Origin: Pseudomonas sp. RIT288 | GTDB lineage: Bacteria > Pseudomonadota > Gammaproteobacteria > Pseudomonadales > Pseudomonadaceae | DNA: 64,000 bases | Direction of reading: 5' to 3' | NCBI RefSeq assembly: GCF_000631985.1 | Contig: NZ_JFYN01000005.1 | Location: 186,001 to 250,000, forward strand | Shown: piece by piece, positions 1-64,000 of the stretch | How the letters are laid out: each line of letters starts with the position of its first letter | Position numbering within the stretch: the first letter of the stretch is position 1 | Notes under the pieces: model-generated | Told to the model about the DNA's origin: nothing | Database searches by the model: none | What the model saw: the letters and a program-made list of their open reading frames with translations, nothing else | Translations under genes and position numbers: made by a program

Positions 1-54
1 TGTCTCTGTATAGCTCAAATCGGCGGGAGGTTTTGTAACTTAAGGTTAACGACA

Positions 55-133
55 AAAAAGATCGCAGCCTTCGGCAGCTCCTACAGGAAAACCACGATCC
101 CGGTGTAGGAGCTGCCGCAGGCTGCGATCTTTT
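55..133. repeat. REP-type inverted repeat pair
   Basis: Two inverted copies of a GATCGCAGCCT-CGGCAGCTCCTACA unit face each other around a short spacer. The same family recurs at 5761-5838 and 37941-38017. It lies just downstream of ampE, where it could stabilise or terminate the transcript. This family is widespread between genes in fluorescent pseudomonads. Confidence 0.85.
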
Positions 134-148
134 GATCCTGCTTTAAAG

Positions 149-988
149 TCAGTGGATCAGCACGGTCCACAAGGCAAAACCGGCATACCACAGCACCGCC
201 GCGCGCAGCAGCAGTTCCCACAGGCAATCCAGCGTGTTGATGCCTTCAGGACCGACCACCGGCGGCGGGATCTCACCCGCTGCCAGCCCGACCTTGTTGA
301 TCAGCTGCGCGGCGCTGATGTTCCAGTTCAGCAGCTCATGCAACATCACCCGGCTGACCGCGACGAAGTTGCCGACCAGCGCAAGGCTGGCAGCCAGCAG
401 GCGCACCGGCAACCAGTCAAAGGCGTGACGTAACTGGCCGGCACGTTCGGCGAGCGCCGGGTTCTGGCTGTTTTCTTCAGCCAATGCGAGCAAGCGATAA
501 GCCAGCGCCGCGACCGGACCGAGCACGAAGTACCAGAAGATCACCGCGAAGAAACTCTGGTAAGCCTGCCACAACAGATGGCCTTGCACCTGATCCAGCA
601 ATTGCTCACCACTGTCGGCACAGATATCCAGATCACGCTTGGCCACATGCGCGGCCGCTTGCAGGTCTTCGCGCCGCCAGGCGTCACGAAATGGCCCGAG
701 GCCACCGAGCAGATCACCGCGCCCCAGCGCGTAAATCACCACCAGCAAATGCACCGGCAATGCCAGCAAGCCGTACGCAACGGGTTCCAGTACCACCAGC
801 AACAAGCCGAGCAGCGCCACCGGCAGCAACACCAGAATCGTCAGTACCAGCCATGGTCGCCGGGCCAGGCGCTCGCTGGTTTCGAGTTTGTGCAGTTCGC
901 GGATCCATCCGCCATCGCGTTGAACCCGATGGCGCAGGGCCGAGAATTTCTCGATCCAGACCGCCAGCAGTAACACCAGAAAACTCAT
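149..988 (-). CDS. ampE: AmpE, inner-membrane regulatory signalling modulator
   Basis: A 279-residue membrane protein opening MSFLVLLLAVWIEKF, with hydrophobic segments near residues 47-95, 135-170, 195-215 and at the C-terminus. Its ATG overlaps the ampD stop in an ATGA arrangement, so the pair is translationally coupled, as in other gamma-proteobacteria. AmpE is linked genetically to the AmpD/AmpR beta-lactamase induction pathway, but its biochemical role is unsettled. The assignment rests on topology, the N-terminal sequence and the ampD context. Confidence 0.9.
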   Translation of the reverse strand: MSFLVLLLAVWIEKFSALRHRVQRDGGWIRELHKLETSERLARRPWLVLTILVLLPVALLGLLLVVLEPVAYGLLALPVHLLVVIYALGRGDLLGGLGPFRDAWRREDLQAAAHVAKRDLDICADSGEQLLDQVQGHLLWQAYQSFFAVIFWYFVLGPVAALAYRLLALAEENSQNPALAERAGQLRHAFDWLPVRLLAASLALVGNFVAVSRVMLHELLNWNISAAQLINKVGLAAGEIPPPVVGPEGINTLDCLWELLLRAAVLWYAGFALWTVLIH

Positions 989-1545
989 TGTCCTTCCTCT
1001 TGTGCCAGGGCTGCGCGGTAACGCGCCCAGTCGAATGCCGGGCCAGGATCGGTCTTGCGCCCGGGTGCGATGTCGCTGTGCCCGCAGATACGGGCGCCGG
1101 TGATGGCCGGAAATGCTGTTTGCAGCTGACGCGTCAGCGTGATCAGCGCCTGATACTGCGCATCGGTAAAGGGCAGATCATCAGTGCCTTCGAGCTCGAT
1201 GCCCACGGAAAAATCGTTACAGGTTTCCCGGCCTTCGAACATCGACACGCCAGCATGCCACGCCCGCTCAAGACAGGAGACAAACTGGGTGACGCTGCCG
1301 TCACGCTCGATCAGAAAATGCGCCGAGACGCGCAGGTCGGCAATTCCTGCAAAATAGGGATGCTCGGTGACATCCAGACGATTCTGGAAAAATTCCTGCA
1401 CCTTGCCGGTGGCGAACTGCGCCGGCGGCAGGCTGATGTTGTGGATCACCAACAGGGAGATTTCGCCCGCAGGGCGTTCATTGAAGTTGGGCGATGGGCA
1501 GACCTGTACCCCGTGACACCACCCGCTAGCGGGATCCAACTGCAT
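985..1545 (-). CDS. ampD: AmpD, 1,6-anhydro-N-acetylmuramyl-L-alanine amidase
   Basis: A cytosolic zinc amidase (Amidase_2 family) of peptidoglycan recycling. It cleaves the stem peptide from anhydro-muropeptides and so keeps the AmpR inducer low; its loss derepresses ampC in Pseudomonas. The start MQLDPASGWCHGVQ is chosen because it matches the family N-terminus and gives 186 residues; the open frame extends 57 codons further upstream without family similarity. Zinc-ligand candidates are the His in LLVIHNISLP, the His in ERAWHAGVS and the GHSDIAPGRKTDPGP motif. The stop overlaps the ampE start. Confidence 0.95.
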   Translation of the reverse strand: MQLDPASGWCHGVQVCPSPNFNERPAGEISLLVIHNISLPPAQFATGKVQEFFQNRLDVTEHPYFAGIADLRVSAHFLIERDGSVTQFVSCLERAWHAGVSMFEGRETCNDFSVGIELEGTDDLPFTDAQYQALITLTRQLQTAFPAITGARICGHSDIAPGRKTDPGPAFDWARYRAALAQEEGQ

Positions 1546-1609
1546 ACCGATTCCTTCAACGCCGACTGTGTTGGCGCCCAGTATGCCGTGATCGGCCCCC
1601 GGCGCGCGA

Positions 1610-3796
1610 TCACTTGCCGCGATTGAGTCGCCGCAGATTGCCGAGCACCGACTCCAGCGCCCGATCGAACAGCAAGGTGTCATCCAGTGCTCGCACCGCG
1701 CCACGACGAAACTCAAGGGCCAGTTCGACGCGGCTGCGCTCCAGTACTTTCATCCCGGTACGGTCGACAAACACGTATTTGCCGGTGGCTTCGATGATTG
1801 CTGCCAGTTTGCAGCGCAGGCTGTGCTCGTCGTCTTCCTGGAACGCGACCCAACTGCCCAGGCGCAGTTGCTCCAACTGACGCAGCCCCGGGTCGTCATG
1901 CGCCAGGCCGCTGGCATTCAGGCCGATCGCGCCCTCATCAGCGCTGCGCAGGGTAATGTGCTGCGACACCTCCACCAACGCCGGCGCATCGGCCGGCGGC
2001 TGCTCGGTTGAGGGTTCAAGCACCCGCACATGCAGCGCTTCCAGCTCGCTGAAAAATTCGCTGGTGGCGAACGGATCAAACGCCGAACTGCTCAGGCCAT
2101 CACGCAATGATTTGAGCAAACCGGGCACCAGCGCCAGCAACTGCAGACCGGCGTCCTCCTCGTCGTGACGCTGCACGCTCCAGATCAATTGTTCCATGGT
2201 CTGCACATCGGCCTGCCATTCAGCGCAGTGGTCGCCATGTTTGAGGCAGGTCAGCAGCAGCACTTTGCTCCACGCATCACGTACAAAGGTCACCACCGAC
2301 GGCGGCAGGACTTTACCCAGCAACGCCTGATTCAGCACATGCTCGACTCGCTGCCGAGCCAGTTCGGTTTTCGCCCGCCCTTCCTCGGCATCGCGCAAAC
2401 GCTGTTCGAGCAATTCGCTGCGCCGCCGCTCATCACTGGTGAAGGCCAGGAAATCAGCGAGCAACTCGGAGAAAATCGCCGGGTCGTCGACGAAGTCACT
2501 CAACAGGCGCTGCACCACTTGTTCAATGCGCAGATACAGGCTGTCGCGCGCTTCGCCATTGCAATCGCCCCAGCCCATGGCGGCATCGGCGATTTCATTG
2601 AGCAGGCGCCGAGCCGGGTGGCTGCTGCGGCTGAAGAAGCTCTTGTCGAGTACTGCCACCTTGAGCATCGGAATCTGCAAACGGGCGATCAACGCCTTGA
2701 GCGAACCCGGCAGGTTACGGTCTTCGAGGATGCAGTCGAAGACCATGGCGATCAGGTTGATCACGTCTTCATCCGCACCGTCGACGATGCGTGATTTGCC
2801 GCTCCTGACGCTGACCCGCGTCAGCAGCTGCTCAAGCTGATTGCGCAGATCGAAATCGTCCTGCGCCGCCAGCGCCGGGACGTATTGCTGCAAATGCGAC
2901 AGCAGGCGCAGCAGGTCGCGGGTGGTAATCGGTTGCGCCGCCGCACTCGGTTCCAGGGTCGGCGCGACGCTGCCGCGCACGTGCAGCAGCAGTTCCTGCA
3001 ACGCGGCGAAGACCTCCTGCACGCTCTCGTCGGCGGGCGCGGGTTCGTCACTTTCTTCACTGCTGATGCTTGCGGCCGCACGCTCGATTGCGCGGCGTGC
3101 AGGCGCCGGTTTCAACTCGGGCAACACGCCGGTGGCCACCAGCAATTGATTGGCTTCGGCGTACAACTGCTCGGTATCGGCCAGCACGTAGCGTTCGAAC
3201 AGCTTGAGCAGGATCAGCTTGACCTTGATCTCCACGCCCAGGTTACGTCCGGCCTGCAGAAAGAACTCGCAGAGCATCGCCGGGCCGAGCGGGTTGTGTT
3301 GGTTATCGAAATCCTTGCCCAGCAACACGTTGAGCCGCGCGGTCAGCTGATCAAGGGCAAAACCGTCGCGCTTGAGCACCCGACCGACCATGGTTTCGAC
3401 CGCCACGCTGCGCTCCATGTCATCGGTACGCGGTGCGCAATCCTCGAATATCAGCGTGCCGGGCAATGTGGGTTGTACGACTTCGTATTGAATCAGCGCG
3501 ACGAAGGCTTCGAAGAATTGCTCGAGAAAACCCCGTTCGATGTTTTTGCGCTTGAGGCGCAGGTCGCGCATGGCTTCGAAAAAGATGTTCTGTTCGACAT
3601 CGTTACGCGCCCGGTCGGCCATTTCGAACAGGGTGTCGTCAGCGTTATCAAACAACTCCTGCAAGCCGTGACGCAGTTGCTGGGCAGCCTTGTCGCGGAC
3701 CTGAAGCAGAATCACAGGCAGGCGGGCGAGCGGCGAGTGATTCGCCTGATCGGTAGCAGCCTTGTGCAAAGGCACTACATTCCCGTCGTTCTGCAT
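1610..3796 (-). CDS. DUF1631 family protein
   Basis: A 728-residue cytosolic protein of unknown function from the start MQNDGNVVPLHKA; upstream codons in the frame do not look like family sequence. It is mostly helical and acidic, with a low-complexity stretch rich in Ala, Glu and Pro around residues 245-275. The C-terminal part (LRLGSWVAFQEDDEHSLRCKLAAI) resembles the PilZ-like ending seen in DUF1631 proteins. In pseudomonads this gene commonly lies next to nadC and ampD. It is transcribed in the same direction as ampD, 64 bases upstream of it. Confidence 0.85.
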   Translation of the reverse strand: MQNDGNVVPLHKAATDQANHSPLARLPVILLQVRDKAAQQLRHGLQELFDNADDTLFEMADRARNDVEQNIFFEAMRDLRLKRKNIERGFLEQFFEAFVALIQYEVVQPTLPGTLIFEDCAPRTDDMERSVAVETMVGRVLKRDGFALDQLTARLNVLLGKDFDNQHNPLGPAMLCEFFLQAGRNLGVEIKVKLILLKLFERYVLADTEQLYAEANQLLVATGVLPELKPAPARRAIERAAASISSEESDEPAPADESVQEVFAALQELLLHVRGSVAPTLEPSAAAQPITTRDLLRLLSHLQQYVPALAAQDDFDLRNQLEQLLTRVSVRSGKSRIVDGADEDVINLIAMVFDCILEDRNLPGSLKALIARLQIPMLKVAVLDKSFFSRSSHPARRLLNEIADAAMGWGDCNGEARDSLYLRIEQVVQRLLSDFVDDPAIFSELLADFLAFTSDERRRSELLEQRLRDAEEGRAKTELARQRVEHVLNQALLGKVLPPSVVTFVRDAWSKVLLLTCLKHGDHCAEWQADVQTMEQLIWSVQRHDEEDAGLQLLALVPGLLKSLRDGLSSSAFDPFATSEFFSELEALHVRVLEPSTEQPPADAPALVEVSQHITLRSADEGAIGLNASGLAHDDPGLRQLEQLRLGSWVAFQEDDEHSLRCKLAAIIEATGKYVFVDRTGMKVLERSRVELALEFRRGAVRALDDTLLFDRALESVLGNLRRLNRGK

Positions 3797-4219
3797 CCAA
3801 GCCTCCTGTAACGGTGATTTCACTGGTCGCAAACATCGAGTGCACCGACCACAACACACGTGTCGTGAACCAGCGCAAATCCCTGTAGGAGTGAGCCTGC
3901 TCGCGATAGCGGTGTGTCAGTCGCACCAATGTCGCTGCCAGAATTTCGCGAGCAGGCTCGCTCCTACAGTGGTGAATAGGGGCGTCAGATGAACGTCAAA
4001 GCTATGACGTCAAATGCAAGGCGAATTATCTTGCAAAACTTGTCCCCGGCGCTATAGCCGTCAGGGTTTCCCCTATGTCCGCGACACCTTCCAGTGACCA
4101 CGAAAACGGCGCTTTGCTCACAGAAAATCGACCAGTTGCAGTCAGGCACGCGCGTTCTCGCCTTGGGTTGGCTCCTGCCATGCCCCTATAATCGGCGCAC
4201 TTAGTTTGTGGAGCCCGTT
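3797..4219. other. Intergenic region between DUF1631 gene and nadC
   Basis: A divergent spacer of about 420 bases with a long inverted repeat at 3884-3968 and, nearer nadC, an unremarkable stretch that must hold the nadC promoter. No small gene is convincing here. The only frames come from the repeat or from antisense of the flanking genes. Confidence 0.6.
3884..3968. repeat. Long inverted repeat, TGTAGGAGTGAGCCTGCTCGCGA family
   Basis: The first arm, TGTAGGAGTGAGCCTGCTCG, is matched by the inverted arm CGAGCAGGCTCGCTCCTACA about 45 bases later. This is the second large intergenic hairpin family of fluorescent pseudomonads, distinct from the GATCGCAGCC family elsewhere in the window. Confidence 0.85.
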
Positions 4220-5068
4220 ATGCCGAATCTACATCTCGCCGATCTGACCGCCGAAATCGAAGCCAACGTGCGCCGTGCGTTGTTCGAAGATGTCGGCAGC
4301 GGCGACATCACCGCGCAACTGATCCCGGCCGAACGTCTGGCCAAAGCCACCATCATCACTCGCGACGAGGCGGTTATCTGCGGCACGGCGTGGGTCGATA
4401 CGGTGTTTCGCCAGCTCGATCCGCGGGTCGCGGTGCATTGGCAGGTAAGGGACGGTGAACGGGTCAAACCCAATCAGCCGCTGTTTCATCTGGAAGGCCC
4501 GGCCCGTTCGTTGCTGACTGGCGAACGCAGCGCGCTGAACTTCCTGCAACTGCTGTCCGGCGTGGCAACGCGTGCGCAGTATCTGGCGGACTTCGTGGCC
4601 CAGACCCAGGTCAAGCTGCTGGATACCCGCAAGACCCTGCCGGGCCTGCGTCTGGCGCAAAAATACGCAGTGACCTGCGGCGGTTGCCACAACCACCGCA
4701 TCGGCCTCTACGACGCGTTCCTGATCAAGGAAAACCACATCGCCGCCAGCGGTGGCATCGCGCAGGCCATCGCCGCCGCGCACAAGATCGCGCCGGGCAA
4801 ACCGGTGGAAGTCGAAGTGGAGAGCCTGGAGGAGCTGAAGGAGGCGCTGGCAGCCGGCGCCGATATCATCATGCTCGACGAGTTGAGCCTGGACGACATG
4901 CGCGAAGCCGTCCGCCTGACTGGCGGCAAGGCCAAACTGGAGGCCAGCGGCGGCATCAATGAAAGTACGCTGCTACCGATCGCCGAGACCGGGGTGGATT
5001 ACATCTCGATCGGTGCGATGACCAAGGATGTGAAGGCAGTGGATCTGTCGATGCGTCTGAGCCTCTGA
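4220..5068 (+). CDS. nadC: Nicotinate-nucleotide diphosphorylase (carboxylating)
   Basis: Quinolinate phosphoribosyltransferase: quinolinate + PRPP gives nicotinate mononucleotide, CO2 and PPi in de novo NAD synthesis. The start [17 protein letters not shown] gives 282 residues and has GTGGAG upstream; an in-frame GTG 12 bases earlier is less likely. Visible signatures are [12 protein letters not shown] (substrate-binding Arg and Lys), [14 protein letters not shown] and KLEASGGIN near the C-terminus. It is monocistronic and ends at a strong terminator. Confidence 0.97.
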
Positions 5069-5082
5069 GGCCGTCACGCCAT

Positions 5083-5116
5083 AAAAAACGCCAGCCCGAT
5101 TGAGGCTGGCGTTTTT
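5083..5116. terminator. Bidirectional rho-independent terminator
   Basis: The stem ACGCCAGCC / GGCTGGCGT is flanked by an A-run on the left and TTTTT on the right, so it can serve both nadC (plus) and the convergent DUF6388 gene (minus). Confidence 0.9.
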
Positions 5117-5119
5117 GTA

Positions 5120-5419
5120 TCAGACCACCAGATTATTCATCTCGCAGTACTCGTCCCACTCGACGCCCAACACTTCGGCCGCCTCCTTGTGCAGCTCCAG
5201 GCGCTTGGCCTCAAACTCTTCAGGGGTGCTGGTGTACTTGAGCGTCAACTCCCACGGCTGCAAGCCCTGGGCTTCAGCTTCGTCCTCGAATGCCCACTGG
5301 ACCTGATCCTTCTGATCATCAGGACTCAAGTCCTTGATCTCTTCCAGCAGCTGGGGCGCGTCGAGCTTGTATTTCTCCAGCGCTTGTTCGTGACGTTGCT
5401 CTTGAGTTAATTCGGTCAT
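5120..5419 (-). CDS. DUF6388-like small protein
   Basis: A 99-residue acidic protein of unknown function starting MTELTQEQRHEQALEKYK. It has no signal peptide or membrane segment and is rich in Glu, Asp and Leu. The start is chosen because the upstream extension (32 codons) overlaps promoter-like, non-conserved sequence. A protein of this kind is common beside nadC in Pseudomonas. The family name is a recollection from sequence feel, not a search. Confidence 0.7.
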   Translation of the reverse strand: MTELTQEQRHEQALEKYKLDAPQLLEEIKDLSPDDQKDQVQWAFEDEAEAQGLQPWELTLKYTSTPEEFEAKRLELHKEAAEVLGVEWDEYCEMNNLVV

Positions 5420-5648
5420 GGCGTTCTCGCTGATCGTAAGAATGGAGGATGGATCTGGATCATCAAGGATCTCTCTGACGCGGATTGTCCGGCCTTCGGA
5501 ACCATTCGGGATCATCTGAAAACTGCTAAGCGATGCTCATGCAGGCACCGAATATAGGACGTTTGCATGACGAATTACACGGCTCTTTACATCTCTCGCA
5601 CAAAAACTTTGACCTGGGAGACATAAATCGCGGGATTGCGTGAGGGGA

Positions 5649-5724
5649 TGGTGCCCGAGACAGGAATCGAACCTGCGACCTTCGCGTTACGAGTGCGCTG
5701 CTCTACCGGCTGAGCTACACGGGC
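5649..5724 (-). tRNA. tRNA-Thr (CGT anticodon)
   Basis: The reverse strand reads GCCCGTGTAGCTCAGCCGG at the 5' end, an anticodon loop CTCGTAA giving anticodon CGT, a GGTTCGATTCC T-arm and an encoded CCA: 76 bases. The acceptor stem GCCCGTG/TCTCGGGC pairs except for one wobble or mismatch. Confidence 0.96.
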
Positions 5725-5760
5725 GGTGGGCTAAACCTAGCACCGGTTTTCATAAAAGCA

Positions 5761-5838
5761 AAGATCGCAGCCTTCGGCTGCTCCTACAAAACAGGTGTGA
5801 TACCGATCGTGTAGGAGCTGCCGCAGACTGCGATCTTT
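5761..5838. repeat. REP-type inverted repeat pair
   Basis: The same GATCGCAGCC...CTCCTACA / TGTAGGAGCTGCCGCAG...GATC family as at 55-133. It sits between tRNA-Thr and the pnp terminator. Confidence 0.85.
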
Positions 5839-5855
5839 TGATCTTTAAGCCTGAC

Positions 5856-5890
5856 AAAAAAATGCCCCGCCGTTTTCACGGCGGGGCATT
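5856..5890 (-). terminator. pnp rho-independent terminator
   Basis: A 12-bp GC-rich stem AATGCCCCGCCG / CGGCGGGGCATT with a TTTTCA loop. An A-run on the plus strand supplies a U-tract for minus-strand transcripts leaving pnp. Confidence 0.92.
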
Positions 5891-5916
5891 TTCATTGCGC
5901 TAAAGCTGTGGGGTGA

Positions 5917-8022
5917 TTAAACGCCCGAAGCCTTGGCCGCTGCCACGTCTTTGATGGACAGCTTGATACGGCCGCGGTTGTCCACGTCCAGTACCAGCAC
6001 TTCCACTTCCTGGCCTTCTTTCAGGATGTCGGTGACTTTCTCAACGCGAGCGTCGCTCAGCATCGAGATGTGTACCAGACCGTCCTTGCCCGGCAGGATG
6101 TTGACGAATGCGCCGAAGTCGACGATGCGCTCAACCTTGCCGACGTAGATCTTGCCGATCTCAGCCTCTGCAGTGATGCTCAGAACGCGCTGACGAGCAG
6201 CTTCTGCGGCATCCTTGGTTTCGCCGAAGATCTTGATCGAACCGTCGTCTTCGATGTCGATCGAAGCCTTGGTTTCTTCGCAGATCGCACGGATGGTCGC
6301 GCCACCTTTACCGATAACGTCACGGATCTTGTCGGTGTCGATCTTCATCGCGATCATGGTCGGAGCGTTGGCCGACAGCTCGGTACGCGACTGGCCGATG
6401 ATCTGGTTCATCTGGCCGAGGATGTTCAGGCGCGCTTCCAGGGCTTGGCCCAGAGCGATTTCCATGATTTCTTCGGTGATGCCCTTGATCTTGATGTCCA
6501 TCTGCAGCGCAGTAACGCCTTTGGCGGTACCGGCTACTTTGAAGTCCATGTCGCCCAGGTGGTCTTCGTCACCCAGGATGTCGGTCAGAACGGCGAACTT
6601 CTCGCCTTCTTTAACCAGACCCATGGCAATACCGGCAACCGGCGCCTTCATTGGAACACCAGCGTCCATCAGGGCCAGGGAAGCGCCGCAAACGGAAGCC
6701 ATCGAGCTCGAACCGTTGGATTCGGTGATTTCCGAAACCACACGGATGGTGTACGGGAACACGTCAGCGGCTGGCAGCATGGCCGAAACCGAACGACGGG
6801 CCAGACGGCCGTGACCGATTTCACGACGACCGGCACCACCCATGCGACCACACTCGCCCACCGAGAACGGAGGGAAGTTGTAGTGCAGCATGAACGGGTC
6901 TTTTTTCTCGCCTTCCAGGGTGTCCAGCAGCTGTGCGTCACGGGCGGTGCCCAGCGTCGCAACGACCAGAGCCTGGGTCTCGCCACGGGTGAACAGCGCC
7001 GAACCGTGAGTCTTCGGCAGAACGCCGACTTCGATGTTCAGCGGACGTACGGTACGGGTGTCGCGACCGTCGATACGTGGCTTGCCGTTAACGATGTTTT
7101 CGCGAACGGTGCGGTATTCGATTTCACCGAAAGCGGCTTTGACGTCAGCAGCCGAAGGCTGGCCTTCTTCGCCGGACAGCTTGGCGACAACCTGGTCTTT
7201 CAGCTCACCCAGACGTGCGTAGCGGTCAGCCTTGACGGTGATGGTGTAAGCCTGGGAGATCGCTTCGCCGAACTCGGCACGGATCGCGCCCAGCAGTTCG
7301 GTGGCTTCTGGAGCAGGCGCCCAGGTCCAGGTTGGCTTGGCAGCTTCAGCGGCCAGTTCTTTGACGGCGTTGATCACCACCTGGAACTCGTCGTGAGCAA
7401 ACAGTACCGCGCCCAGCATCTGGTCTTCGGTCAGCTCTTTGGCTTCCGATTCAACCATCAGTACGGCGTCGGAAGTACCGGCAACGACCATGTCCAGGCT
7501 CGAAGCAGCTTGCTGCTCGTAGGTCGGGTTCAGCAGGTAGCCGGTGCTTTCGTGGAAAGCGACACGAGCGGCGCCGATCGGGCCGTCGAACGGAATGCCC
7601 GAGATGGCCAGGGCAGCCGAGGTACCGATCATCGCAGCGATGTCCGGATCGGTCTTCTTGCTGGTGGAAACGACGGTGCAGACAACCTGCACTTCGTTCA
7701 TGAAGCCTTCTGGGAACAGCGGACGGATCGGACGGTCGATCAGTCGGGAAGTCAGGGTTTCTTTCTCGGAAGGACGGCCTTCACGCTTGAAGAAACCGCC
7801 AGGGATCTTACCGGCAGCGTAAGTCTTTTCCTGGTAGTGAACGGACAGAGGGAAGAAGCCCTTGCCCGGATCGGCTTGCTTGGCACCGACTACGGTCACC
7901 AATACGCTGACGTCGTCGTCAACGGTGACCAATACTGCGCCGGAGGCCTGACGGGCGATACGGCCAGTCTCGAGGGTAACGGTCGACTGACCGAACTGGA
8001 ATTTTTTGATTACCGGGTTCAC
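5917..8022 (-). CDS. pnp: Polynucleotide phosphorylase
   Basis: A 3'-5' phosphorolytic exoribonuclease and degradosome component, 701 residues. The two RNase PH domains occupy roughly residues 10-230 and 315-545, a KH domain with [10 protein letters not shown] lies near 555-615, and an S1 domain ([20 protein letters not shown]) near 620-690. The start codon is GTG with AAGGTAGGA upstream. The gene follows rpsO, as is usual, with a hairpin-rich leader between them. PNPase mRNA is typically autoregulated through RNase III processing of such a leader. Confidence 0.98.
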
Positions 8023-8130
8023 GGTGTCCTACCTTCTTTGTGGCTCTTGGGGGAACTGGTTTCTTGCGAAATTCTTGGGCAATGTCGGGAATCGGCCCGC
8101 TGACTGTCCGGGTAAAACGGTAGTGCAGAT

Positions 8131-8176
8131 AAAACTTGAGGCTGGGAGCCTGCCAGCCACCAGCGGAAAACCGCTG
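8131..8176 (-). terminator. rpsO-pnp intergenic hairpins (attenuator or processing site)
   Basis: On the minus strand CAGCGG-TTTT-CCGCTG is followed by GGCTGG-CAGGCT-CCAGCC and then TCAAGTTTT. The second hairpin looks like a weak intrinsic terminator for rpsO that lets part of the transcription pass into pnp. The pair could also be the RNase III target of the pnp leader. Confidence 0.6.
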
Positions 8177-8215
8177 ATGCCTGACAGACAACCAACCTCA
8201 TAGCGCAATCGCTGA

Positions 8216-8485
8216 TTAGCGACGCAGACCCAGGCGGCCGATCAGAGCGCTGTAACGGCTCAGATCTTTGCCTTTCAGGTAGTCCAGCAGCTTACGACGC
8301 TGGTTTACCATGCGGATCAGACCACGACGGGAGTGGTGGTCTTTACCGTTGGCCTTGAAGTGACCTTGCAGTTTGTTGATGTTGGCGGTCAGCAGTGCAA
8401 CTTGCACTTCTGGCGAACCAGTATCACCAACAGCTTGCTGGTAGTCGGCAACGATTTGAGCTTTTTCTTGAACGTCGAGAGCCAT
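8216..8485 (-). CDS. rpsO: 30S ribosomal protein S15
   Basis: An 89-residue primary 16S rRNA-binding protein, beginning [15 protein letters not shown] and ending LIGRLGLRR. It contains the family signature [11 protein letters not shown] and the RNA-binding segment [22 protein letters not shown]. It lies between truB and pnp in the conserved order. The 5' leader has a small hairpin near the ribosome-binding site that could be involved in autoregulation. Confidence 0.98.
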
Positions 8486-8504
8486 GAGGCAATCCTTTTA
8501 TCAG

Positions 8505-8527
8505 GAAACTGTTTCAAAAACAGTTTC
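8505..8527 (-). promoter_or_regulatory. rpsO: Small hairpin in the rpsO leader
   Basis: GAAACTG / CAGTTTC forms a 7-bp stem about 20 bases upstream of the rpsO start. S15 represses its own translation in E. coli through a leader pseudoknot. Whether this hairpin does the same job is inference only. Confidence 0.35.
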
Positions 8528-8600
8528 AACAGGCCAGGGACAAATCCCTGTATCTATAAATGAGTAGTGACCGTGCCTGTTAACAGCCACACTCGTTCGG

Positions 8601-9518
8601 TCATTCTGACCGAATCAGTCGACGCGGCGCGATGCGCCCGTCTTCGCTCACTTCACCGATACCGATGAAGCGACCATTGTGATCCTGTACCCGTACCATG
8701 CCGAACTTCGGAGCATCCGGGGCACGTACCGGCTGGCCGTTGAGCCAGTAGAACGCACTCGCTTCGGAGAAGTGCAGCAGCGGCCAATCCTGCAGGCCGC
8801 TGTCCGATGGCATCAGGAAGCGGTCGACCGCTTCGTTGCCGCCTTCGGCATGTACCGCTTCCAGCTCTTCGAGGGTCACGGTCTGCGCCAGGGTGAAAGG
8901 CCCGGCCTGGGTACGACGCAGTTCCGCGACGTACGCACCACAACCGAGTTGCTCACCGATATCCTCCACCAGGGTTCGAATATAGGTGCCCTTGCTGCAA
9001 TCCACCGCAAGACGCGCAGTATCGCCTTCGAAGGCCAGCAATTCCAAGCGCGCAATAGTAACAGAACGCGGTTCGCGCTCCACTACTTCGCCTGCACGAG
9101 CCAGCTTGTACAGCGGCTGACCGTCACGCTTGAGCGCCGAGTACATCGGCGGTATCTGACTGATTTGCCCACGAAATTTCGGCAGAACCGCTTCGACATC
9201 GGCGCGACCAACGGTCACCGGACGCTCCTGCAAAACCTCACCCTCGGCGTCCGCCGTGGTAGTGGTCTTGCCCAGTTGCGCCAGGGTTTCGTAACCCTTG
9301 TCGGAGTCGAGCAGGTATTGCGAGAACTTCGTTGCCTCGCCAAAGCACAGCGGCAAGACACCGGTGGCCAGCGGGTCGAGACTGCCGGTGTGACCGGCCT
9401 TCTCGGCGTTGAGCAACCAGCGAACCTTCTGCAACGCGGCGTTGGAGGTGAACCCCAGCGGCTTGTCGAGCAGGATGATACCGCTGACGTTACGACGGAT
9501 ACGTTTGACCTGAGCCAC
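8601..9518 (-). CDS. truB: tRNA pseudouridine-55 synthase
   Basis: Converts U55 to pseudouridine in the T-loop of tRNAs. 305 residues, with the catalytic-Asp motif [15 protein letters not shown] near residues 42-56, the conserved [16 protein letters not shown] segment and [15 protein letters not shown]. The C-terminal PUA-like domain ends with [11 protein letters not shown]. It lies four bases downstream of rbfA and is almost certainly cotranscribed with it. Confidence 0.98.
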
Positions 9519-9522
9519 CGAA

Positions 9523-9921
9523 TTACTCCTTGGTGTCTTCAGGTGCAGCGACCACGTGCTGATTGTCCTCAGCCACGGCGCGCTCGATCAGGGCCGACAG
9601 ATGCGCGCCACGCACGACGCTTTCGTCGTAGTGGAAGTGCAATTGCGGCACGCTGCGCAACTTCATTTCACGGGCCAGCTGCATGCGCAGGAAACCTGCG
9701 GCAGCGTTGAGCACCTTGATGCTTTGCGCGATGTCTTCGGCGTTGTCCTGCCCCATCACGGTGATGAAGATCTTCGCGTGACCGACGTCACGGCTGACTT
9801 CCACTGCGGTAATGGTAACCAGACCAACACGCGGGTCTTTGACTTCACGACGGATCAGTTGGGCCAGCTCACGCTGCATCTGATCGCCGATACGTTGGGT
9901 ACGGCTGTATTCTTTTGCCAT
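9523..9921 (-). CDS. rbfA: Ribosome-binding factor A
   Basis: A 132-residue KH-type 30S maturation and cold-adaptation factor. The start [19 protein letters not shown] is the family N-terminus; the 24 extra codons upstream read through the infB-rbfA spacer. Conserved segments [24 protein letters not shown], the helix-kink [10 protein letters not shown] and LHFHYDES are all present. It is placed between infB and truB, as in most proteobacteria. Confidence 0.97.
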
Positions 9922-9976
9922 GATTTTGTTACCTGTTACTGCCCCACGGTGAAACCCGCAAGGTCTGAAAGCGGCA

Positions 9977-10010
9977 AACGCCCGGCCTGACAAAAGCCAG
10001 ACCGGGCGTT
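9977..10010. promoter_or_regulatory. Hairpin between infB and rbfA
   Basis: A strong stem, AACGCCCGG(C)CTG / CAG(A)CCGGGCGTT, with a short A-rich loop. It has no U-tract in the direction of transcription (minus), so it looks more like an RNA-stability or processing element than a terminator. Confidence 0.55.
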
Positions 10011-10081
10011 GCGTTTAGAGTCCTGACGCCGTGGCGCGCATCTGCATGCGGCGGCTCGGCGTGGCCCTTGAAGTGCGCGAG

Positions 10082-12598
10082 TCAGAGGCTGCGAGCAACC
10101 TGAACCTTCTCGAAGACTTCGATCTTGTCACCGACTTTGACGTCGTTGTAGCTCTTCACGCCGATACCGCATTCCATGCCGGCACGTACTTCGGAAGCGT
10201 CATCCTTGAAGCGGCGCAGGGATTCCAGCTCGCCTTCGAAGATAACGATGTCTTCACGCAGTACACGGATCGGACGGTTACGGTGCACAACACCTTCGAT
10301 CACCATGCAACCGGCGATCGCGCCAAACTTCGGCGAACGGAACACGTCGCGCACTTCGGCCACGCCCAGGATGTTCTCGCGAACATCGCTGCCGAGCATG
10401 CCGGTCAGGGCTTTCTTGACGTCTTCGATGATGTCGTAGATCACGTTGTAGTAACGCATGTCCAGACCTTCCTGCTCGACGATCTTCCGTGCGCCAGCAT
10501 CGGCACGCACGTTGAAGCCGAACAGTACAGCGTTGGAAGCCAGTGCCAGGTTGGCGTCGGATTCGGTGATACCACCGACACCGCCACCGACTACGCGCAC
10601 TTGCACTTCGTCGTTGCCCAGGCCGTTCAGAGCGCCCTGCAAAGCTTCCAGCGAACCACGGACGTCGGATTTGAGGACGATGTTGAGCGTCTTCTTCTCT
10701 TCCTGGCCCATGTTTTCGAAGATGTTTTCCAGCTTGCCGGCGTGAGCGCGAGCCAGTTTGACTTCGCGGAACTTGCCTTGACGGAACAGAGCCACTTCAC
10801 GGGCTTTCTTCTCGTCGGCAACCACGCTCATCTCGTCGCCAGCGTCCGGCGTACCGTCAAGACCCAGGATCTCGACCGGAATGGCCGGACCTGCTTCCTT
10901 GATCGGCTTGCCGTTCTCGTCGAGCATGGCGCGCACGCGGCCATAGTTCGAGCCGACCAGCACCATGTCGCCTTGACGCAGCGTACCGTCCTGAACCAGC
11001 ACGGTGGCCACCGGGCCACGGCCCTTGTCCAGACGCGATTCGACTACAACACCACGGCCAGGAGCCGATGGAGTGGCGGTCAGTTCGAGCACTTCGGCTT
11101 GCAGCAGAACGGCTTCGAGCAGTTCGTCAACGCCGGTACCCATTTTCGCCGAAACCGGTACGAATGGCGTATCGCCGCCCCACTCTTCGGAAGTCACGCC
11201 GTGAACCGACAGTTCGCTACGGATGCGATCGAGGTCGGCACCTGGCTTGTCGATCTTGTTCACCGCAACCACCAGAGGAACGCCAGCCGCCTGAGCGTGC
11301 TGAACAGCCTCGATGGTTTGCGGCATCACGCCGTCGTCCGCCGCAACCACCAGGATCACGATGTCGGTCGCCTTGGCACCACGGGCACGCATTGCGGTAA
11401 ACGCAGCGTGACCAGGGGTGTCGAGGAACGTCACCATGCCGCGGTCGGTTTCAACGTGGTAGGCGCCGATGTGCTGGGTAATGCCGCCGGCTTCGCCTGC
11501 TGCTACCTTGGCACGACGGATGTAGTCGAGCAGGGAAGTCTTACCGTGGTCAACGTGGCCCATGACGGTCACGACGGGTGCACGGGAAACTGCCTCACCT
11601 TCAAACTTCAGGGACTCGGCCAGGGAATCTTCCAGGGCGGTGTCACTGACCAGGGTCACTTTGTGGCCCAGCTCTTCAGCTACCAGTTGAGCAGTTTCCT
11701 GATCGAGAACCTGGTTGATGGTCGCTGGAGTGCCCAGTTTGAACATGAACTTGATGATTTCAGCAGCCTTGACCGACATCTGCTGGGCGAGATCGCCAAC
11801 AGTGATGGTCTCGCCGATCTTCACTTCACGCACGACAGGACCGGTAGGGTTCTGGAAACCGTGAGCGTTGCGCTTCTTCAGCTTGGCCTTGCCGCGACCA
11901 CCACGACGGAAGCCATCGCTTTCTTCGTCGGTAGTGCGTGGCGCCACACGTGGAGCCGGCGCTTTTTCTTTGACCGATGCGCGATGCGGAGCGTTTTTGC
12001 GCTCGCCATCGCCACCACCGCGACGATTGTTATCGTCGGCACGTGGTTTGTCCGGGCGGCGCTGTTCGTCACGCTTGCGAGTGTCGGCAGCTGGCGCAGC
12101 AGCAACCGGCGCGGCGTCGCGCACAGGTTCAGCGACCGGCGCAGGAGCTGCAACAGCTTCGGCAGGAGCGGACGGCGCAGCAGCAGGCTGGCGACGCGCT
12201 TCTTCTTCAGCGCGCTGCTTGGCTTCTTCTTCAGCCTTCTGACGGGCAGCATTTTCTACTGCGCGACGCTCTTCCAGTTCACGCTTGCGCTCGGCTTCGA
12301 TTTCTTCCGGGCTACGCTGTACGAAAACTTTCTTTTTGCGAACTTCAACGCTGATGCTCTTGCTACCAGCCACACGCAGGGTGCTGGTGGTTTTACGCTG
12401 CAGCGTGATCTTGCGTGGTTCTTCCACTTTCGCCTTGTGGCTGCTCTTCAAGTGAGTCAGCAGGGATTGCTTCTCACTGTCAGTCACATTTTCTTCGGCG
12501 GCGGTGTGCGGCAGACCTGCCTCACGCATCTGCTGCAACAGGCGCTCTACCGGTGTTTTGACCTCATCGGCCAGTTGTTTCACCGTGACTTGCGTCAT
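10082..12598 (-). CDS. infB: Translation initiation factor IF-2
   Basis: A GTPase that delivers fMet-tRNA to the 30S subunit, 838 residues. An IF2_N domain covers residues 1-50, a long charged Ala/Pro/Arg/Glu linker about 95-245, a second IF2_N segment about 255-310, and the G domain starts near 340. G1 GHVDHGKT is at 347-354, G3 DTPGH at 393-397 and G4 NKID at 447-450. The C-terminal beta-barrel and fMet-binding domains follow. It sits 27 bases downstream of nusA. Confidence 0.98.
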
Positions 12599-12625
12599 GC
12601 ACTTCTCTCCTCAGGCCGCGCCTAA

Positions 12626-14107
12626 TTACTCGAACCAGTGGGCTCGGGCGGCCATGATCAACTTGCCGGCACGATCATCGTCAATGCCGTCGATGTCGAG
12701 CAGGTCGTCAATAGACTGCTCGGCCAGGTCTTCGCGGGTAATTACGCCGCGCACCGCCAGTTCCATCGCCAAATCCTTGTCCATACCCTCAAGCGAGAGC
12801 AGGTCTTCGGCCGGATGGGCGTCTGCCAGCTTTTCCTCAGTAGCGATGGCTTTGGTCAACAAACGATCCTTGGCACGAGCGCGAAGCTCGTTGACGATAT
12901 CTTCGTCAAAGCCGTCGATGTTGAGCATTTCTTCCAACGGTACGTAGGCAATCTCTTCCAGGCTGGTGAAGCCTTCATCTACCAGCACCTGAGCCAGCTC
13001 TTCGTCGACTTCCAGCTCGTCGATGAAGTTGCGCAGGATGTCACCGGTTTCTGCTTGCTGCTTAGCCTGGATGTCCGATTCGGTCATCACGTTCAGGGTC
13101 CAGCCAGTCAACTGGCTCGCCAGACGCACGTTCTGACCACCCCGACCGATGGCCTGAGCCAGATTGTCTGCGCCAACGGCGATGTCCATTGCATGGGCAT
13201 CTTCGTCAACGATAATGGCCGCCACTTCTGCCGGCGACATGGCATTGATCACGAACTGCGCCGGGTTATCGTCCCACAGGACGATATCGACACGCTCGCC
13301 ACCCAACTCGCCCGACACGGCCTGGACGCGCGAACCGCGCATACCGATGCACGCGCCCTGCGGGTCGATGCGTTTGTCCTTGGAACGGACAGCGATCTTG
13401 GCACGCGAACCCGGATCACGGGACGCCGCCATTACTTCGATCAGGCCTTCAGCGATTTCCGGCACTTCGATACGGAACAGCTCGATCAGCATTTCCGGCG
13501 CGGTACGCGACAGGATCAGCTGCGGGCCGCGGTTCTCGGTGCGGATTTCCTTGAGCAGTGCACGCAGACGCACACCGACACGGAAGGTTTCGCGAGAAAT
13601 GATGTCTTCACGGGCCAGCAACGCTTCAGCGTTGTTGCCCAGATCGACGATCACGTTGTCGCGGGTGACTTTCTTCACGGTGCCGGAGATGATTTCTCCC
13701 AGGCGCTCGCGATAGGCGTCGACCACTTGAGCGCGCTCGGCTTCACGCACTTTCTGCACGATGACCTGTTTGGCGGTCTGTGCAGCAATGCGGCCGAACT
13801 CGATGGATTCGATCTTTTCTTCGACGACGTCGCCGACCTTGGCGCCCGGATGCGTTTCGGCAACCTTGCTTGGCCAGGTTTCGATCGCAGGATCGTCGAG
13901 ATCATTCTCTTCGACGACTGTCCAGCGACGGAAAGTCTCGTAGGAACCGGTGTGGCGGTTGATTTCCACACGCAGGTCAACTTCGTCTTCAAAACGCTTT
14001 TTGGTAGCAGTGGCCAGAGCCAGCTCCAGCGCTTCAAAAATCACGCTTGCCGGTACGCCCTTTTCATTGGATACCGACTCAACAACCAGCAGTACTTCTT
14101 TGCTCAT
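12626..14107 (-). CDS. nusA: Transcription termination/antitermination protein NusA
   Basis: 493 residues from [18 protein letters not shown]; seven upstream codons in frame are not part of the family. The N-terminal RNA-polymerase-binding domain covers about 1-125, S1 about 135-200 ([18 protein letters not shown]), and the paired KH domains about 230-345 ([29 protein letters not shown]). Two acidic C-terminal repeats ([15 protein letters not shown] and [12 protein letters not shown]) follow. It modulates pausing, intrinsic termination and antitermination on rRNA operons. Confidence 0.98.
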
Positions 14108-14154
14108 CGTACGCCTCGCCTTTCGCAAGCCATTGGATCCGCGGGATCCGCGTC

Positions 14155-14613
14155 TCAGTCAAAACTGGGAATAATGTTGGCCTTGTCGATCATATCGATC
14201 GGCAACAGGAATTCATGGTCTTCTACCTGCACCACGACATCCTGTTCTTCTACACCGCGCAGAAGGCCCTGAAAGTTGCGTCGACCTTCAAAAGGCGAGC
14301 GCAGCTTGATCTTCACTTGTTCACCGGCAAATTTTGCAAACTGCTCAAGAGTGAACAGTGGGCGTTCCATGCCAGGCGAGGAAACTTCGAGGGTGTATTC
14401 AACGGAGATCGGATCTTCAACATCCAGAACACCGCTGATCTGACGGCTGACAATGGCGCAATCGTCCACCAGCACGCCACCCTCTTTATCGATATAAACA
14501 CGCAACATCGAGTGACGACCTTGAGCCGAAAACTCGATACCCCAGCATTCATAGCCTAGGGCCACGACCACCGGGGCCAACAAGGCCTGCAACTCTTCTA
14601 GCTTGCTCGACAC
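14155..14613 (-). CDS. rimP: Ribosome maturation factor RimP
   Basis: A 152-residue late 30S assembly factor. The start is taken as the GTG of [15 protein letters not shown] because GAGGGGG lies six bases upstream; an in-frame ATG six codons earlier lacks such a site. Family hallmarks include [21 protein letters not shown] and [13 protein letters not shown]. It heads the rimP-nusA-infB group, just after the initiator tRNA gene, the same arrangement as metY-rimP-nusA in E. coli. Confidence 0.95.
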
Positions 14614-14721
14614 CTGAACCCCCTCGTGCATGTAAATGCATGCGCTGCAAAATAAAAAAATGGGCGAAACGCCCATCCTTGAAACGCCGTCGAACAGCGG
14701 CGCAGAAAGTGTCCAGCTAAC

Positions 14722-14746
14722 AAAAAGCCCCTGAAAAGGGGCTCCT
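14722..14746 (-). terminator. Terminator after tRNA-fMet
   Basis: On the minus strand AGCCCC-TTTTC-AGGGGCT is followed by TTTTTG, a compact intrinsic terminator between tRNA-fMet and rimP. Some readthrough into rimP-nusA-infB is expected from the E. coli parallel. Confidence 0.8.
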
Positions 14747-14751
14747 TAAAC

Positions 14752-14828
<77 letters not shown>

Positions 14829-14889
14829 ACAAAGCTGGGGCGGAAGTATACGACCGATCCCTTATAGGGTCAATGTAACCTTCCACCTG

Positions 14890-14913
14890 CAAGAAAGCCC
14901 GCAACAGCGGGCT
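14890..14913 (-). terminator. Hairpin between tRNA-Leu and tRNA-fMet
   Basis: AGCCCGC-loop-GCGGGCT followed on the minus strand by TTTCTT. It resembles a weak terminator or a processing hairpin downstream of tRNA-Leu. Confidence 0.7.
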
Positions 14914-14925
14914 CTCCTGACTAAT

Positions 14926-15011
14926 TGGTACCGAGAAGGGGACTCGAACCCCTACACCCTATGGGCACAACCACCTCAAGGTTGCGTGTCTACCAATTCC
15001 ACCACCTCGGC
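14926..15011 (-). tRNA. tRNA-Leu (GAG anticodon)
   Basis: 86 bases with the long variable arm expected for leucine tRNAs. It starts GCCGAGGTGGTGGAATTGG on the minus strand, has loop CTTGAGG giving anticodon GAG, and ends ...TCTCGGTACCA with an encoded CCA. It lies directly downstream of secG, as in many gamma-proteobacteria. Confidence 0.96.
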
Positions 15012-15033
15012 AAAACTACGTTTGAAACTCTTC

Positions 15034-15420
15034 TTACTTCTGCTCTTGAGCTGGAGGTACGTCAGTCGCTGGAGTAGCCGACTTTTGCTCTTGAAGCACC
15101 GGGACATCATCAGAAGCCGGTTGTTGTTGCTTAGGTACTTCCAACACTGCTGGATCTGGCAAACCTGCTTGAGTCAGCTGATGAGCCTTCTCTTTAGCAA
15201 AGTAACCTAACCCCAAGCTGGTTATGAAGAAACCGGCGGCAAGTATAGCAGTAAACTTACTAAGAAAGGTAGAGGAACCTTGGCTTCCGAACACAGTATT
15301 TGAAGCACCTGCTCCGAAAGACGCGCCAGCGTCCGCACCTTTACCCTGCTGCAGCAAAACCAGAGCAACTACGCCCAATGCACCCAGCAGATGAAAAACG
15401 ACTACGACTGTTTCCAGCAT
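15034..15420 (-). CDS. secG: Protein-export membrane protein SecG
   Basis: The small SecYEG translocon subunit, 128 residues from [16 protein letters not shown]; the 16 codons before it belong to the tpiA 3' end. Two membrane helices lie at about residues 3-22 and 52-72, separated by the conserved cytoplasmic loop [22 protein letters not shown] Pro/Gln/Ala-rich hydrophilic tail of about 45 residues ends the protein; such tails vary in length between species. Four bases separate it from tpiA. Confidence 0.95.
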
Positions 15421-15424
15421 TTTT

Positions 15425-16180
15425 TCAGTTTCCCGCGGCGCGACAAATCGCACCGAACTCATCTGCATTCAGGGAGGCTCCACCAATGAGCCCCCCATCG
15501 ATATCCGGCATGCCGAACAGTTCGACCGCATTGGCCGCCTTCACGCTGCCGCCGTATAGAAGCCGCACACCTCGTGCGACTTCAGAATTCTCTGCCGCCA
15601 ACTGCTCGCGAATGGCTTTATGCACATCCTGAGCCTGTTGCGGCGTTGCAGTCAGTCCGGTACCAATGGCCCAGACAGGCTCGTAAGCAATGACTGCCTT
15701 GGCAAAGGCACCAACACCCAGCTCCTCGATGATGCTGCCCAGCTGACGCCCGACAACCTCAAGAGTTTTTCCGGCTTCGCGCTGTTCGAGGGTTTCCCCT
15801 ACACACAACACCGGAATCAAGCCACATGCCTGTGCCGCTGCGAACTTGCGATTCAGCATTCCGTCTCGCTCGCCCATTATCTGGCGGCGTTCGGAGTGCC
15901 CGACAAGCACCAGGGAACAACCTGCATCCACCAACTGACTCGGTGCAATTTCACCGGTCAATGCACCTTGCATGGATTCCACCGCAGAATTCTGCGCACC
16001 GACCGAAATCGATTTACCTTTCAAGCCATCAATCACTTGATTGATATGCAAGCAAGGCGGGAATACCGCGACATCAACACCGCTTGGCAAGGCCAGATGA
16101 CGAAGGCCGTTGATCAGCTCAGCGACGCTGGCGCGGGTACCGTGCATCTTCCAGTTACCAGCTACCATAGGGCGACGCAT
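15425..16180 (-). CDS. tpiA: Triosephosphate isomerase
   Basis: A 251-residue glycolytic TIM barrel interconverting DHAP and glyceraldehyde-3-phosphate. The N-terminus [14 protein letters not shown] carries the substrate-binding Asn and Lys. The electrophilic His is in VLVGHSERR and the catalytic Glu in [28 protein letters not shown] is the phosphate-binding motif. It is placed between glmM and secG. Confidence 0.98.
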
Positions 16181-16245
16181 GCTGTACCTCGTCGGTCAAA
16201 GTGGGCGCAGATGTTACCCAACACAATCATGGCTGGCAAGCCGAA

Positions 16246-17583
16246 TCAGGCAGAAACTTCACTTACCAGTTTTGCCAGTTCTTCGGCATAGGTACGAACC
16301 TGAGTTTCATCCTCACCTTCGACCATTACGCGCACCAAAGGCTCTGTACCGGACTTGCGCAAAAGTACCCGGCCACGCCCCGCCATCGCCTGGGTGACAC
16401 GCGCACTGGCTTCCTTGACAGCCGGATGCTCAAGCGGGCTTTCGCCGCCACCGAAACGCACGTTGATCAGCACCTGAGGGCACTTGCGCAAGGCCTGCCG
16501 CGTTTGCGCCAACCCTTCATTGCGAGCCTTCAGTGCCATCAGCACCTGGAGCGCAGCAATGATCGCATCACCGGTGGTGGTGTGATTGAAGCAGACGATA
16601 TGCCCCGAGTTCTCACCACCGACCAGCCAGTTACGCTCGAGCAGCTCAGCGATCACATAACGGTCGCCTACGTTGGCGCGAATGAACGGAATCGAGAGCT
16701 CAGCAAGTGCCAGCTCCAGCCCCAGGTTGCTCATCAGCGTGCCGACTACGCCGCCCTGCAATTTGCCACGCCCGTGCAGATCACGCGCGATGATGAACAG
16801 CAACTCGTCACCATCAACGATGGCGCCCGTATGATCAACCATCAGCACCCGATCACCGTCACCGTCAAAAGCGATACCCAGATCAGCGTGCTCAGCGAGA
16901 ACCGCGGCCTGCAGCTGACCCATATGAGTCGAGCCGCAATTGTCATTGATGTTCAGACCGTTGGGCTGAGCCGACAGCACGACCACTTCCGCACCCAACT
17001 CACGGAACACACTCGGAGCAACCTTGTAGGTAGCACCGTGTGCACAGTCGATCACGATCTTCATACCGGAAAAACTGGTACCGGTCGGTACACTGCTTTT
17101 GCAGAATTCGATGTAGCGGCCGGAGGCGTCATTGATGCGCGACACTTTGCCGATCTTGCTCGACTCAACCACAGTCATCGGGGTATCGAGCAATTCTTCG
17201 ATCATCAACTCCAACTCATCAGGCAGCTTGGTGCCCTTGCCGGAGAAGAACTTGATGCCGTTATCGTCGTGCGGGTTGTGCGAAGCACTGATCACGATCC
17301 CGGCCTCGGCCTGGAACGTGCGCGCCAGATAGGCAATCGCCGGAGTCGGCATCGGACCGAGCAGCATCACATCGGCGCCCGCTGACGTCAGGCCTGCTTC
17401 AAGCGCCGATTCGAACATGTAGCCAGAGATGCGCGTGTCCTTGCCGACCAGCACCTTGCAGGCGCCCATCTTGCGAAAGGCCATACCCGCCGCCCAGCCG
17501 AGCTTGAGCATGAAGTCAGGAGTGATCGGATATTCACCGACACGACCACGAATACCGTCAGTACCAAAGTATTTCTTGCTCAT
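16246..17583 (-). CDS. glmM: Phosphoglucosamine mutase
   Basis: Interconverts glucosamine-6-P and glucosamine-1-P for UDP-GlcNAc, peptidoglycan and LPS synthesis. 445 residues; the catalytic phosphoserine loop is [18 protein letters not shown], the metal-binding loop [14 protein letters not shown], the sugar-binding loop GGENSGH and the phosphate-binding loop [16 protein letters not shown]. The start [17 protein letters not shown] is standard. Confidence 0.98.
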
Positions 17584-17599
17584 AAGTGCTCCATCATTC

Positions 17600-18451
17600 T
17601 TATTCGGCTGATTCCACGGCCGCGAGCATGCGCACCACGTCTACCGTTTCCGCCACATCATGGACGCGCAATATACGCGCTCCCTTCACCGAAGCGAGTG
17701 CTGCGAGAGCCAGCCCACCATACAGACGCTCACCCACGGGGCGGTTCAACGCGTGGCCAATCATGCTTTTGCGTGAGACACCGACCAATAGCGGACGCCC
17801 CAGCGCGTGCAGAGCTTCCATATGCTTGAACAAGCTTAAATTGTGCTGCAGGGTTTTCGCGAAACCGAAACCGGGATCAAGAATGATCCGCTCGGCAGGA
17901 ATACCCGCCACCGCACATTGAGTCATGCGCTCTGCCAGAAACTCTCCCACTTCCCGGGTAACGTCCTGATAATGCGGATTGTCCTGCATGTCACCCGGCT
18001 CGCCGAGCATGTGCATCAGGCAGACCGGCAACCCGGTCGCGGCTGCGGCATCCAGCGCGCCATCGCGGCGCAGCGAGCGCACATCATTGATCAACCCGGC
18101 ACCCAGGCGCGCCGTTTCACGCATCACCGCAGGTGTCGAAGTATCAACCGAGATGACCACATCCAGCTCGCGATTGACCAACTCCACGACTGGAGCTACG
18201 CGCTCCAACTCTTCCAGGGGCGAAACCGCTCGAGCGCCAGGCCGGGTCGATTCGCCGCCGACATCGATCAGCGTCGCACCAGCAGCCACCATGGCTTCGG
18301 CGTGACGCAAGGCCACGTCGAGCTGGTTGTACCGGCCGCCGTCTGAAAAAGAGTCGGGAGTGACATTGAGAATGCCCATGACATGCGTCCGGGCCAAATC
18401 AAGAACCCGGTTGCCGCAAGGCAACCGGGTCAGGGACTGTACAGAAGTCAT
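17600..18451 (-). CDS. folP: Dihydropteroate synthase
   Basis: Condenses p-aminobenzoate with 6-hydroxymethyl-7,8-dihydropterin diphosphate; the sulfonamide target. 283 residues with signatures [30 protein letters not shown] and the C-terminal [16 protein letters not shown]. It is nine bases downstream of ftsH and 17 upstream of glmM, as in E. coli. Confidence 0.98.
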
Positions 18452-18459
18452 TTCAAACC

Positions 18460-20376
<1,917 letters not shown>

Positions 20377-20569
20377 TTAACTACCCTCTGAAGCAAGCTC
20401 CGCTACTGGCGCGCGCTTCGCATGATATTCACCGGCCTAACTTACTACATTACCTACAACTCTGGCAGGCGCCGTCTGTAACCCTTTGTGAAACACTTTC
20501 TACACAATATTCGCTTATGCACGCGGGGCAAAATACGAAAAACCTATCGCCCCGCCAAAAAACCTCGCT

Positions 20570-21199
20570 TTACTCGTTACCACCGCGGTAACCCCAAGCC
20601 AGCATGTATTGCTCGCGGGAGCTGCCACGGGAAGAATCCGGCTTGATCATCTGGATCTTGTCGAATTTCTTGCGGGCATCCTTCAGGTAAACATCAAACC
20701 CTTCGCCCTGAAAAATCTTGATCACGAAATTGCCACCCGGTTTGAGTATCCGCTCCGCCAGATCAAGCGCCAGCTCACAAAGGAACATGGCTTTGGGCAT
20801 GTCCACTTCAGGCGTACCACTCATATTGGGGGCCATATCGGAAATCACAAGGTCAACCTGCGAATTACCCACCGCTTCAAGGATCCGCGCGAGCACTTCG
20901 TCCTCGGTGAAGTCACCCTGAATGAAGGTAACGTCCGGGATGCTGTCCATTTCCAGGATGTCAGATGCGATCAGACGCCCCTGACCGCCAATCAACCGAC
21001 TGGTGACCTGCGACCAGCCGCCAGGCGCTGCGCCCAGGTCGACAACGCTCATGCCGGAACGGATCAACTTGTATTTTTCCTGGATCTCCAGAAGCTTGTA
21101 ACTCGCACGCGAGCGGTAGCCATCCTTCTGCGCCTGCTTCACATAAGGATCGTTGACATGTCGTTTCAGCCAACCAAGGCTTGTCTTGGAACGCGCCAT
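20570..21199 (-). CDS. rlmE: 23S rRNA 2'-O-ribose U2552 methyltransferase
   Basis: RlmE/FtsJ, 209 residues, modifying the 23S A-loop. The SAM-binding motif is [14 protein letters not shown]. The catalytic K-D-K-E set is represented by [32 protein letters not shown] and the Glu near the C-terminus. It is upstream of ftsH and divergent from yhbY, a conserved arrangement. Confidence 0.97.
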
Positions 21200-21300
21200 T
21201 GGGCACCTCGATAATAAGGGTCGTGATTAATTGGGCGGATCCACGAACCCTCGGGTAAAATGGCCGCCATTTTACAGAATCCAGACGAAAGGGTCAGATT

Positions 21301-21609
21301 ATGCCGCTCACTCCAGAGCAGAAGAAACAGTACAAATCCATTGGCCACCACCTCAAACCAGTTTTGACGGTGGCGGACAACGGTCTGACTGAAGGTGTAT
21401 TAGCCGAACTTGAACGCGCCCTGGCGGATCACGAGCTGATCAAGATCAAGCTCAATATCCTCGACCGCGAGTCGCGCCTGGCGCACATTGCAGAGCTGTG
21501 CAAGGTCGGCAAGGCTGACCTGGTGCAGGTCATCGGCAAGATGGCACTGGTTTATCGCAAGAACTTCAGCGTCAACAAGCAGCTGTCGAACGTTCATCGC
21601 TTCAAGTGA
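21301..21609 (+). CDS. yhbY: CRS1/YhbY-type RNA-binding protein
   Basis: A 102-residue single CRM-domain protein that associates with pre-50S ribosomes. It has the typical opening MPLTPEQKKQYKSIGHHLKPV, the central motif VADNGLTEGVLAELERAL and the hydrophobic GKMALVYRKN close to the C-terminus. It is divergent from rlmE, with about 100 bases between the starts. Confidence 0.95.
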   Translation: MPLTPEQKKQYKSIGHHLKPVLTVADNGLTEGVLAELERALADHELIKIKLNILDRESRLAHIAELCKVGKADLVQVIGKMALVYRKNFSVNKQLSNVHRFK

Positions 21610-21618
21610 TGACAAGGG

Positions 21619-22023
21619 TCAAGGGTGTGCTTCGCGCACCCTGCCACTCCATCCCGGCAGCGGTTGCAACACCAGCACCACACCGGAGAAGCCCAACACC
21701 AGAAAACTGAATTCCTGCCAGCGCTGCGCTTGCGGCCAGCCGACACGCACTGCGATAAACATCGCACACGCATACAACGCCATCAGCAACACCTGCCCGC
21801 GAAAATCCCGCCATAGACTGACAAGGCCATCGGCCTGTACCAGCACCAAAGCCTGAAAAGTCACGCATGCCGCGGCAAAACCCACCACCGGCACTTCGAA
21901 TGCATCGGCAACCTCATCGATCAGCAACGGTGCCAGGCCAATCTTGCCCAATACCGGTCGCAAACCAAGATGAATCAACCAGAAGCCGCCGACCCACAAC
22001 ATCTGGGTCAGCTGCCAAAGCAT
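21619..22023 (-). CDS. DUF4149-family membrane protein
   Basis: A 134-residue protein of unknown function with four predicted membrane helices (about 5-24, 48-66, 78-98, 105-122). The start MLWQLTQMLWVGGFW is used; the frame extends 24 codons upstream into greA. It lies downstream of greA on the same strand with a 28-base gap, a standing position for DUF4149 genes in pseudomonads. It ends nine bases from the convergent yhbY gene. Confidence 0.8.
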   Translation of the reverse strand: MLWQLTQMLWVGGFWLIHLGLRPVLGKIGLAPLLIDEVADAFEVPVVGFAAACVTFQALVLVQADGLVSLWRDFRGQVLLMALYACAMFIAVRVGWPQAQRWQEFSFLVLGFSGVVLVLQPLPGWSGRVREAHP

Positions 22024-22051
22024 GGCGCCCGCACGTAGCGGGCGCCGGCCT

Positions 22052-22524
22052 TCAGATGTGACGGACTTCGACAATCTCGTACTCGATAACGCCACTCGGC
22101 GTTTTCACGGCGACCACATCCCCCTCTTCCTTGCCGATCAAGGCGCGGGCCAGAGGCGAGCCAACCGAAATCTTGCCGAGTTTGAAGTCAGCTTCATCCT
22201 CACCCACGATGTGGTAAGTGACGCTTTCATCAGTCTCGACATTGGCGATTTCGACGGTGGTACCGAAAATCACTTTGCCAGTGTGAGGGATAGTCGTGAC
22301 ATCGATGATGACCTGATTCTGGATCCGGCCTTCGATGTCACGGATCCGCGCCTCGACCATGCCTTGCTGTTCGCGGGCAGCATGGTATTCGGCGTTTTCC
22401 TTCAGGTCACCCAACTCGCGAGCCGTACCGATATCCTGGCTGAGCTTCGGACGAACGACCTTGGTCAGATGAGCGTGTTCTTCTTCCAGGGCTTTCGCGC
22501 CCTGGACGGTCATTGGGTATTTGA

Positions 22525-22528
<4 letters not shown>
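22052..22528 (-). CDS. greA: Transcription elongation factor GreA
   Basis: 158 residues. An N-terminal coiled coil reaches into the polymerase secondary channel; its acidic tip ([18 protein letters not shown]) stimulates transcript cleavage in stalled complexes. The C-terminal FKBP-like domain contains [16 protein letters not shown]. The ATG overlaps the carB stop by four bases, linking translation elongation of the two genes. Confidence 0.98.
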
Positions 22529-25746
<3,218 letters not shown>

Positions 25747-25872
25747 GGGTTTGTCACTCAAATCCGCAGGTCAGTCGGCAAGCCGTCTTGATCGATTTCT
25801 GAAGCCCCGAGGGGCGCCACCGGTATCGGGGCCGCCCTCAAGGGCTTCTCGCTACAGTCTCAAGGCGAACGC

Positions 25873-27009
25873 TTAGCGTCGCTTGGCCATCTCGTTGATG
25901 AAGCGGTCGAACAGGGGCGCCACATCGTTCGGGCCCGGGCTCGCTTCAGGGTGGCCCTGGAAGCTGAACGCGCTCTTGTCGGTGCGCTCGATGCCTTGCA
26001 GGGTGCCGTCGAACAGCGACTTGTGGATCGCACGCACGTTGGCCGGCAGGGTCGCTTCGTCAACCGCGAAACCGTGGTTCTGGCTGGTGATCATCACGAC
26101 ACCGGTGTCCAGATCCTGTACCGGGTGGTTGGCACCGTGGTGGCCGTGGCCCATTTTCAGGGTCTTGGCGCCGGAGGCCAGAGCCAGCAGCTGGTGACCG
26201 AGGCAGATCCCGAAGACCGGAATTTCGGTTTCCAGCACTTCCTTGATCGCCTTGATCGCGTAGTCGCAAGGCTCCGGGTCACCAGGGCCGTTGGACAGGA
26301 ACACGCCGTCCGGCTTGAGTGCCAGCACGTCGGCAGCCGGGGTTTGCGCCGGCACCACAGTCACGCGGCAGCCGCGCTCGACCAGCATGCGCAGGATGTT
26401 CAGCTTGACACCGTAGTCGTAGGCGACCACGTGATATGGCAGCTCGGACGCTTCGATGGTCGCGTGGCTGTCGGTCTTCAAGTCCCAGACAGTCGAGCGC
26501 CATTCGTACTTTTCCTTGGTGCTGACGACTTTCGCCAGATCCATGCCCTTCAGGCCCGGGAAGCCCTGCGCAGCGGCAATTGCAGCTTCTTCGGAAATAT
26601 TGTCGCCGGCCATGATGCAGCCGTTCTGTGCGCCTTTTTCACGCAGGATGCGGGTCAGGCGACGGGTGTCGATACCGGCGATTGCCACAACGTTGTTGGC
26701 TTTCAGGTAGTCGGACAGGGACATCGTGTTACGCCAGTTGCTCGCTACCAGCGGCAGGTCACGGATGACCAGGCCAGCGGACCATACGCGGTCGGACTCG
26801 GCATCTTCCGGCGTGGTACCGGTGTTGCCGATGTGCGGGTAAGTCAGGGTAACGATCTGTTGGGCGTAGGAAGGATCGGTAAGGATTTCCTGATAGCCGG
26901 TCATTGCGGTGTTGAACACCACCTCACCAACGGTTTGACCGTCGGCTCCAATGGCTTCGCCGCGAAAAATGCTGCCATCAGCAAGGGCGAGTATGGCTGG
27001 CTTAGTCAA
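25873..27009 (-). CDS. carA: Carbamoyl-phosphate synthase small chain
   Basis: The glutamine amidotransferase subunit, 378 residues. The start is taken as TTG ([13 protein letters not shown]) because GGAGG lies five bases upstream; an ATG eight codons earlier has no clear ribosome-binding site. The class I amidotransferase triad is present: Cys in [15 protein letters not shown], and His and Glu in [12 protein letters not shown] terminator separates it from dapB, so carAB-greA probably has its own promoter in the 27010-27055 region or within the dapB 3' end. Confidence 0.97.
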
Positions 27010-27054
27010 GAAGACCTCCCGTAAATAACGCATGAAAGGGCAATCGCAGGTTGT

Positions 27055-27096
27055 AAAAAAGCGGAGTGACGTATGGACACGTCACCCCGCTTCTTC
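27055..27096 (-). terminator. dapB rho-independent terminator
   Basis: On the minus strand GCGGGGTGACGTGT-CCAT-ACGTCACTCCGC is followed by TTTTTTAC: a 12-14 bp stem with a U-tract, between dapB and carA. Confidence 0.88.
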
Positions 27097-27266
27097 ACTG
27101 AATTATTCTGCGCGCTTTTAGTGGACACACTAAAGCTGTAGCTTACAGAAAAAGGCTTTTTTGGTCCACCGCTAAAGAGCCTAAAAGGCCGGAGAATGCG
27201 ACAGGGCGTCACGCGGTGCAGAAAAACCAGCGCAAACCGGGCGTTTACGCTGGGTAAAACAGTCAA

Positions 27267-29208
<1,942 letters not shown>

Positions 29209-29432
29209 AAGTCTTTTGCACTCTTGAGGACGTTCGGCAAACCCCTCCTGAGGATGGCCAAACTCGTTGAGCCCCAATACAGGCCCGGACCCAACTCACG
29301 TCAATTCAACGATCCTGGTCTTTGTTTCATTTGGTACTTGCGGCGCGAAAAGCAGGAGCATTCCCGGCCATACCAGCAGCAGGCGAACCTTGTCGCATGC
29401 TGTAAAAATTCGTGTATTCCAGATACGCCAAC

Positions 29433-29450
29433 GCGGGAGCAAGCTCCCGC
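29433..29450. repeat. GCGGGAGC/GCTCCCGC hairpin between dnaK and dnaJ
   Basis: An 8-bp perfect inverted repeat in the 297-base dnaK-dnaJ gap, without a U-tract. It may cap the dnaK transcript or be a fragment of a REP-type element. Nothing else in this gap could be supported. Confidence 0.5.
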
Positions 29451-29505
29451 GCGGCGACATCCTACCAGTCACCGCCGCAAGGCAGTCAACCGGCCGACCA
29501 ACAAC

Positions 29506-31422
29506 TTACTTGTGGTCTTTGACTTCTTCGAACTCGGCATCGACAACATCGTCAGCCTTTTCAGCTTTCTCATCGTGTGGCGCCGCGCCTTCAGCAGGCT
29601 GAGCCTGTTCGGCGTACATCTTCTGAGCGACCGGAGCCGAGACTTTCGACAGCTCTTCGATCTTCGCTTCGATGGCAGCCTTGTCGTCGCCTTTCACAGC
29701 GGCTTCCAGTGCAACCACGGCAGCTTCGATCGCGGTCTTCTCTTCAGCGCTGACCTTGTCGCCCGCTTCGGTAACCATTTTGCGAGTCGAGTGAACCAGT
29801 GCATCACCCTTGTTACGGGATTCAGCCAGCTCAGCGAACTTGCGGTCTTCCTCGGCGTTCAGCTCGGCATCGCGAACCATCTTCTGAATTTCTTCATCCG
29901 ACAGACCGGAGTTGGCCTTGATGGTGATCTTCTGCTCTTTACCGGTCGCCTTGTCTTTCGCGCCGACGTGCAGAATGCCGTTAGCGTCGATGTCGAAGGT
30001 CACTTCGATCTGCGGCACGCCACGTGGAGCTGGTGGAATGTCGGCCAGGTCGAACTTGCCCAGGGACTTGTTCTGTGCAGCTTGCTTACGCTCACCTTGC
30101 AGAACGTGAATGGTCACCGCGCCCTGGTTGTCGTCGGCAGTCGAGAACACTTGCGATTTCTTGGTAGGAATCGTGGTGTTTTTCTCGATCAGCGCGGTCA
30201 TCACGCCACCCATGGTTTCGATACCCAGGGTCAGCGGGCTGACATCGAGCAGCAGAACGTCTTTCACGTCACCGGCCAGAACGGCGCCCTGAATCGCAGC
30301 ACCCATGGCAACCGCTTCGTCCGGGTTCACGTCTTTACGTGCTTCTTTACCGAAGAAATCGGTCACCAGCTTCTGTACCAGCGGCATACGGGTCTGACCG
30401 CCGACCAGAATCACGTCGTTGATCGCGCCAACGTCGATACCGGCGTCTTTCATGGCGATACGGCAAGGTTCGATGGTGCGCTGAACCAGGTCTTCAACCA
30501 GCGCTTCGAGCTTGGCACGCGAAATCTTCACGTTCAGGTGCTTAGGACCGGTAGCGTCTGCAGTGATGTACGGCAGGTTTACATCGGTCGACTGAGCGGA
30601 CGACAGCTCGATCTTGGCTTTCTCAGCGGCTTCTTTCAGGCGCTGCATGGCCAGCGGGTCACCTTTGAGGTTCATGCCGCTTTCTTTCTTGAATTCGTCA
30701 ACGAGGTAGTCGATCAGACGAATGTCGAAGTCTTCACCGCCGAGGAAGGTGTCACCGTTGGTGGCCAACACTTCGAACTGGTGCTCGCCGTCAACTTCAG
30801 CGATCTCGATCACGGAAACGTCGAAAGTACCGCCACCCAGGTCATAAACGATCACGGTGTGATCGCCCTTGGCCTTGTCCATACCGTAAGCCAGAGCCGC
30901 TGCGGTTGGTTCGTTGATGATACGTTTAACGTCCAGACCGGCGATGCGGCCGGCGTCTTTGGTCGCCTGACGCTGGCTGTCGTTGAAGTAGGCCGGAACG
31001 GTGATCACCGCTTCGGTCACAGGCTCGCCGAGGTAGTCTTCGGCGGTCTTCTTCATCTTCTTCAGAATTTCAGCCGAGATTTGTGGCGGTGCCATTTTCT
31101 GGCCGTTCACTTCAACCCAGGCGTCGCCGTTGTCAGCCTTGGCGATTTTGTACGGGACCATCTTGATGTCTTTCTGTACGACTTCTTCGTCGAACTTGCG
31201 ACCGATCAGACGCTTCACCGCGTACAGGGTGTTGTGCGGATTGGTCACTGCCTGACGCTTGGCCGACTGACCAACGAGGATTTCACCATCGTTGGCGTAA
31301 GCGATGATCGACGGCGTGGTACGCGCGCCTTCGGCGTTTTCGATAACTTTGGCTACGCCGTTTTCCAGCACGGAGACGCAGGAGTTGGTAGTCCCCAGGT
31401 CGATACCGATAATTTTGCCCAT
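29506..31422 (-). CDS. dnaK: Chaperone protein DnaK (Hsp70)
   Basis: 638 residues from [15 protein letters not shown]; the GTG two codons earlier is not needed. The ATPase domain carries the three Hsp70 signatures: [22 protein letters not shown] and [13 protein letters not shown]. The substrate domain and lid follow, ending in the acidic [11 protein letters not shown] tail. A sigma-32 promoter lies directly upstream, overlapping the grpE stop. Confidence 0.99.
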
Positions 31423-31500
31423 GTTCACTCTCCCGAAACTTTGGATTTTGTTGCCGCAGCAGTGGTGGCTAACTGCGGTAATACTTAAACACTTGACTTC

Positions 31501-31529
31501 TAAATGGGGGCCTTGCGGCTAATTTCAAG
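31501..31529 (-). promoter_or_regulatory. dnaK: Sigma-32 heat-shock promoter of dnaK
   Basis: On the minus strand the -35 CTTGAAA (31523-31529) is 13 bases from the -10 CCCCATTTA (31501-31509), a near-perfect match to CTTGAAA-N13-CCCCATNTA. The -35 overlaps the last codons of grpE. Confidence 0.9.
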
Positions 31530-32091
31530 CCTTCTCGTCAATCGAAGGCGAAATTGGCGCAGGCGCCTTGCTGACCACAACCATGGCCGGACGCAACAGG
31601 CGACCATTGAGCTGATAGCCCTTCTGGAACACCTTCAGAACGCTGTTCGGTTCGACGTCGGCGCTTTCCTGCATGGCCATCGCCTGATGGTGAACGGCGT
31701 TGAACGGTTCGCCATGCGGATCGATCGCTTCAAGCTGATAACGCTTGAGGGTGTCGTGGAACATTTTCAGGGTCAGCTCAATGCCTTCGCGCATCGGACG
31801 GATGCTTTCGTCGTCCGGGCTCGACAGCTCGAGGCCGCGCTCCAGGCTGTCGACGATCGGCAGCAGGTCACCAGCGAATTTTTCCAGCGCAAACTTGTGC
31901 GCTTTTTCGACATCCTGCTCGGCACGACGGCGGACGTTCTGCAGATCGGCAGCTACGCGCAGCGACTGATCCTGCGCGGCGGCCAACTGCTCTTCGAGCA
32001 CTTGTACACGGGTCGCCAGGTCGTCACCCGAAGTCTCGGGCGCCTGATTGGCTTCTGGATTTTGCGTATCTACTGTCTGTTCGTCAGCCAT
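31525..32091 (-). CDS. grpE: Nucleotide exchange factor GrpE
   Basis: 188 residues. A charged N-terminal tail and a long coiled coil ([21 protein letters not shown]) precede the four-helix bundle, and the C-terminal beta domain has [24 protein letters not shown]. It releases ADP from DnaK. It heads grpE-dnaK-dnaJ and has its own heat-shock promoter. Confidence 0.98.
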
Positions 32092-32143
32092 AGAATTCTC
32101 CTTTCAATTACGTCCGCGAGCTGTACTCGCGCTTCTGCCCCGA

Positions 32144-32172
32144 TATATGGGGCCGCAAAATCAGGCTTCAAG
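32144..32172 (-). promoter_or_regulatory. grpE: Sigma-32 heat-shock promoter of grpE
   Basis: On the minus strand CTTGAAG (32166-32172), a 13-base spacer and CCCCATATA (32144-32152). The match to the sigma-32 consensus is as good as at dnaK. Confidence 0.88.
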
Positions 32173-32291
32173 GGCCTGCAATGATTAACCCTACAAAAAA
32201 GTGCTGCATTGTCATTCCCGCTCGGACTAAGCATTTGATCGGATCAAGCGAATCGAGCTAAGCGAGGGCATTGTCAGCCCGAAACAAAACA

Positions 32292-32307
32292 CTGTATAAA
32301 TAACCAG
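32292..32307 (+). promoter_or_regulatory. recN: LexA box upstream of recN
   Basis: CTGTATAAATAACCAG matches the SOS consensus CTG-N10-CAG with three departures in the interior, 25 bases before the recN start. recN is an SOS gene in E. coli, which supports the call. Confidence 0.75.
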
Positions 32308-32331
32308 ACCTAAAGCCTGGGAGCGGCCTTT

Positions 32332-34005
32332 ATGCTGGTGCACCTGTCCGTACACAACTACGCCATCGTTGAACATCTCGATCTCGAACTTGATCGCGGG
32401 ATGAGCGTGATCACAGGGGAAACCGGCGCCGGCAAGTCGATCATGCTCGACGCCCTGGGCCTGACCCTCGGCGATCGCGCCGACAGCGGCGTGGTTCGCC
32501 CGGGCGCCGACAAGGCCGACATTCTGGCCACCTTCGACCTGGTCGACATTCCCGAAGCCCATGCCTGGCTGGCCGAGCGCGATCTTGAAAGCGATGGCCC
32601 GTGCATCCTGCGCCGGGTTATCACTGCCGAAGGCCGTTCGCGCGGCTATATCAATGGCACGCCCTGCCCGCTCGGCGATCTCAAGGCCCTCGGCGAACTG
32701 CTGATCGATATCCACAGCCAGCACGAACACCAGTCCCTACTGAAAACCGATACACATCGCCGCCTGCTCGACGAATACGCCGGCGCTACCGATCTGGCCC
32801 GTCAGGTTCAACTCGCAGCGCAGCGCTGGCGTCAGACCCGCCAGGAGCTGGAGCGACTCTCCAACTCCGGCGACGAACAACGCGCGCGCCACCAACTGCT
32901 CAGCTACCAGCTCGAAGAACTGGAAAACCTCGGCCTCGGCGAAAACGAGCTGGAACAGCTGGAGCAGGAACACAAGAACCTGACCAACGCCGAAACCCTG
33001 CTCGGCATTTGCCGACAGGTGGTCGAGCAGTGCAGCGAAAGCGATTCCGGCAACGTACTGAATGCACTGACCGCCAGCCTCAATCGCCTGTCGAGCGTGA
33101 ACAACTCGGTTGGCGCACTGGGCGAAGCCAGCAGCCTGCTGACCAGCGCGCAGATCCAGGTCGAAGAAGCCGTGGGCGAGCTCAATCGCTTCCTCGACAA
33201 CTTCGATGCCGACCCGGCGCGCCTGCAATATCTGGAAGAACGCCTCGACGCGATTTACACCCTGGCCCGCAAACACCGGATACAGCCGACCGAGGTCGGC
33301 GAAATGCAGCAGAAGTTGCTGGATGAGATCGAAACGCTCAACGCCAATGACGAATCCATCGAGCGCCTGGGTGAAGAACTGGCGTCCTATGCGCGCCACT
33401 ATCAGGAAAAGGCCCGAGAGCTGAGCGACTTGCGCCATCAGGCAGCCGGCAGCCTTGCCAGCGCCGTGGAACAGGAAATCCAGCGCCTGGGCATGCCGGG
33501 CGGGCGCTTCACCATCGAATTGCGCGCCAACAGCAGCGACGAACTACAGCCTAATGGCCTGGAACAAGTCGAACTGCTGGTCAGCGCCAACCCCGGCCAG
33601 CCGCTGAAGGCACTGGCAAAAGTGGCCTCCGGTGGCGAGCTGTCGCGGATCAGCCTGGCGATTCAGGTGATCACCGCACAGACCTCACGGGTGCCGACCC
33701 TGGTATTCGACGAAGTGGACGTGGGCATCGGCGGGCCGACAGCCGAAATCGTCGGCCAGTTGTTGCGGCGGCTTGGCGATCGCGGGCAGGTGCTGACCGT
33801 GACGCACTTGCCGCAAGTGGCGGCGCAGGGCCATCAGCATTTGTTTGTGCACAAGGTGCGTGGTGAACAGGCGACTCACACCGCCGTGTCCAAGCTGAGC
33901 AAGAACGACCGTATAGAAGAAGTGGCGCGGATGCTGGGCGGCATCGACCTGACCAAAGAGTCTTTGGCTCACGCAAAGAAAATGGTCGTTACCGCAAAAG
34001 TTTAA
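32332..34005 (+). CDS. recN: DNA repair protein RecN
   Basis: An SMC-like ATPase for double-strand-break repair, 557 residues. Walker A is GETGAGKS near residues 29-36, with the two coiled-coil arms between. The ABC signature is KVASGGELSRISLAI and Walker B VPTLVFDEVDVGIGG. It is divergent from grpE. Confidence 0.98.
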   Translation: MLVHLSVHNYAIVEHLDLELDRGMSVITGETGAGKSIMLDALGLTLGDRADSGVVRPGADKADILATFDLVDIPEAHAWLAERDLESDGPCILRRVITAEGRSRGYINGTPCPLGDLKALGELLIDIHSQHEHQSLLKTDTHRRLLDEYAGATDLARQVQLAAQRWRQTRQELERLSNSGDEQRARHQLLSYQLEELENLGLGENELEQLEQEHKNLTNAETLLGICRQVVEQCSESDSGNVLNALTASLNRLSSVNNSVGALGEASSLLTSAQIQVEEAVGELNRFLDNFDADPARLQYLEERLDAIYTLARKHRIQPTEVGEMQQKLLDEIETLNANDESIERLGEELASYARHYQEKARELSDLRHQAAGSLASAVEQEIQRLGMPGGRFTIELRANSSDELQPNGLEQVELLVSANPGQPLKALAKVASGGELSRISLAIQVITAQTSRVPTLVFDEVDVGIGGPTAEIVGQLLRRLGDRGQVLTVTHLPQVAAQGHQHLFVHKVRGEQATHTAVSKLSKNDRIEEVARMLGGIDLTKESLAHAKKMVVTAKV

Positions 34006-34020
34006 GCGCAGCAGAAAGCA

Positions 34021-34046
34021 CGAAGGCGACCCTTGGGTCGCCTTCG
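34021..34046. terminator. recN terminator
   Basis: A perfect 12-bp stem CGAAGGCGACCC-TT-GGGTCGCCTTCG followed by TTCGTTTCG. It lies between convergent recN and fur. Confidence 0.85.
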
Positions 34047-34080
34047 TTCGTTTCGCGAACCTGAAATTCGCGCGACATGC

Positions 34081-34485
34081 TTACTTTTTCTTGCGTACGT
34101 ACAGCACCAGATTGTGATCTACCAGATCAACACCGTGCTCCTCGGCGATTGCCTTCTGGAGCTTTTCGATTTCCGGACTGACGAATTCGACGACTTCACC
34201 GGTTTCCACGTTGACCATGTGGTCGTGGTGGCCACCGTCGGCCAGTTCGAATACCGCGTGGCCACCGTCGAAGTTGTGACGGACCACGAGGCCAGCGGCT
34301 TCGAACTGGGTCAGAACACGGTAAACCGTGGCCAGACCGACGTCCTCGCCCGCTTCCATCAACGCCTTGTAGACGTCTTCGGCACTCATGTGACGCTGCT
34401 CGGTAGAGTCGAGCATTTGCAGGATCTTGACCCGTGGCAGGGTCACTTTGAGGCCGGCTTTGCGTAGTTCGCTATTTTCAACCAT
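34081..34485 (-). CDS. fur: Ferric uptake regulator Fur
   Basis: 134 residues. The winged helix covers about 1-83 (VTLPRVKILQMLD, VGLATVYRVLTQFEAAGLV) and the dimerisation domain has the metal-binding run GGHHDHMVNVETGEVVEF. The C-terminal CxxC found in enteric Fur is absent, as in other Pseudomonas Fur proteins. It is divergent from omlA, a pairing described in pseudomonads with overlapping promoters. Confidence 0.98.
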   Translation of the reverse strand: MVENSELRKAGLKVTLPRVKILQMLDSTEQRHMSAEDVYKALMEAGEDVGLATVYRVLTQFEAAGLVVRHNFDGGHAVFELADGGHHDHMVNVETGEVVEFVSPEIEKLQKAIAEEHGVDLVDHNLVLYVRKKK

Positions 34486-34582
34486 GGTCAGCTTTCTCGC
34501 GATGCTGCTTCGCAGCTTCTCTTAATGCGGGTATGATCGGCGTTTACGTTGTCCCAGCCAAGATAGTGGAAGTCGCCCACCG

Positions 34583-35110
34583 ATGCAAAACACCAAGCTC
34601 TTGCTAACCAGTTTCACCTTTGTGGGACTGCTCGCACTCGCCGGTTGTTCATTCCCCGGGGTTTACAAAATCGACATCCAGCAGGGCAATGTCGTCACGC
34701 AGGACATGATAGACCAGTTACGCCCGGGAATGACCCGTCGGCAAGTACGGTTTATCATGGGTAACCCTCTGCTGACCGACACGTTCCATGCCGATCGCTG
34801 GGATTATCTGTACAGCCTGCAACCTGGAGGCGGTGAACGCCAACAGGAACGCATGAGTGTTATTTTCAACTCTAACGACCAGCTTGTCAGCCTGTCCGGT
34901 GACTTCATGCCGGGCGTGAGCCGTGACGAAGCCATTCTCGGCAAGGACAGTGGCACCAGCGTGACCGCCCCTGCTGAAAACGCCGAGAAGCCGAAGCCGG
35001 AACAACCAGCCAAACCAGGCTCCTTGCTGGATTCGATCCAGAAGGACGTGGACGGTGTTGAAACCGTTCCGGTTCCGACGCCTGAGCCGCTGGACACCTC
35101 GCCGCAGTAA
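34583..35110 (+). CDS. bamE: Outer-membrane lipoprotein OmlA/BamE
   Basis: 175 residues with a lipoprotein signal ending in LLALAGC (lipidated Cys at about 22). A SmpA/OmlA domain follows, including [24 protein letters not shown] and RWDYLYSL. It is a subunit of the BAM complex that inserts outer-membrane barrels. The Pro/Glu/Ala-rich C-terminal tail of about 45 residues is longer than in E. coli BamE but normal for pseudomonads. Confidence 0.96.
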
Positions 35111-35123
35111 TGTGCGAGGCAAT

Positions 35124-35150
35124 AAAAAACCCGGAATCACCGGGTTTTTT
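35124..35150. terminator. Bidirectional terminator omlA / rnfH
   Basis: AAAAAACCCG-GAATCA-CCGGGTTTTTT, usable from both sides between convergent genes. Confidence 0.9.
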
Positions 35151-35171
35151 ATTGCCTGCTATTTGCTCAGC

Positions 35172-35486
35172 CTACTGATTTCGTGCCTTGGCTTCGGCAG
35201 CCTTGGCCGCCCGCAAGCGCCGAACCTCTTTCGGATCCGCCAGTAGCGGCCGGTAAATCTCGATGCGATCCCCCGCCTGACTCAAGCGAACCTGTGGATC
35301 AGCAACGACCTTGCCGAAGATCCCCAGCGGACATTCGTTCAGGTCCAGCTCCGGAAATTCATCGCCAATACCCGACTTGAGCACCGCCTCACGTACTGTC
35401 GCGCCCTCAGGGACGCGCAAAGTGCGCAGAACCTGACGATCCACGGCGGCATACACCACTTCAATCTCGATCACCGGATCAATCAT
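35172..35486 (-). CDS. rnfH: RnfH family ubiquitin-like protein
   Basis: A 104-residue beta-grasp protein (UPF0125, also called RatB). The start MIDPVIEIEVVYA overlaps the ratA 3' end by eight bases. Conserved segments are PEGATVREAVLKSG, LGIFGKVV and GDRIEIYRPLLADPKEVRRLRA. It is adjacent to ratA as in E. coli; its function is uncertain. Confidence 0.93.
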   Translation of the reverse strand: MIDPVIEIEVVYAAVDRQVLRTLRVPEGATVREAVLKSGIGDEFPELDLNECPLGIFGKVVADPQVRLSQAGDRIEIYRPLLADPKEVRRLRAAKAAEAKARNQ

Positions 35487-35913
35487 GCATCTGCTTGGCA
35501 CGCTGGCAGAACGCATCCACCAGCGTATTTGCCGCCTGATTGAACAGCGGGCCGAGTGTCGCGCGCACCAGCGGGCCGGCGTAATCGAAAGACAGGTCAA
35601 GACTGATCTTGCAGGCCTTCTCGTTCAAGGCCTTGAAGACCCAGACGCCATGCAGTTGGTTGAACGGCCCCTCTTCCAGGTTCATCTCGATCGACTGCCC
35701 CGGCACCAGCGTATTACGCGTGACGAAGTGCTGACTCAGACCGCCCTTGGCCACGCCAACGCTGGCGCGCATGTGCTCGGGCGAGCTCTCCAGCACCTCG
35801 GCGGACGAGCACCACGGCAGGAATTCCGGATAACGCGCGACGTCGTTGACCAGGTCGTAGAGGAATTGCGCCGGGTATGGCAGCAACGCCGATCGTTGAA
35901 TATGTGTCGTCAT
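35479..35913 (-). CDS. ratA: RatA, START/SRPBCC-fold ribosome-associated protein
   Basis: A 144-residue type II toxin/coenzyme Q-binding-like protein of the SRPBCC superfamily. It opens MTTHIQRSALLPYPAQFLYDLVNDVARYPEFLPWC, a clear COQ10/START pattern, and contains LEEGPFNQLHGVWVF. E. coli RatA binds 50S subunits and blocks 70S formation, although a coenzyme Q role has also been proposed for relatives. It is coupled to rnfH. Confidence 0.92.
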   Translation of the reverse strand: MTTHIQRSALLPYPAQFLYDLVNDVARYPEFLPWCSSAEVLESSPEHMRASVGVAKGGLSQHFVTRNTLVPGQSIEMNLEEGPFNQLHGVWVFKALNEKACKISLDLSFDYAGPLVRATLGPLFNQAANTLVDAFCQRAKQMHD

Positions 35914-35920
35914 GTAAGCG

Positions 35921-37324
35921 TTACTTCCAGAGCTGAGCGGCAAACACTACAAGAATGCCGATAGGCGCCACGTAGCGCATCAAGAACAAGGACAGGGCAA
36001 ACAGCGCCGGGTTACGAATCGACAACTCGTCACGCACCGCATCACGCCCCATCACCCAACCGGCAAACAGCACGAAGCACAGGCCACCGAGCGGCAACAT
36101 GATCCGCGAGGTGAAGAAATCGATCACGCCGAAGAAGTCCAGACCACCCGCCGCTCCCCATTGGTAGAGGTGGAACAGCCCGCCATCGTTCACGAAAAAT
36201 TTGGCTTCCTTCCAGATATTGAAGGAGAAAACCGTACCCAGACCGACGAACCAGCAAATGAATGCCAGCCAGAAAGTCACCCAGCCACGGCTGATTTTCG
36301 TGCGTTCAACCAGATAGGCAACCATCGGTTCGAGCAAGGAAATCGCCGAGCTCCAGGCGGCAATTGCCACCAGGACAAAGAACACCACGCCCATCAACTG
36401 ACCGAAAACCACGTTACCGAAGGCAAATGGCAGACTGACGAACATCAGGCCCGGGCCTTCGCTAGGGTTCAAACCGCCGGCAAACACAATCGGAAACAAT
36501 GCCAGACCGGCCACCAGCGAAACGAAGGTGTCGAGCAACGCTACACCGACTACGGTGCCGGACAGCGAGGCTTCCTTGGTCATGTACGCGCCGTAGATCA
36601 TGATCGAGCCAACGCCCACGCTCAGGGAAAAGAACGCATGGCCCATGGCGGGCAGCAAGCCGTCGAGGACTTTTTCCGGATGGAAATCGAACATGAAATG
36701 CACGCCTTCCATGAAATGCCCGGTGGTCATGCTGTAACCCAGCAGCACCAGCACCATCACGAACAGCAGCGGCATCATGATCCGCAGACTGCGTTCGAGC
36801 CCGGCGACCACGCCCTTGGCGATCACCACAGCCGACAACAGCATGAAAACTGTGTGCCAAAGTGTCAGGCGCCAGGGATCGGAGATCACATTGCCGAAAT
36901 AAGCGCCGACCTGCTCCGCCGTGGCACCCTGAAAGTCCCCGCGCCCCATGTCGATGATGTAATCCAGTGACCAGCCGCCAACCACACTATAGAAAGACAG
37001 GATCAGCAACGCCGTGATCATCCCGGCAAATGCGCCCCACGACCACTTGCCCGAATGCCCGGCTTCCAGCGCCAGCACCTTCAGGGCGTTCGCCGGACTC
37101 TGTCGTGCGCGGCGGCCGATCAGGGTTTCAGCCAGCATGACCGGGATCCCGATCAGGGCGATACAGGCCAGAAACATCAGCACGAAGGCGCCGCCACCGT
37201 AGACCCCGACCATGTAGGGGAATTTCCAGATGCTGCCCAGTCCCACGGCCGAGCCGGTCGCGGCGAATATGAAAACCCAGCGGCTAGCCCAACTGCCGTG
37301 GACAGAAACCTTGTCTGTCGACAT
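35921..37324 (-). CDS. Sodium-dependent transporter, NSS family
   Basis: A 467-residue inner-membrane symporter. The N-terminus SRWVFIFAATGSAVGLGSIWKFPYMVGVYGGGAFVLMFL carries the neurotransmitter:sodium symporter signature (unwound TM1 with Na+ ligands). About eleven to twelve hydrophobic helices follow. The substrate cannot be read from sequence; relatives carry amino acids. It is transcribed just upstream of ratA with a seven-base gap, and diverges from smpB. Confidence 0.93.
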   Translation of the reverse strand: MSTDKVSVHGSWASRWVFIFAATGSAVGLGSIWKFPYMVGVYGGGAFVLMFLACIALIGIPVMLAETLIGRRARQSPANALKVLALEAGHSGKWSWGAFAGMITALLILSFYSVVGGWSLDYIIDMGRGDFQGATAEQVGAYFGNVISDPWRLTLWHTVFMLLSAVVIAKGVVAGLERSLRIMMPLLFVMVLVLLGYSMTTGHFMEGVHFMFDFHPEKVLDGLLPAMGHAFFSLSVGVGSIMIYGAYMTKEASLSGTVVGVALLDTFVSLVAGLALFPIVFAGGLNPSEGPGLMFVSLPFAFGNVVFGQLMGVVFFVLVAIAAWSSAISLLEPMVAYLVERTKISRGWVTFWLAFICWFVGLGTVFSFNIWKEAKFFVNDGGLFHLYQWGAAGGLDFFGVIDFFTSRIMLPLGGLCFVLFAGWVMGRDAVRDELSIRNPALFALSLFLMRYVAPIGILVVFAAQLWK

Positions 37325-37443
37325 TGAATATCACGCCCAAGCGTTAGAAAAAGAGGCCGCATTGTCCGGGATTCACTCAACCTGCTCAAGCACGCAGCAT
37401 CACCGTAGCCGAGGACCGTTTATCTCCATATAATGCCGCCCCT

Positions 37444-37926
37444 ATGGCTAAACAGAAGAAACACCCAACAGGGACCATCGCGCAGAACAAAAAGGCGCGA
37501 CACGATTACTTCATCGAACATCGTTTCGAGGCTGGTCTGGTCCTGGCCGGCTGGGAAGTAAAAAGTCTGCGGGCAAGCAAGCTGCAACTGGTCGACAGTT
37601 ACGTCCTGCTCAAGGATGGCGAAGCCTGGTTGCTCGGCAGTCATATCACGCCGTTGATGACCGCCAGCACTCACGTCATCGCCGACCCAACCCGCACCCG
37701 TAAACTGCTGCTCAACAAGCGCGAGCTGGAAAAACTCGCCGCTGCCGTGCAACAGAAAGGCTACGCCTGCGTGTGCCTGTCCTTCTACTGGAGCAAGCAC
37801 ATGGTCAAGTGCGAGATCGCTCTGGGCAAGGGCAAGAAGGAATACGACAAGCGTGACACCGAGCGCGAACGCGACGCCGGTCGTGAGTTGCAGCGCGCAG
37901 TGCGCAACAAGGGCAAGGAAGAATAA
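37444..37926 (+). CDS. smpB: SsrA-binding protein SmpB
   Basis: The tmRNA partner in trans-translation, 160 residues. It has the typical [32 protein letters not shown] opening (OB fold), [21 protein letters not shown] and a basic tail [21 protein letters not shown] that inserts in the mRNA channel. Its RNA partner ssrA lies 9 kb downstream. Confidence 0.98.
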
Positions 37927-37940
37927 TTTTTTCTGCCTGA

Positions 37941-38017
37941 AAAGATCGCAGCCTGCGGCAGCTCCTACACAGGAATGAGAATGTCCCTGTAGGAGCTGCC
38001 GAAGGCTGCGATCTTTG
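37941..38017. repeat. REP-type inverted repeat pair between smpB and lldR
   Basis: AAAGATCGCAGCCTGCGGCAG...TGTAGGAGCTGCCGAAGGCTGCGATCTTT, the same family as at 55-133 and 5761-5838. It separates two convergent genes and is the only candidate transcription-ending structure there. Confidence 0.85.
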
Positions 38018-38029
38018 TGCTTCTAAAAG

Positions 38030-38797
38030 CTACATTCCTTTGCGCCGCTCCGCCCGAGCCATGCGCTGAACTTCCTGCCGCACCTCCTCCAGCACTTCCT
38101 GCACATACAGAATGTGCCGACTGGAAACCTCGCGCGCCTGCTCCGCACGCCCCTCGATAATCGCCAGATACAGCTCCCGGTGCTGAGAGATCAGCATGTC
38201 GCGGGTTTCCGCGCGCTGTTTGTACATACCGCCGATATTGGTCACCACGTTGCGCTTGAGCAGATCGAACAGCCCGCGAATGGTGTGCAGCAGCACTGCG
38301 TTGTGGCTAGCTTCAGCGATCGCCAGATGAAACTTCGCATCCGCCGCGCCCTCCTCCGCCCGACTCACTTCGTCATGCCGCGTATAGCAATCCTGCAGCT
38401 CGTTGAACGCCACGGTAAGCCGCTCGCGATCCACGTCGGTAGCGCGCAATGCTGCGTAATAGGCGCACGATGCCTCCAGAGTGTGCCGAAACTCCAGCAA
38501 ATCGCGCTGAGCTTCCGGGTTGCTCTCCAGCAGCAATAGCAGGGGATCGCTGAAGGTCGAGCCGAGCGTTTCCACTACATAGTTGCCGCCGCCCTGGCGA
38601 CTGACCAGCAAGCCCTTGGCCGCCAGTTTCTGAATCGCTTCGCGCAACGACGGACGCGACACGCCGAACTGCTCGGCCAGGGCGCGCTCGGCCGGAAGCC
38701 GCTCACCGGACTTCAGTGTGCCCTCGAGGATCATCCCCTCGAGTCGCTCGACAATATCGTCAGACAAACGGCGCTGACGAATCTGATCAAACCCCAT
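38030..38797 (-). CDS. lldR: GntR/FadR-type regulator of lactate utilisation
   Basis: 255 residues. The N-terminal winged helix covers about 10-75 (GERLPAERALAEQFGVSRPSLREAIQKLAAKGLLVSRQGGGNYV), and the C-terminal FCD ligand-binding domain carries the metal/ligand His residues (FHLAIAEASHNAVL, ISQHRELYLAI). It is divergent from lldP, with a perfect AATTGGT/ACCAATT palindrome in the intergenic region, so it is most likely the L-lactate-responsive repressor LldR. PdhR-like regulators share the fold. Confidence 0.88.
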   Translation of the reverse strand: MGFDQIRQRRLSDDIVERLEGMILEGTLKSGERLPAERALAEQFGVSRPSLREAIQKLAAKGLLVSRQGGGNYVVETLGSTFSDPLLLLLESNPEAQRDLLEFRHTLEASCAYYAALRATDVDRERLTVAFNELQDCYTRHDEVSRAEEGAADAKFHLAIAEASHNAVLLHTIRGLFDLLKRNVVTNIGGMYKQRAETRDMLISQHRELYLAIIEGRAEQAREVSSRHILYVQEVLEEVRQEVQRMARAERRKGM

Positions 38798-38990
38798 AAC
38801 TCATTTCTCCACGATCCCGACCGCTCGCCGGGCTCTCTATTCTGGCCTATCGGGGACCCGCCGACACCTGTCAGAGCACATTCGCCCGACCGGATCAGAT
38901 GCCATCTGCGCTGCTTATTCGACAAAAGTTTCAGGGCGACAAATTGACACACCGACATCAAGGCTTTTACCCTAGCCAACAGCGATTGTA

Positions 38991-39007
38991 AATTGGTATT
39001 ACCAATT
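38991..39007. promoter_or_regulatory. LldR/FadR-type operator upstream of lldP
   Basis: AATTGGTATTACCAATT is a perfect 17-bp palindrome, the form expected for LldR/PdhR-subfamily GntR proteins (TTGGT-N-ACCAA). It ends about 50 bases before the lldP start, where bound repressor would block transcription. Confidence 0.85.
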
Positions 39008-39058
39008 AACCAAGAACGCTGACAGTGCCTGACCAACAACAATTAGGGGCCACCCCAT

Positions 39059-40753
39059 ATGCAAACCTGGCAACAGCTCTATACCCCGCTCGGCAGTCTC
39101 GGCGTCTCCGCACTCGCGGCCGTCATCCCCATCGTGTTCTTCTTTCTGGCTCTGGCGGTGTTCCGCCTCAAGGGGCATGTGGCCGGCAGCATCACGCTCG
39201 CCCTGTCGATTGCCGTGGCGATTTTCGCCTTCCACATGCCGGTCGACATGGCCTTCGCCGCGGCCGGATACGGCTTTGCCTATGGTCTGTGGCCGATTGC
39301 CTGGATCATTGTCGCGGCGGTGTTCCTCTACAAACTGACTGTGAAGAGCGGTCAGTTCGAGGTCATTCGCAGTTCGGTACTGTCGATCACCGACGACCAG
39401 CGTCTGCAAGTGTTGCTGATCGGCTTCTGCTTCGGTGCGTTTCTGGAAGGTGCCGCCGGTTTTGGCGCACCCGTGGCGATCACCGCAGCACTGCTGGTCG
39501 GCCTCGGGTTCAACCCGCTGTACGCCGCTGGCCTGTGCCTGATTGCCAACACCGCGCCGGTGGCGTTCGGCGCTCTGGGCATTCCGATCATTGTTGCGGG
39601 TCAGGTGACGGGCATCGACGCGTTCAAGATCGGCGCCATGACCGGCCGCCAATTGCCGCTACTGTCGCTGTTCGTGCCGTTCTGGCTGGTGTTCATGATG
39701 GACGGCATGCGTGGCGTGCGTGAAACCTGGCCGGCAGCGCTGGTTGCAGGCTTGAGCTTCGCTGTGACCCAGTACTTCACTTCGAACTTCATCGGCCCGG
39801 AGCTGCCGGACATCACCTCGGCCCTGGCCAGCCTGATTTCCCTGACCCTGTTCCTCAAAGTCTGGCAGCCAAAACGTGCCGCCGGTCAACATATTGCCGG
39901 CGCCGTTTCGGCCTCGGTGGTAACTGCCAGCGCAGGAGGTTTCGGCCAGAAGCGCAGCACCGTGGCGTCGCCTTACAGTCTCTGGGAAATTTTCATTGCC
40001 TGGTCGCCATTCCTGATCCTCACCGTGCTGGTAACCATCTGGACCCTCAAGCCGTTCAAGGCCATGTTTGCCGCCGGTGGTTCGATGTACGCCTGGGTGT
40101 TCAACTTCGCGATTCCGCACCTTGATCAATTGGTGATCAAGACTGCTCCGATCGTCGCCACCCCCACCGCGATTCCAGCGGTGTTCAAACTCGACCCGAT
40201 TTCCGCGACCGGTACCGCGATTTTCTTCTCGGCGCTGATCTCGATCCTGGTACTGAAGATCAACTTCAAAACTGGTCTGACCACTTTGAAAGAGACCTTC
40301 TACGAGCTGCGCTGGCCTATTCTGTCGATCGGCATGGTGTTGGCGTTCGCCTTCGTCACCAACTATTCCGGCATGTCTTCGACCATGGCGCTGGTGCTGG
40401 CCGGTACGGGCGCCGCGTTCCCGTTCTTCTCGCCGTTCCTCGGCTGGCTGGGCGTGTTCCTCACCGGTTCGGATACCTCGTCCAACGCCCTGTTCAGTTC
40501 GCTGCAGGCGACCACCGCCCACCAGATCGGCGTCAATGACACCTTGCTGGTCGCCGCCAATACCAGCGGCGGCGTGACCGGCAAAATGATCTCGCCACAA
40601 TCAATCGCCGTGGCCTGCGCTGCGACCGGGCTGGTGGGCAAGGAATCGGATCTGTTCCGCTTCACCCTCAAGCACAGCCTATTCTTTGCCACGATTGTCG
40701 GCCTGATCACTCTGGCCCAGGCCTACTGGTTCACCGGCATGCTGGTGCACTAA
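39059..40753 (+). CDS. lldP: L-lactate permease
   Basis: A 564-residue LctP-family symporter for lactate and glycolate with about 12-14 membrane helices. Hallmarks are [36 protein letters not shown] and [19 protein letters not shown]. It is first in the lactate operon, behind the LldR operator. Confidence 0.97.
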
Positions 40754-40903
40754 ACCTATAAACAAAACGGAAATAACCGACGCCGGCTGGTGATTCCGGC
40801 GTCAGCAATTCACCACCCGGTCTGTAAGGCTGCTGAAAGCAAGGCTCTTTATATTCAGCAGCCGCCACAGACGGATAACCGGGCCCACCCGGAGACACGC
40901 CTG

Positions 40904-41728
40904 ATGAGCGAGCTTTTCTACAATGCTGTGCCCAACGCCACTCGCGTCGCACCGCCACTGCCAGAACCTCGGCAATACCCCAGCGAAAAACCGTCTCGGG
41001 TCTACCTGTTCGGCACCTGCGTGGTCGACCTGTTCTATCCCGAAGCCGGGATGGACGCGATCCACTTGCTGGAGCGCGAAGGCATCCGCGTCGAGTACCC
41101 GCAAGGGCAGAGCTGCTGCGGGCAACCGGCCTACACCTCGGGTTACACCGAGCAGGCGCGGACGGTAGCGCGCTCGCAACTGGCGCTGTTTGCCGGGGAT
41201 TATCCGGTGGTGGTGCCGTCGGGTTCCTGCGCGGGCATGCTGCGCGAGCACTATGCCGACTTGTTCAAGGACGAGCCGCAAACGTTGAAACAGGTGCAGG
41301 CCCTCGCGGCCCGCACCTATGAGCTGGCCGAGTTTCTGCTGTTCGTTTGCAAGGTGCAGCTCAAGGACAGCGGCGAGCCGGTCAAAGTCGCGCTGCACAC
41401 CTCGTGTTCGGCACGCCGCGAGATGAACACCCACCTGCACGGTCGCGAGTTGTTGGCGCAGTTGAGCAACGTGGAACGGGTCAACCACGACCACGAAAGC
41501 GAATGCTGTGGCTTCGGTGGGACATTCAGCGTCCGTATGCCAGACATTTCCGGCGCGATGGTGGCTGACAAGACCCGGGCGTTGAAGGAATCCGGCGCGC
41601 ACAAGGTCTTGAGTGCCGACTGCGGCTGTTTGATGAACATCAACGGCTCGCTGGAAAAACAGCAGGAAGCACTGCGCGGGCAACACCTGGCGAGCTTCCT
41701 CTGGCAACGAACCGGAGGTGCGCAATGA
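40904..41728 (+). CDS. lutA: L-lactate oxidation iron-sulfur protein LutA (LldE)
   Basis: 274 residues with two CCG (DUF224) domains: SCCGQPAYTSGY near residue 70 and ECCGFGGTFSV near 200. The start MSELFYNAVPNATRV is chosen; the frame extends 38 codons upstream into the spacer after lldP. With LutB and LutC it forms the flavin-independent L-lactate dehydrogenase complex known from Bacillus LutABC and Shewanella LldEFG. Its last bases overlap lutB. Confidence 0.94.
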   Translation: MSELFYNAVPNATRVAPPLPEPRQYPSEKPSRVYLFGTCVVDLFYPEAGMDAIHLLEREGIRVEYPQGQSCCGQPAYTSGYTEQARTVARSQLALFAGDYPVVVPSGSCAGMLREHYADLFKDEPQTLKQVQALAARTYELAEFLLFVCKVQLKDSGEPVKVALHTSCSARREMNTHLHGRELLAQLSNVERVNHDHESECCGFGGTFSVRMPDISGAMVADKTRALKESGAHKVLSADCGCLMNINGSLEKQQEALRGQHLASFLWQRTGGAQ

Positions 41729-43179
41729 GCACCTCCGCGATTATTCCTACGGTCGCCGTAGAAGAGGATTTCCGCACCCGGGCGCACAACGCCTTGGGTG
41801 ATCAGCAGTTACGGAACAACTTCCGCACTGCGATGGATTCACTGATGACCAAACGGGCAGCGGCTTTCAGCGATGCCCACGAAAGAGAACACTTGCGCGC
41901 CCTGGGCAACTCGATCAGGGCGCGTGCGCTCTCCAAGTTGCCCGACCTGCTCGAGCAACTGGAAAAGAACCTGACCCGCAACGGTGTGACAGTGCACTGG
42001 GCGGAAACGGTGGACGAGGCCAACGGCATCGTCCTTTCGATCATCCGCGCTCACGAGGCGCGGCAAGTGATCAAGGGCAAATCGATGGTCAGCGAAGAGA
42101 TGGAGATGAACCATTTCCTCGAGGCTCAAGGTGTTGAATGCCTGGAGTCCGACATGGGGGAATACATCGTCCAGCTCGACCACGAGAAGCCTTCACACAT
42201 CATTATGCCGGCGATCCACAAGAATGCCGGTCAGGTCGCGTCCTTGTTCCACGACAAACTTGGCGTGGAGTACACCAAGGACGTTGACCAACTCATTCAG
42301 ATCGGTCGCAGAGTCCTGCGGCAGAAATTCTTCGAAGCGGACATCGGCGTTTCCGGCGTCAACTTCGCCGTGGCCGAAACCGGCACCTTGCTGCTGGTGG
42401 AGAACGAAGGTAACGGGCGTATGACCACCACCGTGCCACCGGTGCACATCGCCGTCACCGGCATCGAAAAGGTTGTGGAAAACCTGCGCGACGTGGTGCC
42501 ACTGCTGTCGCTGCTGACCCGCTCGGCGCTGGGCATTCCGATCACCACCTACGTCAACATGATCTCCGGCCCGCGCAAGGAACATGAACTCGACGGCCCG
42601 CAGGAAGTGCATCTGGTGCTGCTCGATAACGGTCGCAGCCAGGCCTTCGCCGACAGCGAACTGCGCCAGACCCTGAACTGCATCCGCTGCGGTGCCTGCA
42701 TGAACCATTGCCCGGTTTACACCCGCGTCGGTGGTCACACCTATGGCGAGGTGTACCCGGGACCGATCGGCAAAATCATCACCCCACACATGGTCGGCCT
42801 GGCGAAAGTCCCGGATCACCCGAGCGCTTCGTCGTTGTGCGGTGCCTGCGGTGAAGTGTGCCCGGTGAAAATTCCGATCCCTGCCCTGCTGCGCCGTCTG
42901 CGCGAAGAAAACGTCAAAGCCCCGGACAGTCCAAATCAAGTGATGCGCGGTCAGGGCAGCAAGTACTCGCGCAAGGAACGCTTCATCTGGAACGCCTGGG
43001 CGAAACTCAACAGCTCGCCGACGCTGTATCGGTTGTTCGGCTTCTTCGCCACGCGCCTGCGCGCCCTGACCCCGAGCAATGTCGGGCCATGGACGCAAAA
43101 CCACAGCGCACCGAAACCCGCCGCCCGCTCACTGCACGACATGGCCCGTGAGCACCTGGCCAAACAGGGAGACCGCTGA
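41725..43179 (+). CDS. lutB: L-lactate oxidation iron-sulfur protein LutB (LldF)
   Basis: 484 residues. An N-terminal LUD domain (about 70-300, with GKSMVSEEMEMNHFLE and GVSGVNFAVAETGTLLLVENEGN) is followed by two 4Fe-4S motifs, CIRCGACMNHCPVY and CGACGEVCPVKI. The ATG overlaps the lutA stop (ATGA), and the stop overlaps the lutC start by one base. Confidence 0.95.
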   Translation: MSTSAIIPTVAVEEDFRTRAHNALGDQQLRNNFRTAMDSLMTKRAAAFSDAHEREHLRALGNSIRARALSKLPDLLEQLEKNLTRNGVTVHWAETVDEANGIVLSIIRAHEARQVIKGKSMVSEEMEMNHFLEAQGVECLESDMGEYIVQLDHEKPSHIIMPAIHKNAGQVASLFHDKLGVEYTKDVDQLIQIGRRVLRQKFFEADIGVSGVNFAVAETGTLLLVENEGNGRMTTTVPPVHIAVTGIEKVVENLRDVVPLLSLLTRSALGIPITTYVNMISGPRKEHELDGPQEVHLVLLDNGRSQAFADSELRQTLNCIRCGACMNHCPVYTRVGGHTYGEVYPGPIGKIITPHMVGLAKVPDHPSASSLCGACGEVCPVKIPIPALLRRLREENVKAPDSPNQVMRGQGSKYSRKERFIWNAWAKLNSSPTLYRLFGFFATRLRALTPSNVGPWTQNHSAPKPAARSLHDMAREHLAKQGDR

Positions 43180-43850
43180 TGAGCGCCAAGCAAAATATCC
43201 TCGCCAAGCTGCGGAAAAGTCTGACTGGCGCCACACCGATTGCCGACGACTTCGACGTCGATCTGGTGACCCAGCCTTACACCTACAGCGCCGAGCAACG
43301 CATTCCGCAACTGCGCAAACTGATGGAAGCGGTGCACACCGAGATCCATCTGACTACCGGCGCAGACTGGCCGGCGCTGCTCGCGCAATTGCTGCGTGAT
43401 CGCCAACTGCCAAGCCTGCTGATCGCACCGACTACGCCCCACGGACTGCGCATCACACAGCACTGGGCGAACAATCCTGATCTGCCGACGCTGAAATCCT
43501 ACAACCGGCCGATGGAAGAATGGAAAGCCGAGCTGTTCAACGACACCCCGGCCAGCCTCACTGGCACGCTCGGTGCGATCGCCGCCACTGGCAGCCTGAT
43601 TCTCTGGCCCACTCGTGAAGAGCCGCGATTGATGAGCCTGGTGCCGCCCGTGCATTTCGCCCTGCTCAAGGGCAGTGAAATCCGCGACAACTTCTATCAG
43701 GTGCAACAGGAATTCGAGTGGGCCCATGGTATGCCGACCAATGCGCTACTGGTGTCCGGCCCGTCGAAAACCGCCGACATCGAACAAGTGCTGGCTTACG
43801 GCGCCCACGGCCCGAAAGATCTGGTGGTACTGATCCTGGAGGACCAATGA
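43179..43850 (+). CDS. lutC: L-lactate oxidation protein LutC (LldG)
   Basis: A 223-residue LUD-domain protein (GTLGAIAATGSLILWPTREEPRLMSLVPPVHFALL), the third subunit of the LutABC complex. It overlaps lutB upstream and the dehydrogenase gene downstream (ATGA), so the whole set is translated as one unit. Confidence 0.93.
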   Translation: MSAKQNILAKLRKSLTGATPIADDFDVDLVTQPYTYSAEQRIPQLRKLMEAVHTEIHLTTGADWPALLAQLLRDRQLPSLLIAPTTPHGLRITQHWANNPDLPTLKSYNRPMEEWKAELFNDTPASLTGTLGAIAATGSLILWPTREEPRLMSLVPPVHFALLKGSEIRDNFYQVQQEFEWAHGMPTNALLVSGPSKTADIEQVLAYGAHGPKDLVVLILEDQ

Positions 43851-46657
43851 CGCTTCCGGTGAACTTCCTGCGCGATGCGCAGCAACTGATTCCAGCGGAG
43901 CGCCGTTTCGACGATCCACTGTCGACATTGGCCTTCGGCACCGACGCCAGTTTTTATCGGCTGATTCCCAAACTGGTGATCAGCGTCGAGTCCGAAGACG
44001 AAGTGGTGGCGCTGCTGAAACTGGCCCAGCGTGATCAAGTCCCGGTGACCTTCCGCGCCGCCGGCACCAGCCTTTCCGGGCAGGCAATCAGCGATTCAGT
44101 GCTGATTGTGCTTGGGGATAACTGGAACGCTCGCGAGATTCGTGATCAAGGCCTGCAAATCCGTCTGCAGCCGGGCGTGATCGGCGCGCAAGCCAACGCG
44201 TGGCTGGCACCGTTCGGGCGCAAGATCGGCCCGGATCCGGCGTCGATCAACGCCTGCAAGATCGGCGGCATCGTCGCCAACAACGCCAGCGGCATGTGTT
44301 GCGGCACCGCGCAAAATACCTATCACACTCTGGCCGGAATTCGCCTGGTACTCGCCGACGGCACCCGTCTCGACACCGAAGACGCCGCCAGTGTCGCCGC
44401 GTTTCGCGCCAGCCACGGTGATCTGCTGGAGCGCCTGGCGACATTGGGCCGTGAGACTCGCGCCAATGCCGAACTGGCTGCGAGAATCCGCCACAAATAC
44501 CGTCTGAAAAATACCACCGGCCTGTCACTCAACGCGCTGGTGGATTTCGACGAGCCTGTGGATATCTTGAGCCACCTGCTGGTCGGCTCCGAAGGCACCC
44601 TCGGCTTCATCAGCGCGGTGACCTACGACACGGTGATCGATCACCCGAACAAGGCCTCGGCTCTGATTGTGTTCCCGGATGTGGAAACCTGCTGCAACGC
44701 AGTCACCGTGCTGAAAAGCCAACCGGTGTCGGCGGTGGAATTGCTCGATCGGCGCAGCCTGCGCTCGGTGCAGGACAAACCGGGCATGCCGGATTTCGTA
44801 CAGCAGCTGTCGAATAATGCCTGCGCGCTGCTGATCGAATCCCGCGCCGCCTCGTCCTCTTTGCTGCAGGAACAACTGGCGCAGATCATGGCTTCGCTGA
44901 CCCGTTTCCCGGTGGAGAAGCAGGTCGATTTCACTGAAGACCCGGCCGAGAACGCCAGGCTCTGGGCGATCCGCAAGGACACCTTCCCCGCTGTCGGCGC
45001 CGTGCGTAAAACCGGCACCACGGTGATCATCGAAGACGTGACCTTCCCGGTCGAACAACTGGCTATCGGCGTCAATCGCCTGATCGAGCTGTTCGACAAA
45101 CATGCCTACGACGAAGCGATCCTTTTCGGACACGCACTGGAAGGCAATCTGCACTTCGTCTTCACCCAAGGCTTCAACAGTCCGGAAGAAATCGCACGCT
45201 ATCAAGCGTTCATGGACGACGTGGCGCAACTGGTGGCGGTGGAATTCGGCGGTTCGCTGAAGGCTGAACACGGCACCGGGCGCAACATGGCACCGTTCGT
45301 TGAGCTGGAATGGGGCAGCGATGCGTATCAGTTGATGTGGCAGCTCAAACGCCTGCTCGATCCCAACGGCATCCTCAACCCCGACGTGGTGCTCAGCGAA
45401 GATCCACAGATCCACCTCAAGCACCTCAAGCCGCTGCCAGCGGCTGACGAGATTGTCGATAAATGCATCGAGTGCGGCTTCTGCGAACCGGTCTGCCCGT
45501 CGAAAGGCCTGACCCTCAGCCCACGCCAGCGCATCGTGATCTGGCGTGATATTCAGGCGAAAAAACGCGCCCGCGTTGACACCACCGAACTGGAACAAGC
45601 CTACGAGTACCAAGGCATCGAAACCTGCGCCGCGACAGGCTTGTGCGCTCAGCGTTGCCCCGTAGGCATCAATACCGGCGAACTGGTGAAAAAGCTCCGC
45701 GCCCGTAACGCCACGCATCAGAAAACCGCTGACTGGATCGAAGGAAATTTCGCCAAGACCCTGCAAGGCGCACGCTTCACCCTGCACGTGGCCAACGGCG
45801 CACGGATGCTGCTCGGCGCACCGCGTCTGGCGAAGCTTTCGGCGACCCTGACACGTTTGTCCAAAGGCCAGGTGCCGCTATGGACCCACGCGATGCCGCA
45901 ACCGGAAAAAGCCATTCGCTTCAGCCCGAGCGTGTCCGACGAACGTCCGCGCGTGGTGTATCTGGCGGCCTGCGTTTCACGGGTAATGGGCCCGGCAGCC
46001 GGTGACAAGGAGCAGATGTCGCTCTACGACAAAACCCGTGGCCTGCTGGAAAAGGCCGGTTACCAAGTGGTGTTCCCGGACAATCAGGACAACCTCTGCT
46101 GCGGTCAGCCTTTCGCTTCCAAAGGCTATGCCGAACAAGCCGAACACAAGCGTCAGGAACTGATCAGCGCCCTCCTCCATGCCAGTCGCGGTGGACTCGA
46201 TCCGATCTATTGCGACACTAGCCCCTGCACCTTGCGCCTGGTGCAAGACGTGGGAAATGTGCGCCTGGATCTGTATGACCCGGTGCGCTTCATTCGTACG
46301 CATCTTCTCGATCGACTGGAGTTCACCCCGCAAGAGGCACCGATTGCGGTTCACGTGACCTGCAGCACGCAGCATCTGGGCGAGAGCCAGGCGCTGATCG
46401 ATCTGGCGCGCAAATGCAGTAAAACCGTGGTAATCCCGGAAGGCATTCATTGCTGCGGGTTTGCCGGTGACAAGGGCTTCACCACCCCGGAGTTGAACAG
46501 CCATTCACTGCGCACGCTCAAGGACACGGTGCAGCATTGCAGCGAAGGCATTTCCACCAGCCGCACCTGTGAGATCGGCCTGACGCAACACGGCGGCATC
46601 GACTATCACGGACTGGTCTATCTGGTGGATCGGGTGACCCGGGCCAAGGCCTGCTGA
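43847..46657 (+). CDS. dld: FAD/Fe-S D-lactate dehydrogenase
   Basis: 936 residues from MTLPVNFLRDAQQLIP; 43 codons upstream lie in lutC. The FAD-binding domain covers about 35-250 (PVTFRAAGTSLSGQA, KIGGIVANNASGMCCG) and the FAD-oxidase C-terminal domain about 275-530 (GHALEGNLHFVFTQ). Two 4Fe-4S clusters are CIECGFCEPVCPSKG and CAATGLCAQRCPVG, followed by CCG domains (CCGQPFASKGY, CCGFAGDKGF). It resembles the quinone-linked D-lactate dehydrogenases of pseudomonads, completing use of both lactate isomers. Confidence 0.92.
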   Translation: MTLPVNFLRDAQQLIPAERRFDDPLSTLAFGTDASFYRLIPKLVISVESEDEVVALLKLAQRDQVPVTFRAAGTSLSGQAISDSVLIVLGDNWNAREIRDQGLQIRLQPGVIGAQANAWLAPFGRKIGPDPASINACKIGGIVANNASGMCCGTAQNTYHTLAGIRLVLADGTRLDTEDAASVAAFRASHGDLLERLATLGRETRANAELAARIRHKYRLKNTTGLSLNALVDFDEPVDILSHLLVGSEGTLGFISAVTYDTVIDHPNKASALIVFPDVETCCNAVTVLKSQPVSAVELLDRRSLRSVQDKPGMPDFVQQLSNNACALLIESRAASSSLLQEQLAQIMASLTRFPVEKQVDFTEDPAENARLWAIRKDTFPAVGAVRKTGTTVIIEDVTFPVEQLAIGVNRLIELFDKHAYDEAILFGHALEGNLHFVFTQGFNSPEEIARYQAFMDDVAQLVAVEFGGSLKAEHGTGRNMAPFVELEWGSDAYQLMWQLKRLLDPNGILNPDVVLSEDPQIHLKHLKPLPAADEIVDKCIECGFCEPVCPSKGLTLSPRQRIVIWRDIQAKKRARVDTTELEQAYEYQGIETCAATGLCAQRCPVGINTGELVKKLRARNATHQKTADWIEGNFAKTLQGARFTLHVANGARMLLGAPRLAKLSATLTRLSKGQVPLWTHAMPQPEKAIRFSPSVSDERPRVVYLAACVSRVMGPAAGDKEQMSLYDKTRGLLEKAGYQVVFPDNQDNLCCGQPFASKGYAEQAEHKRQELISALLHASRGGLDPIYCDTSPCTLRLVQDVGNVRLDLYDPVRFIRTHLLDRLEFTPQEAPIAVHVTCSTQHLGESQALIDLARKCSKTVVIPEGIHCCGFAGDKGFTTPELNSHSLRTLKDTVQHCSEGISTSRTCEIGLTQHGGIDYHGLVYLVDRVTRAKAC

Positions 46658-46700
46658 AGAAAAATAGAACCCTTGCGTGCGACCGTAGTCCACAGAACAG

Positions 46701-46724
46701 ACCCCGAAAATCGGGGTTTTTCTT
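46701..46724 (+). terminator. Terminator of the lactate operon
   Basis: ACCCCGA-AAA-TCGGGGT followed by TTTTCTT, 43 bases after the dld stop. Confidence 0.88.
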
Positions 46725-46786
46725 CCACTCGGTTGCCCGTCCTGACGGCCAGCGCAGTCTGGATCCCTCAGTTCAAGGAGATACAC

Positions 46787-47065
46787 ATGAAACGTTCTGT
46801 ACTGTTAGGTCTGTTCGTTACTGCCTCGATGATGGCCTCCACCTCGTTCGCCGCCGACAAGCCTGCCGACCTGTGCGATGCCAATATCCAAACCATCAAC
46901 AATGCCAAGGGCCAGCTGTCATCGTCGCCGGAACTGAGCCAGCGTGCTGAAGCCAGCGTCAGCAAGGCACAGGCGCTGAAAGCCGAGGGCAAGATTGACG
47001 ACTGTGTCGCGGAAACCTCGCAAACCATCGTGGAACTGCGCAAATCAACCGGTACCAACAACTGA
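46787..47065 (+). CDS. Small periplasmic protein of unknown function
   Basis: 92 residues with a clear signal peptide (MKRSVLLGLFVTASMMA, cleavage likely after SFA before ADKPADLC). The mature part is a short helical protein with two Cys residues (ADLCDAN and DDCVAET) that could form a disulfide. AAGGAG precedes the chosen ATG. I do not recognise a function; similar small helical exported proteins are common in Pseudomonas. Confidence 0.8.
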   Translation: MKRSVLLGLFVTASMMASTSFAADKPADLCDANIQTINNAKGQLSSSPELSQRAEASVSKAQALKAEGKIDDCVAETSQTIVELRKSTGTNN

Positions 47066-47161
47066 TTCACGCCCCGGCCAACCTTCGGGTTGGCCTCGGG
47101 GGTCGTTTGGCGTACACTGCGCAGGCTTGTTGCCTCACCTGATTTACGAGGCAATGAGTTC

Positions 47162-47551
47162 GGGGCCGATTAGGATTCGACGCCGGTGACGAAACTTTAG
47201 GTGCATGCCGACTTGGTAACAGAAGTCGTAAATCCACTGTTGCAACTTCTTATAGTTGCCAATGACGACCAATACGGTGCTGCTCTCGCTGCTTAATTGC
47301 AGCTGACATGCACTCCTGGCGCCTTCGGGCCCAGCAATCATCAGGGGATGTCTGTAAACCCGAAATGATTGTCATATAGAACAGAATCGCCGTGCAGTAC
47401 GTTGTGGACGAAGCGGCTAAAACTTACACAACTCGCCCAAAGCACCCTGCCCGTCGGGTCGCTGAGGGTTAACTTAATAGACACGGCTACGCATGTAGTA
47501 CCGACAGCGGAGCACTGGCGGACGGGGGTTCAAATCCCCCCGGCTCCACCA
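47162..47551 (+). ncRNA. ssrA: tmRNA (SsrA)
   Basis: A one-piece transfer-messenger RNA. The 5' end GGGGCCGATTAGGATTCGACG pairs with the 3' end CGGCTCC-ACCA, and the T-arm is GGGGGTTCAAATCCCCC. The tag frame at 47258-47296 reads ANDDQYGAALAA followed by TAA, a tag typical of the P. fluorescens group. The RNA rescues stalled ribosomes with SmpB. Its 3' end is the insertion site of the genomic island that follows. Confidence 0.98.
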
Positions 47552-47562
47552 CTTCATCATCT

Positions 47563-47588
47563 AAAGACGTCCACGGACGTCTTTTTTT
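47563..47588 (+). terminator. Terminator directly after ssrA, island-borne
   Basis: AAAGACGTCC-AC-GGACGTCTTTTTTT, a 10-bp perfect stem with a seven-T run, 11 bases past the tmRNA CCA. As it lies inside the integration point it would have arrived with the island and replaced the original ssrA terminator. Confidence 0.9.
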
Positions 47589-47664
47589 GTGCCTGAAATC
47601 CAGTAAATGCGGGAGTTTCAGGGCTATTGGGGGCTTTCGAGGTTTTTTGAGTTCCAGGCGATTT

Positions 47665-47714
47665 GGTATTCCCAATGGTATTCCCGGCTACCCGGCGCTA
47701 ATCTTGGGAATACC
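47665..47714. repeat. Probable integrase arm-type sites, left end
   Basis: Two direct GGTATTCCC copies 12-13 bases apart (47665 and 47677) and one inverted GGGAATACC (47706-47714), just before the integrase gene. A matching pair of GGTATTCC occurs at 63101-63120 near the other island end. Position and symmetry suggest arm-type binding sites of the integrase; this is inference. Confidence 0.6.
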
Positions 47715-47738
47715 AAAAGGTGTCATGGAGTACTTCTC

Positions 47739-48995
47739 ATGTGCGCTCAAACCACCCGCCTCTCCGACCGCCAGCTCAAGGCGGTCAAACCGAAAGACAA
47801 GGATTACGTCCTCACCGATGGCGACGGGCTCCAGCTGCGAGTCAGGGTCAATCGCTCGATGCAGTGGAATTTCAACTACCGGCATCCAGTAACCAAGAAC
47901 CGAATCAACATGGCACTCGGCTCCTATCCCGAGGTTTCTCTTGCGCAAGCCAGGAAGAAAACCGTTGAGGCCAGAGAGCTGCTTGCACAGGGCATTGACC
48001 CCAAAGCTCAGCGTAATGAACTGCAGGAAGCCAAACGAGCGGAAACGGAACATACGTTCGAGAACGTAGCCACCGCGTGGTTCGAATTGAAGAAGGATTC
48101 CGTCACCCCGGCGTATGCCGAAGACATCTGGCGCTCGCTCACACTACATGTTTTTCCAAGCATGAAATCAACGCCGTTATCGGAAGTGAACGCCCCGATG
48201 GTCATCAAGCTGCTTCGTCCGATTGAGGCCAAAGGCAGCCTCGAGACGGTTAAGCGAGTGAGCCAGCGCCTTAACGAGATCATGACCTACGGGGTCAACT
48301 CCGGAATGATCTTTGCCAACCCTCTCAGCGGCATTCGAGCGGTATTTAAGAAGCCCAAGAAAGAAAATATGGCCGCGCTGCCACCTGATGAGCTTCCGGA
48401 GCTCATGATGGAAATCGCGAACGCCAGTATCAAGCGGACGACCCGCTGCCTGATCGAATGGCAACTTCATACCATGACCCGCCCCGCCGAGGCGGCCACC
48501 ACTCGATGGGCAGACATCGACTTCGACAAACGCATCTGGACCATCCCTCCGGAGCGCATGAAAAAGCGGCGTCCGCATACAATCCCGTTGACCGAACATG
48601 CACTCTCATTATTGGAGACGCTTAAACCCCATAGCGGCCACAGGGAATATGTGTTCCCGTCGGATAGAAATCCGCGCACCCACGCGAATAGCCAGACCGC
48701 CAACATGGCGTTGAAACGAATGGGTTTTCAGGACCGCTTGGTCAGCCACGGCATGCGCTCCATGGCCAGCACAATCCTAAACGAGCATGGGTGGGATCCG
48801 GAGCTAATCGAAGTCGCGCTGGCGCATGTTGATAAAGACGAAGTTCGAAGCGCCTACAACCGGGCGGATTACATCGAACGCCGGCGTCCGATGATGGCTT
48901 GGTGGAGTGAACATATCCAGAAAGCAGCCACCGGCAGCCTGTCAGCATCAGCCATCAATCAAACCAGGGACCGCAACGTAGTGCCGATCCGCTGA
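47739..48995 (+). CDS. P4-type tyrosine-recombinase integrase
   Basis: 418 residues from MCAQTTRLSDRQLKAVKPK; the upstream frame runs through the arm sites. The N-terminal DUF4102 domain (GDGLQLRVRVNRSMQWNFNY, LGSYPEVSLAQARKK) is followed by the core-binding domain and a C-terminal catalytic domain. The active-site set is visible: Arg in TMTRPAEAATTRW, His/Arg in SHGMRSMAST, His in VALAHVDKDEV and Tyr in RSAYNRADYIERRR. It is intact and most likely drove insertion at ssrA. Confidence 0.95.
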   Translation: MCAQTTRLSDRQLKAVKPKDKDYVLTDGDGLQLRVRVNRSMQWNFNYRHPVTKNRINMALGSYPEVSLAQARKKTVEARELLAQGIDPKAQRNELQEAKRAETEHTFENVATAWFELKKDSVTPAYAEDIWRSLTLHVFPSMKSTPLSEVNAPMVIKLLRPIEAKGSLETVKRVSQRLNEIMTYGVNSGMIFANPLSGIRAVFKKPKKENMAALPPDELPELMMEIANASIKRTTRCLIEWQLHTMTRPAEAATTRWADIDFDKRIWTIPPERMKKRRPHTIPLTEHALSLLETLKPHSGHREYVFPSDRNPRTHANSQTANMALKRMGFQDRLVSHGMRSMASTILNEHGWDPELIEVALAHVDKDEVRSAYNRADYIERRRPMMAWWSEHIQKAATGSLSASAINQTRDRNVVPIR

Positions 48996-49098
48996 GCATC
49001 CAAGGTTAACGATACCGCCGACAGTCCGTGTAGTGCCGCATGGCGACAGAAATGACGACTGTCGCTAAATCTCTGGTATGTCTGCGCTTGTTCAGCCA

Positions 49099-49143
49099 AG
49101 CCCCTGAGTATGGGAAGGCTCCGCATTCCCATACTCAGGGGCT
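49099..49143. terminator. Long perfect hairpin between convergent genes
   Basis: An 18-bp perfect stem (AGCCCCTGAGTATGGGAA and its complement) around a nine-base loop, between the integrase and the convergent recombinase operon. There is no U-tract, so it may be a structural barrier or protein site rather than an ordinary terminator. Confidence 0.6.
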
Positions 49144-49159
49144 CACGCTTAAAGGTCGA

Positions 49160-49438
49160 TCAGGCAACCACGACTTTTGCCTTTCTACGGCGGATCAACC
49201 CTGCTGTTAACTCGTAGTAGTAGATGGTAACTGGAGCTGAGCATCGCAAATAGTGCTCCAGAAACCATCTCACGTGCTTTTCTCTCCAGAACCAGGGAGT
49301 CGCGCAACCCCAGCGTTCACGAATCACCTCGTGCATCCTTTCTGCTTGCCTGATGTGCCGCTGCTGCGTGGCATGTGCACCTTTGAGCACGGGGCGCAGG
49401 AACAACGCTATGTCGAACTCGGCCGTCATCGGCGGCAT
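49160..49438 (-). CDS. Small recombinase-associated protein (core-binding-like)
   Basis: 92 residues, overlapping the 3' end of the preceding recombinase gene by 13 bases. The segment RQAERMHEVIRERWG...PWFWREKHVRWFLEHYL resembles the helical core-binding (SAM-like) domain of phage integrases without any catalytic domain. It could be an accessory DNA-binding protein or a split-off integrase domain. Translation from MTAEFDIALFL, three codons on, is also possible. Confidence 0.6.
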   Translation of the reverse strand: MPPMTAEFDIALFLRPVLKGAHATQQRHIRQAERMHEVIRERWGCATPWFWREKHVRWFLEHYLRCSAPVTIYYYELTAGLIRRRKAKVVVA

Positions 49439-50406
49439 CCGATGTAGGCACTCACCACATCGATGCGGTTATGTCCCAACTCGTGGCTGATCTGCTTACG
49501 GGCTCGCTGATCAAGTGCTCGATCCTCTTGATGAACACGACCACCATTAACGGGTGCAGGAAAGCCGATTAGTTGCTCATAGCGCTCACAGGCGTAGGCC
49601 GCCCGCAGCTCATGAAAACCTTTCAATCCATACTCATGCAGGATGTCCCGTGCCGGTCGCACAACTGCCTGCATAAAGTCTTTATAGCTTTCGTCGGGCG
49701 CCAACAAATTCCGGCTGCCATTGGGTGAGGTCGCGCTGGCCCAATCCAGGGCATCGCGAACTTGATCCGTTGCCGTAATCCAGCGCGGTGCCGAGGCCCC
49801 TGATCGACCACCTTTGGTGCCATCCTGGATGTTGATCTTGCCCAGTTGCCGAACCTCACGTTGCAGTCGGGGCAGATCGGCCAGAATCGCTTCGCGCAGG
49901 CGCATACCAGTCTCACGGGCGAGGAGCACAATGGCACTCACCCTCGATTGCTGACGATCTGACAGCGCCCGCGCGATCAACTCGACCTGCGCACGTTCTT
50001 GGCCTTGCGGAGCCTCACTACGCACGCTTGAGCGCTGCAAGCCCAGCGCCTTACTCGGACTCGGGATTTTGACGTACTGATCACCGCGTAGCGCGGCCAT
50101 CGTTCGGTTCACGCTGGACAGTCGGTTCTGCGCGGTGGCAATGCCGACGTTGCCCTGATCAACCTGCTCCCGCACGTGGACGGCGTACCGCATGAGGATC
50201 TCGCGGTCTATCTGGCGCGCGTCGTTGACCCTCGGTCCTTCATCGGAGCGACACCAATGCACGAACGCCTGCCAGCGATCACTATGGGCTTTGACGGTAG
50301 CAAAATGGCCGTCGCCGAACAGGTCTTTCAGTGCTTGCGGTCCAGCATAGCTAAGCTGGCGACCGAAGCCGAAATTGCGCCCCGCTCGCTTACCGACCCG
50401 AGCCAT
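49426..50406 (-). CDS. Integrase domain-containing protein (tyrosine recombinase-like)
   Basis: 326 residues from MARVGKRAGRNFGFGRQLSY; 19 upstream codons overlap the preceding gene. The N-terminal half binds DNA (KAHSDRWQAFVHWCR). The C-terminal half shows recombinase catalytic landmarks: ETGMRLREAI (Arg), GFHELRAAYACERY (His-x-x-Arg) and SHELGHNRIDVVSAYIG (His and Tyr). This family recurs in Pseudomonas islands beside DUF3987 genes. Its role could be excision, dimer resolution or an independent transposition step. Confidence 0.82.
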   Translation of the reverse strand: MARVGKRAGRNFGFGRQLSYAGPQALKDLFGDGHFATVKAHSDRWQAFVHWCRSDEGPRVNDARQIDREILMRYAVHVREQVDQGNVGIATAQNRLSSVNRTMAALRGDQYVKIPSPSKALGLQRSSVRSEAPQGQERAQVELIARALSDRQQSRVSAIVLLARETGMRLREAILADLPRLQREVRQLGKINIQDGTKGGRSGASAPRWITATDQVRDALDWASATSPNGSRNLLAPDESYKDFMQAVVRPARDILHEYGLKGFHELRAAYACERYEQLIGFPAPVNGGRVHQEDRALDQRARKQISHELGHNRIDVVSAYIGCRR

Positions 50407-50734
50407 TTTTCTGTTCCTGATCAACTGCCGCGAGATCATGCAAAAGGGCTCGCCAGTGCGCACTTACAATCGCGAACTGAGCCCAATCAGTCGGGCGAAA
50501 ACACAGCGTGTTGTCGGTGACGTAAAGATGCGCACCCTCCTCTTTCAACCATTGAATAATGGCTGTCGTAGAGGCGATAGCTTTATGGGTGGTGGCGACA
50601 GCGGCGACAACCCTTGTCCTGCCTGGGTTTGAGCGTGGCGACAAAGTGGCGACAGTAGCGGCGACAAATCGCGCTTTGGGCTCCTTTTGACGCTGAGCCA
50701 GATGGTTGCGCAGCGCTTCATCAAGATTAAACAT
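50390..50734 (-). CDS. Hypothetical island protein
   Basis: 114 residues from MFNLDEALRNHLAQRQKE; I do not recognise it. The middle is an Ala/Val/Thr-rich stretch encoded by GTCGCC-type repeats (FVAATVATLSPRSNPGRTRVVAAVATTHK), and the C-terminus (IIQWLKEEGAHLYVTDNTLCF) looks folded. It overlaps the recombinase gene downstream by 17 bases and the DUF3987 gene upstream by eight, so the three are one translational unit. Confidence 0.6.
   Translation of the reverse strand: MFNLDEALRNHLAQRQKEPKARFVAATVATLSPRSNPGRTRVVAAVATTHKAIASTTAIIQWLKEEGAHLYVTDNTLCFRPTDWAQFAIVSAHWRALLHDLAAVDQEQKNGSGR
50594..50666. repeat. GGCGACA repeat cluster 1
   Basis: Five copies of GGCGACA on the plus strand (starting 50594, 50603, 50637, 50648, 50660) inside the 114-residue hypothetical gene, where the minus strand encodes Val-Ala/Val-Ala-Thr units. 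A similar cluster in opposite orientation lies at 52876-52952. Confidence 0.7.
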
Positions 50735-52127
50735 GGCGCACCTCGAAGGTGTGGCCATCGGTGATCAACCACTGATGATCAATCAACTCGACCAGCAGCT
50801 TGGCGGCATGACGACTGCTCTTGCGGGCAAAGCGGGGACCGTTGCGATTCAATTCACGAATACTGAAACGCTTCCAATCTTTGACCTGTAGCCATCGCAG
50901 CAGCCGGTCTGCCTCCTCTTTTACTCGACACACTGGCTCCTGCTCAGTCAGGCGCTGGATCTCGGTGAGGTAGTAGCCGACTAAAGCGGAGGCCCGTTGG
51001 ATATGGTCGACCTCCACGACGCTGCTCTCCTCCACAACTGCAAGAATGCCAGCGACGCGCAGCAGGTTATCGGCGGCCTTTGATCCGCTGGGCCGTACGC
51101 TGGCCAGTTCGCCAAACTCCCCCAGCTGAGCTTCGATAGCATCATGCAAATCAATCCAGCGACGACGCGCCAGCTGACTGAGGCTCAGCATTGACAGCTG
51201 CAAGGCACCGTCAGCGGAAAGTGACCACGGCTGATAAAACAGAGCCGAAAGGCGGTGATGATAGCGCTTTAGGGCGGCGTCTTTGGACAAATCGACAGCC
51301 TGGTAGCTGCGTTGTCCGGCCAGGCTAATGGGCCAGGTCACCAAGCAGCGCCCTAGAATCCCTTGCCCCTGCAGCAACGGGTCACTGAGTAACTGCATAG
51401 CCAAGTACGGTTGCAGCATTAGGTGCAGGCTCAAGCGTCGGTCGTAGGCTCGCAAGCTTTCACCAACCATGGAGCGCGCACGATCTATCGGACTGCCATC
51501 CCAGAGTGACGACAAGGTCGTAACCGCTTTCAAACGGTTATCCCGACTCATGGTGCTACTACCGAGGAATTGTCCGCCCTCGTCACAGAACAGTCCCATG
51601 CTCGGCAAGTCATGACAGAGCCCTTTGATCAGGGCCTCGATAGTCGGGTCCGTGGTGATCAGCCGAGGGGCCGAAGGCTCCGCTTCGAGCGGTGCGCTTT
51701 TTGTGGGGGCGGGATCGGCAGGATTGATACGCTGCGCCTGTCGCTGTGCGGCACGGTAACGGACAAGTTGTTCGCGATAGCGCTGCCACTGCTCACGCTC
51801 CCATTGCCGTGCTGGCAGCAATGCACATCGGTCTGCTGCGGTCTTGCGATCACCAGATGCGGCCACTGTGATCAGGTACAGCGACAGCGGATAGTTTCTC
51901 CCGTCGAGCTGTAAGCCTGCATGACCTTGGGTGGCCAGTGCCGAGGCGGACAATACCGATTGCGCGGCCAGTGCCCGGGGCACGCCGATGACCTCGGCCA
52001 TGCGCTCAACCGCGGGCCCAAGAATTCCACCCAGTGCCTGGACAGGATAGGGCTCAGCCACAGGCTTCGCCTCGATTAACGGTCGGGGGGACCGTGGGAG
52101 TTCAAGCTTCGGATCTAACTGCTGCAT
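50727..52127 (-). CDS. DUF3987 (YfjI-type) putative ATPase/primase-like protein
   Basis: 466 residues. The N-terminal half includes MAEVIGVPRALAAQSVLSASALATQGHAGLQL and a P-loop-like AASGDRKTAAD. It then has PTIEALIKGLCHDLPSMGLFCDEGGQFLG, the pattern of DUF3987 proteins, with Walker-B-like LFCDEGG. The C-terminus (about 385-466) reads like a winged helix. Members occur in integrative elements and phages and are thought to act in element replication. It leads the minus-strand operon ending with the recombinase genes. Confidence 0.78.
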   Translation of the reverse strand: MQQLDPKLELPRSPRPLIEAKPVAEPYPVQALGGILGPAVERMAEVIGVPRALAAQSVLSASALATQGHAGLQLDGRNYPLSLYLITVAASGDRKTAADRCALLPARQWEREQWQRYREQLVRYRAAQRQAQRINPADPAPTKSAPLEAEPSAPRLITTDPTIEALIKGLCHDLPSMGLFCDEGGQFLGSSTMSRDNRLKAVTTLSSLWDGSPIDRARSMVGESLRAYDRRLSLHLMLQPYLAMQLLSDPLLQGQGILGRCLVTWPISLAGQRSYQAVDLSKDAALKRYHHRLSALFYQPWSLSADGALQLSMLSLSQLARRRWIDLHDAIEAQLGEFGELASVRPSGSKAADNLLRVAGILAVVEESSVVEVDHIQRASALVGYYLTEIQRLTEQEPVCRVKEEADRLLRWLQVKDWKRFSIRELNRNGPRFARKSSRHAAKLLVELIDHQWLITDGHTFEVRHV

Positions 52128-52875
52128 GGGCCCTCTCCTCGTTCATTGCTAGTTGTCCTCACGTAGTCCCGCCACGGCTGTTGAGTGTTATCAGGGATCA
52201 AGGCCCCTGCGACCTGTGAGGTGTTCACTGACGCGGAACGAACGGCTCCTTACGACCGGGAGCAAGGGCATGACCCATGAATCTGGCCTCCTTAGACGCA
52301 TCCGAAAATGCGGGCGGGTGGAGGCTGTGCCGACTGACGAGTTCGGCACCTGGAGATCCTGAGTGGGAGAAGGCAACGACATGGATACCTGGGGCATGCC
52401 TGACTATCAGTCAGGTGCAGCCTTTCCATTGGCTGCGGCACCGATGCCTGTGTCGTTGCGGATGGCGACGAATCGGATTTGTCAGGCCGATTGTCACGAG
52501 GAGAGTTGCGACAATGCCCTGTATGACGTGGCTTGCAGCAGTGGTACGAGTGCCCGTCTCTTTCCAGAAAAAAGAGACGGGCGCAGTCTGGCGCAGCGAA
52601 TCACGTCGAGAGGTGAGGTTGCTGCAACGCAGCGAGGTAGGTCCATCGTCTGCCGCAGTGGACAGATCAGTCGAGTAGGCATCCATCACTCTTGGGGAGT
52701 GACCGTGCGAGCCGCCGGACGCTAATCGCACTTTGAGATAACCACCACGCAAGTGGCGTAGCCTTGAAGGTTCTGGCTACCTGGGCTGGTGCTGTCAACG
52801 ACAGCGGTCCGTGCGTCAATTGTTATACCCACTCGAAAAGACGGTCAAGCATCACAGTCAAAGCGCTCAGAAAGT

Positions 52876-52952
52876 GGCGACTGTCGCCATTTTTGTCGCC
52901 ACGCTCCAGGCCCCTTTCTGCGCGGGTTGTCGCCGGTGTCGCCGCTGTCGCC
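52876..52952. repeat. GGCGACA repeat cluster 2 (opposite orientation)
   Basis: Five copies of TGTCGCC (starting 52882, 52894, 52928, 52937, 52946) plus one facing GGCGAC at 52876. Reverse-complemented, the block aligns with cluster 1, sharing GGCGACAGCGGCGACA, an ACAACCC run and GAGCGTGGCGACAAA. It therefore looks like an inverted, diverged duplicate. Confidence 0.7.
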
Positions 52953-53095
52953 TCTTCTCTATTCCTGCTCTGACATTTCGGAACATCTCTGCGCGAGACA
53001 ATAATCGTGAAGAAACCCTGGGGTAAACGACGGCGCCGCGATAATTAAATTCGAAGTGAGAGGGTGGAACGAGATAGTTCAAAAAAGAACGAGTG

Positions 53096-53139
53096 AACCC
53101 TCCGATCGGCGCGATCAAAGATCGCTGGATTGGAGGGTT
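53096..53139. other. Nested hairpin
   Basis: The outer arms AACCCTCC / GGAGGGTT enclose GCGATC-AAA-GATCGC, a compact 44-base structure in otherwise gene-free DNA. No U-tract follows on the plus strand. Its purpose is not evident. Confidence 0.45.
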
Positions 53140-53753
53140 TGGCGTGAAAAGCAAGTCCCAAACGTCAATTACAGACTCAAGCATCAAAGCTGGTTGATTT
53201 CGAGGTGACGGCTTCACGCTGCATGATCAGGGTCTGAAACCTGCTTCAAATGCTTCCCGCAGATCAACTGGACGACGATGCTTTCGGTTTTGCGCCAGCG
53301 CCAACCAGAGAGGTAATGATGAGCCTTCGAGCAACACTCAGCGCATCGCACGCCGTCCTCAATCATCGGGCGTAACTAATTGCCTCAGGGCGCTCAGATA
53401 CCGGGACCGCCTTCAGCGGGCGGAATAGAAACGAACTCACCGATCGGTTGATGAACACGCTCCCGAGTCAGCGAAGAATTGCATCATCTTTCTCAGGTAC
53501 GGAATGGTAACCTCGAACAAATAAGAAAAATATTGCGAAGCGTCTACCGCTGGTGTTTATCTGTTGCCTCAAGCGACAACACCAAATTCTGCCCGGGCTG
53601 AAATGGCACCTTCGTAAAAGGTGCGGCGTGGTTCAGGAAGCTCAGCGAGGATGCGGGAATTGCTACCCCGTAAATTATGTGATGGACGCTCTAAGGTATC
53701 GCTAGATACATAGGAGCTCACTGACTGGATGATTGGTTAACCGAGGGCAAGGA

Positions 53754-54908
53754 ATGCATATCGTGGGCGGTCTTTACCGAGAGTTATGCGATATACCATT
53801 CTGGGACGCCACGATGGGTTCGGGAGGCCGCGCGGCGATGGCCATGATCGACCTATCACCAGGCTCTGAATTTCATACCTACGCCTCCCCCGCCGACGAT
53901 GCTGCAATTCTGGCGCTTCAAAGCAGGGGGGTGGTTGCCACCACTGTTGCCCGTCCCTCGTCGATCGTCTTTGCCTATTTTCATCCTTTATCTTCTCCCC
54001 ACGTCGAGCCGCCGCGAGAGGCCCTTAGTCGCCTGCCGGCATTGCAAGTGACAGGTGAAGCGGTGTTGCGATTCGGTTTTTTGGAGGGCGATGCAATCGT
54101 CACAGCCGACCGTGCTGTTTATGATCCACAGACATGGCGTAACCCACAGCCGTTTTCAGCAAATGGCTCGACTGCGGACGAATTAGCGCTGGTGCTCAAC
54201 GAGCTTGAACTCCGTGAAGCTGCAGGCATGTACAACCTTGATCAAGCCGCACTTTGCCTGATAAACAAGGCGGGCGCTCAGGTGGTTGTTGTTAAAAGAG
54301 GGGCTTGCGGTGCGTCGGTCTATGACGCCGCGGGAAACGTCTCCCACGTGCCGGCTTACCGCTCAAGCAAGATTTTTAAAATCGGTACGGGAGACATTTT
54401 CAGTGCGGTATTTGCGGTGTATTGGGCGGAAAGAAAAATGCCTGCCGCCCAAGCTGCTGACTTAGCGTCGCGGTCAGTCTCGCTTTACTGTGAAACGCGC
54501 ACATTTAAGTTTGACCCTCTTTCCCTTTCTCAGCGTCACCCCGTTGCTGCGAGAGTGGGGGCACGAATTTGTATTGAGGGGAGTACCGAGTCCATCGGCC
54601 AACGTTACACCCTGGAAGAAGCCCGTTTTGCCTTGCGCGAACTGGGAATGGAAGTGATGAACCCAGAAACGGAGCAAGAAGCCGGCGCTTGGAGCGCGGA
54701 TGCCACGCTCGTCATTGATGATGGCCTATCCCCACAGGCGTTGATTCGAATTCGGAAACATCAGGTGCAAGGAAGGCCTGTCGTCGTGCTGCACGAGCGA
54801 TCAAATACGACAATCTCGCTGAGCACGGATATTGAGACAACCGATGACTTCGCATCAGCCATCTACCTTGCAGCTTGGGCGGCAGGTGAAAGCGTAGCCT
54901 TGAGCTGA
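53754..54908 (+). CDS. PfkB-type kinase fused to a deoxyribosyltransferase-like domain
   Basis: 384 residues from MHIVGGLYREL, chosen for GAGGG six bases upstream. Residues 1-260 follow the PfkB/ribokinase plan: MGSGGRAA near 21-28 and the catalytic GTGDIFSAVFA at 211-221, with D214 as the base. Residues about 268-375 (RICIEGSTESIGQRYTLEEARFALRELGMEVMNPE, then DATLVIDDGLS) look like a nucleoside 2-deoxyribosyltransferase/TIR-like Rossmann domain, though the catalytic Glu is unclear. Role unknown; a nucleoside kinase plus N-glycosidic-bond enzyme would suit deazaguanine handling. It is 68 bases before the TIR-TGT gene, so probably the first gene of the cassette. Confidence 0.7.
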   Translation: MHIVGGLYRELCDIPFWDATMGSGGRAAMAMIDLSPGSEFHTYASPADDAAILALQSRGVVATTVARPSSIVFAYFHPLSSPHVEPPREALSRLPALQVTGEAVLRFGFLEGDAIVTADRAVYDPQTWRNPQPFSANGSTADELALVLNELELREAAGMYNLDQAALCLINKAGAQVVVVKRGACGASVYDAAGNVSHVPAYRSSKIFKIGTGDIFSAVFAVYWAERKMPAAQAADLASRSVSLYCETRTFKFDPLSLSQRHPVAARVGARICIEGSTESIGQRYTLEEARFALRELGMEVMNPETEQEAGAWSADATLVIDDGLSPQALIRIRKHQVQGRPVVVLHERSNTTISLSTDIETTDDFASAIYLAAWAAGESVALS

Positions 54909-54976
54909 TCACAACAATAAATGGCATCGCCCTAGGGTTGTGCAATGGAATGTAACCAGTGAGGCCCGACCAACCC

Positions 54977-56362
54977 ATGGCGGACATTTACATCATTTAT
55001 GCCAAGGAAAACCGTGACACTGCGGTGAAGATTCGAGACCTCCTCTTGTCCTCGTGGAGTGTCTGGTTGGACGACCTTATCGTTGGCGATTTCGACTCAG
55101 TCATAAAAGAGAACATTCAAAGTACGAGATGCGTAATCGCGCTGTATTCATCCTTCGCGAGTAAACCTGCCGTGAAGGGGGAACTCAGCCTTGCGGGTAA
55201 ATACGGCAAAAAGGTCATTCCATTGATTCTGGATGACAGCGATCCGCCTTATCCGTATGGACACTTCAGCAGCGTTGATTTCCGCGCATGGCAAGGAGAC
55301 GTAGATGCAGAAGCAGTGAAAATGCTGCAGGTGAAGATCGGCGAAGTCGTCAAACCTCGATGCCCGCCGACTCGGCTTGAGGCAGTTCATAACGGACTGT
55401 TGCCAATTCCGAACGTGTTCATGTCTGTTTCATCTCATGAGACCCAGTTCACACCCGCCGCGGCACTGAGCGTATTGAAGGCACACAACACTGGGTCAAT
55501 CCTGGTGTCTGCATACGATCTGGTGAAATCCAAAGAGCGCAAAAAGATGGTCAAGGAAATTCAGGCCTATCGCAGGCAAGGTGGGTTCGTCCTGATTGAT
55601 TCTGGGAACTATGAAGCCGATCGCATGGACGACAAGGATTGGACGCCCGCTCACTTCAAGGAGGCTTTGCTGGGGACACCGCATGACTGGGCGTTTTGCT
55701 TTGATAAAATGACGCCGAATAAGAATCCGGACAAAGCAGTTGAAGAGGTTGTTCGGGCAGTCAGACGAGATTCCAAGCATACCCAGGCCCCTGTACTGCC
55801 CATCGTCCATGTGTCGCAAGATGAACCCGGTTTAGCGCGCCTGCCTCAAATAGTGCGAGGCGTCTCCGAACAGCTCCGCCCTCCGGTTATCGCGATTGCT
55901 GAAAGGGAACTGGGGGCAGGTCTGGCGCTTCGGGCAAAAACGATGAAACGAGTAAGGACGGAACTCGACAAGCTGCCTTACTACCAGCCCATCCATCTGC
56001 TGGGCACCGGAAACCCATGGAGCATTGCAGTGCTGGTAGCTGCGGGAGCCGACACCTTTGACGGGCTGGAATGGTGCCGATTTTCCATCGACCCCAGACG
56101 GGGCCGCCTTCATCACTTCCAACATTTTGACTTTTTCAAGAATTCTGGGGACCGCACACCGTTTCTCGACATCGTGGACGCCAACCCTGATATTGAGTAT
56201 GCGGGCCGGGTCGCCCTGTATAATCTCGAGTACTATGAAGAGTTTGGGCACATGATGCGTTCCATGATTGCAACTAAGGACGCCGAACTTTTCGCGACAG
56301 GCATCGTGCGAATGTTTAACGCCCAAGAGCTAAGAAAGCTCTTCCCGGAGATATTTCCATGA
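54977..56362 (+). CDS. TIR domain fused to a tRNA-guanine-transglycosylase-like domain
   Basis: 461 residues from MADIYIIYAKENRD; a GTG six codons upstream is the alternative. Residues 1-125 are a TIR domain: D-I-Y-I-I-Y strand, VWLDD, SSFASKPAVKGELSLAGKYGKKVIPLIL, with E69 at the NADase catalytic position. Residues about 145-461 match the TGT barrel: GGFVLIDSGNYE (D208, equivalent to the general-base Asp of DSGGFQ) and HLLGTGNPWSIAVLVAAGADTFDG (D362, equivalent to the nucleophile). No CxCxxC zinc cluster follows. The domain resembles DpdA or Cap10 more than housekeeping Tgt. The stop overlaps the next ATG (ATGA). Confidence 0.85.
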   Translation: MADIYIIYAKENRDTAVKIRDLLLSSWSVWLDDLIVGDFDSVIKENIQSTRCVIALYSSFASKPAVKGELSLAGKYGKKVIPLILDDSDPPYPYGHFSSVDFRAWQGDVDAEAVKMLQVKIGEVVKPRCPPTRLEAVHNGLLPIPNVFMSVSSHETQFTPAAALSVLKAHNTGSILVSAYDLVKSKERKKMVKEIQAYRRQGGFVLIDSGNYEADRMDDKDWTPAHFKEALLGTPHDWAFCFDKMTPNKNPDKAVEEVVRAVRRDSKHTQAPVLPIVHVSQDEPGLARLPQIVRGVSEQLRPPVIAIAERELGAGLALRAKTMKRVRTELDKLPYYQPIHLLGTGNPWSIAVLVAAGADTFDGLEWCRFSIDPRRGRLHHFQHFDFFKNSGDRTPFLDIVDANPDIEYAGRVALYNLEYYEEFGHMMRSMIATKDAELFATGIVRMFNAQELRKLFPEIFP

Positions 56363-57057
56363 CCAGCTATAGCGCCGAGGCGCTGTCTAGAGCGGTAGCC
56401 GCGGTCTGCCCTGACATCCGCTTGCGCATTGAGGAAGGTGTAGTGTCAGACGAACACCACCTTTGGTGGGAGTTGTCATGCTGCATCCTGAGCAGCCAGG
56501 TACCCTACCCGCTCGCCATGGCGGCAGCAGACGCAATCGACGCGCGCGGATTTCTTCATAAAACTGAAGGAAATCAGGAAGACCTCGCCGAGCGTTTGTT
56601 TGAGGTACTGAGTACCCCTCTGGATGTAGAAGGCAAAAAACGCAGCTACAGGTTCCCCAAAGCCAAAGCCGGTCACCTGGCATCGACTTGGGCTGCGGTA
56701 GCAGGCACTGGCGGCTCCCTGAAAGCCTTGATCAGCAGGGACGTTAACGACGTACGGGCATGGCTGGTTGCTCACGCCTGCGGCATTGGGCCTAAGCAAG
56801 CAAGCATGTTCTTGCGCAACTGCGGAGTCACTTATGACTTGGCAATCCTGGATCGGCATGTTCTCAATTACATGTCTGCACAAGGCATTTACTCAGGCGC
56901 TCAAACGTCCATTTCTGGGCTGAGCCAGTACGGTCGTCATGAACAGCGACTGCGCGACCACGCGCGGGAGATGGACTGTCCGGTTGGGCTGCTCGATTGG
57001 GCAATATGGATCGTCATGCGCGTCGCGAACCGCAAGCAGGAGGCTGTTTTAGTATGA
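56359..57057 (+). CDS. OGG-type HhH-GPD DNA glycosylase
   Basis: 232 residues. The helix-hairpin-helix is AHACGIGPKQASMFLRNCG with catalytic Lys K146, followed by YDLAILDRHVLNYM with catalytic Asp D165, as in 8-oxoguanine glycosylase/lyases. LSSQVPYPLAMAAADAI resembles the LSxQ element of the family. It is shorter than eukaryotic OGG1 and lacks its N-terminal domain. It overlaps both neighbours by four bases. In type IV CBASS an OGG homologue (Cap11) accompanies TGT and QueC homologues. Whether this protein cuts DNA or uses the fold for nucleobase binding is unknown. Confidence 0.88.
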   Translation: MTSYSAEALSRAVAAVCPDIRLRIEEGVVSDEHHLWWELSCCILSSQVPYPLAMAAADAIDARGFLHKTEGNQEDLAERLFEVLSTPLDVEGKKRSYRFPKAKAGHLASTWAAVAGTGGSLKALISRDVNDVRAWLVAHACGIGPKQASMFLRNCGVTYDLAILDRHVLNYMSAQGIYSGAQTSISGLSQYGRHEQRLRDHAREMDCPVGLLDWAIWIVMRVANRKQEAVLV

Positions 57058-57647
57058 GCATCGTGACACTCGTTTCCGGGGGCCTGGACTCCACACTGGT
57101 CGCAAAACTGGCGATTGAAGAAGGCCTGCGAATTTATCCGCTCTTCGTTGATTACGGCCAGCGGGCACGTGAGAGGGAGCTAGCTGCCTGCAGGCTGGCC
57201 ATGAAGAAACTCGGCCTCCCCGAGCCCGAGATCGCCGATTTGTCGGGGTTCGGGAAATTGATACGTTCAGGGCTTACGGATCCGAATCTCCACATCATCG
57301 AAGACGCCTTCACACCTGGTCGAAATATGCTTTTCCTGCTGATTGCGGCTGCATATGCCCATCAGAAAAATGCAGATGCCATTTCAATAGGCCTGCTTCA
57401 TGAAAGCACTAGCTTATTCCCTGATCAGACCTCTGGATTCCTGGCCGAGGCTGAGCGCATGATATGTCTTTGCATGGGCAAACAGATCAAGGTACTCGCC
57501 CCGCTGGCGCTGTTCACAAAACCTGATGTCGTTGTATTGGCAGCCGAAAAGGGTATTACGCAGACCTACTCCTGCCATCTGGGTGAGGAAGAGGCATGTG
57601 GTAACTGCATCGCCTGCAACGAATTCAAATTTGAGGAAAACCAGTAA
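57054..57647 (+). CDS. QueC-like enzyme (7-deazaguanine ATP-dependent ligase family)
   Basis: 197 residues from MSIVTLVSGGLDSTLV; the frame extends 19 codons upstream inside the glycosylase gene. The PP-loop SGGLDST is at 8-14, PGRNMLFLLIAAAYA at 88-102, and the zinc site C174/C182/C185/C188 (SCHLGEEEACGNCIACNEF) is complete. The canonical D-[YF]-SGYPDCR substrate segment is replaced by HESTSLFPDQT (116-126), keeping only P-D. Housekeeping QueC converts CDG to preQ0. The altered pocket and immune-like context point to a Cap9-type specialised role. The stop and the next start overlap (TAATG). Confidence 0.88.
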   Translation: MSIVTLVSGGLDSTLVAKLAIEEGLRIYPLFVDYGQRARERELAACRLAMKKLGLPEPEIADLSGFGKLIRSGLTDPNLHIIEDAFTPGRNMLFLLIAAAYAHQKNADAISIGLLHESTSLFPDQTSGFLAEAERMICLCMGKQIKVLAPLALFTKPDVVVLAAEKGITQTYSCHLGEEEACGNCIACNEFKFEENQ

Positions 57648-58114
57648 TGGGCGGAAGCAGCTCAGGTGGATGGAGCCGACTCGGCGATGTTAAATCGCTG
57701 GAGCAGAAAGCCAAAGCAGCGCTCAACGAGGGCAAGCGCAACGTATTCATCAGTTTCGCGACTGAGGATATGAATGAGGTCAATCTGCTACGAGCTCAGG
57801 CGAAAAATGACAATAATGATATCGAGTTCAACGACCACTCCGTGCGTGAGCCCTACGACAGCGTTCAGGCCGAGTACATCAAGCGCAAAATTTCCGAACG
57901 CATCAACCGCGCCTCGGTGACTGTTGTCTATATCTCCGACGACACTTCTCAGAGTAAATGGGTTAAATGGGAGGTTGAGAAGAGCCTTGAGCTTGGAAAG
58001 AAAGTGGTGGCGGTGCACTCGGGTAGTCGGTTCAACGGAACCGAACCCAAGTGGATCTCAGACCATGGGATCAAGACTGTTGCCTGGTCGAAACTCGCTG
58101 ACGAGCTCAAGTAG
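57647..58114 (+). CDS. Small TIR-like protein with Gly-Gly N-terminal tail
   Basis: 155 residues. The first nine are MGGSSSGGW, then a charged linker to residue 30 and a ThsB/DUF1863-type TIR fold: NVFISFATEDMNEVNLLRAQ, a middle segment ending EYIKRKISERINRASVTVVYISDDT, and SKWVKWEVEKSLELGKKVVAVH with likely catalytic E109. Removal of the initiator Met would expose a flexible Gly-Gly end. It is the last gene of the cassette, translationally coupled to the QueC-like gene, so the QueC-like enzyme may act on it. It could be the NAD-consuming effector, a signal producer, or a modified sensor. Confidence 0.85.
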   Translation: MGGSSSGGWSRLGDVKSLEQKAKAALNEGKRNVFISFATEDMNEVNLLRAQAKNDNNDIEFNDHSVREPYDSVQAEYIKRKISERINRASVTVVYISDDTSQSKWVKWEVEKSLELGKKVVAVHSGSRFNGTEPKWISDHGIKTVAWSKLADELK

Positions 58115-58186
58115 ACGAAGAACGCGCGAGGACATATGCCAGCTAACGTCTATCTGGACAGCCTGAAAACGTAAGCATCCATCCGT

Positions 58187-59053
58187 TCAGTTGTCCTTGC
58201 GCGCTTCCCACTGGGTATGTTCCCGCGAAAAGGCATTCTCAGCGTCGCCCACAAATTTCGACAAATCGTCATCTGCGACTAGCTCTTGCGCTTGCTCTCG
58301 GATGAGGGTGATTTCATGCGCCGTAAGAGCATAAGAGGCAGAGAGTTCGGTGAAGCGCTTCGCCTGCATCCACGTCAGTAAGCTGGCTGCGACAGCTATG
58401 AACACATCGGTAGGAAAATACTGGTACTGGACGTTGGCGACCTTAATTAACGCGCAGATGAAAGCGACCGCGTTCACCAAGATCAGGGCAGTGAAAAAAT
58501 GCTTCGCCGCACGGGTGTTAAATCTTGCCTTTCGCGAATACCAATCCAACTGATCGTTGATACGAAACTCTACATACGTATCACGTCGCGAAGCGAAGTC
58601 ACCGGCCCTTAGCTGCTTCATCACCGCTGTAAGTTGGTGCGCCGATAAATGACTGATCAGCTTGTCCGATACCCCCGGATTTTGCCGTACCACCTGCGTA
58701 AGCTTTTTTAAGAGGTGTTGCTTTGCAGTCTCATCGCTCTCGTGAAAAGGCTCTGCCCTAGAAACGTAGCGCCACGTTATCGTCTTGATGGACTCAGCGA
58801 CTGCACGTCCAGAGTACCAAACCCGCTCCGGCCTCATGGCCGCTAGGTAAACGGAGCTGGCTAATGCCCCGGCGAGCAGCGCTGCTTGGATGGCAGCCGA
58901 GATCCAATGCGGATAATTGATAACGGACACGACCGCAGCTGCCACCAATAACACCAGATTAACAATCAGGGCGGTTAGGAAATGCGTCTGAGCATCCCCT
59001 GAGAGCTTGTCGGCCGCTTGGTAGAGACCCGGGAAATCAGAGCTTTGCATCAA
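58187..59053 (-). CDS. SLATT/DUF4231 membrane protein
   Basis: 288 residues with two pairs of membrane helices (about 25-45 with 52-70, and 185-203 with 213-230). The conserved C-terminal region SLATT proteins share is present: VGDAENAFSREHTQWEARKDN. SLATT proteins are proposed pore-forming effectors that work with nucleotide-signal or NAD-cleaving partners. Its ATG overlaps the stop of the TIR gene upstream (ATGA). It ends 72 bases from the convergent Gly-Gly TIR gene; no clear terminator is seen between them. Confidence 0.85.
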   Translation of the reverse strand: MMQSSDFPGLYQAADKLSGDAQTHFLTALIVNLVLLVAAAVVSVINYPHWISAAIQAALLAGALASSVYLAAMRPERVWYSGRAVAESIKTITWRYVSRAEPFHESDETAKQHLLKKLTQVVRQNPGVSDKLISHLSAHQLTAVMKQLRAGDFASRRDTYVEFRINDQLDWYSRKARFNTRAAKHFFTALILVNAVAFICALIKVANVQYQYFPTDVFIAVAASLLTWMQAKRFTELSASYALTAHEITLIREQAQELVADDDLSKFVGDAENAFSREHTQWEARKDN

Positions 59054-59529
59054 ACGGCCTCATAACCGAGATTTTTGTAAATGCTGTCTGGGAAATGGTA
59101 ATTCCCGCGCTGGCTGTTGGTAGGGTGCCCTAGCGCATGAGCAATGATAGCGGCCGAGTAAGGAACGAAGATTGCTCCGACGTCCTGCATGACGGGTGGA
59201 CAGAGGTCTGCGTTCAGGTAGCGACCTCCATCCAGGTTGACACCGATCAGATTGCACCCCTTCTCTATCGCAACTTGAATTTCCCAACGCACATATTTGT
59301 GTTTTGATCGGGTGTCTCTGCCGATCAAAAGCATGAAGGTGCCGGCCATGTCGATGCGCTCTCGGCATTTCCGTTTGATATAGTCCTCATCCTCTGACTC
59401 CAGGGCCATATTCAACTGGCAATCGGCGAAATTGAAATCTAAATGGGTGTTCTTTCGCCATGCGCCCATCAGCTCGTACATGTGCCGATCGGTGCTGCTG
59501 AAACCCACAAATGTTCTAGGTAATCCCAT
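59050..59529 (-). CDS. ThsB-like TIR (DUF1863) protein
   Basis: 159 residues from MGLPRTFVGFSSTDRHMYEL; GGAG lies seven to ten bases upstream and the nine earlier codons are dispensable. It has the MTH538/ThsB pattern: a short first strand, YIKRKCRERIDMAGTFMLLIGRDT, then KYVRWEIQVAIEKGCNLIGVNL with likely catalytic E83. ThsB proteins make a cyclic-ADP-ribose-type signal in Thoeris, but no ThsA (SIR2-SLOG) is near. The coupled SLATT protein is the natural candidate effector. Confidence 0.82.
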   Translation of the reverse strand: MGLPRTFVGFSSTDRHMYELMGAWRKNTHLDFNFADCQLNMALESEDEDYIKRKCRERIDMAGTFMLLIGRDTRSKHKYVRWEIQVAIEKGCNLIGVNLDGGRYLNADLCPPVMQDVGAIFVPYSAAIIAHALGHPTNSQRGNYHFPDSIYKNLGYEAV

Positions 59530-59583
59530 TACTTCTCCTTGATTATGTTGAGGCAACGCGCGAGCACTCGCGCACCAGCGGGC

Positions 59584-60837
59584 TCACTTTTCTGCAGGAG
59601 AGAGCGTTGCCAGCCGCTCTGGCCTGATGGCGAACAGCTCATCCTTGCCGGCCATATAGGTTTCGATTTCCCACTGTGCATCGGCTGCGCCCAAAAACTT
59701 GTGCTCGAACGCCCCGGCTTCGGTCGGATTTTCGATAGCGAAATAGCAATTGGCTAACGTAGCGTAGATCCAACGCTTGTCTGGGCGATCGAAGAAGTCC
59801 GAGGAGTCCAATAGGGGCAGCAGTGACTTCACAATCATCTGGCGAATTTTATGGGCGCACATGAAGTCGAACACCTTTTCAGAGTGTTCTGCCTGAACCT
59901 GGGCACGAAACTCGAAGCACAGCGCTAGGTTTTCACCATTGTAATAGTCGCGTTTCACCTCAAATCCGCGTCGATAAAACTGGATCGCTGCATCGAGCGA
60001 CTCACGGTCGCCTTCACGCAACCAAAGTCGCTTGGTGATCGCACCGGCCACGCCCACAGTCTCGGGGTCGTTCGAGGCCTCAGGATCCAGCGAGCGGATG
60101 ATTTCAAGCCCGGCGCGCAATGCCGAAGTCTCATCGGGGAGCTTTGCCTTGTACGTGGTTAATGCCAGTTTCTGCAGAATGTCAGGTTCGCCAGGCTTCA
60201 TGTCCCTGGCTGCCGCGAACTCCTGGCTCGCTAGATCGTGTCTGCTTTGGCGCATGAACTTCTCACCTTCACGCATATGACGTGAAAAGCGCTGTTGTGC
60301 TTCCTCGGCTTCCCCCAGCAACTCTTCGTATTCTTCATCGGACATTCTTGGCGATAGGAGCTTGGGGAGAAATGTGTAAACGGGGCTGTCCACGGCTTGG
60401 GCAGCCATTACAGCGTCAATGAGTTCCCCAAGATCCTTAACTGCCCTTTTGGCTTCTCGCGCCAGAATATCGTCTCCGAAGTGCTGGTACCGAAATGTGC
60501 TGACATGGTTCAGGTCAAAGTACAGCTTGCCCTGATCCTCATTCATGATGATGGTTGAGTTGGGCCTGAGTGCGTGCCGCACGCCCAGCTCATAAACGGC
60601 ATTTACGTTTCCAGTAGAAATGTCGGCTATGACCAGATCGGCCCTAAGGAGCATCTCGTACATTTTCACGTCGATGAACCCAGACTGCGTGATTTCATCG
60701 GCCCTGATACATCTCAAGCCTTGAGCAGTGACGGCAGGCTCGATAATGGTCTCGTAAGTGGCATTCAGATCAAGCGTGCGGCCGGTTTCATATTCGGTTT
60801 TCTTGCCGAAACCCATCACGACAAAGCATACCTTCAT
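59584..60837 (-). CDS. DUF4071/TRAFs-binding-like protein with DRT/TIR-like N-domain and TPR region
   Basis: 417 residues from MKVCFVVMGFGKKTEYETGR; 26 upstream codons are in frame. Residues 1-110 form a nucleotide-deoxyribosyltransferase-like fold (CFVVMGFG, TYETIIEPAV, GFIDVKMYEMLLRADLVIADISTGNVNAVYELGVRHAL), with the Glu in NAVYELG in the catalytic position. The C-terminal about 250 residues are helical, with TPR-like repeats and a DUF4071 look. It precedes the TIR gene by 54 bases on the same strand and probably opens the operon. It may be a sensor or second NAD/nucleotide-cleaving component. Confidence 0.75.
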   Translation of the reverse strand: MKVCFVVMGFGKKTEYETGRTLDLNATYETIIEPAVTAQGLRCIRADEITQSGFIDVKMYEMLLRADLVIADISTGNVNAVYELGVRHALRPNSTIIMNEDQGKLYFDLNHVSTFRYQHFGDDILAREAKRAVKDLGELIDAVMAAQAVDSPVYTFLPKLLSPRMSDEEYEELLGEAEEAQQRFSRHMREGEKFMRQSRHDLASQEFAAARDMKPGEPDILQKLALTTYKAKLPDETSALRAGLEIIRSLDPEASNDPETVGVAGAITKRLWLREGDRESLDAAIQFYRRGFEVKRDYYNGENLALCFEFRAQVQAEHSEKVFDFMCAHKIRQMIVKSLLPLLDSSDFFDRPDKRWIYATLANCYFAIENPTEAGAFEHKFLGAADAQWEIETYMAGKDELFAIRPERLATLSPAEK

Positions 60838-61296
60838 TAATAATCGTCCCTTGCCAGCAAAAAGTCCCAGGCAGGCTCGCAGACTGCTTGCCACCACCTT
60901 GTCGAAAACGTGCAAATACCTGCGAAAAGCATTAAGCGCTATCAGCCGGGCTGAGAGTAGGATCCATAGATATCAAAATGCCGCCTCCCGATCCACTGCC
61001 ACGCCGGAGCGTCATGACAATTACTGTCCTGAATCCCTTAGCTAAATGGTGCTGGCACCGGCCACCTTACTCTCTGCCCTCACCGCTTGAACGGCATTTC
61101 TCGACTAGGCCGAATAAATAGGGGGGGTAATTGCGCTGACATCGTTCTATTGCCCGGCGGGACGTTCGAGGACCGTCACTACCCACGCGATGCGGAATCA
61201 AAGCTCCGCCAGACAGTAACACGCCATCATGATTGCAGAAAGCCATCACGTGCGAGACTATTTAGCCTGACGCTTGGATCCCAGGAGATGGAAAAG
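60838..61296. other. Divergent promoter region between the DUF4071 operon and Pycsar
   Basis: About 460 bases without a supportable gene. It must contain promoters for both divergent operons. A run of seven G residues occurs at 61121-61127. No obvious operator palindrome was found by eye. Confidence 0.5.
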
Positions 61297-62199
61297 ATGT
61301 TGGATAGACTCAAAGGCTCCAGCGGCCAGCCAGAAGCGCTACGACTGCTAAAGCGCCAGGAATTGGTACAGGAAGACAGCGAGCGTGCAGGCTTCCTACT
61401 AAGCAAGGGTGAGCTCATCGAGTTTGAGCCAGACACCCACCTCATCACTTATGGTGAAGCTTCGAGCGACGTATATTTTTTGCTCTCAGGCGACGTCAGG
61501 ATTCTAAAGGGTAAGCACATATTGAATGAAAGCTTTCGCGCTGGTAATTGCGTCGGTGAGATCGCAGCCATTCAAGTCGTTCTGAGGACGGCCACAGTCA
61601 TCGCAAACACCAGTGTGGTGGCGCTGAAAGTGGCACGGGAAGATTTTGTGTCATTTATCGATACCTTTCCTGCCGCGAGTAAGGCACTAGCTTTTGATTT
61701 GGCGGCTCGGCTGGAACGTAGAAATGATCGAATCGCCACGCCAGGCCGTAAGCACCGGATATTTGTGATTTCTTCCACCGAAGCGATGAGTATCGCGCTT
61801 ACAGGCATACGCTTCTTCAGTCGCCATGATGAATTTGAATTTTGCCCTTGGCCGATCGAGACATTCCGGGCGTCAAGCTATCCGCTGGATGATCTAGAGG
61901 CTGAGCTAGAAACTGCGGACTTCGCTATTGCCATTGCTCAGGGCGATGACGTCACCGAATCAAGGGACTCTCGAAAGCCTAGCCCGCGAGATAACGTTCT
62001 GTTTGAACTCGGCCTTTTCATGGGTCGGCTTGGGCGCAAACGCACCCTATTGATGACTCAGGAGGGGTGTGACCTCAAGCTTCCAAGCGATCTCAGCGGG
62101 ATGATGGTGGTGAAGTATTCGAAACAAATCTCAAGCACACCATCTGAGCAGCTCCAATTGTGGCAACACGCTAAGGATCATTTCGGAGCGCTTATCTAA
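61297..62199 (+). CDS. pycTIR: PycTIR: cyclic-nucleotide-binding TIR-like effector
   Basis: 300 residues from MLDRLKGSSGQ, chosen because AGGAG lies nine bases upstream; an ATG three codons earlier sits directly on that site. Residues about 20-145 are a CRP-type cNMP-binding domain with the phosphate cassette FRAGNCVGEIAAIQVVLRTATVI (GE at 88-89, R97). Residues 152-300 are a PF10137-type TIR-like nucleotide-binding domain: HRIFVISSTEAM and SPRDNVLFELGLFMGRLGRKRTLLM, with E237 catalytic. In Pycsar the cyclic pyrimidine nucleotide activates NAD+ cleavage. It is followed by the cyclase with a one-base overlap. Confidence 0.92.
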   Translation: MLDRLKGSSGQPEALRLLKRQELVQEDSERAGFLLSKGELIEFEPDTHLITYGEASSDVYFLLSGDVRILKGKHILNESFRAGNCVGEIAAIQVVLRTATVIANTSVVALKVAREDFVSFIDTFPAASKALAFDLAARLERRNDRIATPGRKHRIFVISSTEAMSIALTGIRFFSRHDEFEFCPWPIETFRASSYPLDDLEAELETADFAIAIAQGDDVTESRDSRKPSPRDNVLFELGLFMGRLGRKRTLLMTQEGCDLKLPSDLSGMMVVKYSKQISSTPSEQLQLWQHAKDHFGALI

Positions 62200-62969
62200 T
62201 GAACCACTCTGAGTTATCTCTGGTTGAAATCGCCGCGCGCGAAGGACTGAAAGCCGCGATACAAGGTTGGGAAAAGGTCGGGCACCTCATCAGAGCAAAC
62301 GAGATGTTCGAAAGCATGGGGATGGAATCCTACGCCGCCGACAGCGCGATACCTGGCCACCCCTTTGTTGAACCGGGAAATCCAAAAGTAGATGAGTTTG
62401 TGGCGCTGGTGGTCGACATGCGCAAATCCTCAGCAAGGCTCAAGACTCATCTAAGCGGTACAAAGGTAAAAAGCGGCTTTCAGCGTATTTACTATGAAAC
62501 CTCTGCCTTGCTTCCTGCGCTCGCTCAGACGGCGCTTTTCAAAAACGGCCACGTAACAGAATATCTAGGTGACGGTGTGTTGATCCTTTTCAAGGTCGAC
62601 ACAGACAACCGCGTCCAATCCGTGAAAGACGCTTATAACGTTGCAGCAAACTGCGTCAAAACCACTAGAAATATTGTTAACGACCTCATTCGCGAACAGT
62701 TGGATTTGCCACCATTGGATATCGGAGCGGGCCTGTCAATGAGCCAAGCTCTAGTGACGATGGTAGGCCTTCCTCCGAACCAGCAGCCGAAAGCAGTCGG
62801 AACATGCGTGTGGGAGGCATCGAAGTTGAGCGACGGAACCAACCAGGTTAACGTTGCCAAGACGTTGTATGACGCGTGGCCGTCAGAAAAAGGGGGTACC
62901 TTACGATTTGAGCCACTCAAGTCTTTGAAACACAACGTCGAGGGATTCAAGGTGGTAGCAGGCTCCTAA
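62199..62969 (+). CDS. pycC: PycC: pyrimidine-type class III nucleotide cyclase
   Basis: 256 residues. Class III cyclase signatures are DEFVALVVDMRKSSARL (metal-binding D73), VTEYLGDGVLILFKV (GDG, second metal Asp D125) and IGAGLSMSQALVTMVG. The short stand-alone cyclase downstream of a CRP-TIR effector is the Pycsar layout, in which PycC makes cCMP or cUMP upon phage infection. The N-terminal 60 residues are helical and may regulate dimerisation. Base specificity cannot be read reliably by eye; purine cyclases share these motifs. Confidence 0.9.
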   Translation: MNHSELSLVEIAAREGLKAAIQGWEKVGHLIRANEMFESMGMESYAADSAIPGHPFVEPGNPKVDEFVALVVDMRKSSARLKTHLSGTKVKSGFQRIYYETSALLPALAQTALFKNGHVTEYLGDGVLILFKVDTDNRVQSVKDAYNVAANCVKTTRNIVNDLIREQLDLPPLDIGAGLSMSQALVTMVGLPPNQQPKAVGTCVWEASKLSDGTNQVNVAKTLYDAWPSEKGGTLRFEPLKSLKHNVEGFKVVAGS

Positions 62970-63100
62970 CACCACGAGCAACAGGACATGCTTACCGCCC
63001 AACGGCTGGCATCGCAGACGCCAGCCGCACTCTCAATAGGGGCCAGAGTGATCCAAGCTCGAGTGTCTCGCAGAAGTTAAATTAGGGTGTAAGTTCGCAA

Positions 63101-63120
63101 GGTATTCCAATTGGTATTCC
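63101..63120. repeat. Probable integrase arm-type sites, right end
   Basis: Two GGTATTCC copies separated by AATT, about 50 bases inside the att-like repeat. They are the counterpart of the copies at 47665-47714. Confidence 0.6.
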
Positions 63121-63172
63121 ATATAAAAATAAAAACAGAAATTAAGCACAAAAATCAATAAGATAGCTTTTT

Positions 63173-63196
63173 GATTCAAGTTACCCCGGCCCACCA
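63173..63196. other. Degenerate attR (copy of the ssrA 3' end)
   Basis: GATTCAAGTTACCCCGGCCC followed by ACCA resembles the tmRNA T-arm/acceptor GTTCAAATCCCCCCGGCTCC followed by ACCA, with about four substitutions and one missing base. It marks where host sequence resumes. The divergence suggests an old insertion or a recombined boundary. Confidence 0.6.
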
Positions 63197-63204
63197 ACTC
63201 TCGA

Positions 63205-63235
63205 CGACAAAGCCCGCCCAGTGCGGGCTTTGTCG
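63205..63235. terminator. Terminator at the right flank of the island
   Basis: A 13-bp stem CGACAAAGCCCGC / GCGGGCTTTGTCG. It can end the minus-strand EamA gene, and by position it is the likely original ssrA terminator, now separated from ssrA by the island. Confidence 0.75.
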
Positions 63236-63246
63236 CATCTGGCGTT

Positions 63247-64000
63247 TCATTCCTGCTTCCAATGCCCATGCCGATGATGCACATCCGGAAAATGCGCATG
63301 CCTATGCCGTATCGGCGTGTGCACATGCCGATGGCTATGCGGCTCCACCCCATCCCACTCAAACCCATGTGTATGTTGGTGATGCTCATCGTGTGTATGC
63401 CGATGATCATGCTCAAGCGGTTCGTGCTGATGTTCATGAACATGGTTTTCCATCAGATGAATCCATACCCCCACGGCCATTAACGCCGCTGCGAGCAGGA
63501 ACATCAGCGATATCGACTCGCCGAGCAGCAGAATCGAGATGCCTGCGCCCAGAAACGGTGCGGTGGAAAAGTAGGCGCCGGTGCGTGCGCTGCCGAGGCC
63601 GCGCAGGGCGAGGACGAACATTACCAGGCTGACGCCGTAGCCGAGAAAGCCGACCAGCATGATCGGCGCCAGCGAGGTGGCGGCGGGTAGTTGGGTGCCG
63701 ATGAACAGGGCCAATGTGCAGTTGACCAGACCGGCCATGAGGCCTTTGCTGCCGGCGATGAACAGTGCGTCCGAGGCAGAGACTTTACGGGTCAGGTTAT
63801 TGTCGATGGCCCAGCAAAAGCAGGCGAAGGCCACGGCCAATGGGCCGGTCCAGTCTTGCGCCGAGATGGCCTCTTGTGGCCAGGACAGCACGACGCCACC
63901 GGCGACGATGGCGAGCATGCCGATCACGATTCGTCGGTCGGCATTTTCCTTGAACACCACCCACGCCAGCAGCGCCGTGAGCACTGATTCGAGGTTGAGC
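63247..64000 (-). CDS. EamA/DMT-family transporter with His-rich C-terminus (partial)
   Basis: The 5' part lies beyond the window. About 250 residues are visible, with roughly six to seven membrane helices and the EamA2 half opening LESVLTALLAWVVFKENADRR. The C-terminal cytosolic tail of about 60 residues is packed with His (HVHEHQHEPLEHDHRHTHDEHHQHTH and onwards), suggesting metal (Zn, Ni, Co) binding or sensing. Such His-tailed EamA genes occur in Pseudomonas cores, so the gene marks host DNA past the island. Confidence 0.85.
   Translation of the reverse strand, partial: LNLESVLTALLAWVVFKENADRRIVIGMLAIVAGGVVLSWPQEAISAQDWTGPLAVAFACFCWAIDNNLTRKVSASDALFIAGSKGLMAGLVNCTLALFIGTQLPAATSLAPIMLVGFLGYGVSLVMFVLALRGLGSARTGAYFSTAPFLGAGISILLLGESISLMFLLAAALMAVGVWIHLMENHVHEHQHEPLEHDHRHTHDEHHQHTHGFEWDGVEPHSHRHVHTPIRHRHAHFPDVHHRHGHWKQE

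Follow-up and report, generated by a model that had tools for sequence, protein, structure and literature searches.

Introduction

In type IV CBASS a QueC-family ligase (Cap9) and a Cap10-type TGT are encoded in a tight operon with a CD-NTase whose N-terminus begins MGG, and the MGGS motif of the CD-NTase is described as required for its modification with NDG (PMC13279940). The same source describes, in qatABCD, an enzyme of the QueC family encoded next to QatB, whose N-terminal glycine, in an MGTS tail, is essential. Thoeris has a ThsB-family small TIR with a conserved Glu, ThsB-type TIRs being described as making signalling nucleotides (PMC11204291), and a further group of the QueC family, Cluster 4, is reported beside PfkB-NDT genes (PMC13329287).

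The locus described here lies in a window of 64,000 nucleotides (the whole stretch of DNA analysed) from Pseudomonas sp. RIT288. It shares the QueC-family ligase, the Cap10-type TGT, the MGG partner N-terminus and the tight operon with type IV CBASS, but the tail is borne by a TIR protein instead of a CD-NTase, a TIR is in most loci fused to the TGT, and an OGG-type glycosylase is present that is missing from the type IV CBASS operon examined (L060). It differs from qatABCD in that neither a QatA ATPase nor a QatD TatD nuclease was found among the ten genes scanned, and its QueC keeps an Asp that is Thr in QatC and gave an E value of 0.0085 with the NCBIfam QatC model. A ThsB-family small TIR with the conserved Glu is shared with Thoeris, but no ThsA-type gene was found among the ten island genes scanned, and the cassette TIR has an MGG tail and a QueC/TGT operon. 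As in Cluster 4 a QueC-family gene lies near a PfkB-family gene, but the motifs given for Cluster 4, YGQ(x)6E and CH(x)5CxxCxGCxK (PMC13329287), correspond to YGQ(x)5E and CH(x)6CxxCxxC in the cassette, and the C-terminal domain of the cassette kinase is not recognised as NDT.

Judged from its sequence relationships, we consider it probable that the cassette is a QueC-tagged TIR system, a conserved four-gene operon with a TGT reader. Because the protein with the expected tag site is a TIR and not a cyclic-nucleotide synthase, it is likely to be a new antiviral system.

Organization of the cassette

A sequence-only reading of this DNA had described five plus-strand genes, the last four overlapping by 1–4 bases, and both coordinates and Pfam matches agree with it. 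Those four (54977–58114) form a tight operon of TIR-TGT, OGG, QueC and small TIR with successive overlaps of 4, 4 and 1 bases; the kinase gene lies upstream of the operon, 68 bases from TIR-TGT. The features are as follows.

53754..54908, plus strand: PfkB-family kinase (ribokinase), an optional cassette gene; ATG start; Pfam PfkB 1.6e-08; PfkB part at residues 1–264, then a C-terminal alpha/beta domain of ~120 residues with no family match
54977..56362, plus strand: TIR-TGT fusion with a Cap10-type TGT domain (predicted tag reader); ATG start; Pfam TIR_2 1.9e-12, TGT 4.5e-07
56359..57057, plus strand: OGG-type HhH DNA glycosylase; Pfam Ogg-HhH 6.6e-25; PDB N-glycosylase/DNA lyase 3n0u 8.4e-13
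57054..57647, plus strand: QueC-family enzyme (predicted Cap9-like N-terminal nucleobase ligase); ATG start; Pfam QueC 1.2e-40; PADLOC CBASS QueC 1.7e-27
57647..58114, plus strand: small ThsB-like TIR with N-terminal MGGSSSGGWSRLGD tail (predicted tag acceptor); ATG start; Pfam ThsB_TIR 1.2e-23
58187..59053, minus strand: SLATT (2TM) protein, recurrent neighbour, predicted pore-type effector; Pfam SLATT_3 4.2e-43, SLATT_1 3.6e-38
59050..59556, minus strand: second ThsB-like TIR, recurrent neighbour, without an MGG start; Pfam ThsB_TIR 1.2e-13; PADLOC ThsB 1.2e-39
59584..60915, minus strand: TPR-S protein with a TIR-like N-terminal domain, recurrent neighbour; Pfam TPR-S 3.4e-21; PADLOC TIR effector 2.6e-08 over residues 50–158

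Conservation across loci

Degenerate peptide patterns, which miss divergent relatives, identified 57 loci (the window, one viral contig and 55 genome contigs), some of those from Pseudomonas and Ruegeria being near-duplicates; one further entry (L066) appears to be the contig of L036, both being 7799 bases long with identical coordinates. TGT, OGG, QueC and small TIR occur together in 54 of the 57 loci, in distant hosts. The three exceptions are L045, which ends at a contig edge, L055, which is a short piece, and L046, in which the genes are split, the TGT is kept and no QueC match was found in the last 1.9 kb of the contig. When the in-frame start nearest the preceding gene is taken, TGT and OGG share 4 or 1 bases in 46/54 loci, as do OGG and QueC in 48/54. 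The cassette is thus conserved as a unit, and the search for its gene order in other genomes, proposed in the sequence-only reading, found the homologues together. A chance neighbourhood was rejected since gene order and overlaps recur across loci.

The core genes were also found on 13 plasmids, by QueC and by TIR-TGT, and the two plasmids inspected hold the whole core. A class-level search around one genome (G199; 48 genomes) returned three matches, none of them new. A phage-encoded cassette was rejected: none of 50,697 phage records matched at E 1e-5, and the single viral contig with the cassette (L057) is identical to L008 in layout and coordinates and is therefore probably not independent of it.

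The small TIR and its N-terminal tail

The cassette small TIR belongs to the ThsB family (PADLOC ThsB 3.4e-17) and begins MGG in 54/54 loci; other small TIRs of the same loci do so in 0/26 cases. Among the 120 small TIR homologues listed, of 3699, 115 are annotated with an MGG start and the remaining five have MGG in frame within 12 residues. Glu109 is kept in all 36 aligned rows (35 cassette TIRs and the neighbouring TIR). The CD-NTase of a true type IV CBASS operon (L060) carries MGGSGGGFFSNSDI, the same kind of tail, and on these grounds the small Gly-Gly TIR, which takes the position that the tagged CD-NTase has there, is the predicted substrate of the QueC-family enzyme.

The TIR-TGT protein

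The best PDB fold match of the TIR-TGT model was Cap10–CdnD with NDG, and 9ntn was the top match in sequence as well as in fold. The cassette TGT shares the motif FDGLxWxR with the Cap10-type TGT, and profile comparison with the TGT of the L060 type IV CBASS operon gave a probability of 98.4%. Glu69 of the TIR and Asp208, Asp243 and Asp362 of the TGT are kept in all 27 aligned TIR-TGT proteins. A search with a Cap10 alignment gave nothing useful among viral contigs and a single match in each of seven cassette genomes, equal in length to the TGT protein of the cassette. From the modelled fold, the TIR-TGT protein in the place of Cap10 is the predicted reader of the tag.

The fusion described in the sequence-only reading is present here and full length, with its TIR, in 50/57 loci. 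As for the other seven, L042 and L049 begin at a contig end, L055 is a piece, L025 and L046 encode part of a TIR in a frame apart from the TGT, and L045 and L053 encode a stand-alone TGT (344 and 328 residues) without a TIR domain; in L053 an MGG-TIR and a SLATT gene lie just upstream of this TGT, which the SLATT gene overlaps. The fusion is therefore not universal and, from L045 and L053, the pair of TIRs cannot be the rule everywhere. That reading had further placed two TIR domains in the positions of sensor and effector; the small TIR does lie in the place of the CD-NTase and TIR-TGT in that of Cap10, but to call them sensor and effector says more than the data show.

QueC, TGT, OGG and kinase are all families of nucleic-acid modification enzymes, the active-site Asp residues of the TGT are intact and 7-deazaguanine modification of DNA has been described in phages (PMC6884629), so that the four enzymes might instead produce a modified base and exchange it into tRNA or phage DNA, with the TIRs as separate toxins and no protein tagged. 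We regard this as unlikely: DNA chemistry would call neither for an invariant MGG tail on the TIR nor for its match to the tail of the CD-NTase, and the nearest relative of the TGT domain is Cap10, which binds a protein tail.

The QueC-family enzyme

PDB matches of the cassette QueC are QueC (2pg3, 3bl5) and Cap9 (9nto), the pairwise score being higher with canonical QueC (69.4 bits) than with Cap9 (53.1 bits); profile comparison with the Cap9 of the L060 operon gave a probability of 99.7%. In a tree of 25 of the 54 cassette QueC sequences, 30 canonical QueC and one Cap9, the cassette sequences group in a single clade (99/97) separate from all the canonical enzymes, and a housekeeping queuosine operon was rejected on the basis of this separation. 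Cap9 falls on the cassette side of the tree, but as a single sequence on a very long branch, and we are unsure of a sister relationship between the two.

The PP-loop, RN, F-x-D-Q, Asp124 and four Cys residues are invariant in 25/25 cassette sequences, and the CDG-site residues Asp124 and aromatic Phe122 align with Asp117 and Tyr115 of Cap9. The YPDC motif of canonical queuosine QueC was found in none of the 25, all of which have F-x-D-Q; at the YxDC motif the cassette enzyme has Gln where both Cap9 and canonical QueC have Cys, which, like the pairwise score and the TGT without a QueC in L046, counts against the proposed tagging.

The OGG-type glycosylase and the kinase

OGG is found in 56/57 loci, with Lys146 and Asp165 kept in 25/25 aligned rows, and the GTGD motif of the kinase is kept in 22/22. 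Together with the residues listed above for TIR-TGT, small TIR and QueC, this upholds the earlier statement that the key catalytic residues are intact and, as judged by conservation, the cassette is probably functional. The kinase had been counted as one of the cassette genes and as a PfkB-DRT fusion. The gene is present here and is of the PfkB family, but it is missing from 21/57 loci and is thus optional, and the DRT half found no support: PF05014 (DRT/NDT) had no match among C-terminal pieces of 13 kinase homologues, a profile of the kinase C-terminus matched five NDT domains at background level, and no match in the fold search reached residues 265–384.

Search for a CD-NTase

No CD-NTase was found among the ten island genes scanned with Pfam and PADLOC, in agreement with the sequence-only reading, nor in the Pseudomonas sp. 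RIT288 genome. Beyond this genome the search took in 50 of the 56 genomes behind L002–L057: 42 have no CD-NTase, and in the other eight it lies on a different contig from the cassette QueC. A CD-NTase is therefore not a normal member of this operon elsewhere, and a CD-NTase acting in trans is largely ruled out. The QueC and TGT families are those of type IV CBASS, and the locus could in principle be a broken or unusual copy of that system with its CD-NTase encoded elsewhere; given the genome searches we think this extremely improbable. The results support the sequence-only description of the cassette as a relative of type IV CBASS built on TIRs, which keeps the QueC/TGT pair, lacks a CD-NTase and is conserved as a unit. 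That it works without a cyclic oligonucleotide, as also stated there, goes further than the sequence shows, given the signalling nucleotides described for ThsB-type TIRs (PMC11204291).

Proposed mechanism and supply of the base

In the QueC-tagged TIR system that we favour, removal of the start methionine would expose Gly2 of the MGG-TIR. By homology and from the shared tail, QueC would then activate the carboxylate of CDG (7-carboxy-7-deazaguanine) with ATP and couple it to Gly2, a step modelled on Cap9 acting on the CD-NTase. The TGT domain, as its match to Cap10 with NDG suggests, would hold the tagged tail, which in most loci would bring the fused TIR and the small TIR together. Infection may release or activate the TIR, and the conserved Glu points to consumption of NAD or production of an ADP-ribose signal. 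The SLATT or TPR-S protein may respond to this signal in those loci, many though not all, that encode one. Tagged TIR and second TIR on the TGT would act jointly as the immune output. The OGG-type glycosylase probably checks the state of DNA and gates activation, which is the weakest step of the scheme.

A difficulty for this scheme is the supply of the base: 11 of the 51 cassette genomes have no full QueC besides that of the cassette. The QueE model TIGR04349 gave nothing in five of these and weak matches (best 7.1e-09) in six, TIGR04508 gave nothing in nine and 1.5e-04 and 9.1e-04 in the others, and QueD is absent from ten; all ten control genomes score for both QueE and QueD (one QueD weakly). 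These hosts, several of which are bins, therefore seem unable to make CDG; weak TIGR04349 matches occur also in two hosts with a canonical QueC (G033, G035). Six of the eleven are represented in alignment A4, and all six retain the cassette QueC residues. These gaps, and the presence of OGG in nearly every locus, would suit a system in which the TIR receives its tag only once infection has brought in the base, through phage 7-deazaguanine metabolism or OGG-type excision from phage DNA, so that the tag itself is the alarm. The other 40 hosts, however, have a canonical QueC, including Pseudomonas sp. RIT288, where queE is adjacent to it, so that tagging could run there without infection, and we hold an alarm of this kind to be distinctly improbable.

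A speculative extension, which we think rather unlikely, is that nucleobase tagging of an N-terminal Gly is a portable immune switch, in which MGG and the QueC/TGT pair serve CD-NTases and TIRs alike, and that in hosts without 7-deazaguanine synthesis the infecting phage supplies the base and so arms the TIR. If the tagging holds, 7-deazaguanine protein tagging would be a general control of immune enzymes, beyond one CBASS type, with one tail and one reader fold acting on two unrelated partners, CD-NTase and TIR. Relatives of TIR serve in plant and animal immunity. The cassette would also allow a direct test of control of activity by the tag, and it raises the question of the source of the base in hosts without the queuosine pathway.

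Recurrent neighbouring genes

Minus-strand TPR-S, ThsB-like TIR and SLATT genes, which the sequence-only reading had not mentioned, recur with the cassette. A SLATT homologue (E <1e-30) was found in 23 and a TPR-S homologue (E <1e-60) in 35 of the 57 loci, both lower bounds because flanks extended no further than 8 kb, and in many loci less far. SLATT proteins are predicted to be nucleotide-responsive pores (PMC7159879), and the cassette might accordingly be Thoeris-like, the small TIR acting as ThsB, its nucleotide product opening the SLATT pore or triggering TPR-S, and the QueC/TGT pair merely regulating ThsB. The ThsB family match, the frequency of the two neighbours and the SLATT gene that overlaps a TIR-less TGT in L053 are consistent with this; against it, many loci (some of them short-flanked) gave no SLATT or TPR-S match, the two genes change strand and side from locus to locus, and ThsA is missing from the genes scanned as noted above, and we judge it quite unlikely beside a QueC-tagged TIR system.

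The L060 type IV CBASS operon consists of QueC, TGT, SMODS CD-NTase and a SLATT-like protein that scores below the Pfam cut-off (24.9 bits against 27). Strong TPR-S matches were found in 4/4 cassette genomes, on the cassette contig and within about 5 kb, and in 5/295 others (p 3.9e-07, with a threshold of 79 bits picked after the scores were seen). The second ThsB-like TIR gene overlaps the SLATT gene by 4 bases and has close homologues in several loci.

Conservation of the cassette

The cassette proposed by the sequence-only reading is present in the window, on the plus strand throughout, as follows:

53754-54908, plus strand, kinase
54977-56362, plus strand, TIR-TGT fusion
56359-57057, plus strand, OGG
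57054-57647, plus strand, QueC
57647-58114, plus strand, small TIR

TIR-TGT fusion homologues numbered 593 out of 7999 candidates scored. A scan with each species represented by a single genome found 55 loci, to which a viral collection and the window each added one (57 in all). TGT was present in 57 of these, OGG in 56, QueC in 54, the small TIR in 54 and the kinase in 36. Loci without the full core were L045, where the contig stops within OGG, L046, where the genes are split and a QueC match is absent from the final 1.9 kb of the contig, and L055, which is a short piece. The order of the core genes is constant, and TGT and OGG overlap by 4 or 1 bases in 46/54 loci, as do OGG and QueC in 48/54 (measured with the in-frame start closest to the preceding gene). 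The core is a conserved unit. Host records comprise Pseudomonadota, Nitrospira, Clostridiales, Gemmatimonadetes and KSB1, together with bins labelled Micrarchaeota and Paceibacterota (the taxon here being the bin name only). Among a sample of 299 genomes from the phylum of the host, the CBASS TGT profile matched five, and four of these, RIT288 among them, carry the full cassette, one of the four being a duplicate of locus L036; in the fifth (G131) the cassette-type QueC, OGG and TIR were not found within the 14 kb examined. Cassette-type QueC and TIR-TGT also occur in 13 plasmid records, and the two plasmids examined carry the whole core plus kinase, TPR-S and SLATT genes under generic names in the public annotation.

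PADLOC and NCBIfam hold no system name for the cassette. The literature searched contained no paper recognisable as describing a system of TIR, QueC and TGT, and subscription papers, including a Science paper, may mention one. The main text of a QueC family survey from July 2026 (PMC13329287) contains none of the words TIR, TGT and OGG, and the QueC cluster that it places beside PfkB-NDT genes has motifs different from those of the cassette QueC.

The fused TIR and the MGG tail

Most loci, though not all, have the TIR-TGT fusion. In 50/57 loci the TGT gene is complete, including its TIR part; in the remaining seven it is truncated or split in four, a fragment in one, and in two it encodes a stand-alone TGT (344 residues in L045 and 328 in L053) with no TIR match in either. 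The genes concerned are:

L045:7962-8996, cassette-type TGT without fused TIR
L053:8019-9005, cassette-type TGT without fused TIR
L053:7126-8022, SLATT gene, overlapping the TGT start by 4 bases

As L053 retains OGG, QueC and a small TIR beginning MGG after its stand-alone TGT, the constant parts are TGT, OGG, QueC and the MGG-TIR. At L025:4892-8864 the TIR-TGT is in two pieces about 2.4 kb apart.

The small TIR begins MGG in 54/54 loci, 53 of them by script and the other L011, whose gene (L011:10640-11200) is split across frames with the MGG start and the remainder in different frames. Among the matches listed (120 of 3699 small TIR homologues) an MGG start is annotated in 115, and the other five have an in-frame MGG within 12 residues. 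The non-cassette small TIRs of the same loci serve as a natural control, and MGG occurs within the first 60 residues in 0/26 of these. Rich in Gly and Ser, the tail runs on in close relatives as W-S-R-L-G-D; the Trp is found in only 19/36 rows of a diverse alignment.

Relation to type IV CBASS

No CD-NTase was found in the RIT288 genome or in 42/50 other cassette genomes, and in the remaining eight it lies on a different contig from the cassette QueC (contig numbers compared). Since the CD-NTase that defines a CBASS was looked for and not found, the cassette is not one. The main point of the sequence-only reading, a TIR-based relative of type IV CBASS, largely holds: the cassette resembles the tagging module of type IV CBASS, with a TIR in place of the CD-NTase, and we infer that it works like that module. 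Type IV CBASS has an OGG homologue named Cap11. L060 (4905-7978), a type IV CBASS on a cyanobacterial plasmid, has a SLATT-like protein in place of OGG and carries MGGSGGGF on its CD-NTase.

In the most likely mechanism QueC would load a 7-deazaguanine onto Gly2 of the small TIR, the predicted tag site after Met removal, the TGT domain would grip the tagged end, in most loci beside its own TIR, and the TIR would be the output, under the control of infection. The role of OGG is the least supported part of the mechanism. The TIR Glu, the TGT Asp residues and the OGG Lys and Asp are presumably catalytic.

The main difficulty for a tagging mechanism is supply of the base. A canonical QueC is present in 40/51 cassette hosts (in RIT288 queE adjoins it), and in the other 11 (L011, L015, L020, L022, L024, L037, L040, L044, L048, L050 and L054) the cassette QueC is the sole full QueC. 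QueD was not found in 10 of these 11, nor a clear QueE in any of them; in control genomes QueD and QueE both score in 10/10, one QueD weakly. Weak QueE matches alone do not prove absence, because two hosts with canonical QueC also score only weakly with the QueE model, and the absence of QueD and QueE is not certain since several of the 11 genomes are bins. In these hosts either the base is salvaged or supplied by phage, or the conjugate is another guanine-like acid.

Neighbouring genes

The sequence-only reading left out of the cassette three genes that are convergent with it in the window and recur beside it elsewhere:

58187-59053, minus strand, SLATT (2TM protein, predicted pore-type)
59050-59556, minus strand, second ThsB-like TIR
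59584-60915, minus strand, TPR-S

Homologues of TPR-S (E < 1e-60) occur in 35/57 loci and of SLATT (E < 1e-30) in 23/57, in orientations that vary among loci. In the 299-genome sample, strong TPR-S matches (at least 79 bits, a cut-off picked after the list was seen) were found in 4/4 cassette genomes versus 5/295 others (p = 3.9e-07), those of the four all lying nearby on the cassette contig. TPR-S, SLATT and the second TIR are candidates for sensor or effector, though they were not found at all loci. Two loci that lack the kinase have, immediately upstream of TIR-TGT, a SLATT_1 match too weak to reach the cut-off and a TPR-S gene (L043:2664-3671 and L044:1259-2512).

Beyond these genes lies a Pycsar pair, and upstream of the defence genes are genes of the kind expected for a mobile element:

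47607-48995, phage-type integrase
49426-50463, second integrase gene (Integrase_1)
50727-52127, DUF3987 gene
61087-62199, Pycsar effector with CRP-like domain and TIR (PADLOC PycTIR, 1.6e-75)
62199-62969, Pycsar cyclase PycC (weak match, best 5.5e-11)
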